Positions 1-64,000 of a stretch of 64,000 nucleotides of DNA are shown piece by piece. Made by a program: the position numbers and the translations under genes. The notes under the pieces were generated by a model. The model saw nothing but the letters and a program-made list of their open reading frames with translations. It searched no databases and was not told the origin of the DNA. The stretch lies in the NCBI GenBank assembly GCA_016788165.1, contig JAEUTH010000038.1:1-64000 (forward strand). Direction: 5' to 3'. The first letter of the stretch is position 1. Each line of letters starts with the position of its first letter. The stretch comes from Bacteroidia bacterium (GTDB taxonomy: Bacteria > Bacteroidota > Bacteroidia > AKYH767-A > OLB10).

Positions 1-649
1 TATTACTGCCGGCACCGCCACCAATAAAAACATTGTGCAACCCTGTAGTATTTGCCCTGCCCGAAACCGGCCCAAAAAAGGCGTTGTTAATGCCTGTTGT
101 ATTTTGGTATCCACTACGGTATCCTGCAAAGGCATTGTTGCTGCCCGTGGTTATGTTGGCTCCGGCTTCAGAGCCGATAAAAGTATTGCAACCTGCAACT
201 GCATTGGTGGCACCGGCATTCCAACCAAAAAAGGCATTATCGGCACCTGAGGTAAGTGCTGCACCGGCACCGGCACCGGTAAATATGTTGCGGCTGCCCC
301 AGTTTTGTAATACGGTAACTCCGTTAAGGCGGTATGCGTTATTTATGGCGTTTACTTGTATGTTTATATCGTTGAGTACGTCTAATCTTGAAGTGGGGTT
401 AGCAACACCAATACCTACATTGCCTCCGTTAAGTATGGTCATTCGGTTAACACTTGGCGTGCCTGTTAAAAAATTTATATTTTGTGTGCCGCGGTGTTCT
501 ATGTTTAAATTATACAAGTTTGACTGAGCAGAATTATCCCAACCAACATACCATGTTGCTGAATTATTCGTATGATTCAACACATCAACCTGACTATAAA
601 CATTAATGTTTATAAGTGTCAGCAGAAAAATGTAAGTGATTTTTTTCAT
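1..649 (-). CDS. Tail-fibre/collar-like repeat protein, N-terminal part (runs off left edge)
   Basis: An open frame runs from an ATG at 649 leftward off the window, so only about the first 216 residues are visible and no stop is seen. The N-terminus is a signal peptide (MKKITYIFLLTL...VYSQ). A segment NVGIGVANPTSRLDV follows, the typical start of Bacteroidota tail-fibre-like surface proteins. Then come Gly/Ala/Asn-rich repeats of about 18-20 residues of the form NNAFxGxxAGxxNTTG (for example NNAFFGWNAGATNAVAG, NNAFAGYRSGYQNTTG, NNAFFGPVSGRANTTG), resembling the YadA/collagen-like head repeats of trimeric surface fibres. Full proteins of this kind often end in a peptidase S74 chaperone domain, which would lie outside the window. 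Its ATG overlaps the stop of the upstream gene by 4 nt (ATGA), so the two are probably translated in coupled fashion. Role inferred: secreted fibre or adhesin. No other phage gene is nearby. Confidence 0.75.
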   Translation of the reverse strand, partial: MKKITYIFLLTLININVYSQVDVLNHTNNSATWYVGWDNSAQSNLYNLNIEHRGTQNINFLTGTPSVNRMTILNGGNVGIGVANPTSRLDVLNDINIQVNAINNAYRLNGVTVLQNWGSRNIFTGAGAGAALTSGADNAFFGWNAGATNAVAGCNTFIGSEAGANITTGSNNAFAGYRSGYQNTTGINNAFFGPVSGRANTTGLHNVFIGGGAGSN

Positions 650-1605
650 TCTATATAATTTTTAATTGCGATTATCTTTTTTGATTCCATTTTACTTTTT
701 TCATAAACACATAAAAAATATATAGTGCTCGATCCAGGTAACATGATATCAATTTGTTGATCCATTGTCTTAGTAGTATTTAACAATTGACCGGATACCG
801 AATAAATTAATATTTCTTTTTCAATATAATTATCATTGAATATAACCTTTAATTTATCATCCTTAAGATAACTATTTTTAATGATGGTTTGAGGCTGATT
901 TGAAGTACTATGATTTAAACCAGTATAGTTGTCACAATAAACTGAATCAGTGGACATGCATATATCATCAAAATAATAGTATGCGAATGTTCTATTACTA
1001 CCAACAGTATCTGTCAAGGAGTAATCGAAAAAATTTCCAAGCATTAAATATTGATAGTTACTGTCAGCAACAAAAGAAAGTTGAATTTTACTCCACCCAG
1101 TAGTATCTATAATGATCGAGTCTGAGTAGATTAAGGATGAATTATTTACCGGGTAAGGGTTATTAAATGAGTACGGTGTCATCGTTAACTTTATTCCAAA
1201 TTTATTTATTGCGAAAAGCGTATTATCAGCAAGACTTATATAAAAGGTAACAAAATATTTTTGTCCAATTATGGTAGGAGTTAGTAGCGTTGTTCCAATG
1301 TACTCCCATCCCAAAAGTCCATTAATGTCATAAGGTATTAACCCCGCATAAGCATTACCGGTGCGAGGAAACTGATAGCCTAAAACGTTGTTTGGAACAC
1401 CAACAATTCCTGAATATAAATTGCAACAAATATTAAAATAATCGGGTGTTGACCGGCAAGAATACCAGTTATCAGCCTTGCTGATTTCAAACGCAGATGT
1501 TGGGCAACTCACCGTATCCTCAAAACTTGGGTTGGGTACAAGGTTTAGTTGTGCACTACAAATACGTGCAAGCAGCATTAAAAATATTATGAGTAATTTT
1601 TTCAT
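646..1605 (-). CDS. Secreted protein with NPSFE-type N-terminal domain and T9SS sorting domain
   Basis: The protein has 319 residues. It begins with a signal peptide (MKKLLIIFLMLLARICSAQ) followed by NLVPNPSFEDTVSCP, the start of a beta-sandwich, carbohydrate-binding-like domain that is common at the N-terminus of Bacteroidota surface proteins (often ahead of OmpA or sorting domains). Further typical phrases are the GYQFPRTGNAYAGL stretch near residue 100 and the YYFDDICM stretch near residue 210. The last 75 residues (IYSVSGQLLNTT ... ESKKIIAIKNYIE) have the shape of a type A T9SS C-terminal sorting domain, so the protein is probably exported through the Por secretion system and anchored or released at the surface. 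The stop overlaps the start of the next minus-strand gene (ATGA), suggesting a two-gene operon. The ligand is unknown. Confidence 0.7.
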   Translation of the reverse strand: MKKLLIIFLMLLARICSAQLNLVPNPSFEDTVSCPTSAFEISKADNWYSCRSTPDYFNICCNLYSGIVGVPNNVLGYQFPRTGNAYAGLIPYDINGLLGWEYIGTTLLTPTIIGQKYFVTFYISLADNTLFAINKFGIKLTMTPYSFNNPYPVNNSSLIYSDSIIIDTTGWSKIQLSFVADSNYQYLMLGNFFDYSLTDTVGSNRTFAYYYFDDICMSTDSVYCDNYTGLNHSTSNQPQTIIKNSYLKDDKLKVIFNDNYIEKEILIYSVSGQLLNTTKTMDQQIDIMLPGSSTIYFLCVYEKSKMESKKIIAIKNYIE

Positions 1606-2000
1606 GATGTGCTGTTTTAAACTTGTTAAGTAAAATTCTGTAACTGCAAAACAAAATGGCAGTGCGAAAAGTGTTCAGTAAAAGTAGTATGGGAAGTGAT
1701 ACAGGCAACTAAATTGCCATTTAATTACATAAAGGTAACTTGGGCGATGTGCCTGCAATGATTCAAATTGTGGGGCTTATTAAATTATACTCGCTTTATT
1801 TTGTACATCGTTTGTGACCTCGCTTACCAATCAAAAATTTAATGTTAGCTGTGAAACAACATTTGGCTTATTTTTTTTCCATCAGGCTTCAAAATTATTT
1901 AAGTAATTTCAAACTTCAATTGAGTGTTCGCGGGGACGCAAACCGTGCACAAAAATCAAAGTTTAGGTTTTTGTTTTTTAAAGCTCAAATTACAGCGGGT

Positions 2001-2045
2001 AAAAAAATCCCAAACAGTTAGCAAATATCTATTTGGGATTTTTTC
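2001..2045 (-). terminator. Hairpin terminator downstream of a gene relic
   Basis: The inverted repeat AAAAAATCCCAAA ... TTTGGGATTTTTT has a stem of about 13 bp and a loop of about 17 nt, with A/T tracts on both sides, so it could work in either direction. It lies 43 bp downstream of the stop codon of the sorting-domain relic at 2088, where the terminator of that lost gene would be expected. Confidence 0.6.
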
Positions 2046-2087
2046 CTTAGGTGTTAATATCTATTGCATTCTTTAAAAGCTTTACCC

Positions 2088-2203
2088 TACTCCACCTTCA
2101 CCATCTTTTTGGTAACGGAAGCTTTTCCATCGGCTAATAAGGTATAAGTATATACACCAGCACTTAGGTTACTGATATACTTTATAATTAGAAAAAATTT
2201 ATT
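2088..2203 (-). pseudogene. Relic of a T9SS C-terminal sorting domain
   Basis: On the minus strand an open stretch of about 38 codons ends at a TAG at 2090-2088. Its translation ends ISNLSAGVYTYTLLADGK, then ASVTKKMVKVE, which is the classic ending of a type A T9SS sorting domain (the L-x-x-G-x-Y-x-x-x-L pattern followed by a K-rich end). An in-frame TAA lies at 2206-2204 and no start or protein body lies upstream, because the plus-strand gene at 2227 occupies that position. I read this as the surviving 3' end of a deleted secreted-protein gene whose terminator (2001-2045) is still in place. Confidence 0.7.
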
Positions 2204-2226
2204 TTACTGATTATTTAAAACCTTTA

Positions 2227-3249
2227 ATGAAAAAGATAATCCTGCTTTTCTTTCTAATTAATTCGGTAGCTTTAAAAGCGCAGCATGACAGCACCTATTT
2301 TAAAAAATATAGCCACAAACTTGCATTGGGTTTCTTTTCTACGTTGCGCAATTACAATTTACGCATTAACTCAAACATCAGTAAGGATGCAGGTTTGCCT
2401 GATGTTGATTTTGCAACCAATGGCCGTTTGCAATGGGGTTTGGCTTTTGGTTATGACAAAATCAGATTAGGTATTGCAATCGGTAAAAGTGCCAACAATG
2501 ATATTTATGGGCAATCGCGTACACAGAATATAGCGGCTGATATTGGTGGCAATGCCATTTTTATTGCTGTTGGCTACCGGAGATATACAGGTATGTATGA
2601 TAAAAATTCTACCGGCTATATGCCTGCAAACGGGCCAACTTTTTATATTGATCCTTCATTACAGGTTACTACTTTCAGGCTTAAAGGCATGTATTTTTTC
2701 AATCATAAAAAATATGCTTTTGGCGCTGCATACATGGCAAATCAGCGACAAATAAAATCAGCAGCTTCCTGGTTGGTAACTTCCAATATTCATCATGAAA
2801 AAATTAAAACAGCAGCAACAATTATCCCGCCTCCATTGGCTAGTTATTATGGAGGTGATGCGCAATTGCAAACACTGCAATGGTGGGGCATAAATATGGG
2901 TGCCGGTGCAACCGGTAATTTGGTAATTTTAAGGAAGTTGTTTATACATGGCACTATTTCCTTTGGTGCCGAAACACAATTCAGAGAATACGTATATAAC
3001 ACAGGTTATAATAAAAAAGTTACTGCAATGGGATTTGCCGGTGATTTTAAAGCCGGTATCGGATTTAACAGCGAATCGTTTTTCATTTCGATAAATAACA
3101 ATATTGATTACCACTCGGTAAGCTTGTCAAACCTTAAATTAGTCGAATCGCTGGTAACGGGTTATTTAATAATTGGCTACCGCTTTAAGGTAAAAGATCC
3201 GCCTTTATATCAAAAGTTGAGAGAAACCAGATTATATAAATCTCTTTAG
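2227..3249 (+). CDS. Predicted outer-membrane beta-barrel protein, DUF4421-like
   Basis: The protein has 340 residues, with a signal peptide (MKKIILLFFLINSVALKAQ) and then the sequence DSTYFKKYSHKLALGFF. Alternating aromatic/polar strands follow, such as LQWGLAFGYDKIRLGIAIG, IFIAVGYRRYTGMY, WWGINMGAGATGNLVI and LIIGYRFKV. This is the layout of DUF4421-type Bacteroidota outer-membrane barrels, where the family opens with a Y-x-x-K/H motif and a strand on rendering a native-like spectrum of short beta-hairpins. The family name is assigned from pattern alone. No function is known for the family. The gene stands alone on the plus strand between two minus-strand sorting-domain relics (2088-2203 and 3252-3371), which suggests that it was inserted or left behind by rearrangement. 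Confidence 0.6.
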   Translation: MKKIILLFFLINSVALKAQHDSTYFKKYSHKLALGFFSTLRNYNLRINSNISKDAGLPDVDFATNGRLQWGLAFGYDKIRLGIAIGKSANNDIYGQSRTQNIAADIGGNAIFIAVGYRRYTGMYDKNSTGYMPANGPTFYIDPSLQVTTFRLKGMYFFNHKKYAFGAAYMANQRQIKSAASWLVTSNIHHEKIKTAATIIPPPLASYYGGDAQLQTLQWWGINMGAGATGNLVILRKLFIHGTISFGAETQFREYVYNTGYNKKVTAMGFAGDFKAGIGFNSESFFISINNNIDYHSVSLSNLKLVESLVTGYLIIGYRFKVKDPPLYQKLRETRLYKSL

Positions 3250-3251
3250 AT

Positions 3252-3371
3252 TTAATTTTTATAAAAACGTTTTCCTGCAAAGCCGTTAACCGCATTTACC
3301 TGTAGATAATACACACCTTGCGGCCATAAGCTTATGTCAATTAAGTTGTGTTGCAGTTTGACATAATAAAC
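3252..3371 (-). pseudogene. Second relic of a T9SS C-terminal sorting domain
   Basis: On the minus strand 40 codons are open between a TAA at 3374-3372 and a TAA stop at 3254-3252. The translation reads VYYVKLQHNLIDISLWPQG, then VYYLQVNAVNGFAGKRFYKN, which matches the last 40 residues of a type A sorting domain (I-D-I-S-x-x-x-x-G-x-Y-Y-L-Q-V, ending in K-R-F-Y-K). There is no upstream body: beyond 3375 the frame is closed and the DNA is AT-rich intergenic sequence. The relic ends 3 bp from the stop of the convergent barrel gene. It differs in sequence from the relic at 2088, so two separate genes have been lost. Confidence 0.7.
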
Positions 3372-3374
3372 TTA

Positions 3375-3708
3375 CCTAACTCAATTTATGCCAAATTACA
3401 AATGGGGGGTTATGCATATTTGTTTTAAAAATGCCATCCTGATTGATGCCGCAAAAGTATGGCTTTTGCCTGCATCGGCACATTAAACTAAAGTAATTAA
3501 ATTGATACTTAAATAGCCTTAAAACAAACTTACTAACCCCCATTGGCATAAGAACTTAAATACAATTGCATAAAACAATAAATTTGGGAAAGGCATTAAA
3601 CCAAAAAAGTATTTGAATTTATTGTTAATCAAAATGCATATTTCATTTACTTTTTCAAATTCGCAGGCCGTAAAAATTTAAGTATTTAAAAAACTAAAAA
3701 ATAAACCC
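3375..3708. other. Intergenic region upstream of fumC
   Basis: This region contains no gene. It is AT-rich and presumably holds the fumC promoter. A TAAATTTG box at 3579-3586 matches the Bacteroidota -7 consensus (TAnnTTTG) and would give a leader of about 115 nt, but the -33 position has only a poor match. No hairpin or riboswitch-like fold was recognised. Confidence 0.45.
3579..3586 (+). promoter_or_regulatory. Candidate -7 promoter box for fumC
   Basis: TAAATTTG matches the TAnnTTTG consensus of the Bacteroidota primary sigma factor. No convincing TTTG -33 element lies 17-20 bp upstream, so confidence is low. Confidence 0.3.
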
Positions 3709-5103
3709 ATGGAATTCCGTACAGAGAAAGACACAATGGGCCTGGTACAAGTACCGGCACATGTGTATTGGGGTGCGCAAACACAGCGCTCCATTGATAA
3801 TTTTAAAATTGCAGCCGACATAAATAAAATGCCGCGCGAAATAATTGAAGCATTTGCCTATTTAAAAAAAGCGGCTGCATTAACCAACTTTGATGCAGGT
3901 GTTTTAAGTGATGAAAAATGCAAGCTTATTGGTACAGCTTGTGATGAAATATTAGCAGGCCAGCATCAGGATCAGTTTCCGTTAGTTGTGTGGCAAACAG
4001 GCAGCGGTACGCAATCAAACATGAATGTAAATGAAGTGATAGCCTATCGTGCGCATGTACTGCAAGGTGGTAGTTTGATGGATGAAAAAAAAGCAGTGCA
4101 TCCCAATGACGATGTAAATAAATCGCAATCGAGTAACGATACTTTTCCAACTGCCATGCACATAGCAGCATATAAAATTTTAATGCATGTAACATTACCC
4201 GGCTTACGCAAACTACGCGACACGCTGAAGCAAAAATCGGAAGCGTTTATGCATGTGGTAAAAATTGGGCGTACGCATTTAATGGATGCCACACCATTAA
4301 CGTTAGGGCAGGAGCTATCGGGCTACGTATCGCAATTAGACCACGGTATCAGAGCTGTGGAAAATACATTGCCACATTTAGCCGAATTGGCTTTGGGTGG
4401 CACTGCCGTAGGCACAGGCATTAATACACCAAAAGGCTATGCACAAAATGTAGCCTCACATATTGCCAAGCTTACCAACCTGCCATTTATTACCGCACAT
4501 AATAAGTTTGAAGCACTTGCAGCACACGATGCCATTGTTGAAACACATGGCGCACTTAAAACCGTTGCTTGCAGTATGATGAAAATTGCCAACGACATTC
4601 GCTTATTGGCATCGGGGCCACGCTGCGGCATTGGCGAACTTTTTATACCCGATAACGAACCCGGCTCGTCCATAATGCCCGGCAAAGTTAATCCCACACA
4701 ATGCGAAGCCATGACCATGGTTGCTGCACAAGTTTTAGGTAATGATGTAGCCATAAACATTGGCGGATGCACCGGCCATTTTGAACTGAATGTTTTTAAA
4801 CCCGTTATGATTTATAACTTTTTACACTCGGCCCGTTTAATTGGCGATGTATGTGTTTCGTTTAACGATAAGTGTGCTGTAGGTATTGAACCAATACATG
4901 AAAATATTAATAGCAACCTGCATAACTCATTAATGTTGGTTACATCACTAAATACTAAAATAGGTTATTACAAAGCGGCCGAAATAGCACAAACTGCACA
5001 TAAACAAGGTAAAACGCTTAAACAAACAGCCATTGATTTGGGATATGTAACCGCACAAGAATTTGACGAATGGGTTAAGCCTGAAGAAATGGTAGGCTTG
5101 TAA
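3709..5103 (+). CDS. fumC: Class II fumarate hydratase
   Basis: This enzyme interconverts fumarate and L-malate in the TCA cycle in the cytoplasm, without an iron-sulfur cluster. The 464 residues match the usual FumC length. Diagnostic stretches are [13 protein letters not shown] (residues 98-110), [13 protein letters not shown] (141-153), [16 protein letters not shown] with catalytic His190, and the superfamily signature [13 protein letters not shown] (319-331), which carries the catalytic-loop Ser320/Ser321 and Lys326. The alternative, aspartate ammonia-lyase, is less likely given the N-terminus ([14 protein letters not shown]) and the THLMDATPL motif. The gene is monocistronic: an AT-rich leader precedes it and a strong hairpin terminator follows. 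Confidence 0.97.
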
Positions 5104-5133
5104 ATTTAAATACTTAAAATCTTTCTTATGCAG

Positions 5134-5166
5134 ATGCCTACCAACTAAATGGTGGGCATTTTTTTT
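5134..5166 (+). terminator. Rho-independent terminator of fumC
   Basis: The hairpin ATGCCTACCA ... TGGTGGGCAT (10-bp stem with one mismatch, 6-nt loop) is followed by eight T residues, 30 bp after the fumC stop. Confidence 0.85.
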
Positions 5167-5211
5167 AGGGGCTTTAACTTTACATTTATCATTTAAATAA
5201 ATAATATAATC

Positions 5212-5640
5212 ATGGAACTTTCTGTTAATACACCGGCTTTACTTTTCCCATGCATATCACTACTGTTATTAGCTTACACCAACCGATTTTTAGCCATTGC
5301 CGGTTTAATACGCGGCCTTAAAACCAAATATACTGCAGCGCATGAGCCCGGTTTAATAAAACAAATAAACAACCTGCGCAAACGCGTAATAATTATACGC
5401 AATATGCAAGCCGCTGCTGTGCTTAGTTTATTTTTTTGTGTAATGTGTATGTTTTTAATTTTTGGGGGTTACCAAGCTATGGCACAAATTATTTTTGCAA
5501 TTAGTTTGGTGCTGATGCTTATATCATTAAGCCTTTCAATAATTGAAGTTACCATATCGGTAAATGCTTTAAAAATTGAGCTTAAGGATTTAGAAACCGA
5601 ACTGGATAAAGACGATACTTTTTTTGGCTATAAGCCCTAA
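5212..5640 (+). CDS. DUF2721 family membrane protein
   Basis: The protein has 142 residues. A hydrophobic N-terminus (ALLFPCISLLLLAYTNRFLA) is followed by a basic amphipathic stretch (LIKQINNLRKRVIIIRNM) and two further membrane segments (about residues 65-85 and 90-112), ending in a charged helix (IELKDLETELDKDD). This order of TM, R/K-rich linker, two TMs and acidic tail is that of DUF2721, a family of small inner-membrane proteins of unknown function. It sits between the fumC terminator and a convergent gene, so it is probably transcribed alone. Confidence 0.8.
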   Translation: MELSVNTPALLFPCISLLLLAYTNRFLAIAGLIRGLKTKYTAAHEPGLIKQINNLRKRVIIIRNMQAAAVLSLFFCVMCMFLIFGGYQAMAQIIFAISLVLMLISLSLSIIEVTISVNALKIELKDLETELDKDDTFFGYKP

Positions 5641-5670
5641 TTAAAAAAAGCCGTTTCGGAAAAGAATCAA

Positions 5671-6234
5671 TTAAATACTGTAGCCCGGTGTTGGCTTTTT
5701 GCATTTTGTTGCAACAGCATGTGCGTGTTTTCTTACCAGGCTTTGTCGTGCTTTTATTGAGCCAAATGTTATGCTGTTAACTTGCGTAAGTGTTTGATTG
5801 GTATTTTTATAATATAAAGCTAAGCGCTCGCCCCTTTTATTAAGTTTAAAATTACTGTGTATTTGGGTTAAGGTAGTATCCATACCATCGCACCATATTA
5901 CCTGATGCATGTTAGGTAACAGTAACATTGGCGGTAATGCAAATTTTTGTGGATGTAAAAACGAATCGGTAATAAACCATTGATTTGCTTTAATGACTAT
6001 GGTATCGTTGGTAGTGTTATACAACTCCAACCAATCGGCACCACCATTTGGGTTGCCGGGCAATATCAATTCATTGTAATAATCCGAACCGTTTGATAGC
6101 ACTTCGCTTATTATTACGGCACCGGTTTCGATTGATGCGTTTTGTTTTGATTGTTTGGGTACTGCTTGTTTGTTATATGCAGTTACCGACATTACACCAA
6201 AGCCAATTATCAACCAACAGATGATTTTTTTCAT
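5671..6234 (-). CDS. Secreted lamin-tail-domain (LTD) protein
   Basis: The protein has 187 residues from the ATG at 6234; a GTG at 6246 is possible but would put four residues before the natural signal peptide MKKIICWLIIGFGVMSVTAY. After the signal, VIISEVLSNGSDYYNE and GGADWLELYNTTNDTIVI are the hallmark strands of the lamin tail domain, an Ig-like fold found in bacterial extracellular proteins. LPPMLLLPNMHQVIWCDG and RGERLALYYKN complete the fold. Secreted LTD domains usually come with nucleases or sorting domains; this one stands alone and lacks a T9SS domain. Its role is unknown. Confidence 0.75.
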   Translation of the reverse strand: MKKIICWLIIGFGVMSVTAYNKQAVPKQSKQNASIETGAVIISEVLSNGSDYYNELILPGNPNGGADWLELYNTTNDTIVIKANQWFITDSFLHPQKFALPPMLLLPNMHQVIWCDGMDTTLTQIHSNFKLNKRGERLALYYKNTNQTLTQVNSITFGSIKARQSLVRKHAHAVATKCKKPTPGYSI

Positions 6235-6322
6235 AATGCAAAGCACTTCATCGCTTATAAAACATGTATTGCTTCTGTATTAAGAAATTGTAAAGCTTTT
6301 TATATGGATACAATTAATTTAG

Positions 6323-9300
6323 CTATTCGTATTTTATTAGCTTTTTATAAAACATTTTTGTTCCATGTTTAATTCGAATGCTATAAATGCCTTTTGCCAA
6401 GTTGCCAGTTTCTAAGTTGTATTTACCGGCAGGGTCTAATTTAAGTTGTTTGTTAAAACATGTTTTTCCTACATTGTCGTATATAGTAACTGTTACAAAC
6501 TTATTGGCGCATTGCACAAATGTTAGTGTGGTATGTGTGTTAGCCGGATTTGGATGTAACTGCATATCAACATCAGTAAGCATATTAATACCGTTAGCTA
6601 TTACCACATTAGAAATAATAATGCTATCGCATCCTTTTACCGACAAAAGACTATCAACATAAGTGCCTGGTGTGTGTTGCCACATGCCGGCTAAAAAAAC
6701 ACTGTCGCCCGGCCATAAGTAAACAATATTTACCTTACTATAAGTTGGATTAGTTGTAACCTTTACCGAGTCATAATCTACAAAAATCATAGCAGAGTCT
6801 TTCTCAACAACTGCAACATACTTTGCACCTGTAGCCATCCATTTTACATCTATTGCATGGGTACCTTGTCCGCTAATTATGCTTCCGTAATTAGGTACAG
6901 TCCAATTATAAATATTGCCTGTGTGCAGTGGTGTAGCGTAATTATGTACCAAACCTGTATCAATACATGCAGTTGTATCACCCTGTATTGCAGTAGCAAA
7001 ATAATCAGGTGGGCTAACTATAAATGTGTTAGCATCATAAAAATCATAATTCTCTGTATTAGAATTAATAACATTTGTAATTACATCTCCTGATTTTAAA
7101 GTCTTTTTAGGTTTCACCCGGTAATGAACCCAAGCATAATTACGCGGGCCTGAAAATTTTGATTTGATAAGATTACAATGCGGCATTTCGATAAATATTT
7201 TTTTACCTTCTTTATTGAAATCAATATTTACAGGATTAGAACTGCCAACCAATTCAAATGTGTGTTGAGCCAAATTTCCGGCCATTACGTTTTGGATACT
7301 GAAGTAGAATTGGTTTCTATGATATTTGGTTTTAAAGTAAACTACATAATCTATGAAAGGAGGCGTTGGGTTTAACTGATCAACGAGTATTTTTGTAGGG
7401 CTGTGGGCAAAATTGCCATAATTAATGGAGGCTTCTGAAAAAATCCATTCCGAAAAATTATCTGAAGGATTATTATCGTTGGCAATGGGCTCAATCCTTG
7501 CTTTAAGTTTAATATACGCGGGTTTTAAATTACTATTAGGTATAAATTCAATGATAATTGTTGTATCGTTATAGGGTTCTAATGGGGGTAAATAATAAAT
7601 CAACGAATCCTGAAAAGTAACATTAGGTAACGGATAAGAATTTAGCACGACCAATTGTGTATCCTTATAATAAATAATAGTTGGCGATATGGTAGTTGTG
7701 CCAATATTTTTATAGTTGATGCAAATAGTGGTCATGTGGCTTGTTCCGAAATACGAAATAGGAAAAATACTTACCTGCAAATCGTTTACTACACTTGTTG
7801 GTTGAAAAGCAAAATCGTTATAAGCTTTAGATTTTTGTAATGTATCAATAACAATGGTTCTGATAGCCGGGCTTGCTTGATAATAGGGTATGGGCTTGGG
7901 TGCAATTTGATAACTTCCGGTATCGCTTACGGCTGTTTTATAGCGCCCGTTTCGTTGTGAATACACATAATCACCACTGTTATTATTTATTACCCGATTG
8001 GCTATTAAAGCAACTTCATTTGAATCTAAAACGGCATTGCTGTTTGCGTCAATAAACAGTTTGCCTGCTATGGTACTTATTCGGGTCATTTTTACAATCC
8101 AATAATCTCCAGTACTATAGGACATCAGTGTTTTACGTCCCGAAATCTTAGAATTAGAATTTGCACAGATAACAAAACTTGTATCGTTAATATTAATAAA
8201 TTCAGCGGGAGATTCATTCTGTAGCCCACCGGCAAATGTACTCCAAGTAACATTTCCACTACTATCTAATCCGGCAACTAAAACATCGGTATCGCCATAA
8301 CTTGGTCCTGTAAAATCGCTCACAGTTGTAGAATAGGACATGCCAGTTAAAAAGTAACTACCATCTAATGCTTGTTTAACTATGGGGTCAGCATCATAAC
8401 TAATGCCTCCAATTGTGTTTTGCCATTGCACATTATACGCAGCATCAAATTTCAATACCCAAAAGTCATAGTATCCAATTTTATTTTCGGTTTTGTCGCT
8501 TGAAGTATCAGACATCGATTGTCCTGATACGATAAAACCCATATCAGCAGTAGGTTGTATTGATGTTATCAAATCAGCATTAGTGCCACCCATTGTATTT
8601 TGCCAAATGATATTACCCATTGTATCTAATTTAAGCAGCCAGTAATCAAAATTGCCCAAACAATCTTCGGTTTTGTCGCTGCTGCTATTTGATAAAGAAG
8701 TAGCGGCTAACATTAATGTACCATCTGCATAAAGAAACATACTTCCAAGTTTATCATCTAAACCTCCACCAATGGTTTGTTGCCAAACAATATTACCTAC
8801 ACTATCTAACTTAAGTATCCATAAATCATTACCGCCTATGCAGTTTTCGGTTTTATTACCCGTACTATCCGACATTGAATAACCGGCAGCAATAAATCCA
8901 CCATCTGCAGTTTGCAATACTTTTGTACAAATATCGGCTTTGTTACCGCCAATGGTTTGCTGCCAAAGCAGATTGCCGGCTGCATCTAACTTTACAATCC
9001 AAAAGTCAAATCCACCAACGGTGTCTTGTGTTTTATCGCCCGATATGGGCGAGTTTGAACTGCCGCCTAAAATATAATTGCCATCAGCAGTTTTTGCAAT
9101 TGATTTAAAATACTCGTCTCCGGAGCCACCTATTGTATTTTCCCATAACGTATTGCCAAATGCATCCGTACTTACAATCCACCAGTCGTACTTGCCATTG
9201 GTGTTCTCCGATTTTTCTTTCGATACATTGGAATTAGAATATCCGCCAAAAACAAAGCCTCCATTGTCAAGCGGGATGCCTGATGTTAAGATATCAGTTA

Positions 9301-9400
9301 AAAATCCACCGGGTGCCTTTTGCCATGTAATATCATGTTGAGTAAATGCATTATTATAAATTAAAAAAAAAATGGCGGTTATAGTGTATTTAAATTTCAT
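6323..9400 (-). CDS. Large T9SS-secreted protein with propeller-like repeats
   Basis: The protein has 1025 residues with signal peptide MKFKYTITAIFFLIYNNAFTQ. Residues about 25-440 are roughly seven repeats of about 58 residues with the pattern D-x-W-I-V-K-L-D-x-x-G-N-x-x-W-Q-x-T-I-G-G ... A-D-G-G-F-I-x-x-G-x-S-x-S, probably forming a beta-propeller. Near 445 a calcium-loop-like stretch (LFIDANSNAVLDSNEVAL) opens an SdrD-like linker. Residues about 530-660 hold a CARDB-type Ig-like domain, followed near 790-880 by a PKD-like module (YNWTVPNYGSIISGQGTHAI). The end (LHPNPANTHTTLTF ... GIYSIRIKHG ... FYKKLIKYE) is a type A T9SS sorting domain. It is therefore a surface or extracellular protein of unknown ligand. 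A pair of T9SS genes lies head-to-tail here, separated by the terminator at 9627. Confidence 0.8.
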   Translation of the reverse strand: MKFKYTITAIFFLIYNNAFTQHDITWQKAPGGFLTDILTSGIPLDNGGFVFGGYSNSNVSKEKSENTNGKYDWWIVSTDAFGNTLWENTIGGSGDEYFKSIAKTADGNYILGGSSNSPISGDKTQDTVGGFDFWIVKLDAAGNLLWQQTIGGNKADICTKVLQTADGGFIAAGYSMSDSTGNKTENCIGGNDLWILKLDSVGNIVWQQTIGGGLDDKLGSMFLYADGTLMLAATSLSNSSSDKTEDCLGNFDYWLLKLDTMGNIIWQNTMGGTNADLITSIQPTADMGFIVSGQSMSDTSSDKTENKIGYYDFWVLKFDAAYNVQWQNTIGGISYDADPIVKQALDGSYFLTGMSYSTTVSDFTGPSYGDTDVLVAGLDSSGNVTWSTFAGGLQNESPAEFININDTSFVICANSNSKISGRKTLMSYSTGDYWIVKMTRISTIAGKLFIDANSNAVLDSNEVALIANRVINNNSGDYVYSQRNGRYKTAVSDTGSYQIAPKPIPYYQASPAIRTIVIDTLQKSKAYNDFAFQPTSVVNDLQVSIFPISYFGTSHMTTICINYKNIGTTTISPTIIYYKDTQLVVLNSYPLPNVTFQDSLIYYLPPLEPYNDTTIIIEFIPNSNLKPAYIKLKARIEPIANDNNPSDNFSEWIFSEASINYGNFAHSPTKILVDQLNPTPPFIDYVVYFKTKYHRNQFYFSIQNVMAGNLAQHTFELVGSSNPVNIDFNKEGKKIFIEMPHCNLIKSKFSGPRNYAWVHYRVKPKKTLKSGDVITNVINSNTENYDFYDANTFIVSPPDYFATAIQGDTTACIDTGLVHNYATPLHTGNIYNWTVPNYGSIISGQGTHAIDVKWMATGAKYVAVVEKDSAMIFVDYDSVKVTTNPTYSKVNIVYLWPGDSVFLAGMWQHTPGTYVDSLLSVKGCDSIIISNVVIANGINMLTDVDMQLHPNPANTHTTLTFVQCANKFVTVTIYDNVGKTCFNKQLKLDPAGKYNLETGNLAKGIYSIRIKHGTKMFYKKLIKYE

Positions 9401-9626
9401 GATAATAAAGTTTAAACGGTAAGTAACTGGAGATAAAATATAAATTGAATAAAAACAAATTTGATGCGATTTTGTTTAACACGATGCAATTGAATAGTTA
9501 TTAAAAAACTATTTTAAGCGAGGGAGAGGCAATTTCAGGTTGCATACGATAATACGCAAGCTATAAAAAAATTACAACTATTGATGATTATTAGTCCCTT
9601 CAAAAAATCAAATGGTGTAATCATAA

Positions 9627-9666
9627 AAAAGGCTTTCTATGAACGTATGTTCATAGAAAGCCTTTT
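9627..9666 (-). terminator. Strong, nearly symmetric hairpin terminator
   Basis: GGCTTTCTATGAAC / GTTCATAGAAAGCC forms a perfect 14-bp stem with a GTAT loop, flanked by A6 and T4 tracts. It lies 22 bp downstream of the M36 protease stop (minus strand) and would terminate that transcript before the next minus-strand gene. Confidence 0.85.
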
Positions 9667-9688
9667 CTTATTGTAAACTAATGCGGGG

Positions 9689-12600
9689 TTATTGCACCAC
9701 CAATTTTTTGGTTCGCATCATGCCTTCCTGCACCACCATTACCTGATAAATACCCGGAGCCAATGTTTCAATATCGAGCACAAAAGTATTATCACCCACT
9801 TGCATTTCTGTTTTTTCCAACAAACAAACTTTACCCACCAAGTCGGCAACTTTTATAGTCAACCATCCGGTTTTGGCTGCATCCAATTTAAGCTGTACGC
9901 TGCCGGAAGCCGGATTCGGGAATAAATCAACTTCAGAGAAATTATAGCCACCAAAACCTTCTTTACAAACAATTGAAACCGGCTTACTTGCGCGCACGCT
10001 TGCGCCACAACTATTATTAGCAGCACAATACATTTGCCCGCCAACATTGCCCCATTTAACAACTAAGGTAGTGGTGCCTTGTCCGCTTTGTATAACAGAT
10101 CCGGGCACTACTGTCCAAATATAACTTGTGGCTCCGGCCACAGGTGTAGCGGTAAACGTAAGTATTTGATTGGGGCAGGCCGATGTGGGGCCACTAATTA
10201 CAGGCGATTGCGGGCGTGCACTTACAGTACGCACTTGTGCTGCGCTATTGCCACAACCGTTGGATGTATATACACTAATGGTACCCACATTGGTAAATGC
10301 CGGTGTAAAGTTTACTACAATATTGGGTGTGCCCTGCCCGCTTACAATGGTAACACCTGCAGGCACAGTCCACACATAATTTACAGGGCCCGGCATAACG
10401 GTACAACTGTATGCCACATTATTGGTTTTGCAACGTCCGTACAGCGGGCCGTTTAATACCGTTGGTTTAAGTGGCAAAGTAGAAACAACTGCATAAGCTA
10501 ACGTTGATGCATTGCTGTTTCCGCAAACATTGCCTGCAATTACACTTACATTGGCACTTACAGCATTGTTGGCAAAATTTACCGTTATGGCATTGGTACC
10601 TTGCCCCGAAGCTATAGTTGCGCCACTACCAACGGTCCAAATATAATTGGTTGCACCAGCAACTGGTGAAACGCTGTAACTGCTGCTACTTAAAGCGCAT
10701 ACGGTATTGTTGCCCGAAACAGCACCCGGTGTAACAGGTGGTGCACTAACTCCATTAACCGCTATGGTTGCAGATGCGGTACAACCTAAACCATTTGTTA
10801 CAGTTACCGTATAGGTGCCTCCACTGTTTATTAATGTAGATTGATTGCTGCTGCCATTACTCCATACATAGTTTACAAAACCACCGGTGGCCGTTAATGT
10901 AGTGGGCGATGATGTACAGAAAGAACTTGCACCACTTATAGAAACAACCGGATCGGCTGCTAACGACAATTGCGCACTGCATGATGATGTACAACCATCG
11001 GCACTTGTAACAGTTACCGTATAGGTATTGGTACTGTTTAAAACCACACATTGGTTGGTACTGCCATTGCTCCATAAATAACTGTCAGCAGCCGCAGCAC
11101 ACCACGTTACATTACCACTCGCACAGTATTGAGCAGGCCCTGAAATGTTGCATGATACTGTTGCATAATTTGTAACAATTGCAGATGCTGTACCCGTACA
11201 ACCCTGATTGTCAGACACTGTAATTGTATAAGTGCCTGTTGTATTCACACTTATTGAATTGGTGGTATTGCCGTTCGACCATAGATACGAGTCAAAAATA
11301 CCATTACACAAAAGGGTTGTATTGCCGTTTACACATATTTGTGTGTTGCCGCTAATACCTGGCATTAAAGCGTTGCTTACAATTGTTGTTGCCGATGCCG
11401 TTGCTGTACAGCCGTTTGCATCTGTTACAGTTACAGTAAATGCACCGGCTGTATTAACTAAAACGGTTTGTGTTGTTTCGCCATTAGACCATTGATAGCT
11501 TACATATAAACCGGCATCAAGTGTAGTATTATTGCCAGCACAAAAAGTTAAAACACCTGATATGGATGGGGTTGGTAGTGCATGCTGAATTACGTTTGCC
11601 GAAACAGAGGCCGTACAGCCATTTGCATCAGTAACGGTTACTGTATAGGTGCCAGGTGTATTCAGGTTAATGGTTTGTGTTGTTTCGCCATTAGACCATT
11701 GATAATTTGCAAAGCTACCTGCATCTAATAGGGTACTGCCACCGGCACAAAATGCCAAATTGCCGCTTATTACAGGCGCAGGATTATTGTGCACGGTAAC
11801 ATTTACTGTTGCCGTACTGGTGCAGCCTAATCCATTGTTTACTGTAACCGAATAGGTTGTTGAAGCAGCCGGTATTACATTTTGTGTTAGGCCGTTTAAT
11901 GCACCCGGGTTCCATTGTGCGTTAATTGCCAAATAGGGTGTAAACCTGTATGCATCATTATCGGCATTAAAATGTTGGCTGTTACGACCGGGTACAGTAA
12001 CGGCTTGCGTACCGTTTGCATTTTCAATACCCTGTGTTGTTGTTGCACTGCCGCTTACTGACGAAACATCGGGTATGGTATCTGTATGTAGCTCAATAAT
12101 ATTAGTGGTTTCGTGAAGTTGAATTTGCAATTTGAAAATATGTGTGGCCGATAGGTAATGCCTTACATTATAATTTACTACTAACTTACGGTTGGGTGCA
12201 GTTCCAACGGTAGTGTAGCTGAAATCGGGGCCTGTTGCTAATAAATCATTCCAACCGGCAGCAATTATATTGTTTGGCGGACCACTTGTTGGCAATACAG
12301 GGCCGTAAACCGGTCCAACATTTTGGCCGGGTGTAAATGTTATGTAGCCATTGGATCCGATATAGAAATCAGTGTAATTATTACCGTAAAAATTAAAGCT
12401 AAACCCAATAGGTAAAATGCTGCTTATTACATCATCACCCAATGTAATTGATGTAGCGGCATTGGTATCGGGGGTATAGGGTATATTGGATACGTTATAA
12501 TTAGTTGCAATGGCACCGGTAACCGTTGCATCTAATTGCACCTGACCGCCCGGGCAAATACTTGCAGGTGTTGCAGTAGTACTTATACTAAACGTAGGAT

Positions 12601-14737
12601 TAACGGTAATGTAATTTAGCTTGATAACCGAGTCGCTGCCCAATGGGTTGGTAACTACTAATTTTACCGTATAAACACCCGGTGAGGCGTAGGCATGTGT
12701 AGGATTTTGTAATACAGATGTGCTTCCATCACCAAAATCCCAAAACCAGTTATACGGTATATAAGAAGTATCGTTAAAGCTTACTGTGTTTGCACAATCA
12801 ATGGTAGTATTATTTGCTGTAAAACCTGCAATGGGTGGGTTTACGGGCGGGCTACAGAAATAAGGCATTGAGAAATCGGCAACCTGGTCGGTACTTGAAT
12901 TAACCGAACCCTGACTGGCTAAATAGCCCATGCCTCTGCGTGCAAACGCTTGCCATATACGACAGCGGTGTGCATTGTTGTATAATAGCTGGTCGGCTAA
13001 AAGTATGGCATTGCGTGCATCAATATAACCCGGACTGCAAGGTTGCAGTTTCATACCTTCTATTACCAAACGCATGGCAATGTTGTTGCCCGATGTTGTT
13101 GAATCGGGGTTGGGATTAAAGCCTAAATCTTCTATTAAAAACCAGGTCATATCCCAAATGGCATCGCACCATATTTCGCCTTTTTGATGCGAGCCGCTAC
13201 TACTTGCTAAATCGGCATAGGTTTGTGGATTTATGCTCATGTTGGTTGAGTATCGAAAACGTCTGATACCGGCACCATTGGTTGGTTGACCCAATGCATA
13301 CGTACCAATACCGCGGCCCATAGCACCACTATCTCCGGGTTCGATAGTTAATATAAGAGCCAACCAATCGCTCCAACCTTCGCCACCTTGCTCTGAGTGC
13401 GATAAACAGCTTGTATTTGATGGGCCACCGGTTAACCGGTTCGAAAGGCCATGACCAAATTCATGTGCTATAATTCCATTATCAAAACTTGCATCGGCAT
13501 CGGGTGTGGGGCTTGTCCATAAATACATTTGCATGCGCCCGCTACTGCCATCAGGTGGTGTAGCAAAATTAGCATTGTTGGTGCCGCTTCCATCAAAGCC
13601 TTCGGCTTTCACATCATCATTACCTAAACCGCCACGGCCATAGTTATTACTTTGAAAGTTGCCGGCCACATCGGTGAATCCATTTTTATATGTAACGTCA
13701 TGTATAATATTATTCATGTAAAACAAATTGGTGAGCGATGCATCCTGATTGTTAATAGGTGCTAAACTGCCATCATAAGAAAAATTAAAATTTAAACCGG
13801 CCGTACCATCGGGCGCATAACCCGGCAAGTTGTCGTTGTTGGCATCTTCATAAGCATGTACGTTATTGCCGCGTGTAATAGTAAACTCCGCACCGTCAAC
13901 CCCATCGGTATCGTGCCAGCCATAGGGTGATGCCAAACTATCGTGTGGACTATTGGCTATGGAGCGTGTACCAAAGGTTGGTGCTTCTAAAGGCACCTGA
14001 AAAACATTATAAGATGCAGGCGGTGGCGGCAACATGGGTATTGGCTTTGCAACTGCACCGGATGGAAGAGCGTCACGTAAATCCTTACATGCATTGTTAT
14101 GATCATGATTAAATGCACAATGAATAACATAATTGTTTTTCTCTAAAAACTGACCCTTTAAAGCATCTATGCGGACATTCCACCAATCGGTATTGTTTTT
14201 CATTTCGATGGTTACATTGTATGCCAGATTTAATTGGTTGTTTAATTGCTGATAAACCAATTGAACTTCAATTGAAGATTGTGCATAATCATTCCATTGA
14301 TAGTAATACACTTTTTTACCGGCATCAAAACGATTGAAAACCGGTTTACCTTGTGTAGCTATTTCTAAGTGATTTAATGCAGCAACTATAGCATCCTGAG
14401 GCTGCAACACAGGCTTTGTAGCATTAACTTTAGCGGCAACATGGTCAACTAAAACCGGAGCAGCATGTACTACCACATTGTTTTTTAATGCTATTGCACT
14501 TATGGCATTAAATACCGGTATGCTATTAAATTGCTGTTGAACATAAGCATGTGTAATACCGGTTTGCTCATCGGTATAAACATCGGTAAAACGCAGGTCT
14601 GATAAATCGGCTGCTGTCCAATTTCCTTTATCGGGCACTGTTTGAAGGTAATTTACAACTTGTTGCATTTGTTGTGCCCGGGTTGTAATACTGCAACCAA
14701 ATACAATGGCTAATGCCAACGCAAGTAATTTTTTCAT
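9689..14737 (-). CDS. M36 (fungalysin) metalloprotease with PKD and Ig-like repeats, T9SS-secreted
   Basis: The protein has 1682 residues. After a signal peptide (residues 1-21) comes an FTP-type propeptide (about 40-200). The catalytic domain (about 250-625) has the zinc motif HEFGH at 425-429 and the third-ligand glutamate in GGEGWSDW (Glu453), as in fungalysin M36 peptidases. A PKD domain lies near 636-709 (WDFGDGSTSVLQNPTHAY). Residues about 720-980 form a beta-rich segment. Residues about 982-1332 are five repeats of about 68 residues (S-x-x-x-F-C-A-G ... Y-x-W-S-N-G-x-x-T ... T-V-T-D-x-x-G-C-T), and three PKD-like modules follow (YIWTVxxGxxIxSGQGTxxI, about 1333-1590). The last 75 residues are a T9SS sorting domain (LFPNPASGSVQLKL ... 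MMRTKKLVVQ). Likely role: extracellular protein degradation. The repeats may bind polysaccharide or act as spacers. Confidence 0.93.
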   Translation of the reverse strand: MKKLLALALAIVFGCSITTRAQQMQQVVNYLQTVPDKGNWTAADLSDLRFTDVYTDEQTGITHAYVQQQFNSIPVFNAISAIALKNNVVVHAAPVLVDHVAAKVNATKPVLQPQDAIVAALNHLEIATQGKPVFNRFDAGKKVYYYQWNDYAQSSIEVQLVYQQLNNQLNLAYNVTIEMKNNTDWWNVRIDALKGQFLEKNNYVIHCAFNHDHNNACKDLRDALPSGAVAKPIPMLPPPPASYNVFQVPLEAPTFGTRSIANSPHDSLASPYGWHDTDGVDGAEFTITRGNNVHAYEDANNDNLPGYAPDGTAGLNFNFSYDGSLAPINNQDASLTNLFYMNNIIHDVTYKNGFTDVAGNFQSNNYGRGGLGNDDVKAEGFDGSGTNNANFATPPDGSSGRMQMYLWTSPTPDADASFDNGIIAHEFGHGLSNRLTGGPSNTSCLSHSEQGGEGWSDWLALILTIEPGDSGAMGRGIGTYALGQPTNGAGIRRFRYSTNMSINPQTYADLASSSGSHQKGEIWCDAIWDMTWFLIEDLGFNPNPDSTTSGNNIAMRLVIEGMKLQPCSPGYIDARNAILLADQLLYNNAHRCRIWQAFARRGMGYLASQGSVNSSTDQVADFSMPYFCSPPVNPPIAGFTANNTTIDCANTVSFNDTSYIPYNWFWDFGDGSTSVLQNPTHAYASPGVYTVKLVVTNPLGSDSVIKLNYITVNPTFSISTTATPASICPGGQVQLDATVTGAIATNYNVSNIPYTPDTNAATSITLGDDVISSILPIGFSFNFYGNNYTDFYIGSNGYITFTPGQNVGPVYGPVLPTSGPPNNIIAAGWNDLLATGPDFSYTTVGTAPNRKLVVNYNVRHYLSATHIFKLQIQLHETTNIIELHTDTIPDVSSVSGSATTTQGIENANGTQAVTVPGRNSQHFNADNDAYRFTPYLAINAQWNPGALNGLTQNVIPAASTTYSVTVNNGLGCTSTATVNVTVHNNPAPVISGNLAFCAGGSTLLDAGSFANYQWSNGETTQTINLNTPGTYTVTVTDANGCTASVSANVIQHALPTPSISGVLTFCAGNNTTLDAGLYVSYQWSNGETTQTVLVNTAGAFTVTVTDANGCTATASATTIVSNALMPGISGNTQICVNGNTTLLCNGIFDSYLWSNGNTTNSISVNTTGTYTITVSDNQGCTGTASAIVTNYATVSCNISGPAQYCASGNVTWCAAAADSYLWSNGSTNQCVVLNSTNTYTVTVTSADGCTSSCSAQLSLAADPVVSISGASSFCTSSPTTLTATGGFVNYVWSNGSSNQSTLINSGGTYTVTVTNGLGCTASATIAVNGVSAPPVTPGAVSGNNTVCALSSSSYSVSPVAGATNYIWTVGSGATIASGQGTNAITVNFANNAVSANVSVIAGNVCGNSNASTLAYAVVSTLPLKPTVLNGPLYGRCKTNNVAYSCTVMPGPVNYVWTVPAGVTIVSGQGTPNIVVNFTPAFTNVGTISVYTSNGCGNSAAQVRTVSARPQSPVISGPTSACPNQILTFTATPVAGATSYIWTVVPGSVIQSGQGTTTLVVKWGNVGGQMYCAANNSCGASVRASKPVSIVCKEGFGGYNFSEVDLFPNPASGSVQLKLDAAKTGWLTIKVADLVGKVCLLEKTEMQVGDNTFVLDIETLAPGIYQVMVVQEGMMRTKKLVVQ

Positions 14738-14790
14738 GGGATGGGGTTTGGTTTTAAGTGGTAAAATGATTGGGGTAAACTATCTAAAAG

Positions 14791-14798
14791 CAAAGCTA
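14791..14798 (-). promoter_or_regulatory. -7 promoter box of the M36 protease gene
   Basis: CAAAGCTA on the plus strand reads TAGCTTTG on the coding strand, an exact TAnnTTTG match followed by C. It is 54 bp upstream of the ATG. No clear TTTG is found at the -33 position. Confidence 0.5.
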
Positions 14799-15043
14799 CT
14801 TTAAATTAGTTACCATTAATTGTAACATCTTAAAACTACCTATTATTAGTTACATTAAATTAACAAGCAGATGCTATTAAATACGAAAAACAACCATACA
14901 AAAGTTGCTCGGCTAAAGTGTGTGTTCACACTCAATCGTGTATGCATTGCCGTAGTGAAGTGGAAAGCGGAAAAGGATTAGTGCGTTGTTTAAATAAATT
15001 AATTTGCCCTAATTTTTTTAACCTGAATAGCTAAAATTTGGTC

Positions 15044-15079
15044 ATAAAAAAAAGCCGCTTGTTTAAGGCGGCTTTTTTT
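15044..15079 (-). terminator. Rho-independent terminator of hppA
   Basis: AAAAAAAGCCGC(TT) and (AA)GGCGGCTTTTTTT form a GC-rich stem with one bulged base and a short loop, followed on the minus strand by a T tract. It is 16 bp after the hppA stop. Confidence 0.8.
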
Positions 15080-15094
15080 ATACTCTTTGATTTC

Positions 15095-17518
15095 TTAATG
15101 TTTTGCTGCACATTTCTCACCGCACTTTTCGGCACATTCCGATGCTGTTGCACAACCGTGTTTGCAAACACAGGCATCGGCAACAGGGGCGTCTTTGCAG
15201 TGTTTTAAACATTCGGCTTTTTGTGCCTCGCTACAACCAATGCTATCGCAGTAAGCTGCGCATTGTTCTTGTGTCATTTGGTGGCATTGCGTCATATCGC
15301 AAGCTGCATCGGTCGATTCTGTTACCCCATCTTTACAACATCCTTTGGTTTCGGCACCCGATGTCTGACAACATGCTTCGGTATTAGAACCGTGGCCAGC
15401 TGCAACCGGATGCAAATGTGATAATGAAGGCGCTATTACTAATGAAACGATGGACATTAATTTAATCAAGATATTCATTGACGGGCCTGAGGTATCTTTA
15501 AAAGGATCGCCAACGGTATCGCCTGTTACCGAAGCTTTATGCATATCGCTGCCTTTATAATGCATTACGCCATTGTGCTCAAAACCTTTTTCGAAACTCT
15601 TTTTCGCATTATCCCATGCACCACCGGCATTGTTTTGAAACATACCCATAAGTACACCAGATACGGTAACACCTGCTAATAAGCCGCCTAATACTTCGGC
15701 ACCCATTGTAAAGCCAACCACAACCGGTACAATAAGCGCAATTGAACCGGGCAACATCATTTCGCGTAAACTGGCTTGTGTTGATATGGCTACGCATTTA
15801 TCGTATTCGGGTTTGCCCTTACCTTCCATAATACCGGGTATGGTTCTAAACTGCCTGCGTACTTCCTCAACCATGGCCATAGCGGCACGGCCTACGGCAG
15901 CAATGGCTAACGATGAAAATATAAACGGAATCATGGCACCCACAAACAACCCTGCCAATACATCGGCTTTATAAATATCAATGGCTTCGATACCTGCAAT
16001 ACCCACAAAAGCTGCAAAAAGTGCCAATGCTGTTAGCGCTGCCGATGCAATGGCAAAACCTTTACCGGTAGCAGCGGTTGTATTACCAACTGCATCTAAT
16101 ACATCTGTTTTTTCGCGTACATCTTTGGGTAGTTCGCTCATTTCGGCAATACCACCGGCATTATCGGCAATTGGGCCAAAGGCATCAATAGCTAATTGCA
16201 TACCTGTAGTTGCCATCATACCAGCTGCGGCAATGGCCACACCGTATAAACCGGCAAACTTATGCGAGAAAAATATACCACCTGCCAATACTATAATGGG
16301 GGCAACGGTTGATTCCATTCCCATTGATAAACCACCAATGATATTAGTAGCATGGCCGGTTGACGATTGACGTACAATTGTATTTACCGGACGTTTTCCC
16401 ATAGCTGTGTAATACTCGGTAATTATACTCATAAGCGTACCCACCACTAAGCCAACAATAATTGCTGCAAATACGCCACCTTTAGTAAATTCATAACCAC
16501 GCAGGTTCATGGTATCGGGCAACATCCAGTTAACGGCAAAGTAGCAGAATATAGCCGTAATAACGATGCTACCCCAGTTGCCCATATTTAATGCGTTTTG
16601 CACTTTGGCTGCCGATGCGGTTGCGCTATCACTTACACGTACAAACCAAGTACCTACAATAGAGAAAATAATGCCCATACCGGCAATTAACATGGGTAAT
16701 AAAATAGGGGCTAATCCGCCAAAATTATCTACTGAAGTTGTTTCGCGGCCTAAAACCATGGTTGCCAAAACGGTTGCAACATAAGAGCCAAACAAATCGG
16801 CACCCATACCTGCCACATCGCCCACGTTATCGCCTACGTTATCGGCAATGGTTGCGGGGTTACGTGGATCGTCTTCGGGAATACCCGCTTCAACTTTACC
16901 AACTAAATCGGCACCTACATCGGCTGCCTTGGTATAAATACCACCGCCAACACGGGCAAAAAGTGCAATACTTTCGGCACCTAATGAAAAGCCAGTTAAA
17001 ACTTCAATGGTTTTTATCATTTCGGCACTATCAACCGTAGTTGCACCAAAAAAGTTTTTAAGTACAATAAATAATCCGCCTAAACCTAAAACAGCTAAAC
17101 CGGCAACACCCATACCCATAACCGAGCCTCCACCAAATGAAACAGCCAGTGCTTTTGATAAACTGGTACGTGCTGCACTTGCTGTACGCACATTGGCCTT
17201 GGTTGCTATGCGCATGCCAATAAATCCGGCTGCAGCCGAAAAAATAGCTCCTAATACAAATGCTAATGCAATAGTCCAATGACTATCGGGGTTGGCACTG
17301 CCCATAAAGCCTAAAAGCAATGCAGCCATTAAAACAAAAATAGAAAGGATGCGATACTCTGCTTTTAAGAATGCCATAGCACCATCGGCAATGTAACCTG
17401 CAATTTCTTTCATCCTGTCGTTGCCGGCATCTTGCTTTGTTACCCAGCTTGCCTTAATAAAAGTGTAAATCAAACCTACAATAGCTAAAGCAGGAACGAT
17501 GTAAATAAAATTGTCCAT
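15095..17518 (-). CDS. hppA: Ion-translocating membrane pyrophosphatase with Cys-rich C-terminal extension
   Basis: This enzyme hydrolyses pyrophosphate and pumps H+ and/or Na+ across the inner membrane. It has 807 residues, about 100 more than usual. Core motifs are [20 protein letters not shown] (191-210), [22 protein letters not shown] (213-234, Mg-PPi binding) and [15 protein letters not shown] (666-680). At 478-487 the sequence [10 protein letters not shown] has Ala and Gly at the positions that mark K+-dependent enzymes. The TM6 Glu of Na+ pumps (ADLFESY) is Gly244 here (ADLFGSY), while an extra Glu (Glu182, GAESIALF) is present in TM5. The family core should end near residue 700. Here residues 711-807 add 17 cysteines (CC at 716-717 and 727-728, then C740 to C803). 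By family topology the C-terminus faces the periplasm. Monocistronic, with a well-formed promoter at 17544-17574. Confidence 0.95.
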
Positions 17519-17543
17519 ATAAACTTTTTTAAATTTGGGTGCG

Positions 17544-17574
17544 CGAAAGTAGAACTTTTGAGTTTGGGAGCAAA
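17544..17574 (-). promoter_or_regulatory. hppA promoter (-33 TTTG, -7 TACTTTCG)
   Basis: Coding-strand TTTG (17574-17571) is followed after exactly 19 bp by TACTTTCG (17551-17544), close to the Bacteroidota consensus TTTG-N17-20-TAnnTTTG. Transcription would start near 17537, giving a short leader of about 20 nt without a Shine-Dalgarno site. Confidence 0.65.
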
Positions 17575-17751
17575 AAAAATATCAATGCCCATAAACACAC
17601 GTATTATAGACCATTTTACCGGTTTTATTACAGGCAATTGTTAGAGTCCTAAGTGCCTTTTTAAGCTAAACAGATAATGCAAGGTTTTTGCTTGAATAAA
17701 CCAATGCACCTTAGAAGTTGGGCCGATAGTGGTAAACAGTTCTTACAGGTA

Positions 17752-19899
17752 TTACTTAAGATGTTGGTTAAAGTAATCGGTTATTTTTTGAAACAAATGT
17801 GGTCGGTCTTTGCCGGTAACATTGTGTAAATGGCCTGGATACATAAAATAATCAACCTGTTTGCCTGCATCCACACAGGCTTTTACAAAATTAATACTGT
17901 GTTGCCATACCACCACATCATCGCTTGTCCCATGTATAAGCATCAGGTGGCCTTTAAGTTTATCAACCTGTTTGGTTAAATTATTGGCATCGTAACCGGC
18001 CTTGTTGTTTTGCGGAGTATCCATATATCGCTCGGTGTACATTACTTCGTAAAAGCTCCAGTCAATAACGGGTCCACCGGCTACGGCTGCTTTAAACACA
18101 TCAGGGTTTTGCAACATCATGTAAGTAGTCATAAACCCACCATAACTCCATCCATATATACCCATGCGATTGGCATCAACATAAGGTAATGATTTTAAGT
18201 AGGCCACACCTGCCATCTGGTCTTGCAGCTCAATTGTACCTAATTGCCTGAAAGTAGCTTGTTCGAAAGCCAATCCGCGATTGGCACTTCCGCGGCCATC
18301 AACTGAAAAAACAACATATCCGTTATCGGCCATGTATTGAAACCAGTAATCGCCACCACCGTTCCAGCTATTAAATATGAGCTGCACATTGGGGCCATTG
18401 TATTGGTAAACAATTACCGGATATTTTTTTGTTGAATCGAATGGAATTGGGTTGAATTGACGGCAGTGTAAATCGGTACCATCGGCTGCTTTAATCGTAA
18501 ATAGTTTAACAGGTGTGGTGTAATAATCTTTAAGTGGATTGGGTGCTATGAGCAGGTACTGAGTTTTGTTTCCTTTTTCGGCATCGCTTACCAAAATTTC
18601 GCGTGGCGATACGGTGCTTGTAAAATCGTCAATAAAATAGGTGTAATTATCATTCATGGTTATACGATGTGTGCCATTGGCATCGGTTAGTTTTAGTTTG
18701 CGATTTGCTTTAAGGTGATAGCTATATAAATCGCGGTTTAGGGCACCGGTTTCTGTAGAGATGAAAAATATTTTTTCGCCCTTTTTATCGAAGCCTAAAA
18801 CATCGGTAACAACAAAGGGTCCTTTGGTTAACTGCTTTTTTAACTTACCATCAATGTCATACAAATACAGATGATTAAAACCATCGCGCTCGCTTTGCCA
18901 AACAAATTGTTTGTCGTTACCGGTTACAAACAACATGGTATGTTTTGGTTGCACATACTTGTCGCTTTTCTCTTCGAACAGTGTTTTTACAAAGTTGCCT
19001 GATGTTACATCATAAGCATTAAGTTGCATTACATTTTGATCGCGGTTTACTATGGCTATGTAAATTGTTTTTTCATCGGGACTCCAACTGATGTTGGTTA
19101 AATACTGCTCGGCATCACCGGTGGTTTTTATAGCCCAGGATTTGCGTTGTTGCACATCAAAAACATGTAAAGTTACCTCATGGCTTTTTGCACCTGCCAT
19201 TGGGTATTTAATTAAATTAGCTTGTGCCGGTTGTTTGGTAAAATCAATTATAGGATAATCGGTAACCATGGTTTCGTCCATGCGGTAGTATGCTAAATAC
19301 CTGCCGGTACTACTCCAAAAAGTGCCTTTGTGTATGCCAAATTCGTTACGGTGTACGCTTTGTCCGTTTACAATATGTTTATTGCTATCGGCTGTAACGG
19401 CTACTTTTTCATACCCTATATTTATATACAAATTATTGGCTAAAGTATATGCTGTATTTTTATTGGTTGCCACATCCATGTTAGCAGCATCGGTTGGCAG
19501 TTTTGGGTTTTGTACCGTATGCAATGCCAAATTACTTTTGGTAATTACTACATCGTTATCAGCCACCGTAAAAGTAGCTTGGTTACTGTTAAGCCACTTT
19601 AATGCCGGCAATGTTTTTAATGTATCTAACTGTTGCTCTCTAAGTTTTTCATTAAGCGCTAACAAGGTTAGCCAGTCCTCGTTCTTTTTACTATCGGCAT
19701 TACCAATAACAAAACGTTCGGCACCATCGGCTGCTGCATAAATAAACTGATCGGTATCTTTTATCCATTGTAAATGTTTAAGCCTTTTAGGCCCTAAGGT
19801 GGTACGTTGTTTCGATACGGCTTCTTCTATGGTTAAATGTTTGGTTTGCGCCCAACTGTTAGTGGCAATTATTAATGCAATAAATAAAAGTGCTTTCAT
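17752..19899 (-). CDS. DPP-IV-like S9 serine peptidase
   Basis: A secreted or periplasmic dipeptidyl peptidase that probably removes Xaa-Pro dipeptides from the N-terminus of peptides. It has 715 residues with signal peptide MKALLFIALIIATNSWAQ. An eight-bladed DPPIV_N propeller (about 40-470) is followed by the alpha/beta-hydrolase domain (about 490-715). The nucleophile is in GWSYGGFMT (Ser585), the acid is in GTSDDVV (Asp660/661), and the catalytic histidine is in YPGHLHNV (His690 or His692). A substrate-binding acidic pair is suggested by YYRMDETMVTDYP in the propeller. It fits peptide scavenging together with the M36 protease nearby. The 232-bp gap to hppA shows no hairpin. Confidence 0.92.
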   Translation of the reverse strand: MKALLFIALIIATNSWAQTKHLTIEEAVSKQRTTLGPKRLKHLQWIKDTDQFIYAAADGAERFVIGNADSKKNEDWLTLLALNEKLREQQLDTLKTLPALKWLNSNQATFTVADNDVVITKSNLALHTVQNPKLPTDAANMDVATNKNTAYTLANNLYINIGYEKVAVTADSNKHIVNGQSVHRNEFGIHKGTFWSSTGRYLAYYRMDETMVTDYPIIDFTKQPAQANLIKYPMAGAKSHEVTLHVFDVQQRKSWAIKTTGDAEQYLTNISWSPDEKTIYIAIVNRDQNVMQLNAYDVTSGNFVKTLFEEKSDKYVQPKHTMLFVTGNDKQFVWQSERDGFNHLYLYDIDGKLKKQLTKGPFVVTDVLGFDKKGEKIFFISTETGALNRDLYSYHLKANRKLKLTDANGTHRITMNDNYTYFIDDFTSTVSPREILVSDAEKGNKTQYLLIAPNPLKDYYTTPVKLFTIKAADGTDLHCRQFNPIPFDSTKKYPVIVYQYNGPNVQLIFNSWNGGGDYWFQYMADNGYVVFSVDGRGSANRGLAFEQATFRQLGTIELQDQMAGVAYLKSLPYVDANRMGIYGWSYGGFMTTYMMLQNPDVFKAAVAGGPVIDWSFYEVMYTERYMDTPQNNKAGYDANNLTKQVDKLKGHLMLIHGTSDDVVVWQHSINFVKACVDAGKQVDYFMYPGHLHNVTGKDRPHLFQKITDYFNQHLK

Positions 19900-20077
19900 G
19901 CTTTTTGTTTTTTATGCTTATTCGTTTTTCCGCTTTTGTCAGGCTTTTACTGCCCTAAACAACTTTAAATTAAGCCTGCGTAAGTATTACATTTTTTTGA
20001 GAAGCCATAGCTGACAATACTTAACATTTGCATAAATTTTATCTTCTTTGCGCGCCTTATTAAAGGCTTATACCTGA

Positions 20078-21502
20078 ATGGTTTTTAGCAGCAGTTTATT
20101 TTTAGTTTACTTTTTACCACTTTTTTTATTGGTGTATTACGCAGCAGCGCGGCCCTATAAAAATGGCGTGTTGCTGGTGTTTAGTGTTTTGTTTTATGCA
20201 TGGGGTGCACCCAAATTTATTTTTGTGTTGTTGGGCACTACCCTGCTCGATTTTTTTCTGGTACAATGGATGGACCGTACCACCAACCAACGATGGCGTA
20301 AAATTGCACTATGCATAAGTGTGGGCATTAATATAAGCCTGCTCTTTTATTTTAAGTACTGCAACTTTTTTATCGAAACCATAAATGATGTTTTGCATAC
20401 AGCAGGCATAGGGCCCATAAAATTGTTGCAGGTAGTAATGCCTATTGGTATATCGTTTTACACTTTCGAAACCATTACTTATGTAGTAGATGTTTACAGG
20501 CGCATACACAAGCCGCTAACTAATTTTTGGGATTACCAAACCTACATCATCCTTTTCCCGAAACTTATTGCCGGGCCCATTATTCGTTACCATGATATTG
20601 CCGATAGTATAACCAACCGCAGTGCCCAAGAAACCATTGATAATAAACTTTTGGGTTTTTATCGTTTTTGTTTGGGCCTTGGTAAAAAAGTATTGGTGGC
20701 TAATGCTGTTGGTGCTTATGCCGATGATGTGTTTGGAACAGAAATAAGCCAACAGCATAGTTTAACTGCATGGGCAGGTTTATTGTGTTATACCATGCAA
20801 ATTTATTTCGACTTTTCGGGCTATAGCGATATGGCAATTGGTTTGGGTAAAATGATGGGTTTTACCTTTCCCGAAAATTTTAATAATCCATATACATCAC
20901 AAAGTATAACTGAATTTTGGCGCAGGTGGCACATCACCTTAGGTGCGTGGATGCGAAATTACTTATACATTCCATTAGGCGGTAACCGTGTAAGTAATGG
21001 ACGGTTGTACTTTAATTTATGGCTGGTTTTTTTAGCCTCAGGGTTATGGCATGGTGCTTCATGGAACTTTGTAATTTGGGGTGCCTATCATGGTGCATTT
21101 TTAATATTAGATCGTATTTTTTTACTTGATTTTTATAAGAAAACAGGCCGGTTAATAAGTACCGCTTTAACGTTGCTTTGGGTAATGATTGGCTGGGTGT
21201 TTTTCAGATGCGAAACCTTGCCACAAGCCATTGCATTTATTAAACAATTGTTTGCCTTTAATACAAGCCATGCAGCGGCTTTGCCCGATATGTTTACTGC
21301 TGCCTGGCTGATAGTTGCTTGTGTCTTGGCTTTGTTTGTATGCATGCCATTTGGCCAGAAACTGCAAGATAACCTATATGGTAACAGTTACACAGTTACA
21401 CGTCATTTGATTGTTGCAATAATTTGTGCTTTGCTTTTTATATGGTGCCTGTCGGTTATTACGGCATCAAACTTTAATCCGTTTATTTATTTCAGATTTT
21501 AA
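20078..21502 (+). CDS. MBOAT family O-acyltransferase (AlgI-like), copy 1
   Basis: A multi-pass inner-membrane acyltransferase that transfers acyl groups, usually acetyl, across the membrane to a glycan. It has 474 residues and about 10-12 TM segments. The typical opening MVFSSSLFLVYFLPLF and the block YAWGAPKFIFV are followed by FDFSGYSDMAIGLGKMMGF (245-262), FWRRWHITLGAWMRNY (280-295) and the catalytic histidine in SGLWHGASW (His325). It starts the plus-strand operon MBOAT / SGNH / beta-sandwich protein / GT-C, with zero bases to the next gene. It faces a second MBOAT (24776-26203) in convergent orientation, and parts of the two genes are nearly identical at DNA level. Confidence 0.93.
   Translation: MVFSSSLFLVYFLPLFLLVYYAAARPYKNGVLLVFSVLFYAWGAPKFIFVLLGTTLLDFFLVQWMDRTTNQRWRKIALCISVGINISLLFYFKYCNFFIETINDVLHTAGIGPIKLLQVVMPIGISFYTFETITYVVDVYRRIHKPLTNFWDYQTYIILFPKLIAGPIIRYHDIADSITNRSAQETIDNKLLGFYRFCLGLGKKVLVANAVGAYADDVFGTEISQQHSLTAWAGLLCYTMQIYFDFSGYSDMAIGLGKMMGFTFPENFNNPYTSQSITEFWRRWHITLGAWMRNYLYIPLGGNRVSNGRLYFNLWLVFLASGLWHGASWNFVIWGAYHGAFLILDRIFLLDFYKKTGRLISTALTLLWVMIGWVFFRCETLPQAIAFIKQLFAFNTSHAAALPDMFTAAWLIVACVLALFVCMPFGQKLQDNLYGNSYTVTRHLIVAIICALLFIWCLSVITASNFNPFIYFRF
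20789..20932 (+). repeat. Inverted repeat arm 1, inside MBOAT copy 1
   Basis: These 144 bp match the inverted segment 25349-25492 in MBOAT copy 2 with only four mismatches by eye (20851, 20866, 20909, 20913). A second near-identical block covers about 21004-21053 with one mismatch in 50. Sequence between and outside these blocks is clearly diverged, which is the pattern expected of gene conversion. Confidence 0.8.
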
Positions 21503-22810
21503 ATGGAGCGCACAATTAAACAACTGATTTTTATTGCCCTGATGCTGATTTTTATTTGCATTCATGTGCAAGGCTTGTTTCATATAAAATACGAATTTCC
21601 ATTACATGGCGGAGTAGTGTATGCCGGTAAACCTACCTTAAACAAAAACAAGTGGCTGGATGGCAGCTATCAGGCCGAAGCCGAAAAATATTTTAATGAG
21701 CAATTTGGTTTTAGAAGTACCCTGGTAAGGTTGCGTAATCAAATGGACTATAGTTTGTTTAAAAAAGTAAATGCCAATGGTGCCATTATTGGCAAACAAA
21801 ACTATTTGTATGAGCACAACTACATTAAAGCATATTACGGTGCCGATGCCATAACCGATAGCTTATTGATTGATCAGGTTAAAAAATTAAAGTACATACA
21901 GGAAGCACTGCAACAAAAAGGCATTTTGTTTACGGTAATTTTTGCACCGGGCAAAGCCGCATTTTATCCGGAGTTTATACCCGATAATTTAAAACCCAAT
22001 ACCTATCACACCACCAACATCGAGCGTTACTTATATCAGTGTAAAAGCCTATCGGTAAACCACATTAATCTACACAGTTGGTTTAATTATTTAAAAAACA
22101 AATCGCCCTATCCATTGTACTCAAAATATGGCATACACTGGAGCGAATATGGCCGCAATCTGGCTGCCGACTCAATAATTAATTACGTTTCAACTAAATT
22201 ACAACAACCACTGCCCCATTTTAGTTTTGGCAAACCCTATACATCAACAGTTATGCAAGGTGTTGATAATGATATTGCCGATGGCATGAATTTGCTTTTT
22301 AAAATGCCTGAACAAACAATGGCTTATCAAACCATTTCAGTTGATAAAAAACCAAACGATGTACAACCCAAGCTACTTACAGTAGCTGATAGTTATTGGT
22401 GGCAAATGTTTAACATTCATATTTCAGAACACATTTTTAGCAATGGCAAGTTTTTATTTTACAACCGCGAGTGCCATACCGAAAACCAACCCATGCAAGA
22501 TGTTGGTATGCTAAACCTTAAGGCCGAAGTATTAAACAGCAACGTAGTTTTATTATTGGCAACCGATGCCAATTTACCTAACCTAGGTTGGGGCTTTATA
22601 AATAATTTATACAAAGACCTAACTACGTATAGCGATACCGATAAGTGGGCAAATGCCGATTATATAAATCGCGTTAACAGCATGAAAGCTTACATTAAAA
22701 CACAGGCAGATTGGTATAATGGTGTTGTAAAACAGGCACAAGAAAAAAATATCAGTGTTGACAGTATGCTAACCATTAATGCAGCATTTACTGTTGACCA
22801 ACAGAAATAG
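21503..22810 (+). CDS. AlgJ/AlgX-like SGNH acetyltransferase-associated protein, copy 1
   Basis: The protein has 435 residues with one N-terminal TM/signal anchor (about 7-28) and a periplasmic domain. It shows the AlgX/AlgJ pattern: KNKWLDGSYQAEAEKYFNEQFGFR near the start, GKQNYLYEHNYI, the block FTVIFAPGKAAFYPE, the SGNH histidine in KYGIHWSEYG, and the serine block LLTVADSYWW. In AlgJ/AlgX the histidine sits in a D-x-H-W motif; here the Asp position is Gly. The predicted role is to take the acyl group passed by the MBOAT partner and place it on an exported glycan. The ATG follows the MBOAT stop directly (TAAATG), strong evidence for co-translation. Confidence 0.8.
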   Translation: MERTIKQLIFIALMLIFICIHVQGLFHIKYEFPLHGGVVYAGKPTLNKNKWLDGSYQAEAEKYFNEQFGFRSTLVRLRNQMDYSLFKKVNANGAIIGKQNYLYEHNYIKAYYGADAITDSLLIDQVKKLKYIQEALQQKGILFTVIFAPGKAAFYPEFIPDNLKPNTYHTTNIERYLYQCKSLSVNHINLHSWFNYLKNKSPYPLYSKYGIHWSEYGRNLAADSIINYVSTKLQQPLPHFSFGKPYTSTVMQGVDNDIADGMNLLFKMPEQTMAYQTISVDKKPNDVQPKLLTVADSYWWQMFNIHISEHIFSNGKFLFYNRECHTENQPMQDVGMLNLKAEVLNSNVVLLLATDANLPNLGWGFINNLYKDLTTYSDTDKWANADYINRVNSMKAYIKTQADWYNGVVKQAQEKNISVDSMLTINAAFTVDQQK

Positions 22811-22829
22811 AATCAGAAAATTAAATCAA

Positions 22830-23378
22830 ATGAAAAAAATAAGCAAAGCGTTTATCATTTTATGCATACCTGTATTGTTGGGCATGTTATTTTATAAGTG
22901 CAGTTCAACCGAAACAAAAACCGATGCTTGGGATTATGAAACAAACTACGACCAGTACTTTGGTTTTGTTCCCGATGATTTTAGAGTTATAAAAACAGAC
23001 GATGCACACAGTGGAAAATTCGTAACAAAAATGGATACCGCTTTTCCATTTAGTTTAACATTGGTTAAAAACTTTGGCCAACTAACCAATAAGAAAGCCA
23101 AAGCGGTTGAAGTACAAACCTGGGCCAAATGTGCAGTTGCAAATGCACCTGTTTTTATTGTAGTTAGTATGGAATACCCGGGCAACCCTACACCTGTTTA
23201 TTATGAGTTTTTTGATGCAACCACTGCTATGAAAGATGCAAACACCTGGACAAAATTAAATGCCACTTTTTACCTGCCTAAAACCATTGACCCTAATATT
23301 TCGTTTAAAGCATTTGTTTGGAATAAAGGCCAAACCATTGCTTATGCCGATGACTTTGCTTTACGTTTTGTTGAGTAA
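22830..23378 (+). CDS. Membrane-anchored protein, predicted beta-sandwich (CBM-like)
   Basis: The protein has 182 residues from the ATG at 22830; a start at 22779 would overlap the previous gene and adds no signal. The N-terminus is one hydrophobic helix (AFIILCIPVLLGMLFY) followed by KCSSTE. The Cys has Lys in front, so this is not a canonical lipobox and a simple anchor is more likely. The rest is beta-rich: SGKFVTKMD, AKAVEVQTWAKC, FIVVSMEY, WTKLNATFYLP and the closing strand AYADDFALRFVE resemble a carbohydrate-binding jelly-roll (CBM4_9-like), an inference from pattern only. It lies 19 bp after the SGNH gene and 12 bp before the GT-C gene, so it probably works with the same glycan. Confidence 0.6.
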   Translation: MKKISKAFIILCIPVLLGMLFYKCSSTETKTDAWDYETNYDQYFGFVPDDFRVIKTDDAHSGKFVTKMDTAFPFSLTLVKNFGQLTNKKAKAVEVQTWAKCAVANAPVFIVVSMEYPGNPTPVYYEFFDATTAMKDANTWTKLNATFYLPKTIDPNISFKAFVWNKGQTIAYADDFALRFVE

Positions 23379-23390
23379 CACTTACTATAC

Positions 23391-24755
23391 ATGCGCAATA
23401 ATAGTTATTCCATATTAGTTATCGTTTTTATAGCATTGGCAATTATAAGAGCGGATGTTAAAGACGCTTTTTGGAAAATAAATTTTGTAATAACAGCTGA
23501 TATGATTGGCTATTACGAATATTTGCCTGCTACCATAATTCATCAGGATGCAACACTACAGTTTTTAAAAGATACCACCATTGCTAATTACAAACGCTAT
23601 CAGCATGTGCCAATGGCTAATGGCAACTTATTAAATAAATTTAGTTGTGGGGTAGCCATTATGCAAGCACCGTTTTTTGCATTGGCACATGGCATGGCAC
23701 CAATTTTAAATCAACAGCAAGACGGTTGGAGTGATATTTATGAAATAATGGTATTGGTTGCAGGTGCATTTTACTTTGTAATGGGATTGGTGCTGCTACG
23801 CAAATTGCTTTTAAACTATTTCAACGACTTCTATGTAGCTATTGCATTACTCACTGTATATTTTGGCACCAATGCCATTTTATACACTACTGCACAAGCT
23901 GGCATGTCGCATGCATATTCGTTTTTTTTGTTTGCTGCTTTTATGTTGCTTACATGTAAGTGGTATGATAAACCAACACTACTAAAAACTGCAGGCTTGG
24001 GAATTGTGGCCGGCTTGATTTTTCTGATACGGCCTACCAATGCAATTTCGTTTTTATTCTTTATCGGATATGACGTTTACACAAAAGATTTATTAAAAGC
24101 ACGCATAAAATTTCTGACACAAAATTTAAAGTCTATTTTTTTATTGGCTTTGGTTGCCGTAGCAGTAATGATACCGCAATGGATTATTTGGAAAAACATT
24201 TCGGGCAGTTACTTTTTCTACAGCTACATTGGCGAGTCGTTTTTCTTTTTACAACCTCAATTTTTTTCGTCATTGTTCTCATACCGTAATGGCTGGCTTA
24301 TTTATTCGCCATTAGCTGCATTGGGCTTGGCAGGCTTGTTTTTACTTAAAAAATATGCAAGGCCTGTAGCTACTGTTTTTCCGATTATAATTGTATTGAT
24401 GCTGTATGTAATTACCAGTTGGTGGTGTTGGTGGTATGTAGGTTTTGGCAATCGTGCATTTGTTGAAATGCAGGCACTTTTAGCTTTTGGTTATGCGGCT
24501 TTGTTTACCTGGCTCAGCCAAAAAAACAGATGGCTATCGTACCTGCTATACGTTGTTTGTTTTTTTGGGTTTTATCTCAATAGCTTTCAATGCCATCAAT
24601 ACAAATACGGACTCATACATTGGGATGCTATGACTGCCGATGCATACAAAGCGATATTTTTACAGGATAGCAAACCACCGGGATATGACTACTTGCTTAG
24701 CGCGCCTGATTATCAACAAACCTTAGTTAAGCGCGAGCCTTTTTTCTATCAATAA
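23391..24755 (+). CDS. Multi-TM GT-C-like membrane protein (ArnT/PMT type)
   Basis: The protein has 454 residues and about 10-11 membrane segments. The acidic first loop after TM1 (ITADMIGYYEYLP) and the long exposed loop near residues 35-95 fit the GT-C fold of polyprenyl-phosphate-sugar glycosyltransferases (family 39 style). YFGTNAILYTTAQAGMSHAY and LIRPTNAISFLFF are typical mid-protein blocks. The donor and acceptor cannot be read from the sequence. It is the last gene of the plus-strand acyltransferase operon and ends 20 bp from the stop of the convergent MBOAT copy 2; no clear terminator separates them. Confidence 0.65.
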   Translation: MRNNSYSILVIVFIALAIIRADVKDAFWKINFVITADMIGYYEYLPATIIHQDATLQFLKDTTIANYKRYQHVPMANGNLLNKFSCGVAIMQAPFFALAHGMAPILNQQQDGWSDIYEIMVLVAGAFYFVMGLVLLRKLLLNYFNDFYVAIALLTVYFGTNAILYTTAQAGMSHAYSFFLFAAFMLLTCKWYDKPTLLKTAGLGIVAGLIFLIRPTNAISFLFFIGYDVYTKDLLKARIKFLTQNLKSIFLLALVAVAVMIPQWIIWKNISGSYFFYSYIGESFFFLQPQFFSSLFSYRNGWLIYSPLAALGLAGLFLLKKYARPVATVFPIIIVLMLYVITSWWCWWYVGFGNRAFVEMQALLAFGYAALFTWLSQKNRWLSYLLYVVCFFGFYLNSFQCHQYKYGLIHWDAMTADAYKAIFLQDSKPPGYDYLLSAPDYQQTLVKREPFFYQ

Positions 24756-24775
24756 TTGCTTACAACAACTTAGGT

Positions 24776-26203
24776 TTAAAACCTGAAATAGATAAAAGGA
24801 TTAAAGCTCGAACCTAAGATGGCTGTTGCAGAAATAAACAAAAGTATTGCCGATACGCATGTCATAAACAAATGACGTTTAACGGTGTAGTTACCAAAAA
24901 ATATACGGTGCTGCAATTTTTGTCCCTTTACCGGCAAAACAAAAAATGAAAAAATAATTGCCACTAATAAAGTGGACCAAAAGTCGAAAACCGGAAATTG
25001 TAATGGGGCATTAAAATTAAATGCATACATCTTTTTTAAAAATACTGCTGCCACGCCAAAATCTTCGATTCGAAAAACCACCCAACCCGTAAGTACAATT
25101 ACAAAAGTTATAATCATAGATGGGATGCGACCAATGTTGTTGTAAAATTTTGACAACCCTGCACGTTCTAAAACTAAAAACAAACCATGATAGCATCCCC
25201 AAAAAATAAAACTCCACGATGCGCCATGCCATAACCCTGAGGCTAAAAAAACCAGCCATAAATTAAAATACAAACGGCCTGTGCTACTTACTTTATTGCC
25301 TCCTAATGGTATGTAAAGGTAATTACGCATCCAGGCACCCAGGGTTATATGCCACCTGCGCCAAAATTCAGTTATATTTTGCGATGTATATGGATTATTA
25401 AAATTTTCGGGAAATGTAAAACCCATCATCTTACCCAAACCAATTGCCATATCGCTATAGCCCGAAAAGTCGAAATAAATTTGCATGGTATATGCCAATG
25501 CAGCCAACCATGCCGTTAATGTACTTACCGTAGCTGCATCTAAACCATAAATCTGATCGGCATACATGCCCATTGTATTTGCAATAATTACCTTTTTTGC
25601 CAAGCCTAAAACAAAACGATAGAAGCCGGTTAAAACATGGTCAATTGTAGTAGTACTTCGCCTGTCATTTATTTGATCGGCAAGTTCGTGAAACCTGATT
25701 ATAGGCCCGGCAATTAATTTGGGAAAAAGAATAATGTATAACTGATACTCCCAAAAATTTTTCAATGGCTTATGTACACGTCTGTAAACATCAACCACAT
25801 AAGTCATGGTTTCGAAAGTGTAAAACGATATACCAATGGGCAGTATCAGTTTAGTCCAATGTATTTGATTAAAGCCAATACCGGCCAACAATACATTTAC
25901 ATTTTCGATAAAAAAATTTGAATACTTAAAATAAATCAACAAGCCTAAATTAATGCAAACCGAAAACACCAATAATATTTTACGATGCCATTCGGTTTTG
26001 GTGGCATCCATTTTTTGCACCAGAAAAAAATCGAGCAGCGTGGTGCCAATTATTACAAAAATAAATTTGGGCGCACCCCATGCATAAAACAAAGCACTAC
26101 CCAATAGTATAACTACATTTTTCCATTTCTGCCGCACCAAATAATAGCATGCAAAAAACAGGGGCATAAAAGCAAAAAGAAAAATGCTGCTGCTAAAAAT
26201 CAT
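24776..26203 (-). CDS. MBOAT family O-acyltransferase (AlgI-like), copy 2
   Basis: The protein has 475 residues with the same architecture as copy 1: MIFSSSIFLFAFMPLFF, YAWGAPKFIFV, FDFSGYSDMAIGLGKMMGF, FWRRWHITLGAWMRNY and SGLWHGASW with the catalytic histidine. Middle blocks are almost identical to copy 1 in protein and DNA, whereas the N- and C-terminal segments are diverged. The gene is the last of a minus-strand run (GT-C / SGNH / MBOAT) and starts 6 bp after the SGNH stop. Having separate SGNH partners suggests that each MBOAT serves its own acceptor or position. Confidence 0.93.
   Translation of the reverse strand: MIFSSSIFLFAFMPLFFACYYLVRQKWKNVVILLGSALFYAWGAPKFIFVIIGTTLLDFFLVQKMDATKTEWHRKILLVFSVCINLGLLIYFKYSNFFIENVNVLLAGIGFNQIHWTKLILPIGISFYTFETMTYVVDVYRRVHKPLKNFWEYQLYIILFPKLIAGPIIRFHELADQINDRRSTTTIDHVLTGFYRFVLGLAKKVIIANTMGMYADQIYGLDAATVSTLTAWLAALAYTMQIYFDFSGYSDMAIGLGKMMGFTFPENFNNPYTSQNITEFWRRWHITLGAWMRNYLYIPLGGNKVSSTGRLYFNLWLVFLASGLWHGASWSFIFWGCYHGLFLVLERAGLSKFYNNIGRIPSMIITFVIVLTGWVVFRIEDFGVAAVFLKKMYAFNFNAPLQFPVFDFWSTLLVAIIFSFFVLPVKGQKLQHRIFFGNYTVKRHLFMTCVSAILLFISATAILGSSFNPFIYFRF
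25349..25492 (-). repeat. Inverted repeat arm 2, inside MBOAT copy 2
   Basis: Reverse complement partner of 20789-20932 (four mismatches in 144 bp by eye). The arms are about 4.4 kb apart in opposite orientation, so recombination between them would invert the intervening segment. Confidence 0.8.
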
Positions 26204-26209
26204 GATAGT

Positions 26210-27733
26210 TTAAAGTGGTTTGTTTGATTTAAGTTGCAACAGGCTATCCAATTGTGCCGGCAATACTTTTGATAAGGTTACATATTTTGTAAATGCCTCG
26301 ACATAAAACCTATCACTACCTAAGGCATACTTTTTATCTTTTTGTGCCAAATGCTCTGCCATAAGTTTGCTGCCGGCAATTTTATCAAACAACAGTTTGT
26401 AAGTGGTATCGGCACCTAAGTTATTAGTAAAATCAAGGTTTATCAAGTAAATGGCATCTAAGTAAGCCATACGTTCGAAACTGATATTGTTTGCAACAGC
26501 TTTGCTTGTAATCATTTGCTTACTGTTTAAATCAGATGAAATAAAAGTATACTGACTCATTACTTTACTGTCAAATTCGATAAGCATTGCGTTTATACCA
26601 TCTGTTAGATGATTATACACTTTATCGGCAAATTCGAAACCTGCTTCGCCCCAGGTAACTTCCGACATAAGTACACATACATAATCTTGCTTATACAACT
26701 CGCCCCAGTAGTTTATATCACGAAGTGCTAAAGGTTTGGTGTATGATTGCGGATATACATCACGATGATAAAACCAACATTGCGCATCCATTGCATCGTT
26801 GGTTAAATTATTGGCCATAAAAGTGAGTACAAAACTATCGCTTATAAATAAGGTTTTGGCTTTGGCTACAGGCACATTGCGATAGGCGTATTTTGGATAA
26901 TAATAGGTTTGCTTTTGCAGCGTACCAAAAACATTCATGCCGGGTAGTTGGTCCATCTCCTGCAAACTTGCCGAGTCGGATTGCACAACCGGGCCTATCA
27001 CAAAATCGCTAACAGGCTTGCCGCCTAATGAGTTTATATAATTTAAAATAGAGTCCCAGCTATGCATATAATGATAGGTACTCCAGTGTAAGCTCCCGTA
27101 AGAGTAAATAGGATATGGCGATGTTTTTTTAAGCTGTGCATATTGCTCATGAAAATCAATGAGTGGTAATTTATTTGCTACTAAATTTTTTTTCAGCCAA
27201 TAGTAATTTGTGTTTACGCTATCTGCCGGCAGATATGCCATGGGTAAATCTGCTGTGTATAAATTTGCTTTTCCCGGTGCTAAAACCACAAATAATTTTA
27301 TGCCTTTTTCGCTTAATTTATCAGCAACGTAGGCTAACTTTTTGATTCTATTGCTGATAAATTCTTTACCAACAAAATCTTTTCCTGTAGCTGCGTAAAC
27401 ATTGTTGTTATAAAAAATATTGCGGTGCTTGCCCACCATAAAATCATACTGCCCTGAGCTTTGCAAAACCCAATAATAAAAAGTGTTACGGCAACGAATT
27501 AGCCAGGGCCTGAACCCCAGATTAAAATCAAAATATGTATTTGCACCTTCGGCAAAAGTGCCATCAAGCCAGGTTGCTTTGCTTAAAACAGGTTTGGCAG
27601 GCACACTGTAAAAACCACCCAAAGGCGCCACATTAATAAACTGCAAACGTTGTTGCAATAATGGTAAAAAAAGTATGCCTGTTAAAAAAAGCATACATAC
27701 CCATTTTATTTTATGTGCAACGGTTGATTTCAT
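26210..27733 (-). CDS. AlgJ/AlgX-like SGNH acetyltransferase-associated protein, copy 2
   Basis: The protein has 507 residues from the ATG at 27733 (a TTG at 27748 is also in frame but less likely). It has a membrane anchor (about 7-27) and then LSKATWLDGTFAEGANTYFDFNLGFRPW, KLFVVLAPGKANLYT, the histidine block YSYGSLHWSTYHY and the serine block TLFISDSFVL, colinear with copy 1. The Asp of the D-x-H-W motif is replaced by Ser here. A C-terminal extension of about 90 residues beyond copy 1 (from MITSKAVANNISF) repeats a YLDAIY / LAQKDKKY pattern typical of trailing helices in this family. The operon context is identical to copy 1, with MBOAT following after 6 bp. Confidence 0.78.
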   Translation of the reverse strand: MKSTVAHKIKWVCMLFLTGILFLPLLQQRLQFINVAPLGGFYSVPAKPVLSKATWLDGTFAEGANTYFDFNLGFRPWLIRCRNTFYYWVLQSSGQYDFMVGKHRNIFYNNNVYAATGKDFVGKEFISNRIKKLAYVADKLSEKGIKLFVVLAPGKANLYTADLPMAYLPADSVNTNYYWLKKNLVANKLPLIDFHEQYAQLKKTSPYPIYSYGSLHWSTYHYMHSWDSILNYINSLGGKPVSDFVIGPVVQSDSASLQEMDQLPGMNVFGTLQKQTYYYPKYAYRNVPVAKAKTLFISDSFVLTFMANNLTNDAMDAQCWFYHRDVYPQSYTKPLALRDINYWGELYKQDYVCVLMSEVTWGEAGFEFADKVYNHLTDGINAMLIEFDSKVMSQYTFISSDLNSKQMITSKAVANNISFERMAYLDAIYLINLDFTNNLGADTTYKLLFDKIAGSKLMAEHLAQKDKKYALGSDRFYVEAFTKYVTLSKVLPAQLDSLLQLKSNKPL

Positions 27734-27771
27734 TTTTACAAAGTGCAATAATTAAAAATTAGAAGCACAAA

Positions 27772-29274
27772 TCATTGTTGTGGTTTTAATGTGTATAAGT
27801 ACAATCCAAATTTATACGTAAGTCTTTTATCTAAAAAAGCTTGTAAACCTGAGTGTAACAATAAGCTATCGTTTAATACAGCGTATTTATAGCCGGCCTT
27901 AAGATAAGGATGCCAAAGGTTTGTATCGGCACCAAGACTTATGCCACGCTGATTCATTAAGTACAAACTTGTATTAGGTGTTTCATCGGTAAACGATAAA
28001 ATTTTTTCGTCAGATGCAATTCCATTTTCGCGTAATACAGTTTCGAAATTAAAATAGGCTTTTGATTTTGCATTATTGTAATACCAACTTTGCTCATTGT
28101 AACGACTTGCAAAATTCTTTTTACAAATATTCATACCATAGTTTGCTGCTACAACGATTATTAATGCAATGCCAAGCTGCATTTTAAAATTCAATTTTTG
28201 CACCAAATTGGCAATAAGCATTAAATGAAATAACACTGCCGGCATTAAAGCAATAAAGTAGTAATCGTGATAAACGAACTGATTAAGCATAAGCATAAAA
28301 AAAAGAAAGCTGCCAGCATATAGTGTAACAGTTACAAATAATAACTGCCGTTGTACTTTTTTAAAATTAAAAGCTAAAGCTATTGTGCCGGCCAATAATA
28401 TATAACCCAATACAGCGGTATAATACTCGTTAAGCATGCCGGTTTTAATACGCAACCATGTCTTATAGGCATCGGCTAAGTTGGTTGGATAATGTGGCGC
28501 CATTAAAAAATAATAACTATGGTATTGTACGCTTAACCACCGTGCATAAATATACCAGGCTCCGGTAATAATTATGCTAACAACTAAAGCGCAAAGTACA
28601 TTATTAGTAAGCAATGAACGCCAACCCCGTTTATGGTTTTGTATTACTACAAACAACAACATGGTTATTGTATTAATAAGCGCAGTAACTTTAATTAAGC
28701 CGGCTAACGATACGATTAGGAAAAACCAAAGAAGTAAAGTGTTTGATTTTTGTCCGATGATTTTAAAAAACAGCCACCATGCTATTAATGATAAACCAAG
28801 GCTTGCTGCATCGGGTAAAAAGTTGGGCATATAGTACAATAGCACGGGCGATTGTATAAAAAGTAAAACAGCGGCTAATGCCCACCACTGATTTAAAAAC
28901 AAACACGCCAAATAATATGCTGCAACTATTCCGGCAATGGCAATTAACATTACCCATATACGATAATACGCTTCATGATAGCCGAAAAGCTGATATAAAA
29001 CAGAAGCACCGTAATTAACTACAGGCAACTCCATGCCACTTATGCCACTGCCGTTACTGCATTCATGCACCATTGGTTTAAAAAAGGTAGTGCGTTTTAA
29101 TGCATAATTTAATGCAACACTTGCACGGTCGCATTGTGCCCATTGGTGTATGCTTTGCGGCCGCAACGGAATTGCTTTTTGCAAACCAATATTGCCCAAC
29201 ATGGCAATAAGCAGTACAAAAAAAATAGCCGCAACAGTTTGCGGCTTTTTTAATACAAATAACAGTTGCTGCAT
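27772..29274 (-). CDS. GT-C-like membrane glycosyltransferase (ArnT/family 39 type)
   Basis: The protein has 500 residues and about 11-12 membrane segments. The first periplasmic loop (LRPQSIHQWAQCDRASVALNYA) carries an aromatic/acidic H-Q-W-A-Q-C-D motif that resembles the acidic catalytic motif of ArnT/PMT-type GT-C enzymes. MPNFLPDAASLGLSL and IKVTALINTI are further family blocks. It probably transfers a sugar from a polyprenyl carrier on the periplasmic side. It starts 13 bp after scoB and precedes the SGNH/MBOAT pair, so it is probably the glycan-building partner of that pair. Sugar and acceptor are unknown. Confidence 0.68.
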   Translation of the reverse strand: MQQLLFVLKKPQTVAAIFFVLLIAMLGNIGLQKAIPLRPQSIHQWAQCDRASVALNYALKRTTFFKPMVHECSNGSGISGMELPVVNYGASVLYQLFGYHEAYYRIWVMLIAIAGIVAAYYLACLFLNQWWALAAVLLFIQSPVLLYYMPNFLPDAASLGLSLIAWWLFFKIIGQKSNTLLLWFFLIVSLAGLIKVTALINTITMLLFVVIQNHKRGWRSLLTNNVLCALVVSIIITGAWYIYARWLSVQYHSYYFLMAPHYPTNLADAYKTWLRIKTGMLNEYYTAVLGYILLAGTIALAFNFKKVQRQLLFVTVTLYAGSFLFFMLMLNQFVYHDYYFIALMPAVLFHLMLIANLVQKLNFKMQLGIALIIVVAANYGMNICKKNFASRYNEQSWYYNNAKSKAYFNFETVLRENGIASDEKILSFTDETPNTSLYLMNQRGISLGADTNLWHPYLKAGYKYAVLNDSLLLHSGLQAFLDKRLTYKFGLYLYTLKPQQ

Positions 29275-29287
29275 GTTTGGCTTACAA

Positions 29288-29944
29288 TTACAAAACCATT
29301 TCAGGTATATCGCCTTCTACTATCAGTTTTCCGGCAGTTGCTTTAACTATTTGTTCGACACTTACACCGGGAGCTCGTTCCAGTAATTTAAAACCACCTT
29401 GCGGTAATACATCCAGTACAGCCAGTTCGGTTACAATTTTTTTTACGCAACGCAAGCCTGTAATAGGCAATTCACACTTAGGTAAAAGTTTTGATTCGCC
29501 AGCTTTATTTACGTGTTGCATTGCTACAATTATATTTTTTGCCGATGCAACCAAATCCATTGCGCCACCCATACCTTTTACCATTTTACCGGGAATTTTC
29601 CAATTGGCAATATCGCCAAACTCGCTTACTTCCATGGCACCCAATATGGTTAGGTTTACTTTTTGCGAACGTATCATACCAAAACTCATTGCCGAGTCGA
29701 ATATGGATGAACCGGGCAATAATGTAACCGTCTGTTTACCTGCATTTATTAAATCGGCATCTTCTGTACCTTCAACAGGAAAAGGGCCCATACCCAGTAT
29801 GCCGTTTTCTGATTGTAAAACCACATGCATGCCTTCAGGTATATAATTGGCAACCAGTGTAGGTATGCCAATGCCCAGGTTAACATAGTAACCATCTTGT
29901 ACTTCGCGTGCTATGCGTTTTGCGATTCCGTTTTTATCTAACAT
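29288..29944 (-). CDS. scoB: 3-oxoacid CoA-transferase subunit B
   Basis: This subunit carries the catalytic glutamate of succinyl-CoA:3-ketoacid CoA-transferase, which moves CoA between succinyl-CoA and acetoacetate. It has 218 residues, a standard length. VNLGIGIPTLVANYIP opens the family fold, QSENGILGMGPFP holds the active-site Glu (SENG motif), and GGAMDLVASAKNIIVAM is conserved further on. It is preceded by subunit A with a 72-bp gap and followed after 13 bp by the GT-C gene. Confidence 0.95.
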   Translation of the reverse strand: MLDKNGIAKRIAREVQDGYYVNLGIGIPTLVANYIPEGMHVVLQSENGILGMGPFPVEGTEDADLINAGKQTVTLLPGSSIFDSAMSFGMIRSQKVNLTILGAMEVSEFGDIANWKIPGKMVKGMGGAMDLVASAKNIIVAMQHVNKAGESKLLPKCELPITGLRCVKKIVTELAVLDVLPQGGFKLLERAPGVSVEQIVKATAGKLIVEGDIPEMVL

Positions 29945-30016
29945 TGTATTTATAGTAAGGGTAAAAAAAATTATGATTATTTAAACTGTCATTCCTACTT
30001 TAAGATTACTTACATT

Positions 30017-30715
30017 TTATCGTTTGATAACGGTACGTTGCTCGATGCGTTTTTCAAATACCTGTCCTTTAAAAATGCGGTGTACATAGATACCGGGTGT
30101 ATGTATGTGGTCGGGATCTAATTGGCCCGGTTCAACCAATTCCTCAACTTCGGCAATGGTAATTTTGCCGGCCATGGCCATAAGCGGATTAAAATTTCGG
30201 GCTGTATGTCTGAAAACTAAATTGCCTGTAGTATCACCTTTCCAGGCTTTAACAATGGCAAAGTCGGCATCAAAGGCATACTCCATTAAATAATCTTTGC
30301 CATTAAAGTTGCGTACTTCTTTTCCTGCCGCTACTTCGGTACCTACACCTGCCGGAGTGTAAATTACAGGCATACCGTAGCCTGCTGCCAAAGCACGCGT
30401 GGCTAATGTGCCTTGTGGTATTAGTTCAACTTCTAATTCGCCACTAAGCATTTGCCTTTCAAACTCAGCGTTTTCGCCAACGTATGACGAAATCATTTTT
30501 TTTATCTGTTTGTTTTGTAAAAGCAAACCCAAACCAAAATCATCTACACCGGCATTGTTCGAAATACATGTTAGCCCTTTTACCCCGCTTTGCACCAGTG
30601 CATTTATACAATTTTCGGGTATGCCACATAAACCAAAACCACCAACCAGCAAGGTCATATTATCGGTTATGCCGGCAATGGCTTCTTCGGCATTTTTTAC
30701 AGAACGGTTTATCAT
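30017..30715 (-). CDS. scoA: 3-oxoacid CoA-transferase subunit A
   Basis: Partner of scoB in the heteromeric CoA-transferase. It has 232 residues. The Gly-rich CoA-binding stretch [16 protein letters not shown] (about 22-37) is the subunit A signature, and [28 protein letters not shown] and [18 protein letters not shown] are conserved. Used for ketone-body or acetoacetate metabolism. It lies 26 bp downstream of the penicillin-binding protein gene, on the same strand. Confidence 0.95.
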
Positions 30716-30741
30716 CGTATTTAAATTTTAAATCAATTTTA

Positions 30742-32967
30742 TTAATTATTAATGCCAAAATCATCATTACCATCCATGCTTTTTTGTTCCTGATATTTGG
30801 AGCAATCAATTTCAACTGACAATTTGGTTAAAGGTTTTTCAAAATCGGTATTGGCAACTTTAAGTGTTTTATCGGCATAACATTTTTTCATAAACAAGCC
30901 CCATATAGGTAAAGCCATATTGGCTCCCTGTCCCAAACTTGTACTTCGGAAATGCACAGAGCGGTCTTCGCAACCCACCCAACAACCGGCTACTAAATTT
31001 GGCACCATGCCAACAAACCATCCATCGCTGTTATTTTGTGTAGTGCCGGTTTTGGCAGCAATGGCATTGGTAAAGCCATATTTGCTCCCACGCAGGCGGG
31101 CACTGGTACCATACAAGGTAGCGCCTTGCATGGCATTAATCATCAGATAGGCTGTTTCTTCGCTAATGGCTTCAATTTTTTTAGGAATAAATTCCTGAAG
31201 CACCACACCGTTATTGTCTTCAATGCGTGTTATATAAACAGGCTCTGTCCAAACACCTTTGTTTGCAAAAGTGCCATAAGCACCAATTAATTCGAAAACC
31301 GATAAATCGGCTGTGCCTAAACAAATAGCTGGCACCGGCTCTAATGCACTTTGTATGCCCATGCGATGGGCTATATCCACCACGGCTTTGGGACCGAATT
31401 GTTTCATTAAATAAGCCGAAACGGTGTTTACACTTTCGGCCAAACCTTCTTTAAGCGAAAGCATACCACCATACTTATTATCGCTGTTATCAGGTGTCCA
31501 GGGGCCTGATGGTGTTTCGATGGTAACTTTTACATTGGGGACTTTGTAACAGGGTGAGTATCCTTCTTGCATGGCCAGGGTGTAAACAAATGGCTTAAAG
31601 GTTGAACCCACTTGTCGTTTACCTTCTTTAACATGATCGTATTTAAAATATTTGTAATCATTACCTCCTACCCAGGCTCTAACGTAACCTGTTTGTGGTT
31701 CCATTGCCATAAAACCTGTTTGCAACATTTTTTTATAATGCTTAATGGAATCTAATGGCGACATGGTGGTATCGCGTTCGCCTTGCCATGTAAACAGTTG
31801 CATTTTAATTTTGGTATCAAATACCTTTTTAATTTCGGCATCGGTTGCGCCTCCTTCCTTTAATTCGCGATAACGGTCGCTTTGCTTCATTGCATTGGTA
31901 ATAATTTCGGGGTGCTCGGCCCAGGGTATGCGCCCCTTCCAATGATCGTTAAATTGTTTTTGCAAATCGGTTAAATGTTCTTTTACGGCTTCTTCGGCAA
32001 AGCGTTGCATGCGGCTGTCAATGGTAGTGTAGATGCGCAATCCATCCCGATACAGGTTGTATGATTTTCCGTCTGATTTTTTATGCGCTGCACACCACTT
32101 ATTCAGTTCAAGCCGCAACGTTTCTCTAAAATAAGTTGCAATACCTGCATTATGGTCTTCGCGTTGATACTTTAATTCGATTTTGGTTTTTTTTATCGAA
32201 TCGCATTGTTGCTCGCTTATAAACCCATTCTTAAGCATCAGTTCTAAAACGGTATTCCGTCTGAGTTTGGCGCGTTGCTCATGGTTAACCGGATTGTAAT
32301 ATGATGGCCCGCGTAACATGCCAACCAGCAATGCACTTTCCTGCATATTTAATTGCGAAGGCATTTTATCAAAATAAGTGCGCGCTGCCGATTTTATTCC
32401 AAAAGCATTGTGTCCAAAATCAACGGTATTAAAATACATGGCCATAATTTCATCCTTGGTGTAATTACGTTCCAAACGTGTGGCTGTAATCCACTCCTTC
32501 ATTTTAATAATAACGATGCTAAATTTTGATTTTTGTTTTTTACGAGGGAATAAATTTTTTGCCAATTGTTGTGTTATGGTACTTCCACCTCCGGCATCTT
32601 GCTGCAAAATAACCGACTTAAACAAAACCCTGAATAGGCCTTTTAAGTCAACGCCAGAATGCTCGTAAAACCGAACATCTTCGGTAGCCAATAATGCTTT
32701 GGTTATGTTGGTTGACAAATCATGATAGGGTGTATTGGTTCGGTTTTGAAAATAATACTTTCCCAATACAACATTATCAGATGAAATAATTTCGGTGGCT
32801 AAACTGCTTTCAGGATTTTCGAGTTGCTCGAAAGTGGGCAATGCGCCAAAATAGCCATAACCTGTAAGCGCCAACAATAAAGTAAGTGCAACTAAAGGCA
32901 TAACAAATAACAGCCAGAAAAAGATGATATATTTTTTGAACCCTTTTGCGGATTTAGCTGCTGTCAT
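30742..32967 (-). CDS. mrcA: Class A penicillin-binding protein (PBP1A type)
   Basis: A bifunctional peptidoglycan glycosyltransferase/transpeptidase anchored in the inner membrane. The ATG at 32967 gives 741 residues and a cytoplasmic stub (MTAAKSAKGFKKY) before the TM. An upstream in-frame ATG at 33027 is unlikely, since the probable promoter (32987-32994) lies between the two. The glycosyltransferase motifs are LATEDVRFYEHSGVD and GGSTITQQLAKNL. The transpeptidase has the S-x-x-K serine in VGSTFKPF, SVN in AESVNTV and KTGT in AAKTGTTQNNSDGW. First gene of a run that continues through scoAB into the acyltransferase genes. Confidence 0.95.
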   Translation of the reverse strand: MTAAKSAKGFKKYIIFFWLLFVMPLVALTLLLALTGYGYFGALPTFEQLENPESSLATEIISSDNVVLGKYYFQNRTNTPYHDLSTNITKALLATEDVRFYEHSGVDLKGLFRVLFKSVILQQDAGGGSTITQQLAKNLFPRKKQKSKFSIVIIKMKEWITATRLERNYTKDEIMAMYFNTVDFGHNAFGIKSAARTYFDKMPSQLNMQESALLVGMLRGPSYYNPVNHEQRAKLRRNTVLELMLKNGFISEQQCDSIKKTKIELKYQREDHNAGIATYFRETLRLELNKWCAAHKKSDGKSYNLYRDGLRIYTTIDSRMQRFAEEAVKEHLTDLQKQFNDHWKGRIPWAEHPEIITNAMKQSDRYRELKEGGATDAEIKKVFDTKIKMQLFTWQGERDTTMSPLDSIKHYKKMLQTGFMAMEPQTGYVRAWVGGNDYKYFKYDHVKEGKRQVGSTFKPFVYTLAMQEGYSPCYKVPNVKVTIETPSGPWTPDNSDNKYGGMLSLKEGLAESVNTVSAYLMKQFGPKAVVDIAHRMGIQSALEPVPAICLGTADLSVFELIGAYGTFANKGVWTEPVYITRIEDNNGVVLQEFIPKKIEAISEETAYLMINAMQGATLYGTSARLRGSKYGFTNAIAAKTGTTQNNSDGWFVGMVPNLVAGCWVGCEDRSVHFRSTSLGQGANMALPIWGLFMKKCYADKTLKVANTDFEKPLTKLSVEIDCSKYQEQKSMDGNDDFGINN

Positions 32968-32986
32968 GTATGATATTTGAAGGCGC

Positions 32987-32994
32987 CAAAAGTA
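32987..32994 (-). promoter_or_regulatory. -7 promoter box of the PBP gene
   Basis: Coding-strand TACTTTTG matches TAnnTTTG. A TTTG lies about 24 bp further upstream, a spacing somewhat long for -33. The box supports translation from 32967 rather than 33027. Confidence 0.45.
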
Positions 32995-33127
32995 TAAAGT
33001 TTTGTGATGTTGCATAGGCAAAGCCACAATCTTAAACGGTATTTTGGCTTTGTTTACCTAAAATTATGGGTGTTAAAAGTCAGCCTGCTGCTAATTACAT
33101 TTTTATCATATTCGCCAAAATTATTTT

Positions 33128-34240
33128 ATGAAACGGATATTGATTGTGGTGGGTACACGACCCAACTTTATTAAAGTAACGCAGTTTAAAAAAGCCAATG
33201 CTGCTTTAGGTAATCCATTCCATATTGCTATTGTACATACCGGCCAGCATTATGACAGTAAAATGGCTGATGTTTTTTTTACGCAATTTGATTTGGTGCC
33301 CGATTATTTTTTAAATATATCACATGCAAGTGCCAATACGCAAATGGCCGAAATTATGTTGCGGATTGAGCAAACCATTTTGGAGTATAAACCTAGCGTG
33401 GTTATGGTTGTGGGCGATGTAAATTCAACTTTTGCGGCTGCGCTAACTGCTAATAAATGTAATGTAAAAATAGCACATGTTGAAAGCGGTTTGCGCAGTA
33501 ACGACCGTACCATGCCCGAGGAGTTTAACCGCATACTAACCGATGCCATTACCGATTATTTTTTTGTAACCGAAGAAAGCGGCCGCCAACATTTATTAGC
33601 CGAAGGTAAGCTGGATAAGGCCATTCATTTTGTGGGCAATACCATGATAGATACACTTGTGGCTTTTAAACAAAAAATTAATGAAGACAACATTTTAGAT
33701 GTCTTAAAAATTACGGACGGAAGTTATGCATTGATGACAATGCACCGGCCTGCAACTGTTGATTTTAAAGAAGGGCTCGAAAAATTATTAGCGGTTATCA
33801 ATTGCATTATTAAAAAACACAACCTTGTTTTTCCGATTCACCCACGCACGTTGCAAAAAATTAAGGATTTTGGTTTGCAACCTGTTTTTGACCAATTACA
33901 ACAAACACAGCCTTTTAAACTTATTATAACGGAGCCACTGCCCTATTTTGCATTTCAACGCTTAACGTCACAATGCTTGTTTGTAATAACAGATAGCGGT
34001 GGCATACAAGAAGAAACCACATTTATGCAAGTGCCTTGCTTTACGTTACGCGCCAACACCGAAAGGCCTGTAACCGTTACAATTGGCAGCAATGAACTTA
34101 TTCCGTTTGATACGAATACAATAGCAAAAAAAATTGCCGAGATAGAAAACGGCCAAGCAAAAAAAGGTACAGTGCCACCACTATGGGATGGCCAAGCAAG
34201 TTATCGTATATTACAGGTGTTACAAAAACAACTGAACTAA
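33128..34240 (+). CDS. wecB: UDP-N-acetylglucosamine 2-epimerase (non-hydrolysing)
   Basis: Converts UDP-GlcNAc to UDP-ManNAc, the precursor of ManNAc-containing envelope glycans. The 370 residues are the usual length. The start IVVGTRPNFIKV, HTGQHYDSKM, GDVNSTFAAAL (catalytic Asp), HVESGLRS (Glu), PEEFNR (Glu), TMHRP (His) and the late block TDSGGIQEET are all present in order. The usual RxxTERPE stretch reads LRANTERPVTV. It precedes a GT4 gene by 33 bp, suggesting that both serve one surface glycan. A UDP-ManNAc dehydrogenase is not seen in the window. Confidence 0.93.
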   Translation: MKRILIVVGTRPNFIKVTQFKKANAALGNPFHIAIVHTGQHYDSKMADVFFTQFDLVPDYFLNISHASANTQMAEIMLRIEQTILEYKPSVVMVVGDVNSTFAAALTANKCNVKIAHVESGLRSNDRTMPEEFNRILTDAITDYFFVTEESGRQHLLAEGKLDKAIHFVGNTMIDTLVAFKQKINEDNILDVLKITDGSYALMTMHRPATVDFKEGLEKLLAVINCIIKKHNLVFPIHPRTLQKIKDFGLQPVFDQLQQTQPFKLIITEPLPYFAFQRLTSQCLFVITDSGGIQEETTFMQVPCFTLRANTERPVTVTIGSNELIPFDTNTIAKKIAEIENGQAKKGTVPPLWDGQASYRILQVLQKQLN

Positions 34241-34273
34241 ATACCTCCGTTTATTATTTATAAAAAACCATGC

Positions 34274-36382
34274 ATGCATATTCTCATCATTCCATCGTGG
34301 TATAAGTCGGCTGACGAACCCATGTTGGGTAGTTTTTTTGAAGAGCAGGCACGGGCATTGATTAAACTCGGACATCAGGCCGGCATCCTTTATCCCGATT
34401 ATCATCCGCCATCGGCATTGTTTAGTCGCATGACTAAATTACCCCCCTATGTAAACGACAACGGACTGCACACTTATGCATTAAACGTGCGCACATTTTT
34501 ACCCAAAATGCGCATGGCAAATTACACTGTGCACGGTATGGCCGCAAACAAATTGTTTAAAAAATACGTAGCAAAGCATGGTATGCCCGATGTGTTGCAT
34601 GCACACTCATGCAATCATGCAGGTATTGCTGCTGCTTATATATCTAAAAAACATAACCTGCCACTTGTTATCACCGAGCATTTAACCACCTTGGTTAGTC
34701 ATAGTATTGTACATGATACCGATTTTAAAATTACACGTAATCTTTTTAAAAACGCTGACAAGTCGCTTGCTGTCAGCCAAGTGTTTAAAGACAACTTAGT
34801 AAGTGCTTTGCATTTGCATCCACATTATTTTGATGTATTGCACAACATGGTTAACGACTTGTTTTTTGATAATATACAAATCAAAAAATATAACGCTAAC
34901 GAACCCTTTATTTTATTTACCAATTCGTTTTTACATCAGCGTAAAAACCACAAACTACTTTTCAATGCACTTAAAATATTAGTAAGCCGCGGCATAAACG
35001 TACACTTACATGTTGGTGGCTATGGAAGCGAAGAACAAACGCTTAAAAATTATGTAAACCAATTACAATTACAAAACAACATTCATTTTACAGGCATGTT
35101 GCAACGGCATGAGGTAAAGCAACAAATTGATGCATGCCATGCTTTTGTATTAGCCAGCAATTATGAAACTTTTGGTGTGGTACTTATTGAAGCTTTGGCG
35201 GGAGGACGGCCTGTAATTACTACCGACAGCAAAGGCCCGCGCGATATTGTAACAAGCCATAACGGTTTGCTACTTACTGATTATACGCCCGAAACTTTTG
35301 CTGCTGCTATAGCACAACTCATGCAAAATTATAACCGGTACAACCAGCAGGAAATTTCGAAACAATGTCATCAACAATTTTCGCAACAAACCATTGCCGG
35401 TAAATTAACCGGCATCTATCAAACAGCTATTAATAAACGGATACATTTTAAAACGCAACCCGAATTAAAAAACCTGTTGCTAACATTCGACTTTAAGCCT
35501 GCTTTAAACAGTGCAGCAACTGATATTGCAAACACATTTAATACAACTATTCAAAAACTTTTGCCTTTATTAAACAAGCATCAAATTAATGCCATGTTTT
35601 TTATTGATGTAGTTTATTTGCTTCATTTAAAAAAGTTGCAAACAACCGATGCTAATGCGACACTGGAACACATAACATCATTGCTTCAAAAACTTACAGC
35701 TAATGGTAATAGCGTTTTACCATTATATAATTACAATTGGCAGCATGTAAGTTTTGACCGTGATAAAAACATTGCTAACAATAACATTGACAGCCAATAT
35801 TTAAACGATGGCATTTCACTTTTGAAAGATTTGTTGCCTGCTTGCAAAATTGATGGTATTAGGTTTACAAACGCTGCCTTGTTTATGCAACCTGACATAA
35901 AAGAAATTTTGTTGGCGCATGATATTAAAAACAACTTTAGTGTGGTTGATGATTTAAAATCAAACACAAAAGTTGAACCCGTTGCAATGCCTGAAAAATT
36001 TATTTACCGGTTCGAAACTGATTTTTATGTTGATTGTTTTAATGGAAGGTTTACACAGTTTAATGCCACACTGCAACCAATATCAACACCAAAAAATATC
36101 ACACATAAATTAGAACAACGTTTCTCTTTTTCAGGCTTATCGCAAACCAACAACCAGATAAATGTTTTTAACGGCAATAAAATTTTATCGGTAAACAAAC
36201 TTAACCCAATAAATTTGGATTTGTTTAAAATGCACCTGGCACAAAATTACTTTCAGTATTTTATATCAGACTTGGTGCAAATTTCCGACACATCCTGGCA
36301 CTGTTTCGACAGCTACTTGCAGCATGCAATTACTACCTATGCAATTGAATCAAATTACATAAATATGCTACAATATTATTAA
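34274..36382 (+). CDS. GT4 glycosyltransferase fused to a degenerate polysaccharide-deacetylase-like domain
   Basis: The protein has 702 residues. The first 385 or so are a GT-B glycosyltransferase family 4: the N-terminal PSWYxSxxxPxxGxFFxEQA block (8-27), HAHSCNHAG (109-117), and the E-x7-E pair in NYETFGVVLIEALAGG (Glu298, Glu306). Residues about 392-700 are a separate domain that follows the order of NodB/WalW-type deacetylases: LLLTFDFKP (401-409, in place of TFDDGP), KHQINAMFFID (435-445), NGNSVLPLYNYNWQH (478-491, where the metal-binding H-x3-H should be) and IDGIRFTNAALFM plus LLAHDIKNNFSVVDD (in place of FRAGN ... GIKYDSS). The metal His pair is absent, so deacetylase activity is unlikely. 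Possible role: glycan binding or allosteric control of the GT. Confidence 0.8.
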   Translation: MHILIIPSWYKSADEPMLGSFFEEQARALIKLGHQAGILYPDYHPPSALFSRMTKLPPYVNDNGLHTYALNVRTFLPKMRMANYTVHGMAANKLFKKYVAKHGMPDVLHAHSCNHAGIAAAYISKKHNLPLVITEHLTTLVSHSIVHDTDFKITRNLFKNADKSLAVSQVFKDNLVSALHLHPHYFDVLHNMVNDLFFDNIQIKKYNANEPFILFTNSFLHQRKNHKLLFNALKILVSRGINVHLHVGGYGSEEQTLKNYVNQLQLQNNIHFTGMLQRHEVKQQIDACHAFVLASNYETFGVVLIEALAGGRPVITTDSKGPRDIVTSHNGLLLTDYTPETFAAAIAQLMQNYNRYNQQEISKQCHQQFSQQTIAGKLTGIYQTAINKRIHFKTQPELKNLLLTFDFKPALNSAATDIANTFNTTIQKLLPLLNKHQINAMFFIDVVYLLHLKKLQTTDANATLEHITSLLQKLTANGNSVLPLYNYNWQHVSFDRDKNIANNNIDSQYLNDGISLLKDLLPACKIDGIRFTNAALFMQPDIKEILLAHDIKNNFSVVDDLKSNTKVEPVAMPEKFIYRFETDFYVDCFNGRFTQFNATLQPISTPKNITHKLEQRFSFSGLSQTNNQINVFNGNKILSVNKLNPINLDLFKMHLAQNYFQYFISDLVQISDTSWHCFDSYLQHAITTYAIESNYINMLQYY

Positions 36383-36393
36383 GCAGAGCAAGG

Positions 36394-36837
36394 TTATCCT
36401 AACAATTGCTTTACCAATGCCGATACTGTTTTGTTATCGGCTTTGCCTGCAAAATGTTTGGTTGCAGCGCCCATTACTTTTCCCATATCGGCAGCTGAGG
36501 TAGCACCAACCTGAGCAATAAGCTGCATAAGTTGGCTTTTTATTTCATCATCACTAAGCATGGCCGGCAAATATTTTTCGATAATATGTACTTCTTCTAT
36601 TTCAGTTTGTGCAAGGTCGGTACGACCTTGTTGATTATAAATTTCGATACTATCCTTACGTTGCTTTACCAGCTTTTGTAAAAGTTTGGTTTCGGCCGCA
36701 TGGTCCAGTTCGCCTTTGCCGCTTGTGTTTTCGAGTAATATTGCCGACTTAACAGCACGCAGGGCACGTAAGGCCGCTTCGTTTTTGGCTTTCATAGCCT
36801 CTTTTAAATCGTTATTTATTTTTTCTTGTAAACTCAT
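36394..36837 (-). CDS. yqeY: GatB/YqeY domain protein
   Basis: The protein has 147 residues, all-helical, with the family opening SLQEKINNDLKEAMKAKNEAALRALRAVKSA and the C-terminal half resembling the tRNA-binding tail of GatB (MGKVMGAATKHFAGKADNKTVSALVKQLL). The molecular role is not established; it is thought to relate to tRNA amidotransferase-like tRNA binding. It is the last gene of a minus-strand run from pheS and ends 11 bp from the convergent GT4 gene. Confidence 0.9.
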   Translation of the reverse strand: MSLQEKINNDLKEAMKAKNEAALRALRAVKSAILLENTSGKGELDHAAETKLLQKLVKQRKDSIEIYNQQGRTDLAQTEIEEVHIIEKYLPAMLSDDEIKSQLMQLIAQVGATSAADMGKVMGAATKHFAGKADNKTVSALVKQLLG

Positions 36838-36871
36838 TTTTTAAAATATTTAAATGCAAATAAACAATTAA

Positions 36872-39409
36872 TCAGAAGGTGAGTTGCAGCCCTGCCCTTA
36901 TGCCAAAGCGGGTAGGCAGATTGCTTTCTTCGCCAAATCGCTCTTTGTAAAGTAACTTGTAATCGTCATCAATATAATTCATGCGCCATAAAAAATCAAC
37001 ACGAATTATTTTTAAAATATTTTCAACGCCTATACCTGCTTCTAAATAGGGCTGGCTTAAGTTACTAAATGCATTGGGGTTAACCAGTATATCTCTGTTG
37101 CCTTTATTTAAGCCGCCACTAATTGCTTTTATGCTGGCTATTTCGCGCCATTTAAGTTTACGTAACAAGGGTATTTTATCTAAAAAGAAACCATCAAAAT
37201 GATGTGTGTAATATAGTGAGCCATAAAAATCGCTCACAAATTCATAATAGTTCATCATGTTAAAGGCAGCAAAGTCGTAGAAGTAAGTTTCGTTACCCGG
37301 ATGCACAAATAGTAATGGGTATGGAACTACACCAAACACGCGGCCAACATCCATACTATAATAACCATAGCCAATGGGTGCCATTCTGATAATATCGCTC
37401 ACTTTTAAATCAACTTTGGTGTAAGTAAAATCGCTCGAAAACACGCCCTTAAAACCTACGGTTACATTGGCTTGTATTGCCGGATATTTTGAACCCAAAC
37501 TGGTGCGTCCATGTTTGGTATAAACAAATTTTTCCTGATGCATGTAACGCGTGTAAAGAGATATTTCGCTTTGTATGATGTTTTCTCTTACAATGGTTTT
37601 GGCATCATCCACATAGTAAGCATAGCTTAATATGCCTAAAGGATTTAAGTTGCTGTTACTTAAAGTTAAACGGTTGCTAAAGCCGGCAAACCATTCTTTT
37701 TCATAGTATAGTTTTTTAATTTCAGTATCGGTAAGTTTATTGGCCGGGTTGCGTCTAAACAAAGAGCTAAGTATGTTATCGGTTTGAAATGCATTATCGC
37801 TAAGCCCTAATTGCTGTATATCATTTTTAAACTGTACGCCAATTAATTCGCGTGGTTTGCGGCTAAAAAAATAATCGGCACCCACGCTAAATTTAAAGCG
37901 TGCATCGTTAAAACCGTATGCCAGGTAACCATTTAACTGAATTTTTTCGTGGAAATCGATATTGGTTTTTCCGCCCAATCTTATCCGTATCCCCTCTACC
38001 TGGTTAAAACTGGCCATGGTATAAAATGGCCCCACATCAAACATGCCCACGGTTTTATAGCCTGTAAAAAATATGGTAATAATGTCAATGTAAGTCTTAA
38101 ATGCAGGTAAGGTTTGTATGGTGTCTATCATACTATAAATGCCTTTTTCGCGTGCGCTTAAACTATCGTGTCTGGCAGTATTCCAAAACGCGGGGTCTTG
38201 CTCCATAGCATTGTCGAGCACAACAATGTTTTCGGGGCCACTAAAAATGGTATCGGGTATGGGCTGGTTTATTTTAAAGTTTTTGTATGAGGTGGTTTTG
38301 CGTCCTATCATACTCATGCCCTCTTGATTTTTTAGCGGTGCAAATTCAAGTACTAAAATATCTTTACTGGGCATCCAGTTTTGGTTGTTTACAAAAGTAA
38401 ATTCTTCGACCAGGGCCAGGTCTTCAATAAAATTGATGTTAGCTCGCTCGGCTAAACGAAGTTGTATTTTTTTTACGGCAAAGGTGGTATCATGTATCCA
38501 CATATCGCCCACAAAGGTTAAATCGCCTTGGCGTCTGGGTTTAAATTTTAATTTATAGCACCAGTAATTATCAATAAATGCACTATCGGTTAAGTAGTAT
38601 TTGTAATACAACAAACCAATGTTGGCAATGGGCGAAACAAAGCCTTTTCCGAACACATCAATAAAGTTTTCATACACATTAATGCTTTGATACATATCGC
38701 CCATAAACTGCGTTACGCTTGCGTTTTCGAGGCCGCTTATTTTACTGGCATAAATTATTTCCTTGCTTCGTTTGGGATTGGTGGTATAATAAAAGTTAGA
38801 TAAATTTTCGGTAATAAAAATGGGTAGAAAAGGTTTTTCATTGGTTTCGCTGCTGTCAATTTTTTCGAAAATAAAGGCAAAGGGTTTGATGAGTTTATTG
38901 CTTTTAAATTTTTCGCTGATGTTGGCCATATCAAACTCAACTTTGTTATATACTTCGTATTGATAATTATCGAGCTTTCGCTTGTTGTTATCGTCTTTAT
39001 GATCTATCACTTTTCGCAATAAAACATCGGCCGGGTTTTCGCCTGCTTTTACTACAATTTCGCTTAGTTCGTTATGGTTAACACTGAGTTTTGCATTAAT
39101 TACCTGAGCTTGCCCGCGTTTTATTTTAAAGGCCAATCGTTTGTATCCTACACATGTAAACACAATACTATCGGCACCGCTAACACTGCTTACTTCGTAC
39201 ATGCCGTCAAAATCGGTATTGCCGCCATCGGTGCTTCCTTTAAAAACAACTGCTGTAAACGGTACAGGTTCATTGGTTAATGCATCGCTAACTTTACCGG
39301 TAATTTTGGTAACCTGTGCATGTATAGTAAGTGTTACAAACATGCACATACATAAGGCTTTAATACTTAATTGCCCGCGACAAAAAATTTTTAAAAACAA
39401 AGTAAGCAT
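36872..39409 (-). CDS. DUF5686 outer-membrane protein with carboxypeptidase-regulatory-like domain
   Basis: The protein has 845 residues from the ATG at 39409 (a TTG at 39424 is in frame). After a signal region (LTLFLKIF ... VTLTIHAQ), a CarboxypepD_reg-like domain follows (TGKVSDALTNEPVPFTAVVFKGS ... GADSIVFTCVGYKRL, about 40-105). Then comes the long DUF5686 region (PADVLLRKVIDHKDDNNKRKLDNYQYEVYNKVEF; WCYKLKFKPRRQGDLTFVGDMWIHDTTFAV), with an outer-membrane barrel of aromatic strands to the final RFGIRAGLQLTF. The terminal Phe fits BAM recognition. Function is unknown; the family is widespread in Bacteroidota and often essential-like. The gene follows the AhpD-like gene by 15 bp. Confidence 0.9.
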   Translation of the reverse strand: MLTLFLKIFCRGQLSIKALCMCMFVTLTIHAQVTKITGKVSDALTNEPVPFTAVVFKGSTDGGNTDFDGMYEVSSVSGADSIVFTCVGYKRLAFKIKRGQAQVINAKLSVNHNELSEIVVKAGENPADVLLRKVIDHKDDNNKRKLDNYQYEVYNKVEFDMANISEKFKSNKLIKPFAFIFEKIDSSETNEKPFLPIFITENLSNFYYTTNPKRSKEIIYASKISGLENASVTQFMGDMYQSINVYENFIDVFGKGFVSPIANIGLLYYKYYLTDSAFIDNYWCYKLKFKPRRQGDLTFVGDMWIHDTTFAVKKIQLRLAERANINFIEDLALVEEFTFVNNQNWMPSKDILVLEFAPLKNQEGMSMIGRKTTSYKNFKINQPIPDTIFSGPENIVVLDNAMEQDPAFWNTARHDSLSAREKGIYSMIDTIQTLPAFKTYIDIITIFFTGYKTVGMFDVGPFYTMASFNQVEGIRIRLGGKTNIDFHEKIQLNGYLAYGFNDARFKFSVGADYFFSRKPRELIGVQFKNDIQQLGLSDNAFQTDNILSSLFRRNPANKLTDTEIKKLYYEKEWFAGFSNRLTLSNSNLNPLGILSYAYYVDDAKTIVRENIIQSEISLYTRYMHQEKFVYTKHGRTSLGSKYPAIQANVTVGFKGVFSSDFTYTKVDLKVSDIIRMAPIGYGYYSMDVGRVFGVVPYPLLFVHPGNETYFYDFAAFNMMNYYEFVSDFYGSLYYTHHFDGFFLDKIPLLRKLKWREIASIKAISGGLNKGNRDILVNPNAFSNLSQPYLEAGIGVENILKIIRVDFLWRMNYIDDDYKLLYKERFGEESNLPTRFGIRAGLQLTF

Positions 39410-39424
39410 AAACCCCTTTATCAA

Positions 39425-39769
39425 TTATTGCTGTTGCAGTGCTTCCCAATACTCAACAGCCCTGCGCGTATGTGGTATAACGATTGAACCGCCAACTATA
39501 TTGGCTACAGCAAATACTTCAAAAATCTGAGCCGTGGTTATACCTTGTTTATAGCATTGGCCTAAATGGTACTTTATACAGTCATCACAACGTAACACCA
39601 TGCTGGCAACCAGTCCTAACAATTCCTTAGTAGCCGTACTTAACGCCCCTTCGGCATACGTGTTTGTATCGAGATTAAAAAAACGCTTGAGCACTAAATT
39701 ATCTTGTTCAAATATTTTTTCATTCATCCGCTCGCGATAGTCGTTAAACTGACTTACTAAATGGCTCAT
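39425..39769 (-). CDS. Carboxymuconolactone decarboxylase family protein (AhpD-like)
   Basis: The protein has 114 residues. The redox motif C-x-x-C occurs as LRCDDCIKYHLGQCYKQGIT, the typical AhpD-like core that includes a conserved His four residues after the second Cys. EVFAVANIVGGSIVIPHTRRAV is the closing helix of the family. Likely role: thiol peroxidase-like or reductant relay in oxidative-stress defence; decarboxylase activity is not expected from this subgroup. Co-directional and 15 bp upstream of the DUF5686 gene. Confidence 0.88.
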   Translation of the reverse strand: MSHLVSQFNDYRERMNEKIFEQDNLVLKRFFNLDTNTYAEGALSTATKELLGLVASMVLRCDDCIKYHLGQCYKQGITTAQIFEVFAVANIVGGSIVIPHTRRAVEYWEALQQQ

Positions 39770-39856
39770 TTACTTTTAAGGTTTTAAATTAATATGTGGC
39801 GAGTTTATAAATAGCTGTTATGATAAATTACACACACTTGTAAAAAATAAATGTAT

Positions 39857-40300
39857 CTATTCTGTGTAATACAATTCAAAACTACCATTATTCAAATCCT
39901 TATTGCCGGTAAGTGGACTTTGCACCGTAACCTGAAATGTGCCTTTAATAATATTTTTCGAAACATCATTGCTTATAATTACAAGGCTGCCCGGCAATGC
40001 ATTTTTACTTTCAAAAGCATCGGCTAACTGGCTGGTGTATAAAATATGATTTCTATCGTTGGTTATTGGATAGGTGCCGGGCGTAACATCGTTTATCTCC
40101 ATCGTTAATGTGCTGCCATCACTTTTCATTCCGTTAACGGTAAGCACTATGGCCTGATCGGCAAATAGGCTGGTGTTGGCCTCCCAGGTTGCACCATAAA
40201 TGTTTGCTTTTAAAAAATATTTAATGGGTGTTTCCGAGTCTTTATTGCAACCCATAAAACCCATTGCAATTACCAGAAATAATACTAATTTTTTTTTCAT
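39857..40300 (-). CDS. Lipoprotein, DUF6252-like
   Basis: The protein has 147 residues. The signal MKKKLVLFLVIAMGFMGC fits a lipobox with Cys18 followed by NKDSE, a sequence typical of surface-exposed Bacteroidota lipoproteins (acidic residue shortly after Cys). The body KYFLKANIYGATWEANTSLF is the start of the DUF6252-type beta-barrel/jelly-roll fold, and the rest (GTYPITNDRN, IIKGTFQVTVQSPLTG) is beta-rich. No function is known. It sits between DUF983 (26 bp) and the AhpD-like gene (87 bp) in the pheS run. Confidence 0.7.
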   Translation of the reverse strand: MKKKLVLFLVIAMGFMGCNKDSETPIKYFLKANIYGATWEANTSLFADQAIVLTVNGMKSDGSTLTMEINDVTPGTYPITNDRNHILYTSQLADAFESKNALPGSLVIISNDVSKNIIKGTFQVTVQSPLTGNKDLNNGSFELYYTE

Positions 40301-40326
40301 TGAATTATATTTATTTTCAGAATTCT

Positions 40327-40704
40327 TCAGATTTTCTTTTTCAGGTTTGGCTTGTAAGCAACCGTAAATGCCAACCAGCCTGCACGGCTCATTTTAAAAT
40401 TATATGGCGAAAACAAAACTAAAACCAAAGTAATGGTGGTAAGCAATAGCCAGGTTTCGTCCAAATGCAAATACCACATTATAAACCATGTTAAACCCAT
40501 TACAAAAACACCATAACCGTAGCTAAGAATTGATGCGCCAAAATAAAAACCGGGTTCGGGTTTAAAATTTAAATCACAAACGGCACATCGGTCATGCATA
40601 ATTCCAAAATCCCAAAAAGGAATTGGGCCTCTGGGCTTAAACATGTTACCTTGGCGGCATTGCGGACATTTGCATAAAATAAATGAAGACAGTATTGTTG
40701 GCAT
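40327..40704 (-). CDS. DUF983 membrane protein
   Basis: The protein has 125 residues. It begins with a zinc-ribbon-like start ILCKCPQCRQGNMFKP and a second pair of cysteines in DRCAVCDLNFKPEPGFYFGA (C-P-x-C ... C-x-x-C), followed by two or three TM segments (YGYGVFVMGLTWFIMWYL; WLLLTTITLVLVLF). This is the family pattern. Function unknown; the family is often found near cell-envelope or respiratory genes. Downstream of pheS by 33 bp. Confidence 0.9.
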   Translation of the reverse strand: MPTILSSFILCKCPQCRQGNMFKPRGPIPFWDFGIMHDRCAVCDLNFKPEPGFYFGASILSYGYGVFVMGLTWFIMWYLHLDETWLLLTTITLVLVLFSPYNFKMSRAGWLAFTVAYKPNLKKKI

Positions 40705-40737
40705 AAAATTTTATAATTTAAGTTTTAAAAAACTATA

Positions 40738-41754
40738 TTAATTCATACCACTAAACTGTTGTAAAAACCGTACATTGTTTTCAGAGAAAATACGCAAATC
40801 TTTAATCTGATATTTGAGCATGGTTATGCGCTCAATGCCCATCCCAAAAGCAAAGCCTGTATATTTTTCGGCATCAATGCCGCAGTTGGTAAGCACTGCA
40901 GGGTCAACCATACCGCAGCCCAAAATTTCGACCCAGCCACTGCCTTTACAAATGTTGCAACCCTTACCGTTACAAATAAAACAGGTTACATCCATTTCGG
41001 CACTGGGCTCGGTAAAGGGGAAGTATGATGCCCTTAACCTGATATTTGATTGCGCACCAAACATTTCTTGTGCAAAGTGCAGCAAGGTTTGTTTCATATC
41101 GGCAAACGAAACGCCTTCATCAATATACAATCCTTCTACCTGATGAAAAAAACAATGTGCCCTTGCGCTAATGGCTTCGTTGCGGTAAACGCGGCCGGGT
41201 GATATGGTTCGGATTGGTGGTTGTTTATTTTCCATTACACGTACTTGCACGCTTGATGTATGTGTACGAAGCGCCATTGTGTCGGAAATAAAAAAAGTAT
41301 CCTGCATGTCGCGTGCCGGATGGTTTGGCGGAAAATTTAATGCTGAAAAGTTATGCCAATCGTCTTCTATTTCGGGACCTTCGCTAAGTGTATATCCCAT
41401 ACGAATAAATATATCAATAATTTGTTGGCGCACAATGGTTAAGGGATGCGCACTGCCCAGCCTAAGCGGTTCGGCAGGCAAACTTAAGTCAATGTTTGGC
41501 GCAACTGTAGTGGCATCGTCAAACTTATTACGCCATGTTTCGAGTTTTGCTTCGGCATGTTGTTTAATTTCATTTACACGTTGACCAAATTCCTTACGCA
41601 ATGCCGGTTCAATGTCTTTCATCTGTGCAAACAAATCGGTTAAAACACCTTTTTTACCCAAAAATTTAATTCTGAAACTTTCGATACTTTCTTTGGTTTC
41701 TGGTATAAAATCGCCTATTTCATTGAGCAGTTTTTCAAACTTTTCGGTATTCAT
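40738..41754 (-). CDS. pheS: Phenylalanine-tRNA ligase alpha subunit
   Basis: Catalytic subunit of the PheS2PheT2 enzyme, which charges tRNA-Phe. It has 338 residues, a normal size. The N-terminal coiled coil (about 1-90) is followed by HPLTIVRQQIIDIFIRMGYT, motif 2 (PPIRTISPGRVYRNEAISARA) and motif 3 (GFAFGMGIERITMLKY). The CFICNGKGCNICKGSGWVEILGCGM stretch with paired cysteines is typical for Bacteroidota PheS. pheT is not in the window. Starts the minus-strand run down to yqeY. Confidence 0.97.
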   Translation of the reverse strand: MNTEKFEKLLNEIGDFIPETKESIESFRIKFLGKKGVLTDLFAQMKDIEPALRKEFGQRVNEIKQHAEAKLETWRNKFDDATTVAPNIDLSLPAEPLRLGSAHPLTIVRQQIIDIFIRMGYTLSEGPEIEDDWHNFSALNFPPNHPARDMQDTFFISDTMALRTHTSSVQVRVMENKQPPIRTISPGRVYRNEAISARAHCFFHQVEGLYIDEGVSFADMKQTLLHFAQEMFGAQSNIRLRASYFPFTEPSAEMDVTCFICNGKGCNICKGSGWVEILGCGMVDPAVLTNCGIDAEKYTGFAFGMGIERITMLKYQIKDLRIFSENNVRFLQQFSGMN

Positions 41755-41784
41755 TTTTAAAATTTAATTTTCGTTACTGTTTAA

Positions 41785-41822
41785 TAAAAAAGCCCATTGG
41801 GCAAAAATACCCAACAGGCTTT
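41785..41822 (-). terminator. Terminator of the cyclophilin gene
   Basis: The inverted repeat AAGCC-TTGGG / CCCAA-GGCTT (10 bp, 2-nt internal mismatch) is followed on the minus strand by TTTTTTA. It lies 21 bp after the stop of the gene at 41843-42493. Confidence 0.75.
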
Positions 41823-41842
41823 GTATGTATGATTGCTTAAAA

Positions 41843-42493
41843 CTATTTAACCAGTTTCACAGTCATTTTAACATCGGTTGCAGGCCTGTCGGCAGATGCC
41901 GTTTTTACTGCGGCAATTTTATCAATTACATCTAAACCTGAAATTACTTCGCCATAAACGGTGTAATTCATATCTAAAAACGGTGTACCTCCCAATGTTT
42001 TGTATGCATTACGTTGCTCGGTTGTAAATTTGACAGTGCGGTTCGAATCGTAGCGGTCTAACTCGGCATCGGTGCATTTTTTACCTTGTACGATATAAAA
42101 CTGGCAACCACTCGATGCTTTTTCAGGGTTTTCGGTACGTGCAGCACATAGTGCGCCTTTTTTATGAATAAACTTTGGGTTAAATTCAGCAGGTATGGTA
42201 TAACCTACATCGCCACTACCTAACATTGCATCGGGCTTGGCGTTTTTTGAGTTTGGGTCGCCACCTTGAATCATAAAATCCTTAATCACTCGGTGAAATA
42301 AAAGTCCATCATAAAAACCTTCTTTGGCTAATTTTAAAAAATTATCGCGGTGTTTAGGTGTTTCGTTGTACAGTTTTAGCTTGATGGTACCATAATCGGT
42401 AGTTATCTGAACTACCGGGTCGGTATCGGGTTTTTGTGCTTGTAAAGTTGTTGTCATAATTGCGGCTGTAAATAATAATAGCAGTTTTTTCAT
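41843..42493 (-). CDS. Exported cyclophilin-type peptidyl-prolyl isomerase
   Basis: Catalyses cis-trans isomerisation of prolyl bonds, here in the periplasm. The ATG at 42493 gives 216 residues with signal peptide MKKLLLLFTAAIMTTTLQAQ; a longer reading to 42670 has no signal. The core follows the family: TDYGTIKLKLYNETPKHRDNF, GFYDGLLFHRVIKDFMIQGGDP (catalytic Arg in FHR), ALCAARTENPEKASSGCQFYIVQG and TVYGEVISGLDVIDKIA. An insertion near residues 140-165 (KKCTDAELDRYDSNRTVKFT) is common in Bacteroidota homologues. Confidence 0.94.
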   Translation of the reverse strand: MKKLLLLFTAAIMTTTLQAQKPDTDPVVQITTDYGTIKLKLYNETPKHRDNFLKLAKEGFYDGLLFHRVIKDFMIQGGDPNSKNAKPDAMLGSGDVGYTIPAEFNPKFIHKKGALCAARTENPEKASSGCQFYIVQGKKCTDAELDRYDSNRTVKFTTEQRNAYKTLGGTPFLDMNYTVYGEVISGLDVIDKIAAVKTASADRPATDVKMTVKLVK

Positions 42494-42600
42494 GTGCAGA
42501 TATTTTGAAGTTGCTCGATTAATAGCGCAAATCAAACAAGAATATTTATACTTGCAATGATTTACAAGTGAATGCCTTATTAGCAAATATCCTATATCTG

Positions 42601-42960
42601 ATGAAATCGAATATTTTAAAAACTTTTGCAGTGTTACTGGTATCAATATTAAGTATGCATTTGGGTGCATGTAAAAAAACCAGTAATGCCGATGCCCGTG
42701 TAACTGTAGTAGATAGTTTAAACCGTCCTATTAAAGGCGCTAAAGTGGTTTTAAGACAGGATAGTGTTGTAAATCCAAATACGGGTATTAAAGCCGATAT
42801 TTTAGACGAAAAGATTACCGACATAAACGGTAATACAAATCACTCCTTTAAATGGGAAGCCGTTTTAAATTTAGAAGTATCGAAAGGAAATTTAAAGGTG
42901 CAGGATTACATTCGATTAGAACAAAGCGAAACTGTAGGCAAAACGGTGGTGCTTAAATAA
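42601..42960 (+). CDS. Lipoprotein with Ig-like/carboxypeptidase-regulatory-like fold
   Basis: The protein has 119 residues from the ATG at 42601. The signal ends in a good lipobox, MHLGAC with Cys24 followed by KK. The mature part ARVTVVDSLNRPIKGAKVVLRQDS ... DEKITDINGNTNHSFKWEAVLNLEVSKG follows the pattern of a small carboxypeptidase-regulatory-like Ig domain (V-x-D-x-x-x-x-P-I-x-G-A-x-V; T-D-x-x-G). No partner domain is present. Function unknown. Divergent from the cyclophilin gene and ended by a hairpin terminator at 42985-43014. Confidence 0.75.
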   Translation: MKSNILKTFAVLLVSILSMHLGACKKTSNADARVTVVDSLNRPIKGAKVVLRQDSVVNPNTGIKADILDEKITDINGNTNHSFKWEAVLNLEVSKGNLKVQDYIRLEQSETVGKTVVLK

Positions 42961-42984
42961 AACTACAATAAACTCATACCATTT

Positions 42985-43014
42985 ATGCTCCCATTAAAAG
43001 GAGCATTTTTTTTT
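42985..43014 (+). terminator. Terminator of the lipoprotein gene
   Basis: ATGCTCC / GGAGCAT hairpin with an 8-nt loop followed by nine T residues, 24 bp after the lipoprotein stop and 25 bp before dnaG. Confidence 0.8.
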
Positions 43015-43039
43015 CAATGAAAGCCCATAGTTGCGCATT

Positions 43040-44941
43040 ATGATTTTAAAATCGTCTATTGATAAAGTTATTGAAATTGCCCGCATAGACGAAGTAGTAG
43101 CCGACTATGTATCATTAAAAAAACGGGGGAGCAATTTAATGGGCCTGTGTCCTTTTCATAACGAAAAATCGCCATCATTTACAGTATCACCAGCTAAAGG
43201 TTTTTATAAATGTTTTGGTTGTGGCAAAGCGGGCGACAGCATACGTTTTGTAATGGATTATGAGCATGTTTCATACCCGGATGCAATAAGACAACTAGCC
43301 AAAAAATATCAGATTGAATTAGAAGAAACCACTGTAACCGATACCGAAAAATTAGCCGAAACCGCACGCGAAAATATGTTTACGGTTACGGCATTTGCCC
43401 AAAAATTTTACCACCAATATTTACTCGACAGCGAAGCCGGTAAAGCAGTTGCACAAACCTATTTTGCCGAACGCGGATTTACCGATGCTACTATTAAAAA
43501 ATTTCAACTGGGGTTTGCACCTGAAGGCTGGCAACAATTTACCCAAGAAGCTTTACAGCAACAATACAGTTTACCATATTTAATAAGCACCGGATTAACT
43601 ATTGAAAAAGAAGGCAAACATTATGACCGTTTTCGTGATCGTGTAATTTTTCCGATACACAATGTAACCGGTCGTACCATTGGTTTTGGCGCACGTTATT
43701 TAAAACCACAAACCAATGCACCAAAGTACCTCAACTCGCCCGAAAGTGATATTTACAACAAAAGCAAAGTATTGTACGGCATACACCACGCAAAAAAAAG
43801 TATTATCCAAAACGATAATTGTTATTTATGCGAAGGTTATACAGATGTAATATCACTGAGCCAGGCAGGTATTGAAAATGTAGTAGCCAGCAGCGGTACT
43901 TCGTTAACGGTAGATCAGATAAAACTTATAAGCCGGTTTACTAAAAACATTACCGTATTATACGATGGCGATGCAGCCGGCATAAAGGCAAGTATGCGGG
44001 GCATTGATTTGATTTTACAAGAAGGATTAAATGTACGGGTAGTTTTGTTTCCTGATGGCGATGACCCTGATAGCTTTGCCAAACGCGTAACCACCGAAAC
44101 TTTGCAAACCTATTTAAATGCCGAAGCCAAAGACTTTATGCTTTTTAAAACAAGTTTGCTTTTAGCCGAAAACAATAACGATCCCATAGGCAAAGCCAAG
44201 CTTATCAGAAATATAGTTGAAACGATTGCCATCATACCCGATGCCATTATCAGAAGCACTTATACCAAACAATGTGCAACATTAATGGATATGGCCGAAG
44301 CAATTTTAATACAAGAGGTAAACAGTATAAGGCGCAAAACGGTTACCTCCCAACCCGCTGTTGAATTAGAAATACCGATTGAAGAAATAATTAAACCCGA
44401 AACAACTATTCAACGTAATCGTTACTTTGAAGAGGAGGAGGCCATAAGGTTATTATTAAATTATGCATATCATATATTACAAATTGCTACCGAAACCGAA
44501 ACCGTTAGTATTACGGTAAAAGATTTTATGATTGCTGAATTAGAACAGGACGGAATAAAGTTCGAAAACGAAATATTTGCGCAGATTTTTGCCAACCTGT
44601 ATATAGAAGAGTCGAAACTATTGTCTCATTTTTTAAGTCATACCGATGAAGCTGTGCGTAATGCCGTAGCAGCAATTGTAACTGAAAAATATCAGCTTAG
44701 TCCCAATTGGGATAGCATGGGCGTTTACATACCACCCAAAGATTTTGACCTAAGTGGCAATGTAATGCGAAGTGTGTATTTGATTAAAAAATATGGCATT
44801 GAACAAATGATGCATGAAAAAGATAATCAGTTAAAAGACGCTTCACCAGAATTAATTGAAAGCATTTTGGAAGAAAAAATGCTATTACAACAAATGTACA
44901 TGCTTATAAATAAGTATTTAGGCATTGTAATTACCGGTTAA
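43040..44941 (+). CDS. dnaG: DNA primase
   Basis: Makes RNA primers at the replication fork. 633 residues from the ATG at 43040 (a TTG lies three codons upstream). The zinc finger is complete: CPFHNEKSPSF ... GFYKCFGCG. The DnaG N-terminal domain (IHNVTGRTIGFGARYL) and TOPRIM motifs (LCEGYTDVISLSQAG with catalytic Glu; YDGDAAGIKA) follow. The C-terminal helicase-binding region is helical and diverged, as usual in this phylum. Followed after 10 bp by an OsmC gene on the same strand. Confidence 0.97.
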   Translation: MILKSSIDKVIEIARIDEVVADYVSLKKRGSNLMGLCPFHNEKSPSFTVSPAKGFYKCFGCGKAGDSIRFVMDYEHVSYPDAIRQLAKKYQIELEETTVTDTEKLAETARENMFTVTAFAQKFYHQYLLDSEAGKAVAQTYFAERGFTDATIKKFQLGFAPEGWQQFTQEALQQQYSLPYLISTGLTIEKEGKHYDRFRDRVIFPIHNVTGRTIGFGARYLKPQTNAPKYLNSPESDIYNKSKVLYGIHHAKKSIIQNDNCYLCEGYTDVISLSQAGIENVVASSGTSLTVDQIKLISRFTKNITVLYDGDAAGIKASMRGIDLILQEGLNVRVVLFPDGDDPDSFAKRVTTETLQTYLNAEAKDFMLFKTSLLLAENNNDPIGKAKLIRNIVETIAIIPDAIIRSTYTKQCATLMDMAEAILIQEVNSIRRKTVTSQPAVELEIPIEEIIKPETTIQRNRYFEEEEAIRLLLNYAYHILQIATETETVSITVKDFMIAELEQDGIKFENEIFAQIFANLYIEESKLLSHFLSHTDEAVRNAVAAIVTEKYQLSPNWDSMGVYIPPKDFDLSGNVMRSVYLIKKYGIEQMMHEKDNQLKDASPELIESILEEKMLLQQMYMLINKYLGIVITG

Positions 44942-44951
44942 CACAAAGCTT

Positions 44952-45422
44952 ATGCAACATACTTACCAAACAAACATTAAGTGGCAAAATACAGCACCCC
45001 TTAAACCTTTTACATATACATCATACTCACGCAACCATTCTTTGCATATTGATGGCAAAGCCGATTTGTTATGCTCATCCGATGTTGTATTCAGGGGTGA
45101 TGGCAGCCGCTATAACCCCGAAGACTTTTTATTGGCATCGGTATCTTCATGCCACATGCTTTGGTATTTGCACCTCTGTGCCGATAACGGCATTACTGTG
45201 GTTGATTATAACGATACAGCAACCGGTGTTTTACAAACAGGCGCTAATCAACCCGGAAAATTTGTTGCCATAACATTACATCCGAATGTAACCATTACCG
45301 AGGCTGCCCATATTCAGTTAGCACATGAATTGCATCACAAAGCCAACACACATTGCTTTATTGCGAATACATTAAATTTGGAAATAAAGCATATAGTAAC
45401 CATTAATGCATTAACGAAGTAG
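44952..45422 (+). CDS. OsmC family thiol peroxidase-like protein
   Basis: The protein has 156 residues. The first conserved Cys is in LASVSSCHMLWYLHLCADNGI and the second in KANTHCFIANTL, the two-cysteine active site of OsmC/Ohr proteins that reduce organic hydroperoxides. DGSRYNPEDFLLASV precedes the first Cys, as in the family. A second Cys in the first helix (HLCAD) is unusual. Probably co-transcribed with dnaG (10-bp gap), a linkage with no obvious functional reason. Confidence 0.9.
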   Translation: MQHTYQTNIKWQNTAPLKPFTYTSYSRNHSLHIDGKADLLCSSDVVFRGDGSRYNPEDFLLASVSSCHMLWYLHLCADNGITVVDYNDTATGVLQTGANQPGKFVAITLHPNVTITEAAHIQLAHELHHKANTHCFIANTLNLEIKHIVTINALTK

Positions 45423-45501
45423 ATAACGATACACAATCGTGCAACAATTCATTATCAACCATTTTACGTTTATGGCATTAGTGATAAAATTTGTTTTGTG
45501 C

Positions 45502-47043
45502 TTAATGTGCTTTAAACATTTTGAGCATGTTTATTTCGCTTTCGGTAAGCATGCGATAACGTTTGCGGGGCAAATCGCGTTTGGTTAGTCCGGCATAATA
45601 AGTACGGTCGAGCTTAATTACCATATATCCCAAATGTTCAAAAATTCTACGCACTATGCGGTTGCGGCCACTATGTAAGGTAACACCTACTACACGTTTG
45701 CTATCAGCACCTTGGTCATAAGCAATTTCGTCAACTTTCATAAAGCCATCTTCCAACTCAAGGCCGTCAGCAATTTGTTGCATGTCGGCCGGCTTTAAGT
45801 TTTTATTCAGTTCCACCATATACGTTTTTTTAATGCGCGATGATGGGTGCATTATTTTATCAGCTAATGGTCCGTCATTGGTAAAAAGTAATAATCCAGT
45901 GGTGTTTCTATCTAAGCGCCCAACCGGATAAATTCGCTCTTTGCAAGCGCCTTTAATTAACTCCATTACAGTTTTACGCTCGCGTGGGTCGTCAGTAGTG
46001 GTAATATAATCTTTGGGTTTATTTAAAATTAAATAAACCATTTTTTCGTTGCGTAATGTTTCGCCATTATACTTAACCACATCGCCCGGCATAACGCGTG
46101 TGCCCAATTGTGTTATTATTTCACCATTTATACTAACCAGACCGGCAGTAATTAATTCGTCAGCTTCTCTGCGCGATCCCTTGCCCGAATCGGCTATGTA
46201 TTTATTAAGCCTGATACCATCGGTACGTTGGTTGGGCTCATTTCGTTTCTGGCTTTTTTTACTGTTTGGATTTCGGCCATAACTTTTGCCTTGCACTCCG
46301 GGAATATATTTCTTATCCCTATCATCAAATTTTCTGTTGTCTTTGCTATAGGTTGGCTTATCATCAAAACTACGCACGCCTCTTTTATAGGATGGCTTAT
46401 CGCCATAGCTGCGCTCGTTGTTACCGTCTGACTTACGTTTGCTAAATGACGGCTTATCATCAAAACTACGCTCGCCTCTTTTATAGGATGGCTTATCGCC
46501 ATAGCTGCGCTCGTTGTTACCGTCTGACTTACGTTTGCTAAATAACGGCTTATCATCAAAACTACGCTCGCCTCTTTTATAAGATGGCTTATCGCCATAG
46601 CTGCGCTCGTTGTTACCGTCTGACTTACGTTTGCTAAATAACGGCTTATCATCAAAACTACGCTCGCCTCTTTTATAGGATGGCTTATCGCCATAGCTGC
46701 GCTCGTTGTTACCGTCTGACTTACGTTTGCTAAATGACGGCTTATCATCAAAACTACGCTCGCCTCTTTTATAAGATGGCTTATCGCCATAGCTGCGCTC
46801 GTTGTTACCGTCTGACTTACGTTTGCTAAATGACGGCTTATCATCAAAACTACGCTCACCTCTTTTATAAGATGGCTTATCGCCATAGCTGCGCTCGTTG
46901 GCATCATCACCCTGTTTGGTGAAATTTGTTTTTTTATACGACCTGCTGCTGCCAGCTTTTTCGGGCTTATTGGTTGTACGGTTATGTGATGCCGTGTCGT
47001 TATCTGACTTACGGTTGCTGATGATGCGTTTGCGCATTGCCAT
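45502..47043 (-). CDS. RluB/RsuA-type pseudouridine synthase with repeat-rich N-terminal extension
   Basis: Makes pseudouridine in rRNA. 513 residues from the ATG at 47043. The first 250 residues are low-complexity, rich in K/R/S/D/G, and include about six copies of a 32-residue unit (R-S-Y-G-D-K-P-S-Y-K-R-G-E-R-S-F-D-D-K-P). Then comes an S4 RNA-binding domain (IRLNKYIADSGKGSRREADELITAGLVSINGE) and the synthase domain with catalytic Asp in YPVGRLDRNTTGLLLFTNDG, then HSGRNRIVRRIFEHLGY. Long basic, disordered extensions are known on Bacteroidota members of this family, but the perfect tandem repeats here are notable. The -7 box at 47059-47066 fixes the start at 47043. Confidence 0.93.
   Translation of the reverse strand: MAMRKRIISNRKSDNDTASHNRTTNKPEKAGSSRSYKKTNFTKQGDDANERSYGDKPSYKRGERSFDDKPSFSKRKSDGNNERSYGDKPSYKRGERSFDDKPSFSKRKSDGNNERSYGDKPSYKRGERSFDDKPLFSKRKSDGNNERSYGDKPSYKRGERSFDDKPLFSKRKSDGNNERSYGDKPSYKRGERSFDDKPSFSKRKSDGNNERSYGDKPSYKRGVRSFDDKPTYSKDNRKFDDRDKKYIPGVQGKSYGRNPNSKKSQKRNEPNQRTDGIRLNKYIADSGKGSRREADELITAGLVSINGEIITQLGTRVMPGDVVKYNGETLRNEKMVYLILNKPKDYITTTDDPRERKTVMELIKGACKERIYPVGRLDRNTTGLLLFTNDGPLADKIMHPSSRIKKTYMVELNKNLKPADMQQIADGLELEDGFMKVDEIAYDQGADSKRVVGVTLHSGRNRIVRRIFEHLGYMVIKLDRTYYAGLTKRDLPRKRYRMLTESEINMLKMFKAH
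46345..46899 (-). repeat. 96-bp tandem repeat array in the pseudouridine synthase gene
   Basis: Five near-identical 96-bp units plus one partial, diverged unit encode the 32-residue repeat. Differences between units are single bases (for example KPSFSK versus KPLFSK; GGA versus GAT-side changes at GATGGCTTATC positions). The unit length is a multiple of three, so copy-number change keeps the frame open. Confidence 0.92.
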
Positions 47044-47058
47044 GGTAATAATTTTGCG

Positions 47059-47066
47059 CAAAGATA
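47059..47066 (-). promoter_or_regulatory. -7 box for the pseudouridine synthase gene
   Basis: Coding-strand TATCTTTG matches TAnnTTTG exactly and is followed by C. It is 15 bp upstream of the ATG, so the transcript would have a leader of about 9 nt or be nearly leaderless. No -33 match was found. Confidence 0.45.
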
Positions 47067-47088
47067 TTATTTAAGAGCTAGCTTACTT

Positions 47089-47805
47089 TTATTGAATGGC
47101 AAACGTGGCCTTAATTTCGCTGCGAACGATAATTTTTTGAAAATCAACACCTTCATTTGCACTGCCTGCAGCCATATCCATAGCCATGTTGGTGTACATT
47201 TTTGGTTGCGCATACTGAGGTTCGAAATTGTTTTCAAACTCGCTTATTATCAATGCCTGTCCTACTTTTTCACCAACGGCTTCGCATAAGTAAGTTGCCT
47301 TGTTTTTTGCTGCCTGTAAGGCTTTAATTTTTAAATCGCGTTTGTATTCATCCATTTTACTATGCGATGTTTTGCTGATATATAACTGGTTAGTGGCTCT
47401 ATCGTCCATATTATTTACCAGCTTATCAATATCGGCCGCATTGCTAAATTTTATAATGTAAACAGTATTAGCCAGTAAATCGGGTTGCTCGCGTTTTTGT
47501 TTGCGCCAATACCAATTGTTGCCATTAAATCCACTCATGCTTTGAATTTGTATGCGATCTTTGGTTATGCCAAACTTGGCACAAGTGTTTAAAAAAGTTG
47601 TTTGTATTTCGTCAATATCATGTTTCTTTTTTTGATTGTCGTAAAACTCCTGCAACGTAAAATTTACAAATATTTCATCGGGTACCAGTTCTAATTCGGC
47701 CGAGCCCGATACTTCAATTCGTTTTACTGTATTCATTTTTTCTGTTTGTGCTTGTAGCGTTGTTACTAAAAATAATAGTATCACTATGGTTGTTAGTTTT
47801 TTCAT
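47089..47805 (-). CDS. SIMPL domain (DUF541) protein
   Basis: The protein has 238 residues with signal peptide MKKLTTIVILLFLVTTLQAQ. The SIMPL hallmark opening RIEVSGSAELELVPDEIFVNFTLQEF is followed by helix/strand blocks and the C-terminal IIVRSEIKATFAIQ. The family forms oligomeric periplasmic or outer-membrane proteins of unclear role. It is co-directional with YraN upstream (63-bp gap) and the pseudouridine synthase downstream (45 bp). Confidence 0.9.
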   Translation of the reverse strand: MKKLTTIVILLFLVTTLQAQTEKMNTVKRIEVSGSAELELVPDEIFVNFTLQEFYDNQKKKHDIDEIQTTFLNTCAKFGITKDRIQIQSMSGFNGNNWYWRKQKREQPDLLANTVYIIKFSNAADIDKLVNNMDDRATNQLYISKTSHSKMDEYKRDLKIKALQAAKNKATYLCEAVGEKVGQALIISEFENNFEPQYAQPKMYTNMAMDMAAGSANEGVDFQKIIVRSEIKATFAIQ

Positions 47806-47868
47806 CGTTTAATTATAATTTATCGTGAAGATGCATAAGTGTAATTAAATGCAGAAACTTTTAAAATA

Positions 47869-48234
47869 TTATTCGGCTTGTGGGTAAAATGCATCTTCTA
47901 CATGTATTATTTCTGTTCCACTTTTTGTTTTAATAATTGCAACAACATCAAAACGTGCTTCGTTTCGCAATTGATTTTGTAAGATATAATTATGAGCTGC
48001 TTCTATCATCAACTTTTGTTTTTTTATACCAACGGCATCTTGCGGCATTCCAAAAACGCTACTACTGCGTGTTTTTACTTCAATAAAAATTAGTTGTTGT
48101 TTCCATTGTGCTATAATATCTATTTCGGCTTTGAGGTAACGGTAGTTGGTTGCAATTATCTGGTAACCTTTATTTTTTAAAAACTGAAGGGCTGTGTTTT
48201 CGCCTTCATTTCCTAAACTATTGTGCAATGCCAT
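47869..48234 (-). CDS. YraN family (UPF0102) endonuclease-like protein
   Basis: The protein has 121 residues with a restriction-endonuclease-like fold: GNEGENTALQFLKNKGYQIIATNYRYLKAEIDIIAQ (E-x-x-A ... E-I-D-I-I) and LIFIEVKTRSSSVFG, i.e. the D ... E-V-K active-site pattern. Widely conserved but of unknown cellular role. Starts 21 bp after the UbiD-family gene. Confidence 0.95.
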   Translation of the reverse strand: MALHNSLGNEGENTALQFLKNKGYQIIATNYRYLKAEIDIIAQWKQQLIFIEVKTRSSSVFGMPQDAVGIKKQKLMIEAAHNYILQNQLRNEARFDVVAIIKTKSGTEIIHVEDAFYPQAE

Positions 48235-48255
48235 TATAAAGCCTACATTAAATTG

Positions 48256-50148
48256 TTATTGTGCAACTGCACCACCTGCATACAGTTGTTGTTGGTACTT
48301 GCGTGATGGTGATGTTATTAATGGTCCTAAATTAAGTTGTGGCCAAAGCTTATCTACTTCGTCCATGGTGGCTTTGGTGCTGGCGAGGATATTGGGCCAA
48401 TCGCGCTGAAAGCCATCAAATTCTTTGGTTTTACGTGTGCCATCAAAAATTATTGAAGTAGTTTGATGGTGAATGAACAAGTGATCGCGTTTCGGGTCCA
48501 TGTTATTACTAAAGCGCCATACTGCATCAGCAATATCATTTATATCAAAAATATCTTCTAAAAATATAACACACTTAACCGTTTGCATTGCTTCTATATC
48601 AAATAGTTTTTGTGCCAATTCTTTGATGTGGTTTTTGCGGTTTTTTGTAACAGCTATAAACAGAATAGAAACACCTGCTTGCAATAATTGACAGTTAATG
48701 CCTTTTATTTCGGTAAATTGTTGCATTAACCAATGGCTATCAATATTTACAATTGTGTTTGTTGCGTAATGTGAAGCAACCATTGCTAATTCTTCTTCGG
48801 TTTTGCGGGTGGCATCAATGCCCATTTTACCACCAAAGGCCATGGTACTGCAACTATGATCTAACACATCGGTTGGGCCTTGCGAAAATGTAAAATCGGT
48901 TTCGGGATTAACGTTGGCCGAAATGTATTGTGCCACTTCTAAGTTGTTATGGATATTTACATCGCCATCAACCACAATCATCATTTTTGTAAACATCATT
49001 TGACCTGCACCCCACAAACTATGCATTACTTTTAAGGCCTGGCCCGGATAGTCTTTTTTAATTTTTACAATAACCAAATTGTGAAATACGCCTTCAACCG
49101 GCAACACCATATCAACAATTTCGGGTACAGCAGTCATTTTTATGGGAGCTAAAAATATCCGTTCTGTTGCTTTACCTAACCAGGCATCTTCTTGTGGTGG
49201 TATGCCTACAATGGTAGTGGGATATATGGCATCTTTGCGATGCGTTATGCAGGTAATATGAAAACGCGGATACATATCGGCTAATGAATAGTAGCCGGTG
49301 TGGTCGCCAAAGGGGCCTTCTAAAATAAAGGGTTCGTTGGGGTCAACATATCCTTCGATAACAAAATCAACATCGGCAGGCACGTACATATCTTGTGTGA
49401 GGCATTTTACTAATTGCACATTTTTTTTGCGTAAAAAACCGGCAAGTAAAAACTCGTCAACTCCATCGGGTAAAGGTGCTGTTGCACTGTAGGCATAAGC
49501 CGGGTCGCCACCTAAGGTAACTACTACGGGCATGCGTTTGCCCAGTTCTTTGTACACATTAAAATGACGTGCACTAACTTTATGCCTGTGCCAGTGCATA
49601 CCGGTTAATGTGGGTTCGAAAACTTGCATGCGGTATAACCCTACATTACGGATGCCTGTTTGCGGGTCGCGTGTTTGTATTACGGGTAGTGTAACAAATG
49701 GGCCGCCATCCATTGGCCAGCATGTAAGTACAGGCAGTTTGGTTAAATCGGGTTGCGCCATAATTACTTGTTGGCATGCACCACGGCCACTAATTTCTTT
49801 AGGCATCCAACTGGCTATATTGCCCAACTGTGGAAGTAGTTTTAATTTATCAATAAATGAATGTTTGGGGCCGGTAATATTTTTAAACAGTGCTTCTATT
49901 TGTTGTGCTATTTCATCTAAATGCGCAACACCTAATGCCCATGCCATACGTTTTTCGGTACCGTATGCATTAATTAATAATGGAAATGGTGTTCCGGTGT
50001 TTTCGAATAATAATGCAGGGCCATAGTGTTTCGATACTCTATCGGTTATTTCGGCAATTTGCAGGTGTGGGTTAACATAGGTTTTTATGCGAACCAGTTC
50101 GCCTGCATTTTCGAGTTTATCAATAAATTCTTTTTGATTACGAAACAT
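48256..50148 (-). CDS. UbiD family prenylated-FMN decarboxylase
   Basis: The protein has 630 residues, at the long end of the family. KLPVLTCWPMDGGPFVTLPVIQTRDPQTG, GLYRMQVFEPTLTGMHWHRHK and FILEGPFGDHTGYYSLADMYP (Glu near 282 in the EGPFGDHTG block) are the UbiD signature stretches. It would use prenyl-FMN to decarboxylate an aromatic acid, most plausibly in quinone biosynthesis (menaquinone/ubiquinone UbiD type). No UbiX-like flavin prenyltransferase is in the window. First gene of a run with YraN, SIMPL and the pseudouridine synthase; an upstream terminator (50178) isolates it from the stress genes. Confidence 0.93.
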   Translation of the reverse strand: MFRNQKEFIDKLENAGELVRIKTYVNPHLQIAEITDRVSKHYGPALLFENTGTPFPLLINAYGTEKRMAWALGVAHLDEIAQQIEALFKNITGPKHSFIDKLKLLPQLGNIASWMPKEISGRGACQQVIMAQPDLTKLPVLTCWPMDGGPFVTLPVIQTRDPQTGIRNVGLYRMQVFEPTLTGMHWHRHKVSARHFNVYKELGKRMPVVVTLGGDPAYAYSATAPLPDGVDEFLLAGFLRKKNVQLVKCLTQDMYVPADVDFVIEGYVDPNEPFILEGPFGDHTGYYSLADMYPRFHITCITHRKDAIYPTTIVGIPPQEDAWLGKATERIFLAPIKMTAVPEIVDMVLPVEGVFHNLVIVKIKKDYPGQALKVMHSLWGAGQMMFTKMMIVVDGDVNIHNNLEVAQYISANVNPETDFTFSQGPTDVLDHSCSTMAFGGKMGIDATRKTEEELAMVASHYATNTIVNIDSHWLMQQFTEIKGINCQLLQAGVSILFIAVTKNRKNHIKELAQKLFDIEAMQTVKCVIFLEDIFDINDIADAVWRFSNNMDPKRDHLFIHHQTTSIIFDGTRKTKEFDGFQRDWPNILASTKATMDEVDKLWPQLNLGPLITSPSRKYQQQLYAGGAVAQ

Positions 50149-50177
50149 GATTGTGATTAAAATTTATTTGATAACAA

Positions 50178-50201
50178 TAAAAAAAAACGGGCTTTCGCCC
50201 G
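50178..50201 (-). terminator. Terminator after the universal stress genes
   Basis: CGGGC-TTTC-GCCCG hairpin on the minus strand followed by eight T residues, 16 bp after the stop of the gene at 50217-51059. Confidence 0.8.
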
Positions 50202-50216
50202 AGATATTACCTGCAT

Positions 50217-51059
50217 TTAATTGGCAAAAACCGACCCATATTTTATCGAATTATAATCGGGATGAATACACATAACCGGTATTTTTTCCTGATTGGCAAT
50301 AAAATATTGTTCGGCAGGTTGCATTAAAAATTCGAATAGCGAAATGTTTTGCTGGGTGATAAGTGTAATTAAACCGGCATGTTTGTGTTTGGCATATCTA
50401 AGTACTGCCTGATTAAAATCGCCTGCCGATACTTCGGGTGCAACGGTGTGAAAATCTATATTGTTTTCTTTTAAAAACGATTCGGCATAAGCAACATTAT
50501 TTTTAATGTTGTTTAAATGATGTGGGTCGCTGCTTTTGTCGGCAATTATATGGCACGTTGCATTAAACAGCTTGGCAATGTTCATGATATGAAACAGGGG
50601 TTGTTTACACTCGGGCTGATAGCTCATAGGTACAATAATTTGTTTGTACAATTGGTCGGCTGGTTCGTCTTGTACTACGATGTAAGGTTTGTGTGATTTG
50701 GTAATTACCTTTAATGCTTTACTGCCAAACACTTTTTGCACTCCGTTTATGCCATGTGTTGCCATTACCACAAATGCTGCATCTAAAATATCGGCTGCCT
50801 GCCCTATTTGGTCATAAATGGTGCCTGTACTTGTACAGTATTCTGTTGTTATGTCTGTTATTTTTTGATTGTTGGCTGCTATGGCTTTTAAGCGCGCAAG
50901 CGTTTCTGTTTTTTCGTCATAGTCGGCAATTACATGTAAGAGGGTTACTGTTTTACTTAATTTTTTAGCAAATGAATTGGCATGTTTAATGGCAGCATCT
51001 GCTTTTACAGTAAAATCATAGGGTACTAAAATGGTTTTCGAAAAATCGTTATTATTCAT
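50217..51059 (-). CDS. Universal stress protein, tandem copy 2
   Basis: The protein has 280 residues made of two UspA-like halves. The first begins TILVPYDFTVKADAAIKHANSFAKKLSKTVTLLHVI with the ATP-type fold. The second half (YKQIIVPMSYQPECKQPLFHIMNIA) is more divergent. It ends with MCIHPDYNSIKYGSVFAN, shared with the neighbour. No G-x2-G-x9-G ATP motif is obvious. Separated from its paralogue by 14 bp; probably a two-gene operon terminated at 50178. Confidence 0.88.
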   Translation of the reverse strand: MNNNDFSKTILVPYDFTVKADAAIKHANSFAKKLSKTVTLLHVIADYDEKTETLARLKAIAANNQKITDITTEYCTSTGTIYDQIGQAADILDAAFVVMATHGINGVQKVFGSKALKVITKSHKPYIVVQDEPADQLYKQIIVPMSYQPECKQPLFHIMNIAKLFNATCHIIADKSSDPHHLNNIKNNVAYAESFLKENNIDFHTVAPEVSAGDFNQAVLRYAKHKHAGLITLITQQNISLFEFLMQPAEQYFIANQEKIPVMCIHPDYNSIKYGSVFAN

Positions 51060-51073
51060 AATTGCTGTATGTA

Positions 51074-51916
51074 TTAATTTGCGAATACGGAACCGTATTG
51101 CACGGCTTTATAGTCGGGATGAATGCACATAACCGGAATGGCCAGTTCGTTAGCAATAAAAAACTGTTCGGCAGGGCGCATTAAAAATTCGGCCATGCTA
51201 ATGTTTTGTTCTGTAATAAGGGTTATCAGGTCGGCCTCTATTTGTTTTGCATACTTTAAGCAGGCCTCGTTAAACTGTGCAAATTTTGCATCTAACTTAT
51301 GCGTGACAAATTTGATATTATGCTCATCAAAAAAACTTTCGGCATAGGCTACATTGTTTTTAATATTCATTTCTAACTGCTCGTCATTAATACTTGCATA
51401 AACTAAATGACAAGTAGAGCCAAATATTCGTGCCAGTTCGGCTATATTAAATATGGGTTGTTTGCTTTCGCGTTGATAGCTAATAGGAATAACAAAGTTT
51501 AGGTATGTTGAGTGTGCAGGTGGCTTTTGTACAACTATAAATGGCACATGCGATTTAGTAATAACTTTAAGTGCTTTGCTACCGGTTACTTTTTGCATAC
51601 CAATTATGCCGTGCGTACCCATAACAACAAAAGCTGCATTTACCTGATCGGCAACAGCGCCTATTTGGTCAAAAATGGTACCTACACTTACCATCGAAAT
51701 GGTTTCGATATTGGTAGCTTTGGTATTTCCAATGGCAATAACATCAAGCTTTTCAAGTGCTTTTGCCTTTTCGGTTTCGTTTGCAATAACATGCAGCAGG
51801 CTAATTGATTTGCCGGTGCGTGCTGCAAAAATATTGGCATGCTTTAAAGCACTATCACCAACGTGTGTAAAGTCGGTTGGTACTAAAATAGTTTTGGCCG
51901 TTTCGATATGTAACAT
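51074..51916 (-). CDS. Universal stress protein, tandem copy 1
   Basis: The protein has 280 residues and the same two-domain layout as its neighbour: TILVPTDFTHVGDSALKHANIFA, VMGTHGIIGMQKVTGSKALKVI and FVIPISYQRESKQPIFNIAELA, ending MCIHPDYKAVQYGSVFAN. Middle parts have diverged at the DNA level, so the duplication is not recent. It is preceded by a promoter-like TTG-N19-TAAATTCG element (51950-51979). Confidence 0.88.
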   Translation of the reverse strand: MLHIETAKTILVPTDFTHVGDSALKHANIFAARTGKSISLLHVIANETEKAKALEKLDVIAIGNTKATNIETISMVSVGTIFDQIGAVADQVNAAFVVMGTHGIIGMQKVTGSKALKVITKSHVPFIVVQKPPAHSTYLNFVIPISYQRESKQPIFNIAELARIFGSTCHLVYASINDEQLEMNIKNNVAYAESFFDEHNIKFVTHKLDAKFAQFNEACLKYAKQIEADLITLITEQNISMAEFLMRPAEQFFIANELAIPVMCIHPDYKAVQYGSVFAN

Positions 51917-51949
51917 ATAAGTTTTGTTGATTGGGTGGTTTTAATGCTG

Positions 51950-51979
51950 CGAATTTAAATTTATAGACGCTAAATGCAA
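51950..51979 (-). promoter_or_regulatory. Candidate promoter of the universal stress operon
   Basis: Coding-strand TTG (51979-51977), 19-bp spacer, then TAAATTCG (51957-51950), close to the TTTG / TAnnTTTG consensus. The layout (TTCG rather than TTTG at the end) is the same as at hppA. Confidence 0.5.
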
Positions 51980-52002
51980 TTTTTGAATCGGGCTAAAATT
52001 AG

Positions 52003-53373
52003 TTAAAGCAAAAGCGGTGCTGTTAATTTTATATGAACGCCTTTGGTTAAGTCAACTTCAAATTTACCTGAAATACCTTCCATTCTTTCTTTCATATTGT
52101 ATAAGCCGTTTGTTGTTTCGTTTAATTTTTGGTTTTGAAATCCTTTGCCAAAATCAATTATGTGTATTAACAAAAGTGCATTGGGATTTCCGTTTTCGGG
52201 CAGTTTAATTTCCATTTTAATTTCAACTTTATCTGTTGAAGCGTATTTAACCACATTATTTAGCGCTTCTTTAATTGTTAGAAAAACATTTCTTCTGAAT
52301 TCAGAGGTTAAGGGCACAGCCGGAACGTCTATTGTGTTTGCATGGCATTTAATATTGGCATTATCTAAAAAATTAAAAGCATATTGTCTTATGTAAACCA
52401 ATAAGCTGCTTAATGTATCGTGCCTTGGGTTTGTAGCCCATACTATTTCGCTCAATTTGTCAATTAATGCACCAGACGATGTGGCAATTTTTTCAATTTC
52501 AAAATTGCTGTTAATACCGTTCTTTTTATAAATTTCGCAAAGAAGTTTAATTTCTGTAAGTCCGGATCCTAAATCATCATGTAATTCTTTTGCTATCCGG
52601 TTTCTTTCTTGTTCGCGGGTTTCCATTACTGCCGTAACGCGCATTACTTCGGCATGTGCACGTTCTCTGATCAAACTTTCTTCTGCATTTCTTTTTGCAG
52701 CATCACGTATAAATTCTTTGTATGATAAACCCAATGAAAAGCATAAAAGTTCAACTATAATACCGAACATAAAATATAGCAATGGCGATGCCAGAAAAGT
52801 ATTTGGTAAACTACCATTGTATTGTAATGTGCTTAGTGTAAAAGCTGTGGCACCACCCAAGGTTAGAAATAAGGAGCCCGTTGCAAAATAATTGGTAAGC
52901 TTTTGCTTTTTCTGATATGTATATGTAATGGCATAAATGGATGCCCCAATTAGTACAAAGCGCGTAACATCATGTAGTATAATGCCCAATTCAAAATTAT
53001 CGAACACGAAAACACAGAGCAAAAACAAAACAATAAATGCAAGTACACCCAATTGCATTGCTTTAAAAAAAAACTCCAATTTTCGCATCGTCTTATTTAA
53101 TTCCAGAAATAAGATTGCAAATCTGTAATAGCAAAAATACGCCATCATGGGTACAATGGTGCTGAAAATAAAAGTATGTTCTTTTGAATTAAGTAAGCCT
53201 TGGTGGATTAAGAAACTACGCGAAAAGTAAATTATTATAAACAGCATATACGCCATATAATACAAGTATGTTTTATTGCGCAATTGCAAAAACTTAATGG
53301 CATTATACAGCATCATACTGGTAACCATACCAATAAAAATCAAATTTGCATTATCGTATAAACTACTAAGCAT
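52003..53373 (-). CDS. Membrane-bound sensor histidine kinase (HisKA_3 type)
   Basis: The protein has 456 residues. About 215 N-terminal residues form seven TM segments without a large periplasmic domain (7TMR-DISM-like). A coiled linker (about 225-255) leads to the HisKA_3 dimerisation domain with His265 in RIAKELHDDLGSGL. The HATPase domain has the N box EALNNVVKYA, G1 DFGKGF and G2 TNGLYNMKERM, and the EIVWATNPRHDTL stretch is typical of LuxR-partner kinases of this phylum. No response regulator is next to it, so it is an orphan here. It starts 34 bp after the vWA gene and probably shares its transcript. Confidence 0.9.
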   Translation of the reverse strand: MLSSLYDNANLIFIGMVTSMMLYNAIKFLQLRNKTYLYYMAYMLFIIIYFSRSFLIHQGLLNSKEHTFIFSTIVPMMAYFCYYRFAILFLELNKTMRKLEFFFKAMQLGVLAFIVLFLLCVFVFDNFELGIILHDVTRFVLIGASIYAITYTYQKKQKLTNYFATGSLFLTLGGATAFTLSTLQYNGSLPNTFLASPLLYFMFGIIVELLCFSLGLSYKEFIRDAAKRNAEESLIRERAHAEVMRVTAVMETREQERNRIAKELHDDLGSGLTEIKLLCEIYKKNGINSNFEIEKIATSSGALIDKLSEIVWATNPRHDTLSSLLVYIRQYAFNFLDNANIKCHANTIDVPAVPLTSEFRRNVFLTIKEALNNVVKYASTDKVEIKMEIKLPENGNPNALLLIHIIDFGKGFQNQKLNETTNGLYNMKERMEGISGKFEVDLTKGVHIKLTAPLLL

Positions 53374-53407
53374 TAATGGTATTGGATATTTATACTACGA
53401 AAAGTTT

Positions 53408-54526
53408 TTACCAACTACTACCATGGGCAATTGCTTGTTTTACAAATTGCTTTATAATAACACGGTTTAAGTTTCCTTCCTCGCCTACAATTTCCTGCAC
53501 TACATAATTGGTTTTAATTTTCACTAAATCCTTTTCAAGCAATTCATTAATTTGTGTTAATATAAGTTGACGTTGCTCTCTGTTGTTTTTAAGTATTTCA
53601 AGCATTTCGTTACCTGATGTATTGGTAAATTGTTCAGGCAAATTTTCTCTATCCAATTCAAATAGGTTAAAATTAGGCAATGATGATATACAAGTTAAAT
53701 CCCATGGTAAACAATTATTTGCAGGTGCAGTTTTGTAAATAAGGCGTGCTGCAAAAGTTGAAGCATTGTTTTGTAATGAAGCGCTATCAATACTTTGCAT
53801 AAGCTTATGGTTTGTATTTCCATTAATGCCATAACCAATAATGGTTTGGTTGAGGCTGTTGTTGAGTTTGTAAAGGCTTTTGATATTAGTTGCACCATCC
53901 GATGGCAATACTTTATTGATATGAATAGCTGCCGACTTACCGTTTCCGAAATAAGCTAATTTTTCCCACCATTTAAGTTCCTTTTCAGTTAAGCTGCTAT
54001 TACAATAAATGGTATTGATTGTTATATGCTTTTGATTGGCTTGCTGGCAAAGTTTTTCTAAACCCGGCCCGGGCATAATACTGCCGTTGCCGATAATAAA
54101 AACACATTTAAGCGCTTGCTTATTTGTACTCCAATTAATGTGGTTTATTGCTTGGTCTAAAGCTGCTTCTACAAATTGATCGCCTTTTTCTATATTAGGT
54201 TTCAAATCATCAATCACATTAAAAATTGAATCGTAAGCATTGGATAAAGGCGTTGCAATTTTTACGAAACTGCTTTTGCTGCCAAAACTTGGCCGGCCGT
54301 AAAAGATATAGCTGATACGCAGATTAGTTTGAGGCGTTAATGTGGCATGGTGGTTAATCAGTTGCCAAAAATTTTCTTTTAAATCGGTTATTAATCCGTT
54401 GGTACTTGCGCTTAAATCGGCACAAATAACCACATCGGTGTCAACAATTTTCTTCGTCCCTTTGTTTTGCCCAATAGCTATTTCGCTTGCAAAAACAAAA
54501 AGTATTATCGAATAAACTCTAAGCAT
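53408..54526 (-). CDS. Secreted vWA-domain protein
   Basis: The protein has 372 residues with signal peptide MLRVYSIILFVFASEIAIGQ. A von Willebrand A fold follows: VVICADLSASTNG holds the MIDAS D-x-S-x-S, FVEAALDQAINHINW is helix 3, and CVFIIGNGSIMPGPG stands at the fourth strand, where the usual T-D-G motif reads G-N-G, so the metal site is altered. The C-terminal 120 residues (from NCLPWDLTCISS) are mixed helix/strand without a known domain. Possible partner or ligand of the kinase downstream (inference from the 34-bp gap). Confidence 0.75.
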   Translation of the reverse strand: MLRVYSIILFVFASEIAIGQNKGTKKIVDTDVVICADLSASTNGLITDLKENFWQLINHHATLTPQTNLRISYIFYGRPSFGSKSSFVKIATPLSNAYDSIFNVIDDLKPNIEKGDQFVEAALDQAINHINWSTNKQALKCVFIIGNGSIMPGPGLEKLCQQANQKHITINTIYCNSSLTEKELKWWEKLAYFGNGKSAAIHINKVLPSDGATNIKSLYKLNNSLNQTIIGYGINGNTNHKLMQSIDSASLQNNASTFAARLIYKTAPANNCLPWDLTCISSLPNFNLFELDRENLPEQFTNTSGNEMLEILKNNREQRQLILTQINELLEKDLVKIKTNYVVQEIVGEEGNLNRVIIKQFVKQAIAHGSSW

Positions 54527-54657
54527 TTATTACACAAACAACTAAATACAGGCACAATATATTTATTTCTACTCTTCCAATAATTTGTTGCAATGCTGTT
54601 TGTTTAATAAAGCGCTTATTAATTACACTTTTTAAAAACTTGAATAAATTTGCAACC

Positions 54658-55011
54658 ATGGATTCGAAGGAAATAGCATTATTAAAATCAAAATGGCAAT
54701 TGTTGTTACAAAACCTTAATAACCGGTTTGATAGTGAATTGGATTTACAAGGTGTATTGTTTTTAATAGGTGTGCAAGAGTTGGGCAAAGGGTACCGGCA
54801 ATTTTCCAAATCAGAAAAGGGCGACTTAATGCATATTGCCACCTGCAAATTACTAAGTCAATATGGTTATTACGTATTAAACGGTATTGATGTTGATGGT
54901 TGGCCTCATTGGGAACTAATGCAACCTTTACCACCTCTTACTTTGCGCGAACAAGATTTATTATTGAAACAGGCAGCAATAGAATATTTCGAAGCGGAGA
55001 TTTTCGGTTAA
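54658..55011 (+). CDS. Conserved hypothetical protein
   Basis: The protein has 117 residues from the ATG at 54658; an in-frame TTG at 54640 lies upstream. It is soluble and helical at both ends (SKEIALLKSKWQLLLQNLNNRFD; TLREQDLLLKQAAIEYFEAEIF), with a middle of LDLQGVLFLIGVQELGKGYRQFS and the phrase GWPHWELMQPLPPL. I do not recognise a family beyond a general Bacteroidota hypothetical. A TAAATTTG box (54645-54652) ends 5 bp before the ATG, so the message could be leaderless. Ends 5 bp from the convergent polyprenyl synthase gene. Confidence 0.65.
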   Translation: MDSKEIALLKSKWQLLLQNLNNRFDSELDLQGVLFLIGVQELGKGYRQFSKSEKGDLMHIATCKLLSQYGYYVLNGIDVDGWPHWELMQPLPPLTLREQDLLLKQAAIEYFEAEIFG

Positions 55012-55016
55012 AGCTC

Positions 55017-55994
55017 CTATTTGGTTCTGTTGATTGTATATTTTATTAAATCGGTAAGTGCCGATTTGTAGCTGCTATCGGGCAAAATTGAAAGCGCAGT
55101 TAGGGCTTTGCTACAATAAATTTCCATAACCTTTGTAGCATATTCAATACCTTGATATTTATTAATTAAACTTAAAACCTGAGCTACTTTAGCTACATCT
55201 TCGTTTTGGTTTTTAATAATATAAATAATCTGATTGCGCTCGGCCTTGGTAGCATTTTTTAAAGTATATATTATAGGCAATGTCATTTTTCGCTCTTTAA
55301 TATCAATACCTGATGGTTTGCCCGTTTGCGTGGCCTGCATATAGTCAAACAAATCATCTTTAATTTGAAAAGCAATACCAATATCATTTCCAATGGCGCG
55401 CATGGTTTCGGTTTGTTGCGGGTTGGCTCCGGCCGAAGCTGTACCAACGGCACAACATGCTGCAATTAGCGATGCGGTTTTATTGGTTATAATTTCAAAA
55501 TAAACCGACTCTTCAATATCTAATTTACGCGCTTTTTCAATTTGCAACAGTTCGCCTTCGCTCATACGCCTTACTGCTTCGCTAACCAGTTGCAGCAATG
55601 TAAACTCGCCATTATCAATACTAAGCAACAAACCTTTGCTTAATAAATAATCGCCAACGAGCACAGCAATTTTATTTTTCCACAAAGCATTAATCGAAAA
55701 AAAACCTCTGCGTAAATTGGAGTCATCAACAACATCATCGTGTACCAGTGTTGCAGTGTGTAACAGTTCAATTAATGCAGCACCACGATGTGTTGATTCA
55801 TTAATATTACCATGTATGCCTGCACACAAAAACACAAACATGGGTCGCATTTGTTTGCCTTTACGTTTAACAATGTAATGGGTAATTTTATCAAGCAATG
55901 GCACATTACTTTTCATGGATGCTTGAAACTTTTTTTCAAAGGCCTCCATGTGCAATTCGATGGGTTTGCGAATTTCGCTTAAACTGATATTCAT
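55017..55994 (-). CDS. ispB: Long-chain polyprenyl diphosphate synthase
   Basis: Condenses isopentenyl diphosphate units onto an allylic primer to give the isoprenoid chain of a respiratory quinone. It has 325 residues. The first Asp-rich motif is LLHTATLVHDDVVDDSNLRRG and the second IGIAFQIKDDLFDYM. KRKGKQMRPMFVFLCAG is the basic substrate-binding block. The ispB label reflects the octaprenyl/heptaprenyl type and is approximate. Consistent with the nearby UbiD-family gene in quinone synthesis. Confidence 0.93.
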   Translation of the reverse strand: MNISLSEIRKPIELHMEAFEKKFQASMKSNVPLLDKITHYIVKRKGKQMRPMFVFLCAGIHGNINESTHRGAALIELLHTATLVHDDVVDDSNLRRGFFSINALWKNKIAVLVGDYLLSKGLLLSIDNGEFTLLQLVSEAVRRMSEGELLQIEKARKLDIEESVYFEIITNKTASLIAACCAVGTASAGANPQQTETMRAIGNDIGIAFQIKDDLFDYMQATQTGKPSGIDIKERKMTLPIIYTLKNATKAERNQIIYIIKNQNEDVAKVAQVLSLINKYQGIEYATKVMEIYCSKALTALSILPDSSYKSALTDLIKYTINRTK

Positions 55995-56042
55995 AAATTG
56001 TTTTACAGCGGGGGCTAATGTAATTGCATCCCTTATAGTAAC

Positions 56043-57212
56043 CTAAACTTGGTTTGATTTTACATCTCGAAACCAAAAACTTACTGCAATAAAAAAGGCT
56101 ACCATGGCAGTAATTACCATAGCTGTTGCAGGAAATCCTTGCTGCCAAACAATACCAGCCCATACACTTGCCAATAAAGTTGCCAAACTATTTATAGCAC
56201 CAAATAAGCCAAAAGCCGAACCGGCCTCTTCTTTTTTGCAATGTATTGCTAAAAATGCTTTGGCTGTTGCATCGAAGCAGGATGCATACAAACCATATAC
56301 TATCATTAACGCATAAAGTAAAAGTAAGTTAGTGGTAAGCGTTATGCCTATATAAACAATTGCAAACAACATTAAGCCGGTAAACAAGACAGGTTTGTAG
56401 CTTGTTTTATCGGCTAAAATTCCGATGGGATAAGCTGTTGCTGCAAACACCACGTTATACAACAGATAGGCTGCAATCATTTGTGTATCGGTAAAACCAT
56501 GCAACTTCAAATACAATAATAAAAACACATCGGCACTGTTTACCAAAGCAAATAGCCATAAGCGCAAACAAACTGTTTTAAATGCAGGTGTTGCAGTTTT
56601 CCAATAGGCGATTGGAAATAGGCTAAACTTTTTTTCAGTTACCAGAAAGGGTTTCTCTTTGATTACAAAAGTTAATGCAACCGCAAAGAAACATGGTAAT
56701 ACAGCCCACTTAATTAAATCAAGGTAATTACCCGGATTATAGTAGAGATAAATTAATGCAAGTAAAGGGCCTAATACGGCACCAACGGTATCCATACTTC
56801 GGTGGAAACCAAAAACCGTTGCTTTGTGTTGTGGCAAGGCTTCGGCATGCAAAATTGCATCGCGTGCAGCCGTGCGGATGCCTTTGCCCAACCTATCTGT
56901 TAACCTTGCTGTAAATACACCCGATATGCTTGTAAAAAATACAAGCATCAATCTGGATAATGCAGTTAAACCATAACCCATTTGAATAAATGGTAACCGT
57001 TTTCCGATTTTATCGCTATAACTTCCAAAATAACCTTTGCTAAGACCTGCAAATGCTTCGGCAACGCCTTCTAATATACCAATAGCCACCATGCCAAAGC
57101 CAATGCTCTTTAAATAAACCGGCATAACAGGATATAGTAACTCGCTGGCCACATCGTTAAACAGGCTAACCAGCGATAAGAAAATTATGGTTTTGGTTAA
57201 TACTTTTTGCAA
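56043..57212 (-). CDS. MFS transporter
   Basis: The protein has 389 residues and 12 predicted TM segments. The opening IIFLSLVSLFNDVASELLYPVMPVYLKSIGFG and the loop motif GKGIRTAARDAILHAE (between TM4 and TM5) fit the MFS_1 subgroup of small-molecule efflux carriers. Substrate unknown. The only start that keeps TM1 is TTG at 57212; the next ATG is inside TM1. Located downstream of the terminator at 57243-57275 and 48 bp upstream of the polyprenyl synthase gene. Confidence 0.88.
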   Translation of the reverse strand: MQKVLTKTIIFLSLVSLFNDVASELLYPVMPVYLKSIGFGMVAIGILEGVAEAFAGLSKGYFGSYSDKIGKRLPFIQMGYGLTALSRLMLVFFTSISGVFTARLTDRLGKGIRTAARDAILHAEALPQHKATVFGFHRSMDTVGAVLGPLLALIYLYYNPGNYLDLIKWAVLPCFFAVALTFVIKEKPFLVTEKKFSLFPIAYWKTATPAFKTVCLRLWLFALVNSADVFLLLYLKLHGFTDTQMIAAYLLYNVVFAATAYPIGILADKTSYKPVLFTGLMLFAIVYIGITLTTNLLLLYALMIVYGLYASCFDATAKAFLAIHCKKEEAGSAFGLFGAINSLATLLASVWAGIVWQQGFPATAMVITAMVAFFIAVSFWFRDVKSNQV

Positions 57213-57242
57213 GCGTAGTTGGGTGTTGGGTTTACTGCAAAT

Positions 57243-57275
57243 AAAAAGCCCTTGCAGTAAACAGCAAGGGCTTTT
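57243..57275 (-). terminator. Terminator of the small Cys-rich protein gene
   Basis: AAAAAGCCCTTGC / GCAAGGGCTTTTT perfect 13-bp stem with a 7-nt loop and T tract; 20 bp after the stop of the gene at 57296-57523. Confidence 0.85.
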
Positions 57276-57295
57276 TATTGATTTCTAAAAATTAA

Positions 57296-57523
57296 TTAGT
57301 TTTTAGGATCAGCTGCTTTTGTATCAGTAGCAGCTTTAGTTTTGTTATCAGAGCAAGCAGCTTTAGCCGAGCTTTTGCTGTGACAAGCTTTGTCTTTTGA
57401 ATCGCTTTTGCAGCATGCCTTTTTAGTTTCTGACTTAGCAGGTGCAGCTTGTGTTTGTGCCGATTGAGCATAGGTTGCAGCGGTAAAAGAAACGGCAGCA
57501 ACTAATAACATTAATTTCTTCAT
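57296..57523 (-). CDS. Small secreted Cys/Lys-rich protein
   Basis: The protein has 75 residues: signal peptide MKKLMLLVAAVSFTAATYAQ (20 residues) and a mature part of about 55 residues rich in Lys, Ala, Ser, Asp and Thr. It has four cysteines: a CC pair in KKACCKSDSKDKAC, the third Cys in that same stretch and one in KAACSDNK. A CC doublet spaced like the first part of the hppA Cys tail makes a metal-binding or redox role possible, but nothing more can be said. It has its own -7 box (57562-57569) and strong terminator, so it is a stand-alone gene. Confidence 0.7.
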   Translation of the reverse strand: MKKLMLLVAAVSFTAATYAQSAQTQAAPAKSETKKACCKSDSKDKACHSKSSAKAACSDNKTKAATDTKAADPKN

Positions 57524-57561
57524 TGTTTTTAAGTTTTAAAGTGAATTTCTATTTGAGGCTT

Positions 57562-57569
57562 CAAATGTA
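57562..57569 (-). promoter_or_regulatory. -7 box of the small Cys-rich gene
   Basis: Coding-strand TACATTTG, exact TAnnTTTG match, 38 bp upstream of the ATG. No good -33 element. Confidence 0.45.
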
Positions 57570-57682
57570 ATGTATAAAAGCGCTTTAAAGTTTGCATGGT
57601 TCGAAAGTTCATTTTTACTACATCTAAGTATAAAAACCAATAAATAAGGTGTATTTAAAACATTTACCAATCATTTTACCTG

Positions 57683-57690
57683 TAATTTTG
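57683..57690 (+). promoter_or_regulatory. -7 box of the MacB-type permease gene
   Basis: TAATTTTG matches TAnnTTTG, with a weak TTTA 16 bp upstream. The leader would be about 45 nt. Confidence 0.45.
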
Positions 57691-57741
57691 TAACATACGG
57701 ACATTCTGTTTATCTATGTTGCAGCATAAAAAGCATGGGTT

Positions 57742-58974
57742 ATGGGCATTGGCGAATACATACAACTTTCTTACTCCAGTATAAAATCGCAGTTATTGCG
57801 TACCTCCTTAACTGCATTGATAATAGCAATTGGCATAACCGCTCTGGTTGGTATTTTAACCGCTATTGATGCGCTGGAGTCATCATTAACCAGCAGTTTT
57901 TCAAATATGGGTAGTAACAGTTTTAATATCCGAAATTCGGGCAACCGTATTCGTGCAAATAAAGCCGGTAAAACATTTAAGCGTCATACATCTATTAATT
58001 ACTACCAGGCACAAAAGTTTAAACAACAATTTACATATCCTGCCACGGTATCCATATCGGCAATGGCATCACAAATCAGCACTTTAAAGTTTGGCGATAA
58101 AAAAACAAACCCCAATATCTTTATTATGGGTGCTGATGATGGATATTTGAATGTATCCGGCTTAAGTCTTGAAACGGGTCGTAATTTTTCGCCTACTGAT
58201 TTAACTTTAGGAGCAAGTGTTATTATTTTAGGTAGTGAAGTAGCAAATACACTTTTCAAATCGAAACCTGCTATTAATCAACAAATATTTGTAGGCAGTT
58301 ATAAATATGTAGTGATAGGCGTTTTAAAAGAAAAAGGATCGTCATTTGGTATGAGCCCCGATAAAAATTGCATAATACCATTGCTTAATTTAAAAAACAG
58401 ATATGCCAGCAACAGTACAACCTATACCACCACGGTAAATGTAAGTGATATTCGGTTTTTAGATCAAGCAATAGGCGAAGCCACAGGTTTAATGCGGAGC
58501 ATCAGGCGTGATGATATACTAAGTGATAATAGTTTTGAAATAACAAAAAGTGATGGGTTGGCCAATCAGGTAATAGAGTCAACAAGTGATATCAGATATG
58601 CCGCAATTGCTATTGCAGCCATCACTTTATTAGGCGCATCAATCGGGTTGATGAATATTATGCTTGTATCTGTAACCGAACGTACACGCGAAATAGGAAT
58701 CAGAAAAAGTATGGGCGCTACGGCTGCCAATATCAGGCATCAGTTTTTAGCCGAATCAATAATGATTTGTCAGTTAGGCGGATTGTTAGGTGTGTTTTTG
58801 GGAATTGGTATTGGCAATACATTAAGTTTATTTATCGGTAGCCCATTTATTTTGCCTCTAAACTGGATACTGCTTGCCGTAGCACTTTGTTTTACAGTTG
58901 GTATAGTAAGCGGATATTATCCGGCAGCAAAAGCCGCCAAATTAGATCCCATTGAGGCTTTGCGTTATGAATAA
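57742..58974 (+). CDS. ABC transporter permease, MacB/FtsX type
   Basis: The protein has 410 residues with TM1 near 20-42 (LLRTSLTALIIAIGITALVGIL), a periplasmic MacB_PCD-like domain (about 45-270), and three C-terminal TMs with the FtsX block SVTERTREIGIRKSMGATAANIRHQFL. The end is YYPAAKAAKLDPIEALRYE, typical of MacB permeases. No ABC ATPase or membrane-fusion partner is adjacent, so the ATPase must be encoded elsewhere. Likely role: mechanotransmission-type export of a lipoprotein, peptide or drug. Convergent with rlmB (22-bp gap). Confidence 0.92.
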   Translation: MGIGEYIQLSYSSIKSQLLRTSLTALIIAIGITALVGILTAIDALESSLTSSFSNMGSNSFNIRNSGNRIRANKAGKTFKRHTSINYYQAQKFKQQFTYPATVSISAMASQISTLKFGDKKTNPNIFIMGADDGYLNVSGLSLETGRNFSPTDLTLGASVIILGSEVANTLFKSKPAINQQIFVGSYKYVVIGVLKEKGSSFGMSPDKNCIIPLLNLKNRYASNSTTYTTTVNVSDIRFLDQAIGEATGLMRSIRRDDILSDNSFEITKSDGLANQVIESTSDIRYAAIAIAAITLLGASIGLMNIMLVSVTERTREIGIRKSMGATAANIRHQFLAESIMICQLGGLLGVFLGIGIGNTLSLFIGSPFILPLNWILLAVALCFTVGIVSGYYPAAKAAKLDPIEALRYE

Positions 58975-58996
58975 CTTAAACCATATACGCAATAAT

Positions 58997-59767
58997 TTAT
59001 TTAAGCGTATTGCGCTGACGAACGGCTTCATACATAACAATTGCTGCCGATACCGAAACATTTAACGAGTCAATTAAACCCGACATTGGTATGCGAACTT
59101 TAACATCGCTAAGTTTTAAAAACTCGGGCGATATACCGGTATCTTCTGCACCCATAATTATTGCTGTTGGTTGGGTGTAGGCCACATCAAAATGCAATTG
59201 ATTTGTTTTTTCAGTACATGCCACTATTTGCAAACCCGAATTTTTAAGAAATTGTATTTCCTGTTTCAGGTCGTTTACCTTGCAAACAGCTAATTTATGC
59301 AGTGCCCCGGCTGATGTTTTTACGGCATCGGCATTTATTTGCGCAGCACCTCTGCTGGGAATTACCAATGCATCAACACCGGCACAAACTGCCGTACGGG
59401 CAATGGCTCCAAAGTTACGTACATCGGTAACCCGGTCTAATATTAAAATAAATGGGTGGCGACCATTTTCAAAAACCCTGGCAATTATATTCGAAAGATT
59501 TTCGAATTCAATTTCGGTGATAAATGCAATAGCGCCCTGATGGTTTTTAGTTGTAATGCTATTAAGTTTTTCGATGGGCACTTGTTGATATACCCAATCG
59601 TTTTGTTTTAGCTTTTGTTTTAACTGTTGTATTAACGGGTTTGAAATACCCACCTGAATTAAAATTTTATCGGGTTGTTTGCCTGCATCAATTGCTTCGA
59701 TAATTGCGTGTATGCCGAAAATAAAATCTTTATTGGCTATGGCTTTGGATGGTTTATGCTTATACAT
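58997..59767 (-). CDS. rlmB: 23S rRNA (guanosine-2'-O-)-methyltransferase RlmB
   Basis: A SpoU/TrmH-family enzyme that 2'-O-methylates G2251-type positions in 23S rRNA. It has 256 residues: the substrate-binding N-terminal domain (FIFGIHAIIEAIDAGKQPDKILIQ), then the trefoil-knot motifs LDRVTDVRNFGAIARTA, ADAVKTSAGALHKL, IIMGAEDTGISPEFL and SLNVSVSAAIVMYE. Last gene of a four-gene minus-strand run (ung, BamA-like, GWxTD, rlmB) with 3 bp to the gene before it. Confidence 0.95.
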   Translation of the reverse strand: MYKHKPSKAIANKDFIFGIHAIIEAIDAGKQPDKILIQVGISNPLIQQLKQKLKQNDWVYQQVPIEKLNSITTKNHQGAIAFITEIEFENLSNIIARVFENGRHPFILILDRVTDVRNFGAIARTAVCAGVDALVIPSRGAAQINADAVKTSAGALHKLAVCKVNDLKQEIQFLKNSGLQIVACTEKTNQLHFDVAYTQPTAIIMGAEDTGISPEFLKLSDVKVRIPMSGLIDSLNVSVSAAIVMYEAVRQRNTLK

Positions 59768-59770
59768 GAT

Positions 59771-61003
59771 TTAACGGGTTTGCCCTTGACGCCATTTGTT
59801 TACTGCCTGATACCATGGTGTTTCAAAATCAGCTGCACGCTGCAACATATAGTCGTTTTGGCTAAATGGGTTGTTCATTTTAATAAATTCGAAAAATAAA
59901 TTTTGCCCGAAATTTAAATTATAACTCCAAACAATTGTTTTTTCATTATAATCAATTGCATCCGGTGGACCCATAATAATATATATCAAGCCACGGTCGG
60001 TTTGCCAGCCTGCTATATAACTGGTAAAATTTAAATTAGCGTACTGCACATTATAATAATACGCTTCAATTAATTTGCGGCTTTTCATTTTATCACCCGC
60101 ACATTTAGTCCAAAACTCCTGCATGGCTGTAGTTTTATTTTCGGCCTGTTGCATCTTTTCAAATTCGGCATTGGTTGTCAGATAACGTAATGGCGGTAAC
60201 ATATCCTGGGTGCGGTTGATATTGGGAAAATCACTGTCGAAACTCATCAGCGTAAAGCCATTTTTTTGCATCGTATCTGCCTGAAAGTGATATAATCCCG
60301 GTTTATTTAAAACAAATGTTTGCTGAGTATAATTTACTTCAACAGCGCTATCGGCTATATAACTAAATGTGTTTTGACTAACTGTTACATGTGGTGGTAA
60401 TGGCAATTCGTTATTAAATTTAAAATAGCGCATCCATGCTTTTTGCATGGGTACTGTTGATGCAAATACGTTTACACTATCGGTAGTTTTAACCCAATTG
60501 CCAAAATAAGGCAGGCCATTGTTTTGAGTTGCAAGCATACTGATTTCAGTTATCAAACCGGTTTGATTAAACTGCCTGAATTGTACTGTTTTATTTTTAG
60601 CTTGTACATCAACTACTTCGAGTTTAATCACAAATTGCTGTATTGCCGGTTTAGCAAAAAACATTTTTACAGTTGTATAATTTTCGTCAGTAGCAATAAC
60701 TTTAAAATGAATAGCATCCTGATCTAAATATTTTTTCGATTGCGCTTTTTCGAGCACAAACAAGTTTACATTAACCAGAGCTACCGGCATCGAATCATTT
60801 TCATATTGCAACCCATCGTTATTTAACTGTAGCCATAGCATTAAACTATCAGTGCTATATTGGTACAAACAAAACTGCGGCTGTAACGTTAATTGATTAT
60901 CGGTAATAGGCACCGTACTATGTTGCGCATTAGCTGTTAAATTTAAAAGGTAAATTATTAAAACCAGGATAACATTATTTTTTATAAATCGGTAAGGAGT
61001 CAT
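59771..61003 (-). CDS. GWxTD domain protein, secreted
   Basis: The protein has 410 residues with N-terminal signal (NNVILVLIIYLLNLTANAQ). The name-giving motif is IAGWQTDRGLIYIIMGPPDAID, preceded by FWTKCAGDKMKSRKLIEAYYYNVQYANLNF, the family's helical block. The C-terminal end binds W/Y-rich strands (FFEFIKMNNPFSQNDYMLQRAADFE). GWxTD proteins are common in Bacteroidota and Acidobacteria; their function is unknown. It lies between the BamA-like gene (5 bp) and rlmB (3 bp). Confidence 0.93.
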   Translation of the reverse strand: MTPYRFIKNNVILVLIIYLLNLTANAQHSTVPITDNQLTLQPQFCLYQYSTDSLMLWLQLNNDGLQYENDSMPVALVNVNLFVLEKAQSKKYLDQDAIHFKVIATDENYTTVKMFFAKPAIQQFVIKLEVVDVQAKNKTVQFRQFNQTGLITEISMLATQNNGLPYFGNWVKTTDSVNVFASTVPMQKAWMRYFKFNNELPLPPHVTVSQNTFSYIADSAVEVNYTQQTFVLNKPGLYHFQADTMQKNGFTLMSFDSDFPNINRTQDMLPPLRYLTTNAEFEKMQQAENKTTAMQEFWTKCAGDKMKSRKLIEAYYYNVQYANLNFTSYIAGWQTDRGLIYIIMGPPDAIDYNEKTIVWSYNLNFGQNLFFEFIKMNNPFSQNDYMLQRAADFETPWYQAVNKWRQGQTR

Positions 61004-61008
61004 TGCTT

Positions 61009-62769
61009 TTAAAAGTAATTTATTATTCCAAAGTGAATTTTAGCCGCTCTAACATATATCGGATTATCGAACTGCTTGCCTAATGCATAGTTAAACGAAA
61101 AAAAACCCAATCTGGTTTCGAATGATATACCGGCACCAAAACCATAGGGTGTATCGGTTATGGTGTTACTAATAGTTTGCCTGATGTAAGCCGTATTAAA
61201 AAACGCTTGCAGGTAAGAGCCTGCATCTAAAATAAATCTATATTCGAATTTACCGATGGCATATTGCGATGCTAATATTGATTGTTCATCAAAGCCACGT
61301 AAACTTTGTAAACCGCCTATACGAAAAACCTCGTTTTCGAAAATCAAATCGCTAAAAATACCACCGGCTTGCAGGCCAACATTAATAACATGGCGTTTAC
61401 CCAATGGGAAATAGGTGTTACATTGTAATGTACTTTCATATTGTGTTGTTTTTAAATCAACACTATCATACAACTGCTCATTAATGTTTGGATTAGGTTT
61501 TATGGTTCGGATACCGGCATTGGCTACAAACTCAATAGTATATCCTTTGCGTGGATTATACCTGTAGTCAACATCTTCTTTTCTGATGCCAATGCCACCG
61601 GCTTGCTTGCTAATATCGGCATATACGGGCAGTGTGGTTAATCCCTTTAAATTACCCGTTGACAGTAAACTTGAGTTTAAGGTTTGCACATAAAATTTAA
61701 TGTAATTACCACCGGTTAAAAAATAGTTTAATCCAAAATTACCTTGTACACTTAAAAAGGTAGTGTCTTGTTTTCTGATATTTAATGCTGCATCAATACC
61801 GAATGGTGTTTTAAATAAAAACGGATAAATGCACTTAACGTTTAGTACCTGGGTTAGATTTTTAGGCCGTTCCCAGTGCAAATCAAAAAGTTCGCCATGG
61901 GCAAAACTGTTTTGTAATCTGAGTCTTATATCACCAGTTATAATTGGCTTATCGCCAGCTTTGGCAGCCGGCATAACACCAATAATGCCATCAATCTGAC
62001 TCGATTTTTTTTCGGTTAAAAATAATTTCACATAACAGCCGGTTTTACTAAATATTATTTGTGCCGGTTTGGTTGCCGATAGATAACTTATTTCGCGGGT
62101 GCGCGTATTAATGCTTTGCATAAGCGCTTCATTATAAATATCGCCCGGCTTAATACTTAAATAATTGTATAAAATAGCTTTTGATATTTTAGCATTGCCT
62201 TCTATACTCATACTATCCACCACTAACCTGTTGCCGACTTGTATCATGTAGTCAGCAAATATTTTATCGTCTGATATTACCACACTATCCAAATAAACTT
62301 GTGCAAATGGGTAGCCATTGTTTTCGTAATAACGTAACACTTTATCGTGTAGCTGACTTAGTTGTGCCGGTGTAAATGCTCCCTGCATATAAGTAGCAAT
62401 ACCCAACATACGATATAAATATTCTTTATCGGACTGAAACCTTAAACCTGCCCATTTATACTTGGCACCAACTGTAACTGTTACTATGTATGTAGTATCA
62501 TTTAACATGCTATCCGAAATCGAAGCAGCCAAATATCCATCGGCTTGCAATTTAACCAGCATACGCCATTGCGCTTGTTTAAGTTGCAGCGTATCAAAAT
62601 ATTGTAACGGAATTTTTTCTTTGGCTATCAGGTACTTTATGTCCGGGGTAGTTGCACCATCCTGATTTACATAACTAGCAGTTAAAATTTGCGCATGCGT
62701 TTTTATTTGTGTTATCAAACAAGTAACCCAAATAAATAGCGCTGCATAGTATGTAGCTTTTAAATTCAT
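61009..62769 (-). CDS. BamA/TamA-like outer-membrane protein
   Basis: The protein has 586 residues from the ATG at 62769, whose ATGA overlaps the stop of ung. After the signal peptide, POTRA-like repeats are visible (about 25-235: VTVTVGAKYKWAGLRFQ, LHDKVLRYYENNGYPFAQVYLDSV, IEGNAKISKAILYNYLSIKPGDIYNEAL). The barrel from about 270 has RGFDEQSILASQYAIGKFEYRF (the conserved xRGF motif region) and YGFGAGISFETRLGFFSFNYALGK, ending in HFGIINYF with terminal Phe. It probably inserts outer-membrane proteins or belongs to a TamA-like paralogue. Length and POTRA number are below BamA, so it is not the essential BamA. Confidence 0.88.
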   Translation of the reverse strand: MNLKATYYAALFIWVTCLITQIKTHAQILTASYVNQDGATTPDIKYLIAKEKIPLQYFDTLQLKQAQWRMLVKLQADGYLAASISDSMLNDTTYIVTVTVGAKYKWAGLRFQSDKEYLYRMLGIATYMQGAFTPAQLSQLHDKVLRYYENNGYPFAQVYLDSVVISDDKIFADYMIQVGNRLVVDSMSIEGNAKISKAILYNYLSIKPGDIYNEALMQSINTRTREISYLSATKPAQIIFSKTGCYVKLFLTEKKSSQIDGIIGVMPAAKAGDKPIITGDIRLRLQNSFAHGELFDLHWERPKNLTQVLNVKCIYPFLFKTPFGIDAALNIRKQDTTFLSVQGNFGLNYFLTGGNYIKFYVQTLNSSLLSTGNLKGLTTLPVYADISKQAGGIGIRKEDVDYRYNPRKGYTIEFVANAGIRTIKPNPNINEQLYDSVDLKTTQYESTLQCNTYFPLGKRHVINVGLQAGGIFSDLIFENEVFRIGGLQSLRGFDEQSILASQYAIGKFEYRFILDAGSYLQAFFNTAYIRQTISNTITDTPYGFGAGISFETRLGFFSFNYALGKQFDNPIYVRAAKIHFGIINYF

Positions 62770-63452
62770 GCTTGCGTAATAGCATCCCAACGTATTTCAG
62801 CTACATTTTGTTGCAATAAAATATGGTTGGCTTTTGTAAAGTGTTTGCAACCTAAAAAACCACGGTATGCCGATAGTGGTGATGGATGTGGTGCTGTTAA
62901 AATAAAATGTTTAAACGTATCGATTAAAACCGTTTTTGATTGTGCGTATTTGCCCCACAATAAGAAAACCAAACCGTTACACTGTTCGCTAAGGGTGCGT
63001 ATAACAGCATCGGTAAATTGCTCCCATCCAATATATTGATGTGATAATGGTTGATGCGCTTTAACTGTAAGCAACGAATTTATTAGCAAAACACCTTGCT
63101 GCGCCCAGGCAGTTAAATCGCCATTGGTTGGCAGCGGTATTTGACAATCGTCACTAAGTTCTTTAAAAATATTTTGAAGCGATGGCGGCAAATCAATGCC
63201 TTTGTTTACAGAAAAACATAGGCCATTAGCCTGCCCTGGACCATGATACGGATCTTGCCCCAATAGTACCACTTTTACTTTTGGGATTGGGGTTTGATTG
63301 AATGCTGCAAAAATTTGATTGCCGGGTGGATATATAATTTCCTGAGCAGCTTTTTCGGTTTTCAAAGCAGCTATTAATTGCTTAAAATATGGCTTGTCAA
63401 ATTCGGCTTGCATGGCATGCATCCAACTCGGCTCGATATTTATTTGGGTCAT
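62766..63452 (-). CDS. ung: Uracil-DNA glycosylase
   Basis: Removes uracil from DNA in base-excision repair. The 228 residues match family 1: VVLLGQDPYHGPGQANGLCFSV carries the catalytic Asp in the GQDPYHG motif, and ILTAPHPSPLSAYRGFLGCKHF is the leucine-loop motif with the second catalytic His. First gene of the minus run; its TGA overlaps the next ATG by 4 nt. Confidence 0.97.
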   Translation of the reverse strand: MTQINIEPSWMHAMQAEFDKPYFKQLIAALKTEKAAQEIIYPPGNQIFAAFNQTPIPKVKVVLLGQDPYHGPGQANGLCFSVNKGIDLPPSLQNIFKELSDDCQIPLPTNGDLTAWAQQGVLLINSLLTVKAHQPLSHQYIGWEQFTDAVIRTLSEQCNGLVFLLWGKYAQSKTVLIDTFKHFILTAPHPSPLSAYRGFLGCKHFTKANHILLQQNVAEIRWDAITQA

Positions 63453-63541
63453 TTTTTATCTGCTATTGGCTAATTATTAATGCAAGGATGTAATAATGCC
63501 CTAAAAATGAAAATGAAACGGGGTTGAGGTATCAAATAAAA

Positions 63542-63572
63542 AACCGGCTAAAGCTTACGCAGTTAGCCGGTT
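63542..63572 (-). terminator. Terminator of the TlpA-like gene
   Basis: AACCGGCTAA / TTAGCCGGTT perfect 10-bp stem with an 11-nt loop, followed on the minus strand by a T-rich tract. It lies 28 bp after the stop of the gene at 63601. Confidence 0.8.
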
Positions 63573-63600
63573 GTACGAAAATAATTATTACCCCTAATCC

Positions 63601-64000
63601 TTATTTTCTTAATTTTTCGATTGCTTGAATTAATGCATCACCGCGTAAACCTCTTGCAACAATTACACCATTTGCATCTAACAACCAGTTAGTAGGTATA
63701 GAATTAACACTATAAAGTTGCGCAGCTTTCGAATGCCAACCCGCTAAATCAGAAACATGATACGGCCATGACAAACCATCGGCTTTAATGCCATCAACCC
63801 ACTTTTGTTTTTCCTGGTCTAATGATACGCTGTAAACCGTAAATCCTTTGGCTTTACCAATTTTTTCGTCTTTATATTTATTGTATGCAGCAACTACAGC
63901 CGGGTTTTCTCTGCGGCATGGGCCACACCACGATGCCCAAAAATCTAATAAAACCACTTTCCCTTTTAGGGATGATAAGGCTATTTCTTTACCATCGGGC
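63601..64000 (-). CDS. TlpA/ResA-like thioredoxin (runs off right edge)
   Basis: Only the C-terminal part of about 133 residues is present; the frame stays open to the window edge (PDGKEIALSSLKGK precedes VVLLDFWASWCGPCR). The redox centre is WCGPC, and PTNWLLDANGVIVARGLRGDAL gives the cis-proline region (IPTNW). This is the AhpC/TSA-like, TlpA-type fold with a trailing RGLRGDALIQAIEKLRK. The protein is likely periplasmic and reduces disulfides; the N-terminal domain and signal lie outside the window. The GTG internal to the frame is not the start. Confidence 0.9.
   Translation of the reverse strand, partial: PDGKEIALSSLKGKVVLLDFWASWCGPCRRENPAVVAAYNKYKDEKIGKAKGFTVYSVSLDQEKQKWVDGIKADGLSWPYHVSDLAGWHSKAAQLYSVNSIPTNWLLDANGVIVARGLRGDALIQAIEKLRK

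Follow-up and report, generated by a model that had tools for sequence, protein, structure and literature searches.

A glycosyltransferase fused to a deacetylase-like domain that has lost its catalytic histidines in a Bacteroidia genome

Pseudoenzymes with the CE4 deacetylase fold are known (PMC10967932). The deacetylase-like proteins BA0330 and BA0331 are reported to be inactive on common substrates, yet the cell needs them, and they interact with peptidoglycan (PMC4505593). Altered sites may also stay active, as BoPDA of Bacteroides ovatus works with a changed (His-Asp) metal site (PMC11713874). Cohesion of the Caulobacter holdfast is affected by the deacetylase HfsH as well as by the GNAT-type HfsK, and it has been proposed, though only proposed, that HfsK acylates the amines exposed by HfsH (PMC5362036).

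Here we analyzed a stretch of 64,000 nucleotides (the window) from the draft genome of a Bacteroidia bacterium. A sequence-only reading had described a GT4 glycosyltransferase fused to a deacetylase-like domain lacking its metal site. The ORF, Pfam matches, homology, predicted fold and residue comparison all agree with this description.

Layout of the fusion gene and its glycosyltransferase half

An uninterrupted ORF of 702 aa with an ATG start occupies positions 34274-36382 on the forward strand. Residues 1-386 form the GT4 half, which is followed without a gap by the deacetylase-like domain (residues 387-702), here called PDA*. The main features are:

33128..34240, forward strand: wecB, UDP-N-acetylglucosamine 2-epimerase (PF02350, E 4e-92), member of orthologous cluster c1 of the relatives' operon
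34274..35431, forward strand: GT4 glycosyltransferase half, residues 1-386, intact
35165..35191, forward strand: EX7E motif of the GT4 half, ETFGVVLIE, E298-E306
35384..35455, forward strand: last helix of the GT4 half in the full-length AlphaFold2 model, residues 371-394, the fusion point
35432..36379, forward strand: PDA* (residues 387-702), domain of predicted NodB/CE4 fold with its active site lost, derived from a once separate deacetylase gene

The GT4 half matches PF00534 (E 3e-35, 121.6 bits against a cut-off of 26.4) and PF13439 (E 3e-17, 63.4 bits against a cut-off of 28.5). It has the Glycos_transf_1/Glyco_transf_4 domains and a GT-B fold near MshA and BshA (Foldseek E 6.5e-22 to MshA). 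It is 44-50% identical to its orthologues in 11 family genomes, and the E298-E306 pair is common to all 11.

In the full-length AlphaFold2 model, the last GT4 helix (371-394) ends about three residues before the first barrel strand (398-407), leaving a very short linker between the halves. Because the helix runs almost directly into this strand, the model suggests that the two halves are likely near each other; the pTM of 0.69 makes their relative orientation uncertain.

Homology, predicted fold and active-site residues of PDA*

PDA* matches the Pfam deacetylase profile PF01522 at E 0.006, under the gathering score, and the same profile matches just 31 of 48 members even at E <= 1. Because PF01522 is weak or absent in many intact relatives too, other evidence was needed to call the domain a deacetylase. 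A PF13369 (Transglut_core2) match to PDA*, with E 0.0004 over ~31 residues, was dismissed as chance, being absent from every intact relative. No usable relative came from searching PDB sequences with either PDA* or a profile of intact relatives.

Searching 100 related genomes with PDA* gave matches in 28 at E <= 0.01, one of which (G097) was false. The homologues in family genomes (E 4.6e-18 to 1e-10) are deacetylase-like proteins of ~350 aa that carry the motifs TFDYE, HxHPHW, RAGGW(C/S)IQPF and SHPK. A profile (A1) built from 13 of these proteins recovers the window domain in turn (G000:C38:35468-36133, E 1.9e-21). PDA* is 21-28% identical to family members and homologous to them along the whole domain.

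The AlphaFold2 model of PDA* is a NodB/CE4 barrel with a mean pLDDT of 85.2 and a pTM of 0.85, computed from a 48-sequence alignment of intact relatives, which favours adopting their fold. The top PDB matches of this model in Foldseek were polysaccharide deacetylases and ArnD (E 2e-7 to a polysaccharide deacetylase). VIA-align 2 aligned 228 residues with 3QBU at Z 17.6; Z was 17.3 to 1Z7A, 16.8 to 3RXZ and 12.2 to WbmS 3HFT, and the matches included the CE4 pseudoenzymes 7BKF and 4M1B, plus 2VYO. We take the deacetylase family of PDA* to be WalW/WbmS-like, a label whose sole support is the fold match to 3HFT. The predicted structure thus puts PDA* in the NodB/CE4 superfamily as a deformed (beta/alpha) barrel, not in an unrelated fold, in line with the sequence-only reading. 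That reading had set the domain at residues 392-700; the region is indeed deacetylase-like, and the barrel covers roughly residues 396-702. Among the structural residues retained are F442-F443-D445, Y578, F580 and G591.

The four motifs of the family can be located in PDA*:

35483..35497, forward strand: motif 1, TFDFK, residues 404-408 (TFDYE in relatives); Asp406 retained, Glu lost
35723..35740, forward strand: motif 2, LYNYNW, residues 484-489 (H-x-H-P-H-W in relatives); three His lost, Trp retained
35861..35890, forward strand: motif 3, RFTNAALFMQ, residues 530-539 (RAGGWCIQPF in relatives); only Arg530 retained in the alignment
36266..36277, forward strand: last motif, SDLV, residues 665-668 (S-H-P-K in relatives); His lost

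Compared residue by residue, every candidate metal or catalytic His is missing from PDA*. The His residues are replaced by L484, N486, N488 and D666, and the AGGW loop has become FTNA; T404, F405, D406, W489 and R530 are retained. In relatives motif 1 has two acids, either of which may bind the metal in this branch; PDA* keeps one (D406, the first acid of TFD, as had been noted from the sequence) and exchanges the other (Glu to Lys408). The metal pair had been described as an H-x3-H replaced by YNYNW: the loss is real, and the family motif is H-x-H-P-H-W. The end motif had been misread as GI/DI-K-x-x-x-S-x-x-D; the family has I-S-H-P-K and the window I-S-D-L-V. The His of S-H-P-K is presumed to be the general acid in relatives. 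With both the metal-binding His of motif 2 and the His of the last motif replaced, PDA* would fall outside the active CE4 enzymes.

In the full-length AlphaFold2 model, residue 406 lies in strand 398-407, residues 486-488 follow strand 480-485, residue 530 lies in strand 528-531 and residue 666 ends strand 660-666. The lost residues are thereby at or just beyond strand ends, which, judged from predicted secondary structure and not from coordinates, would be the active-site region of such barrels.

The loss extends beyond the motifs. Taking the 53 columns that 93% or more of the intact homologues share, PDA* retains 20, and sampled intact homologues retain 43-47 of 47-48. The motif His are retained by the full-length sequences among 80 GTDB r220 relatives, which were fetched by motif-containing patterns, so that their intactness is partly built in. 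Motif-unbiased searches were made with the protein or the whole profile, and covered the relatives, the family, the class (395 genomes) and the order. In the whole-profile searches of the family, class and order, PDA* was the lowest-scoring homologue, contig-edge fragments aside. The homologues inspected, including the lowest-scoring class loci, were intact except for one HPQW in place of HPHW, and for the class survey this refers to the subset of loci inspected.

From these comparisons, we infer that PDA* is a pseudoenzyme domain that would have kept its fold and lost its catalysis. The earlier view of a catalytically dead domain tied to a GT4 enzyme is consistent with the homology, the predicted fold and the residues. 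The domain probably serves a non-catalytic use, docking or structural. Of the two roles suggested in the earlier reading, binding of the growing glycan is possible, and control of chain length is purely speculative.

The operon of relatives and its parts in the window genome

GT4 and deacetylase are separate adjacent genes in eight family genomes (G002, G003, G008, G009, G011, G014, G016 and G019). The GT4 orthologue is directly upstream of the deacetylase in all eight, with stop/start overlaps of 1-4 nt in several. The exopolysaccharide operon of relatives is ordered Wzc/Wzz, ABC transporter, GH127/cyclase-like protein, WecB, FemAB, GT4 and deacetylase, and often continues with an epimerase, additional GT4s and Wzy.

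Other fusions were seen in relatives. A FemAB-type transferase is fused in frame to the GT4 orthologue in two genomes, giving 738 aa (L065 5079-7295 in G011 and L066 4760-6976 in G003). An intact deacetylase carries a C-terminal GT2 domain at L079 6618-8699, and four further intact deacetylases (L091, L092, L099 and L134) have a C-terminal domain of ~345 aa, the same length as this GT2. The operon appears to fuse genes readily, because FemAB-GT4 fusions occur in two relatives and the deacetylase is fused to GT2 or to a domain of the same length in at least four. Of the 80 GTDB r220 relatives, which are more distant, ten carry 424-452 residues as an N-terminal half in front of an intact deacetylase. 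Eight of these ten halves were tested, and all match the GT4 acceptor domain, with three of them exceeding the cut-off. These distant fusions are probably independent, because they share only 18-21% overall identity with the window protein.

FemAB-type proteins are acyl or aminoacyl transferases. The FemAB of relatives is similar to the XrtA/PEP-CTERM FemAB family, matching TIGR03019 at E 7e-11 without reaching the cut-off. In relatives, the deacetylase probably strips an N-acetyl group, and FemAB would then re-acylate the amine. By analogy with the holdfast enzymes, the two are probably a tailoring pair.

In the window, wecB lies directly upstream of the fusion on the same strand, with a gap of 33 bp, and so retains its ancestral neighbourhood with GT4. 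WecB and the fusion are all that the window holds of the ancestral operon. The rest is on contig C8 (L165, G000:C8:5000-24999), where Wzc with the ABC transporter and an epimerase-GT4-Wzy-GT4 block lie on opposite strands, about 8 kb apart and away from wecB and the fusion.

FemAB was not found in the whole window genome with the same query that finds it in 20 of 24 family genomes, and no FemAB remnants were found in the window, on contig C8 or in the loci of G006. A profile search of the window genome found no second deacetylase of the family of PDA*. The deacetylase profile has a match in all 24 family genomes, although what it matches in G001 and G015 is solely a second type that is more distant. 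Of the 21 family genomes with an intact or contig-edge main-type deacetylase, 20 have FemAB; the three without such a deacetylase (the window genome, G001 and G015) all lack it. The hypergeometric probability of this co-occurrence, calculated by hand, is about 0.002 for genomes that are not independent and with G006 as an exception. G006 has a ~400-bp gap between wecB and an intact deacetylase (L078 8246-8655), at the expected position of FemAB. This genome, without FemAB yet with an intact deacetylase, weakens the notion that losing FemAB entails losing the deacetylase.

Other features of the window were recorded as well. Putative MBOAT O-acyltransferase genes, each with an adjacent gene for an AlgJ/SGNH-like-looking protein, form two pairs at 20078-22810 (forward strand) and 24776-27748 (reverse strand), flanking other genes. 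Pfam confirmed MBOAT for 20078-21502, and MBOAT genes also adjoin WecB in some relatives (L079, L080). A 96-bp unit is repeated 5.7 times at 98% identity at 46355-46900 (reverse strand) within ORF 45502-47061, where it encodes a repetitive charged N-terminal extension; the product is presumably an S4/pseudouridine synthase.

Constraint, competing explanations and known systems

The GT4 and deacetylase trees were made from one set of 12 genomes. In the GT4 tree, the tip of the window protein measures 0.50 substitutions/site, within the range of the other tips; in the deacetylase tree it measures 2.81, and no other tip there exceeds 0.82. The branch lengths correspond to a rate about 5.6 times higher in the deacetylase half than in the GT4 half. 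Compared across the same 11 genomes, the deacetylase half retains 21 of 67 invariant columns, versus 98 of 106 for the GT4 half. Its GC1 is 0.38, versus 0.49 in the GT4 half, and its Asn content is 11%, a composition consistent with relaxed constraint. A neutral simulation at 59% ancestor identity predicted about 8 stops and gave no stop-free sequence in 400 runs, and PDA* carries no stop; the simulation presumes zero constraint over the whole divergence, and constraint may have ended recently. The absence of stops therefore indicates that, during a large part of the divergence, PDA* was being translated under constraint that was loose at the least. No close copy of the window domain was found in the first GTDB r220 scan made with it, and the degenerate fusion is known from a single genome in searches of the family, class and order.

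The explanation that we prefer, at slightly better than an even chance, is that adjacent GT4 and deacetylase genes fused, that the catalytic residues were lost and that the GT4 enzyme retained the barrel in a non-catalytic capacity. In the proposed order of events, the GT4 gene would have fused with the adjoining downstream WalW/WbmS-like CE4 deacetylase gene of the exopolysaccharide operon, and the deacetylase part would then have lost its metal and catalytic residues. Because FemAB is gone too, the deacetylation/re-acylation tailoring step was probably abandoned. The barrel would have been kept under weak but real constraint as an extension of GT4. Most likely it would pack against the GT4 half, hold the nascent lipid-linked glycan in its former substrate groove, or do both. 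A narrower version, in which the fused deacetylase became an acceptor-binding or allosteric module of the GT4 enzyme and the organism gave up deacetylation/re-acylation, is one we offer tentatively and consider rather doubtful. A structural or glycan-docking role is most likely, and its serious rival is that PDA* is a passenger, just tolerated at the C-terminus since it folds or does not aggregate, without a role in glycan synthesis and due to be lost. The long branch, the few invariant columns retained, the Asn-rich and AT-shifted composition and the single genome would all fit such a relic. However, the frame is free of stops and frameshifts despite extensive divergence, the fold is predicted confidently and the structural residues listed above persist; we regard the relic as possible, with the chances against it.

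It is improbable that PDA* is instead a changed enzyme, with a non-canonical metal site or another reaction that might use Asp406, Asn486/Asn488, His491 and Asp666. Asp406 and Arg530 are retained, Asp666 stands in place of an invariant His and His491 in place of an Asp that most relatives share, so that Asp406, Arg530, His491 and Asp666 might in principle form an unusual site. There is also precedent in the His-Asp metal dyad of BoPDA (PMC11713874) and in PuuE allantoinase, which has the same fold and is not metal-dependent (PMC10967932). However, PDA* has lost the AGGW loop, the motif 1 Glu and every conserved His of motif 2 and the last motif. BoPDA still has a metal His together with the general-acid His, and inactivity is reported for CE4 enzymes in which the general-acid His is missing (PMC11713874). 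An artefact of assembly or gene calling, with the fusion or the degenerate stretch not real, might be suspected in a draft genome of 46 contigs. We consider it highly implausible, as the frame is single and open, the halves are ordered like the neighbouring genes of relatives, the contig is 157 kb long, the genome is 99.8% complete and dispersed substitutions clustering at motif positions are not an error pattern.

The non-catalytic extension that we prefer would be a clean natural case of an enzyme becoming a non-catalytic domain, with separate neighbour genes, intact fused cousins and the degenerate fusion all visible across related genomes. It highlights a surface-polysaccharide module of Bacteroidota (WecB, FemAB-type transferase, GT4 and deacetylase) in which fusions of the parts recur, and suggests that FemAB and the deacetylase act as a tailoring pair that can disappear together.

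The direct relatives of PDA* are the stand-alone WalW/WbmS-like CE4 deacetylases of Bacteroidota surface-polysaccharide loci (e.g. L084, L082). They share its predicted barrel and the operon partners WecB and GT4, but they are separate genes with intact TFDYE, HxHPHW, RAGGW and HPK motifs, whereas PDA* is part of a fusion and no longer has these motifs. The intact GT4-deacetylase fusions (L111, L114, L115, L119, L125, L127, L128, L131, L137 and L141) have the same order, a GT4-like half and then the same deacetylase family. They differ in their distance from the window protein (18-21% identity) and in their intact deacetylase motifs, and look like bifunctional enzymes. Ba0150 (4M1B), BA3943 (7BKF) and EcCDA (2VYO) resemble PDA* in having a NodB/CE4 fold with metal or catalytic residues lost, but belong to other CE4 branches (Bacillus or microsporidian), and the literature consulted describes no glycosyltransferase fusion for them. 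BA0330 and BA0331 are a precedent for a binding role of an inactive deacetylase-like protein (PMC4505593). Unlike PDA*, they keep the Asp-His-His site and are lipoproteins without a glycosyltransferase fusion. The pairing of a deacetylase and an acyltransferase in HfsH and HfsK resembles the FemAB-deacetylase module proposed for the relatives; HfsH is needed for a cohesive holdfast (PMC5362036), and in the window genome both steps appear lost. The literature searched contained no case of a GT4 enzyme combined with a dead deacetylase. The fusion is thus known in kind, from CE4 pseudoenzymes and from glycosyltransferase-deacetylase fusions, and is new as a combination.
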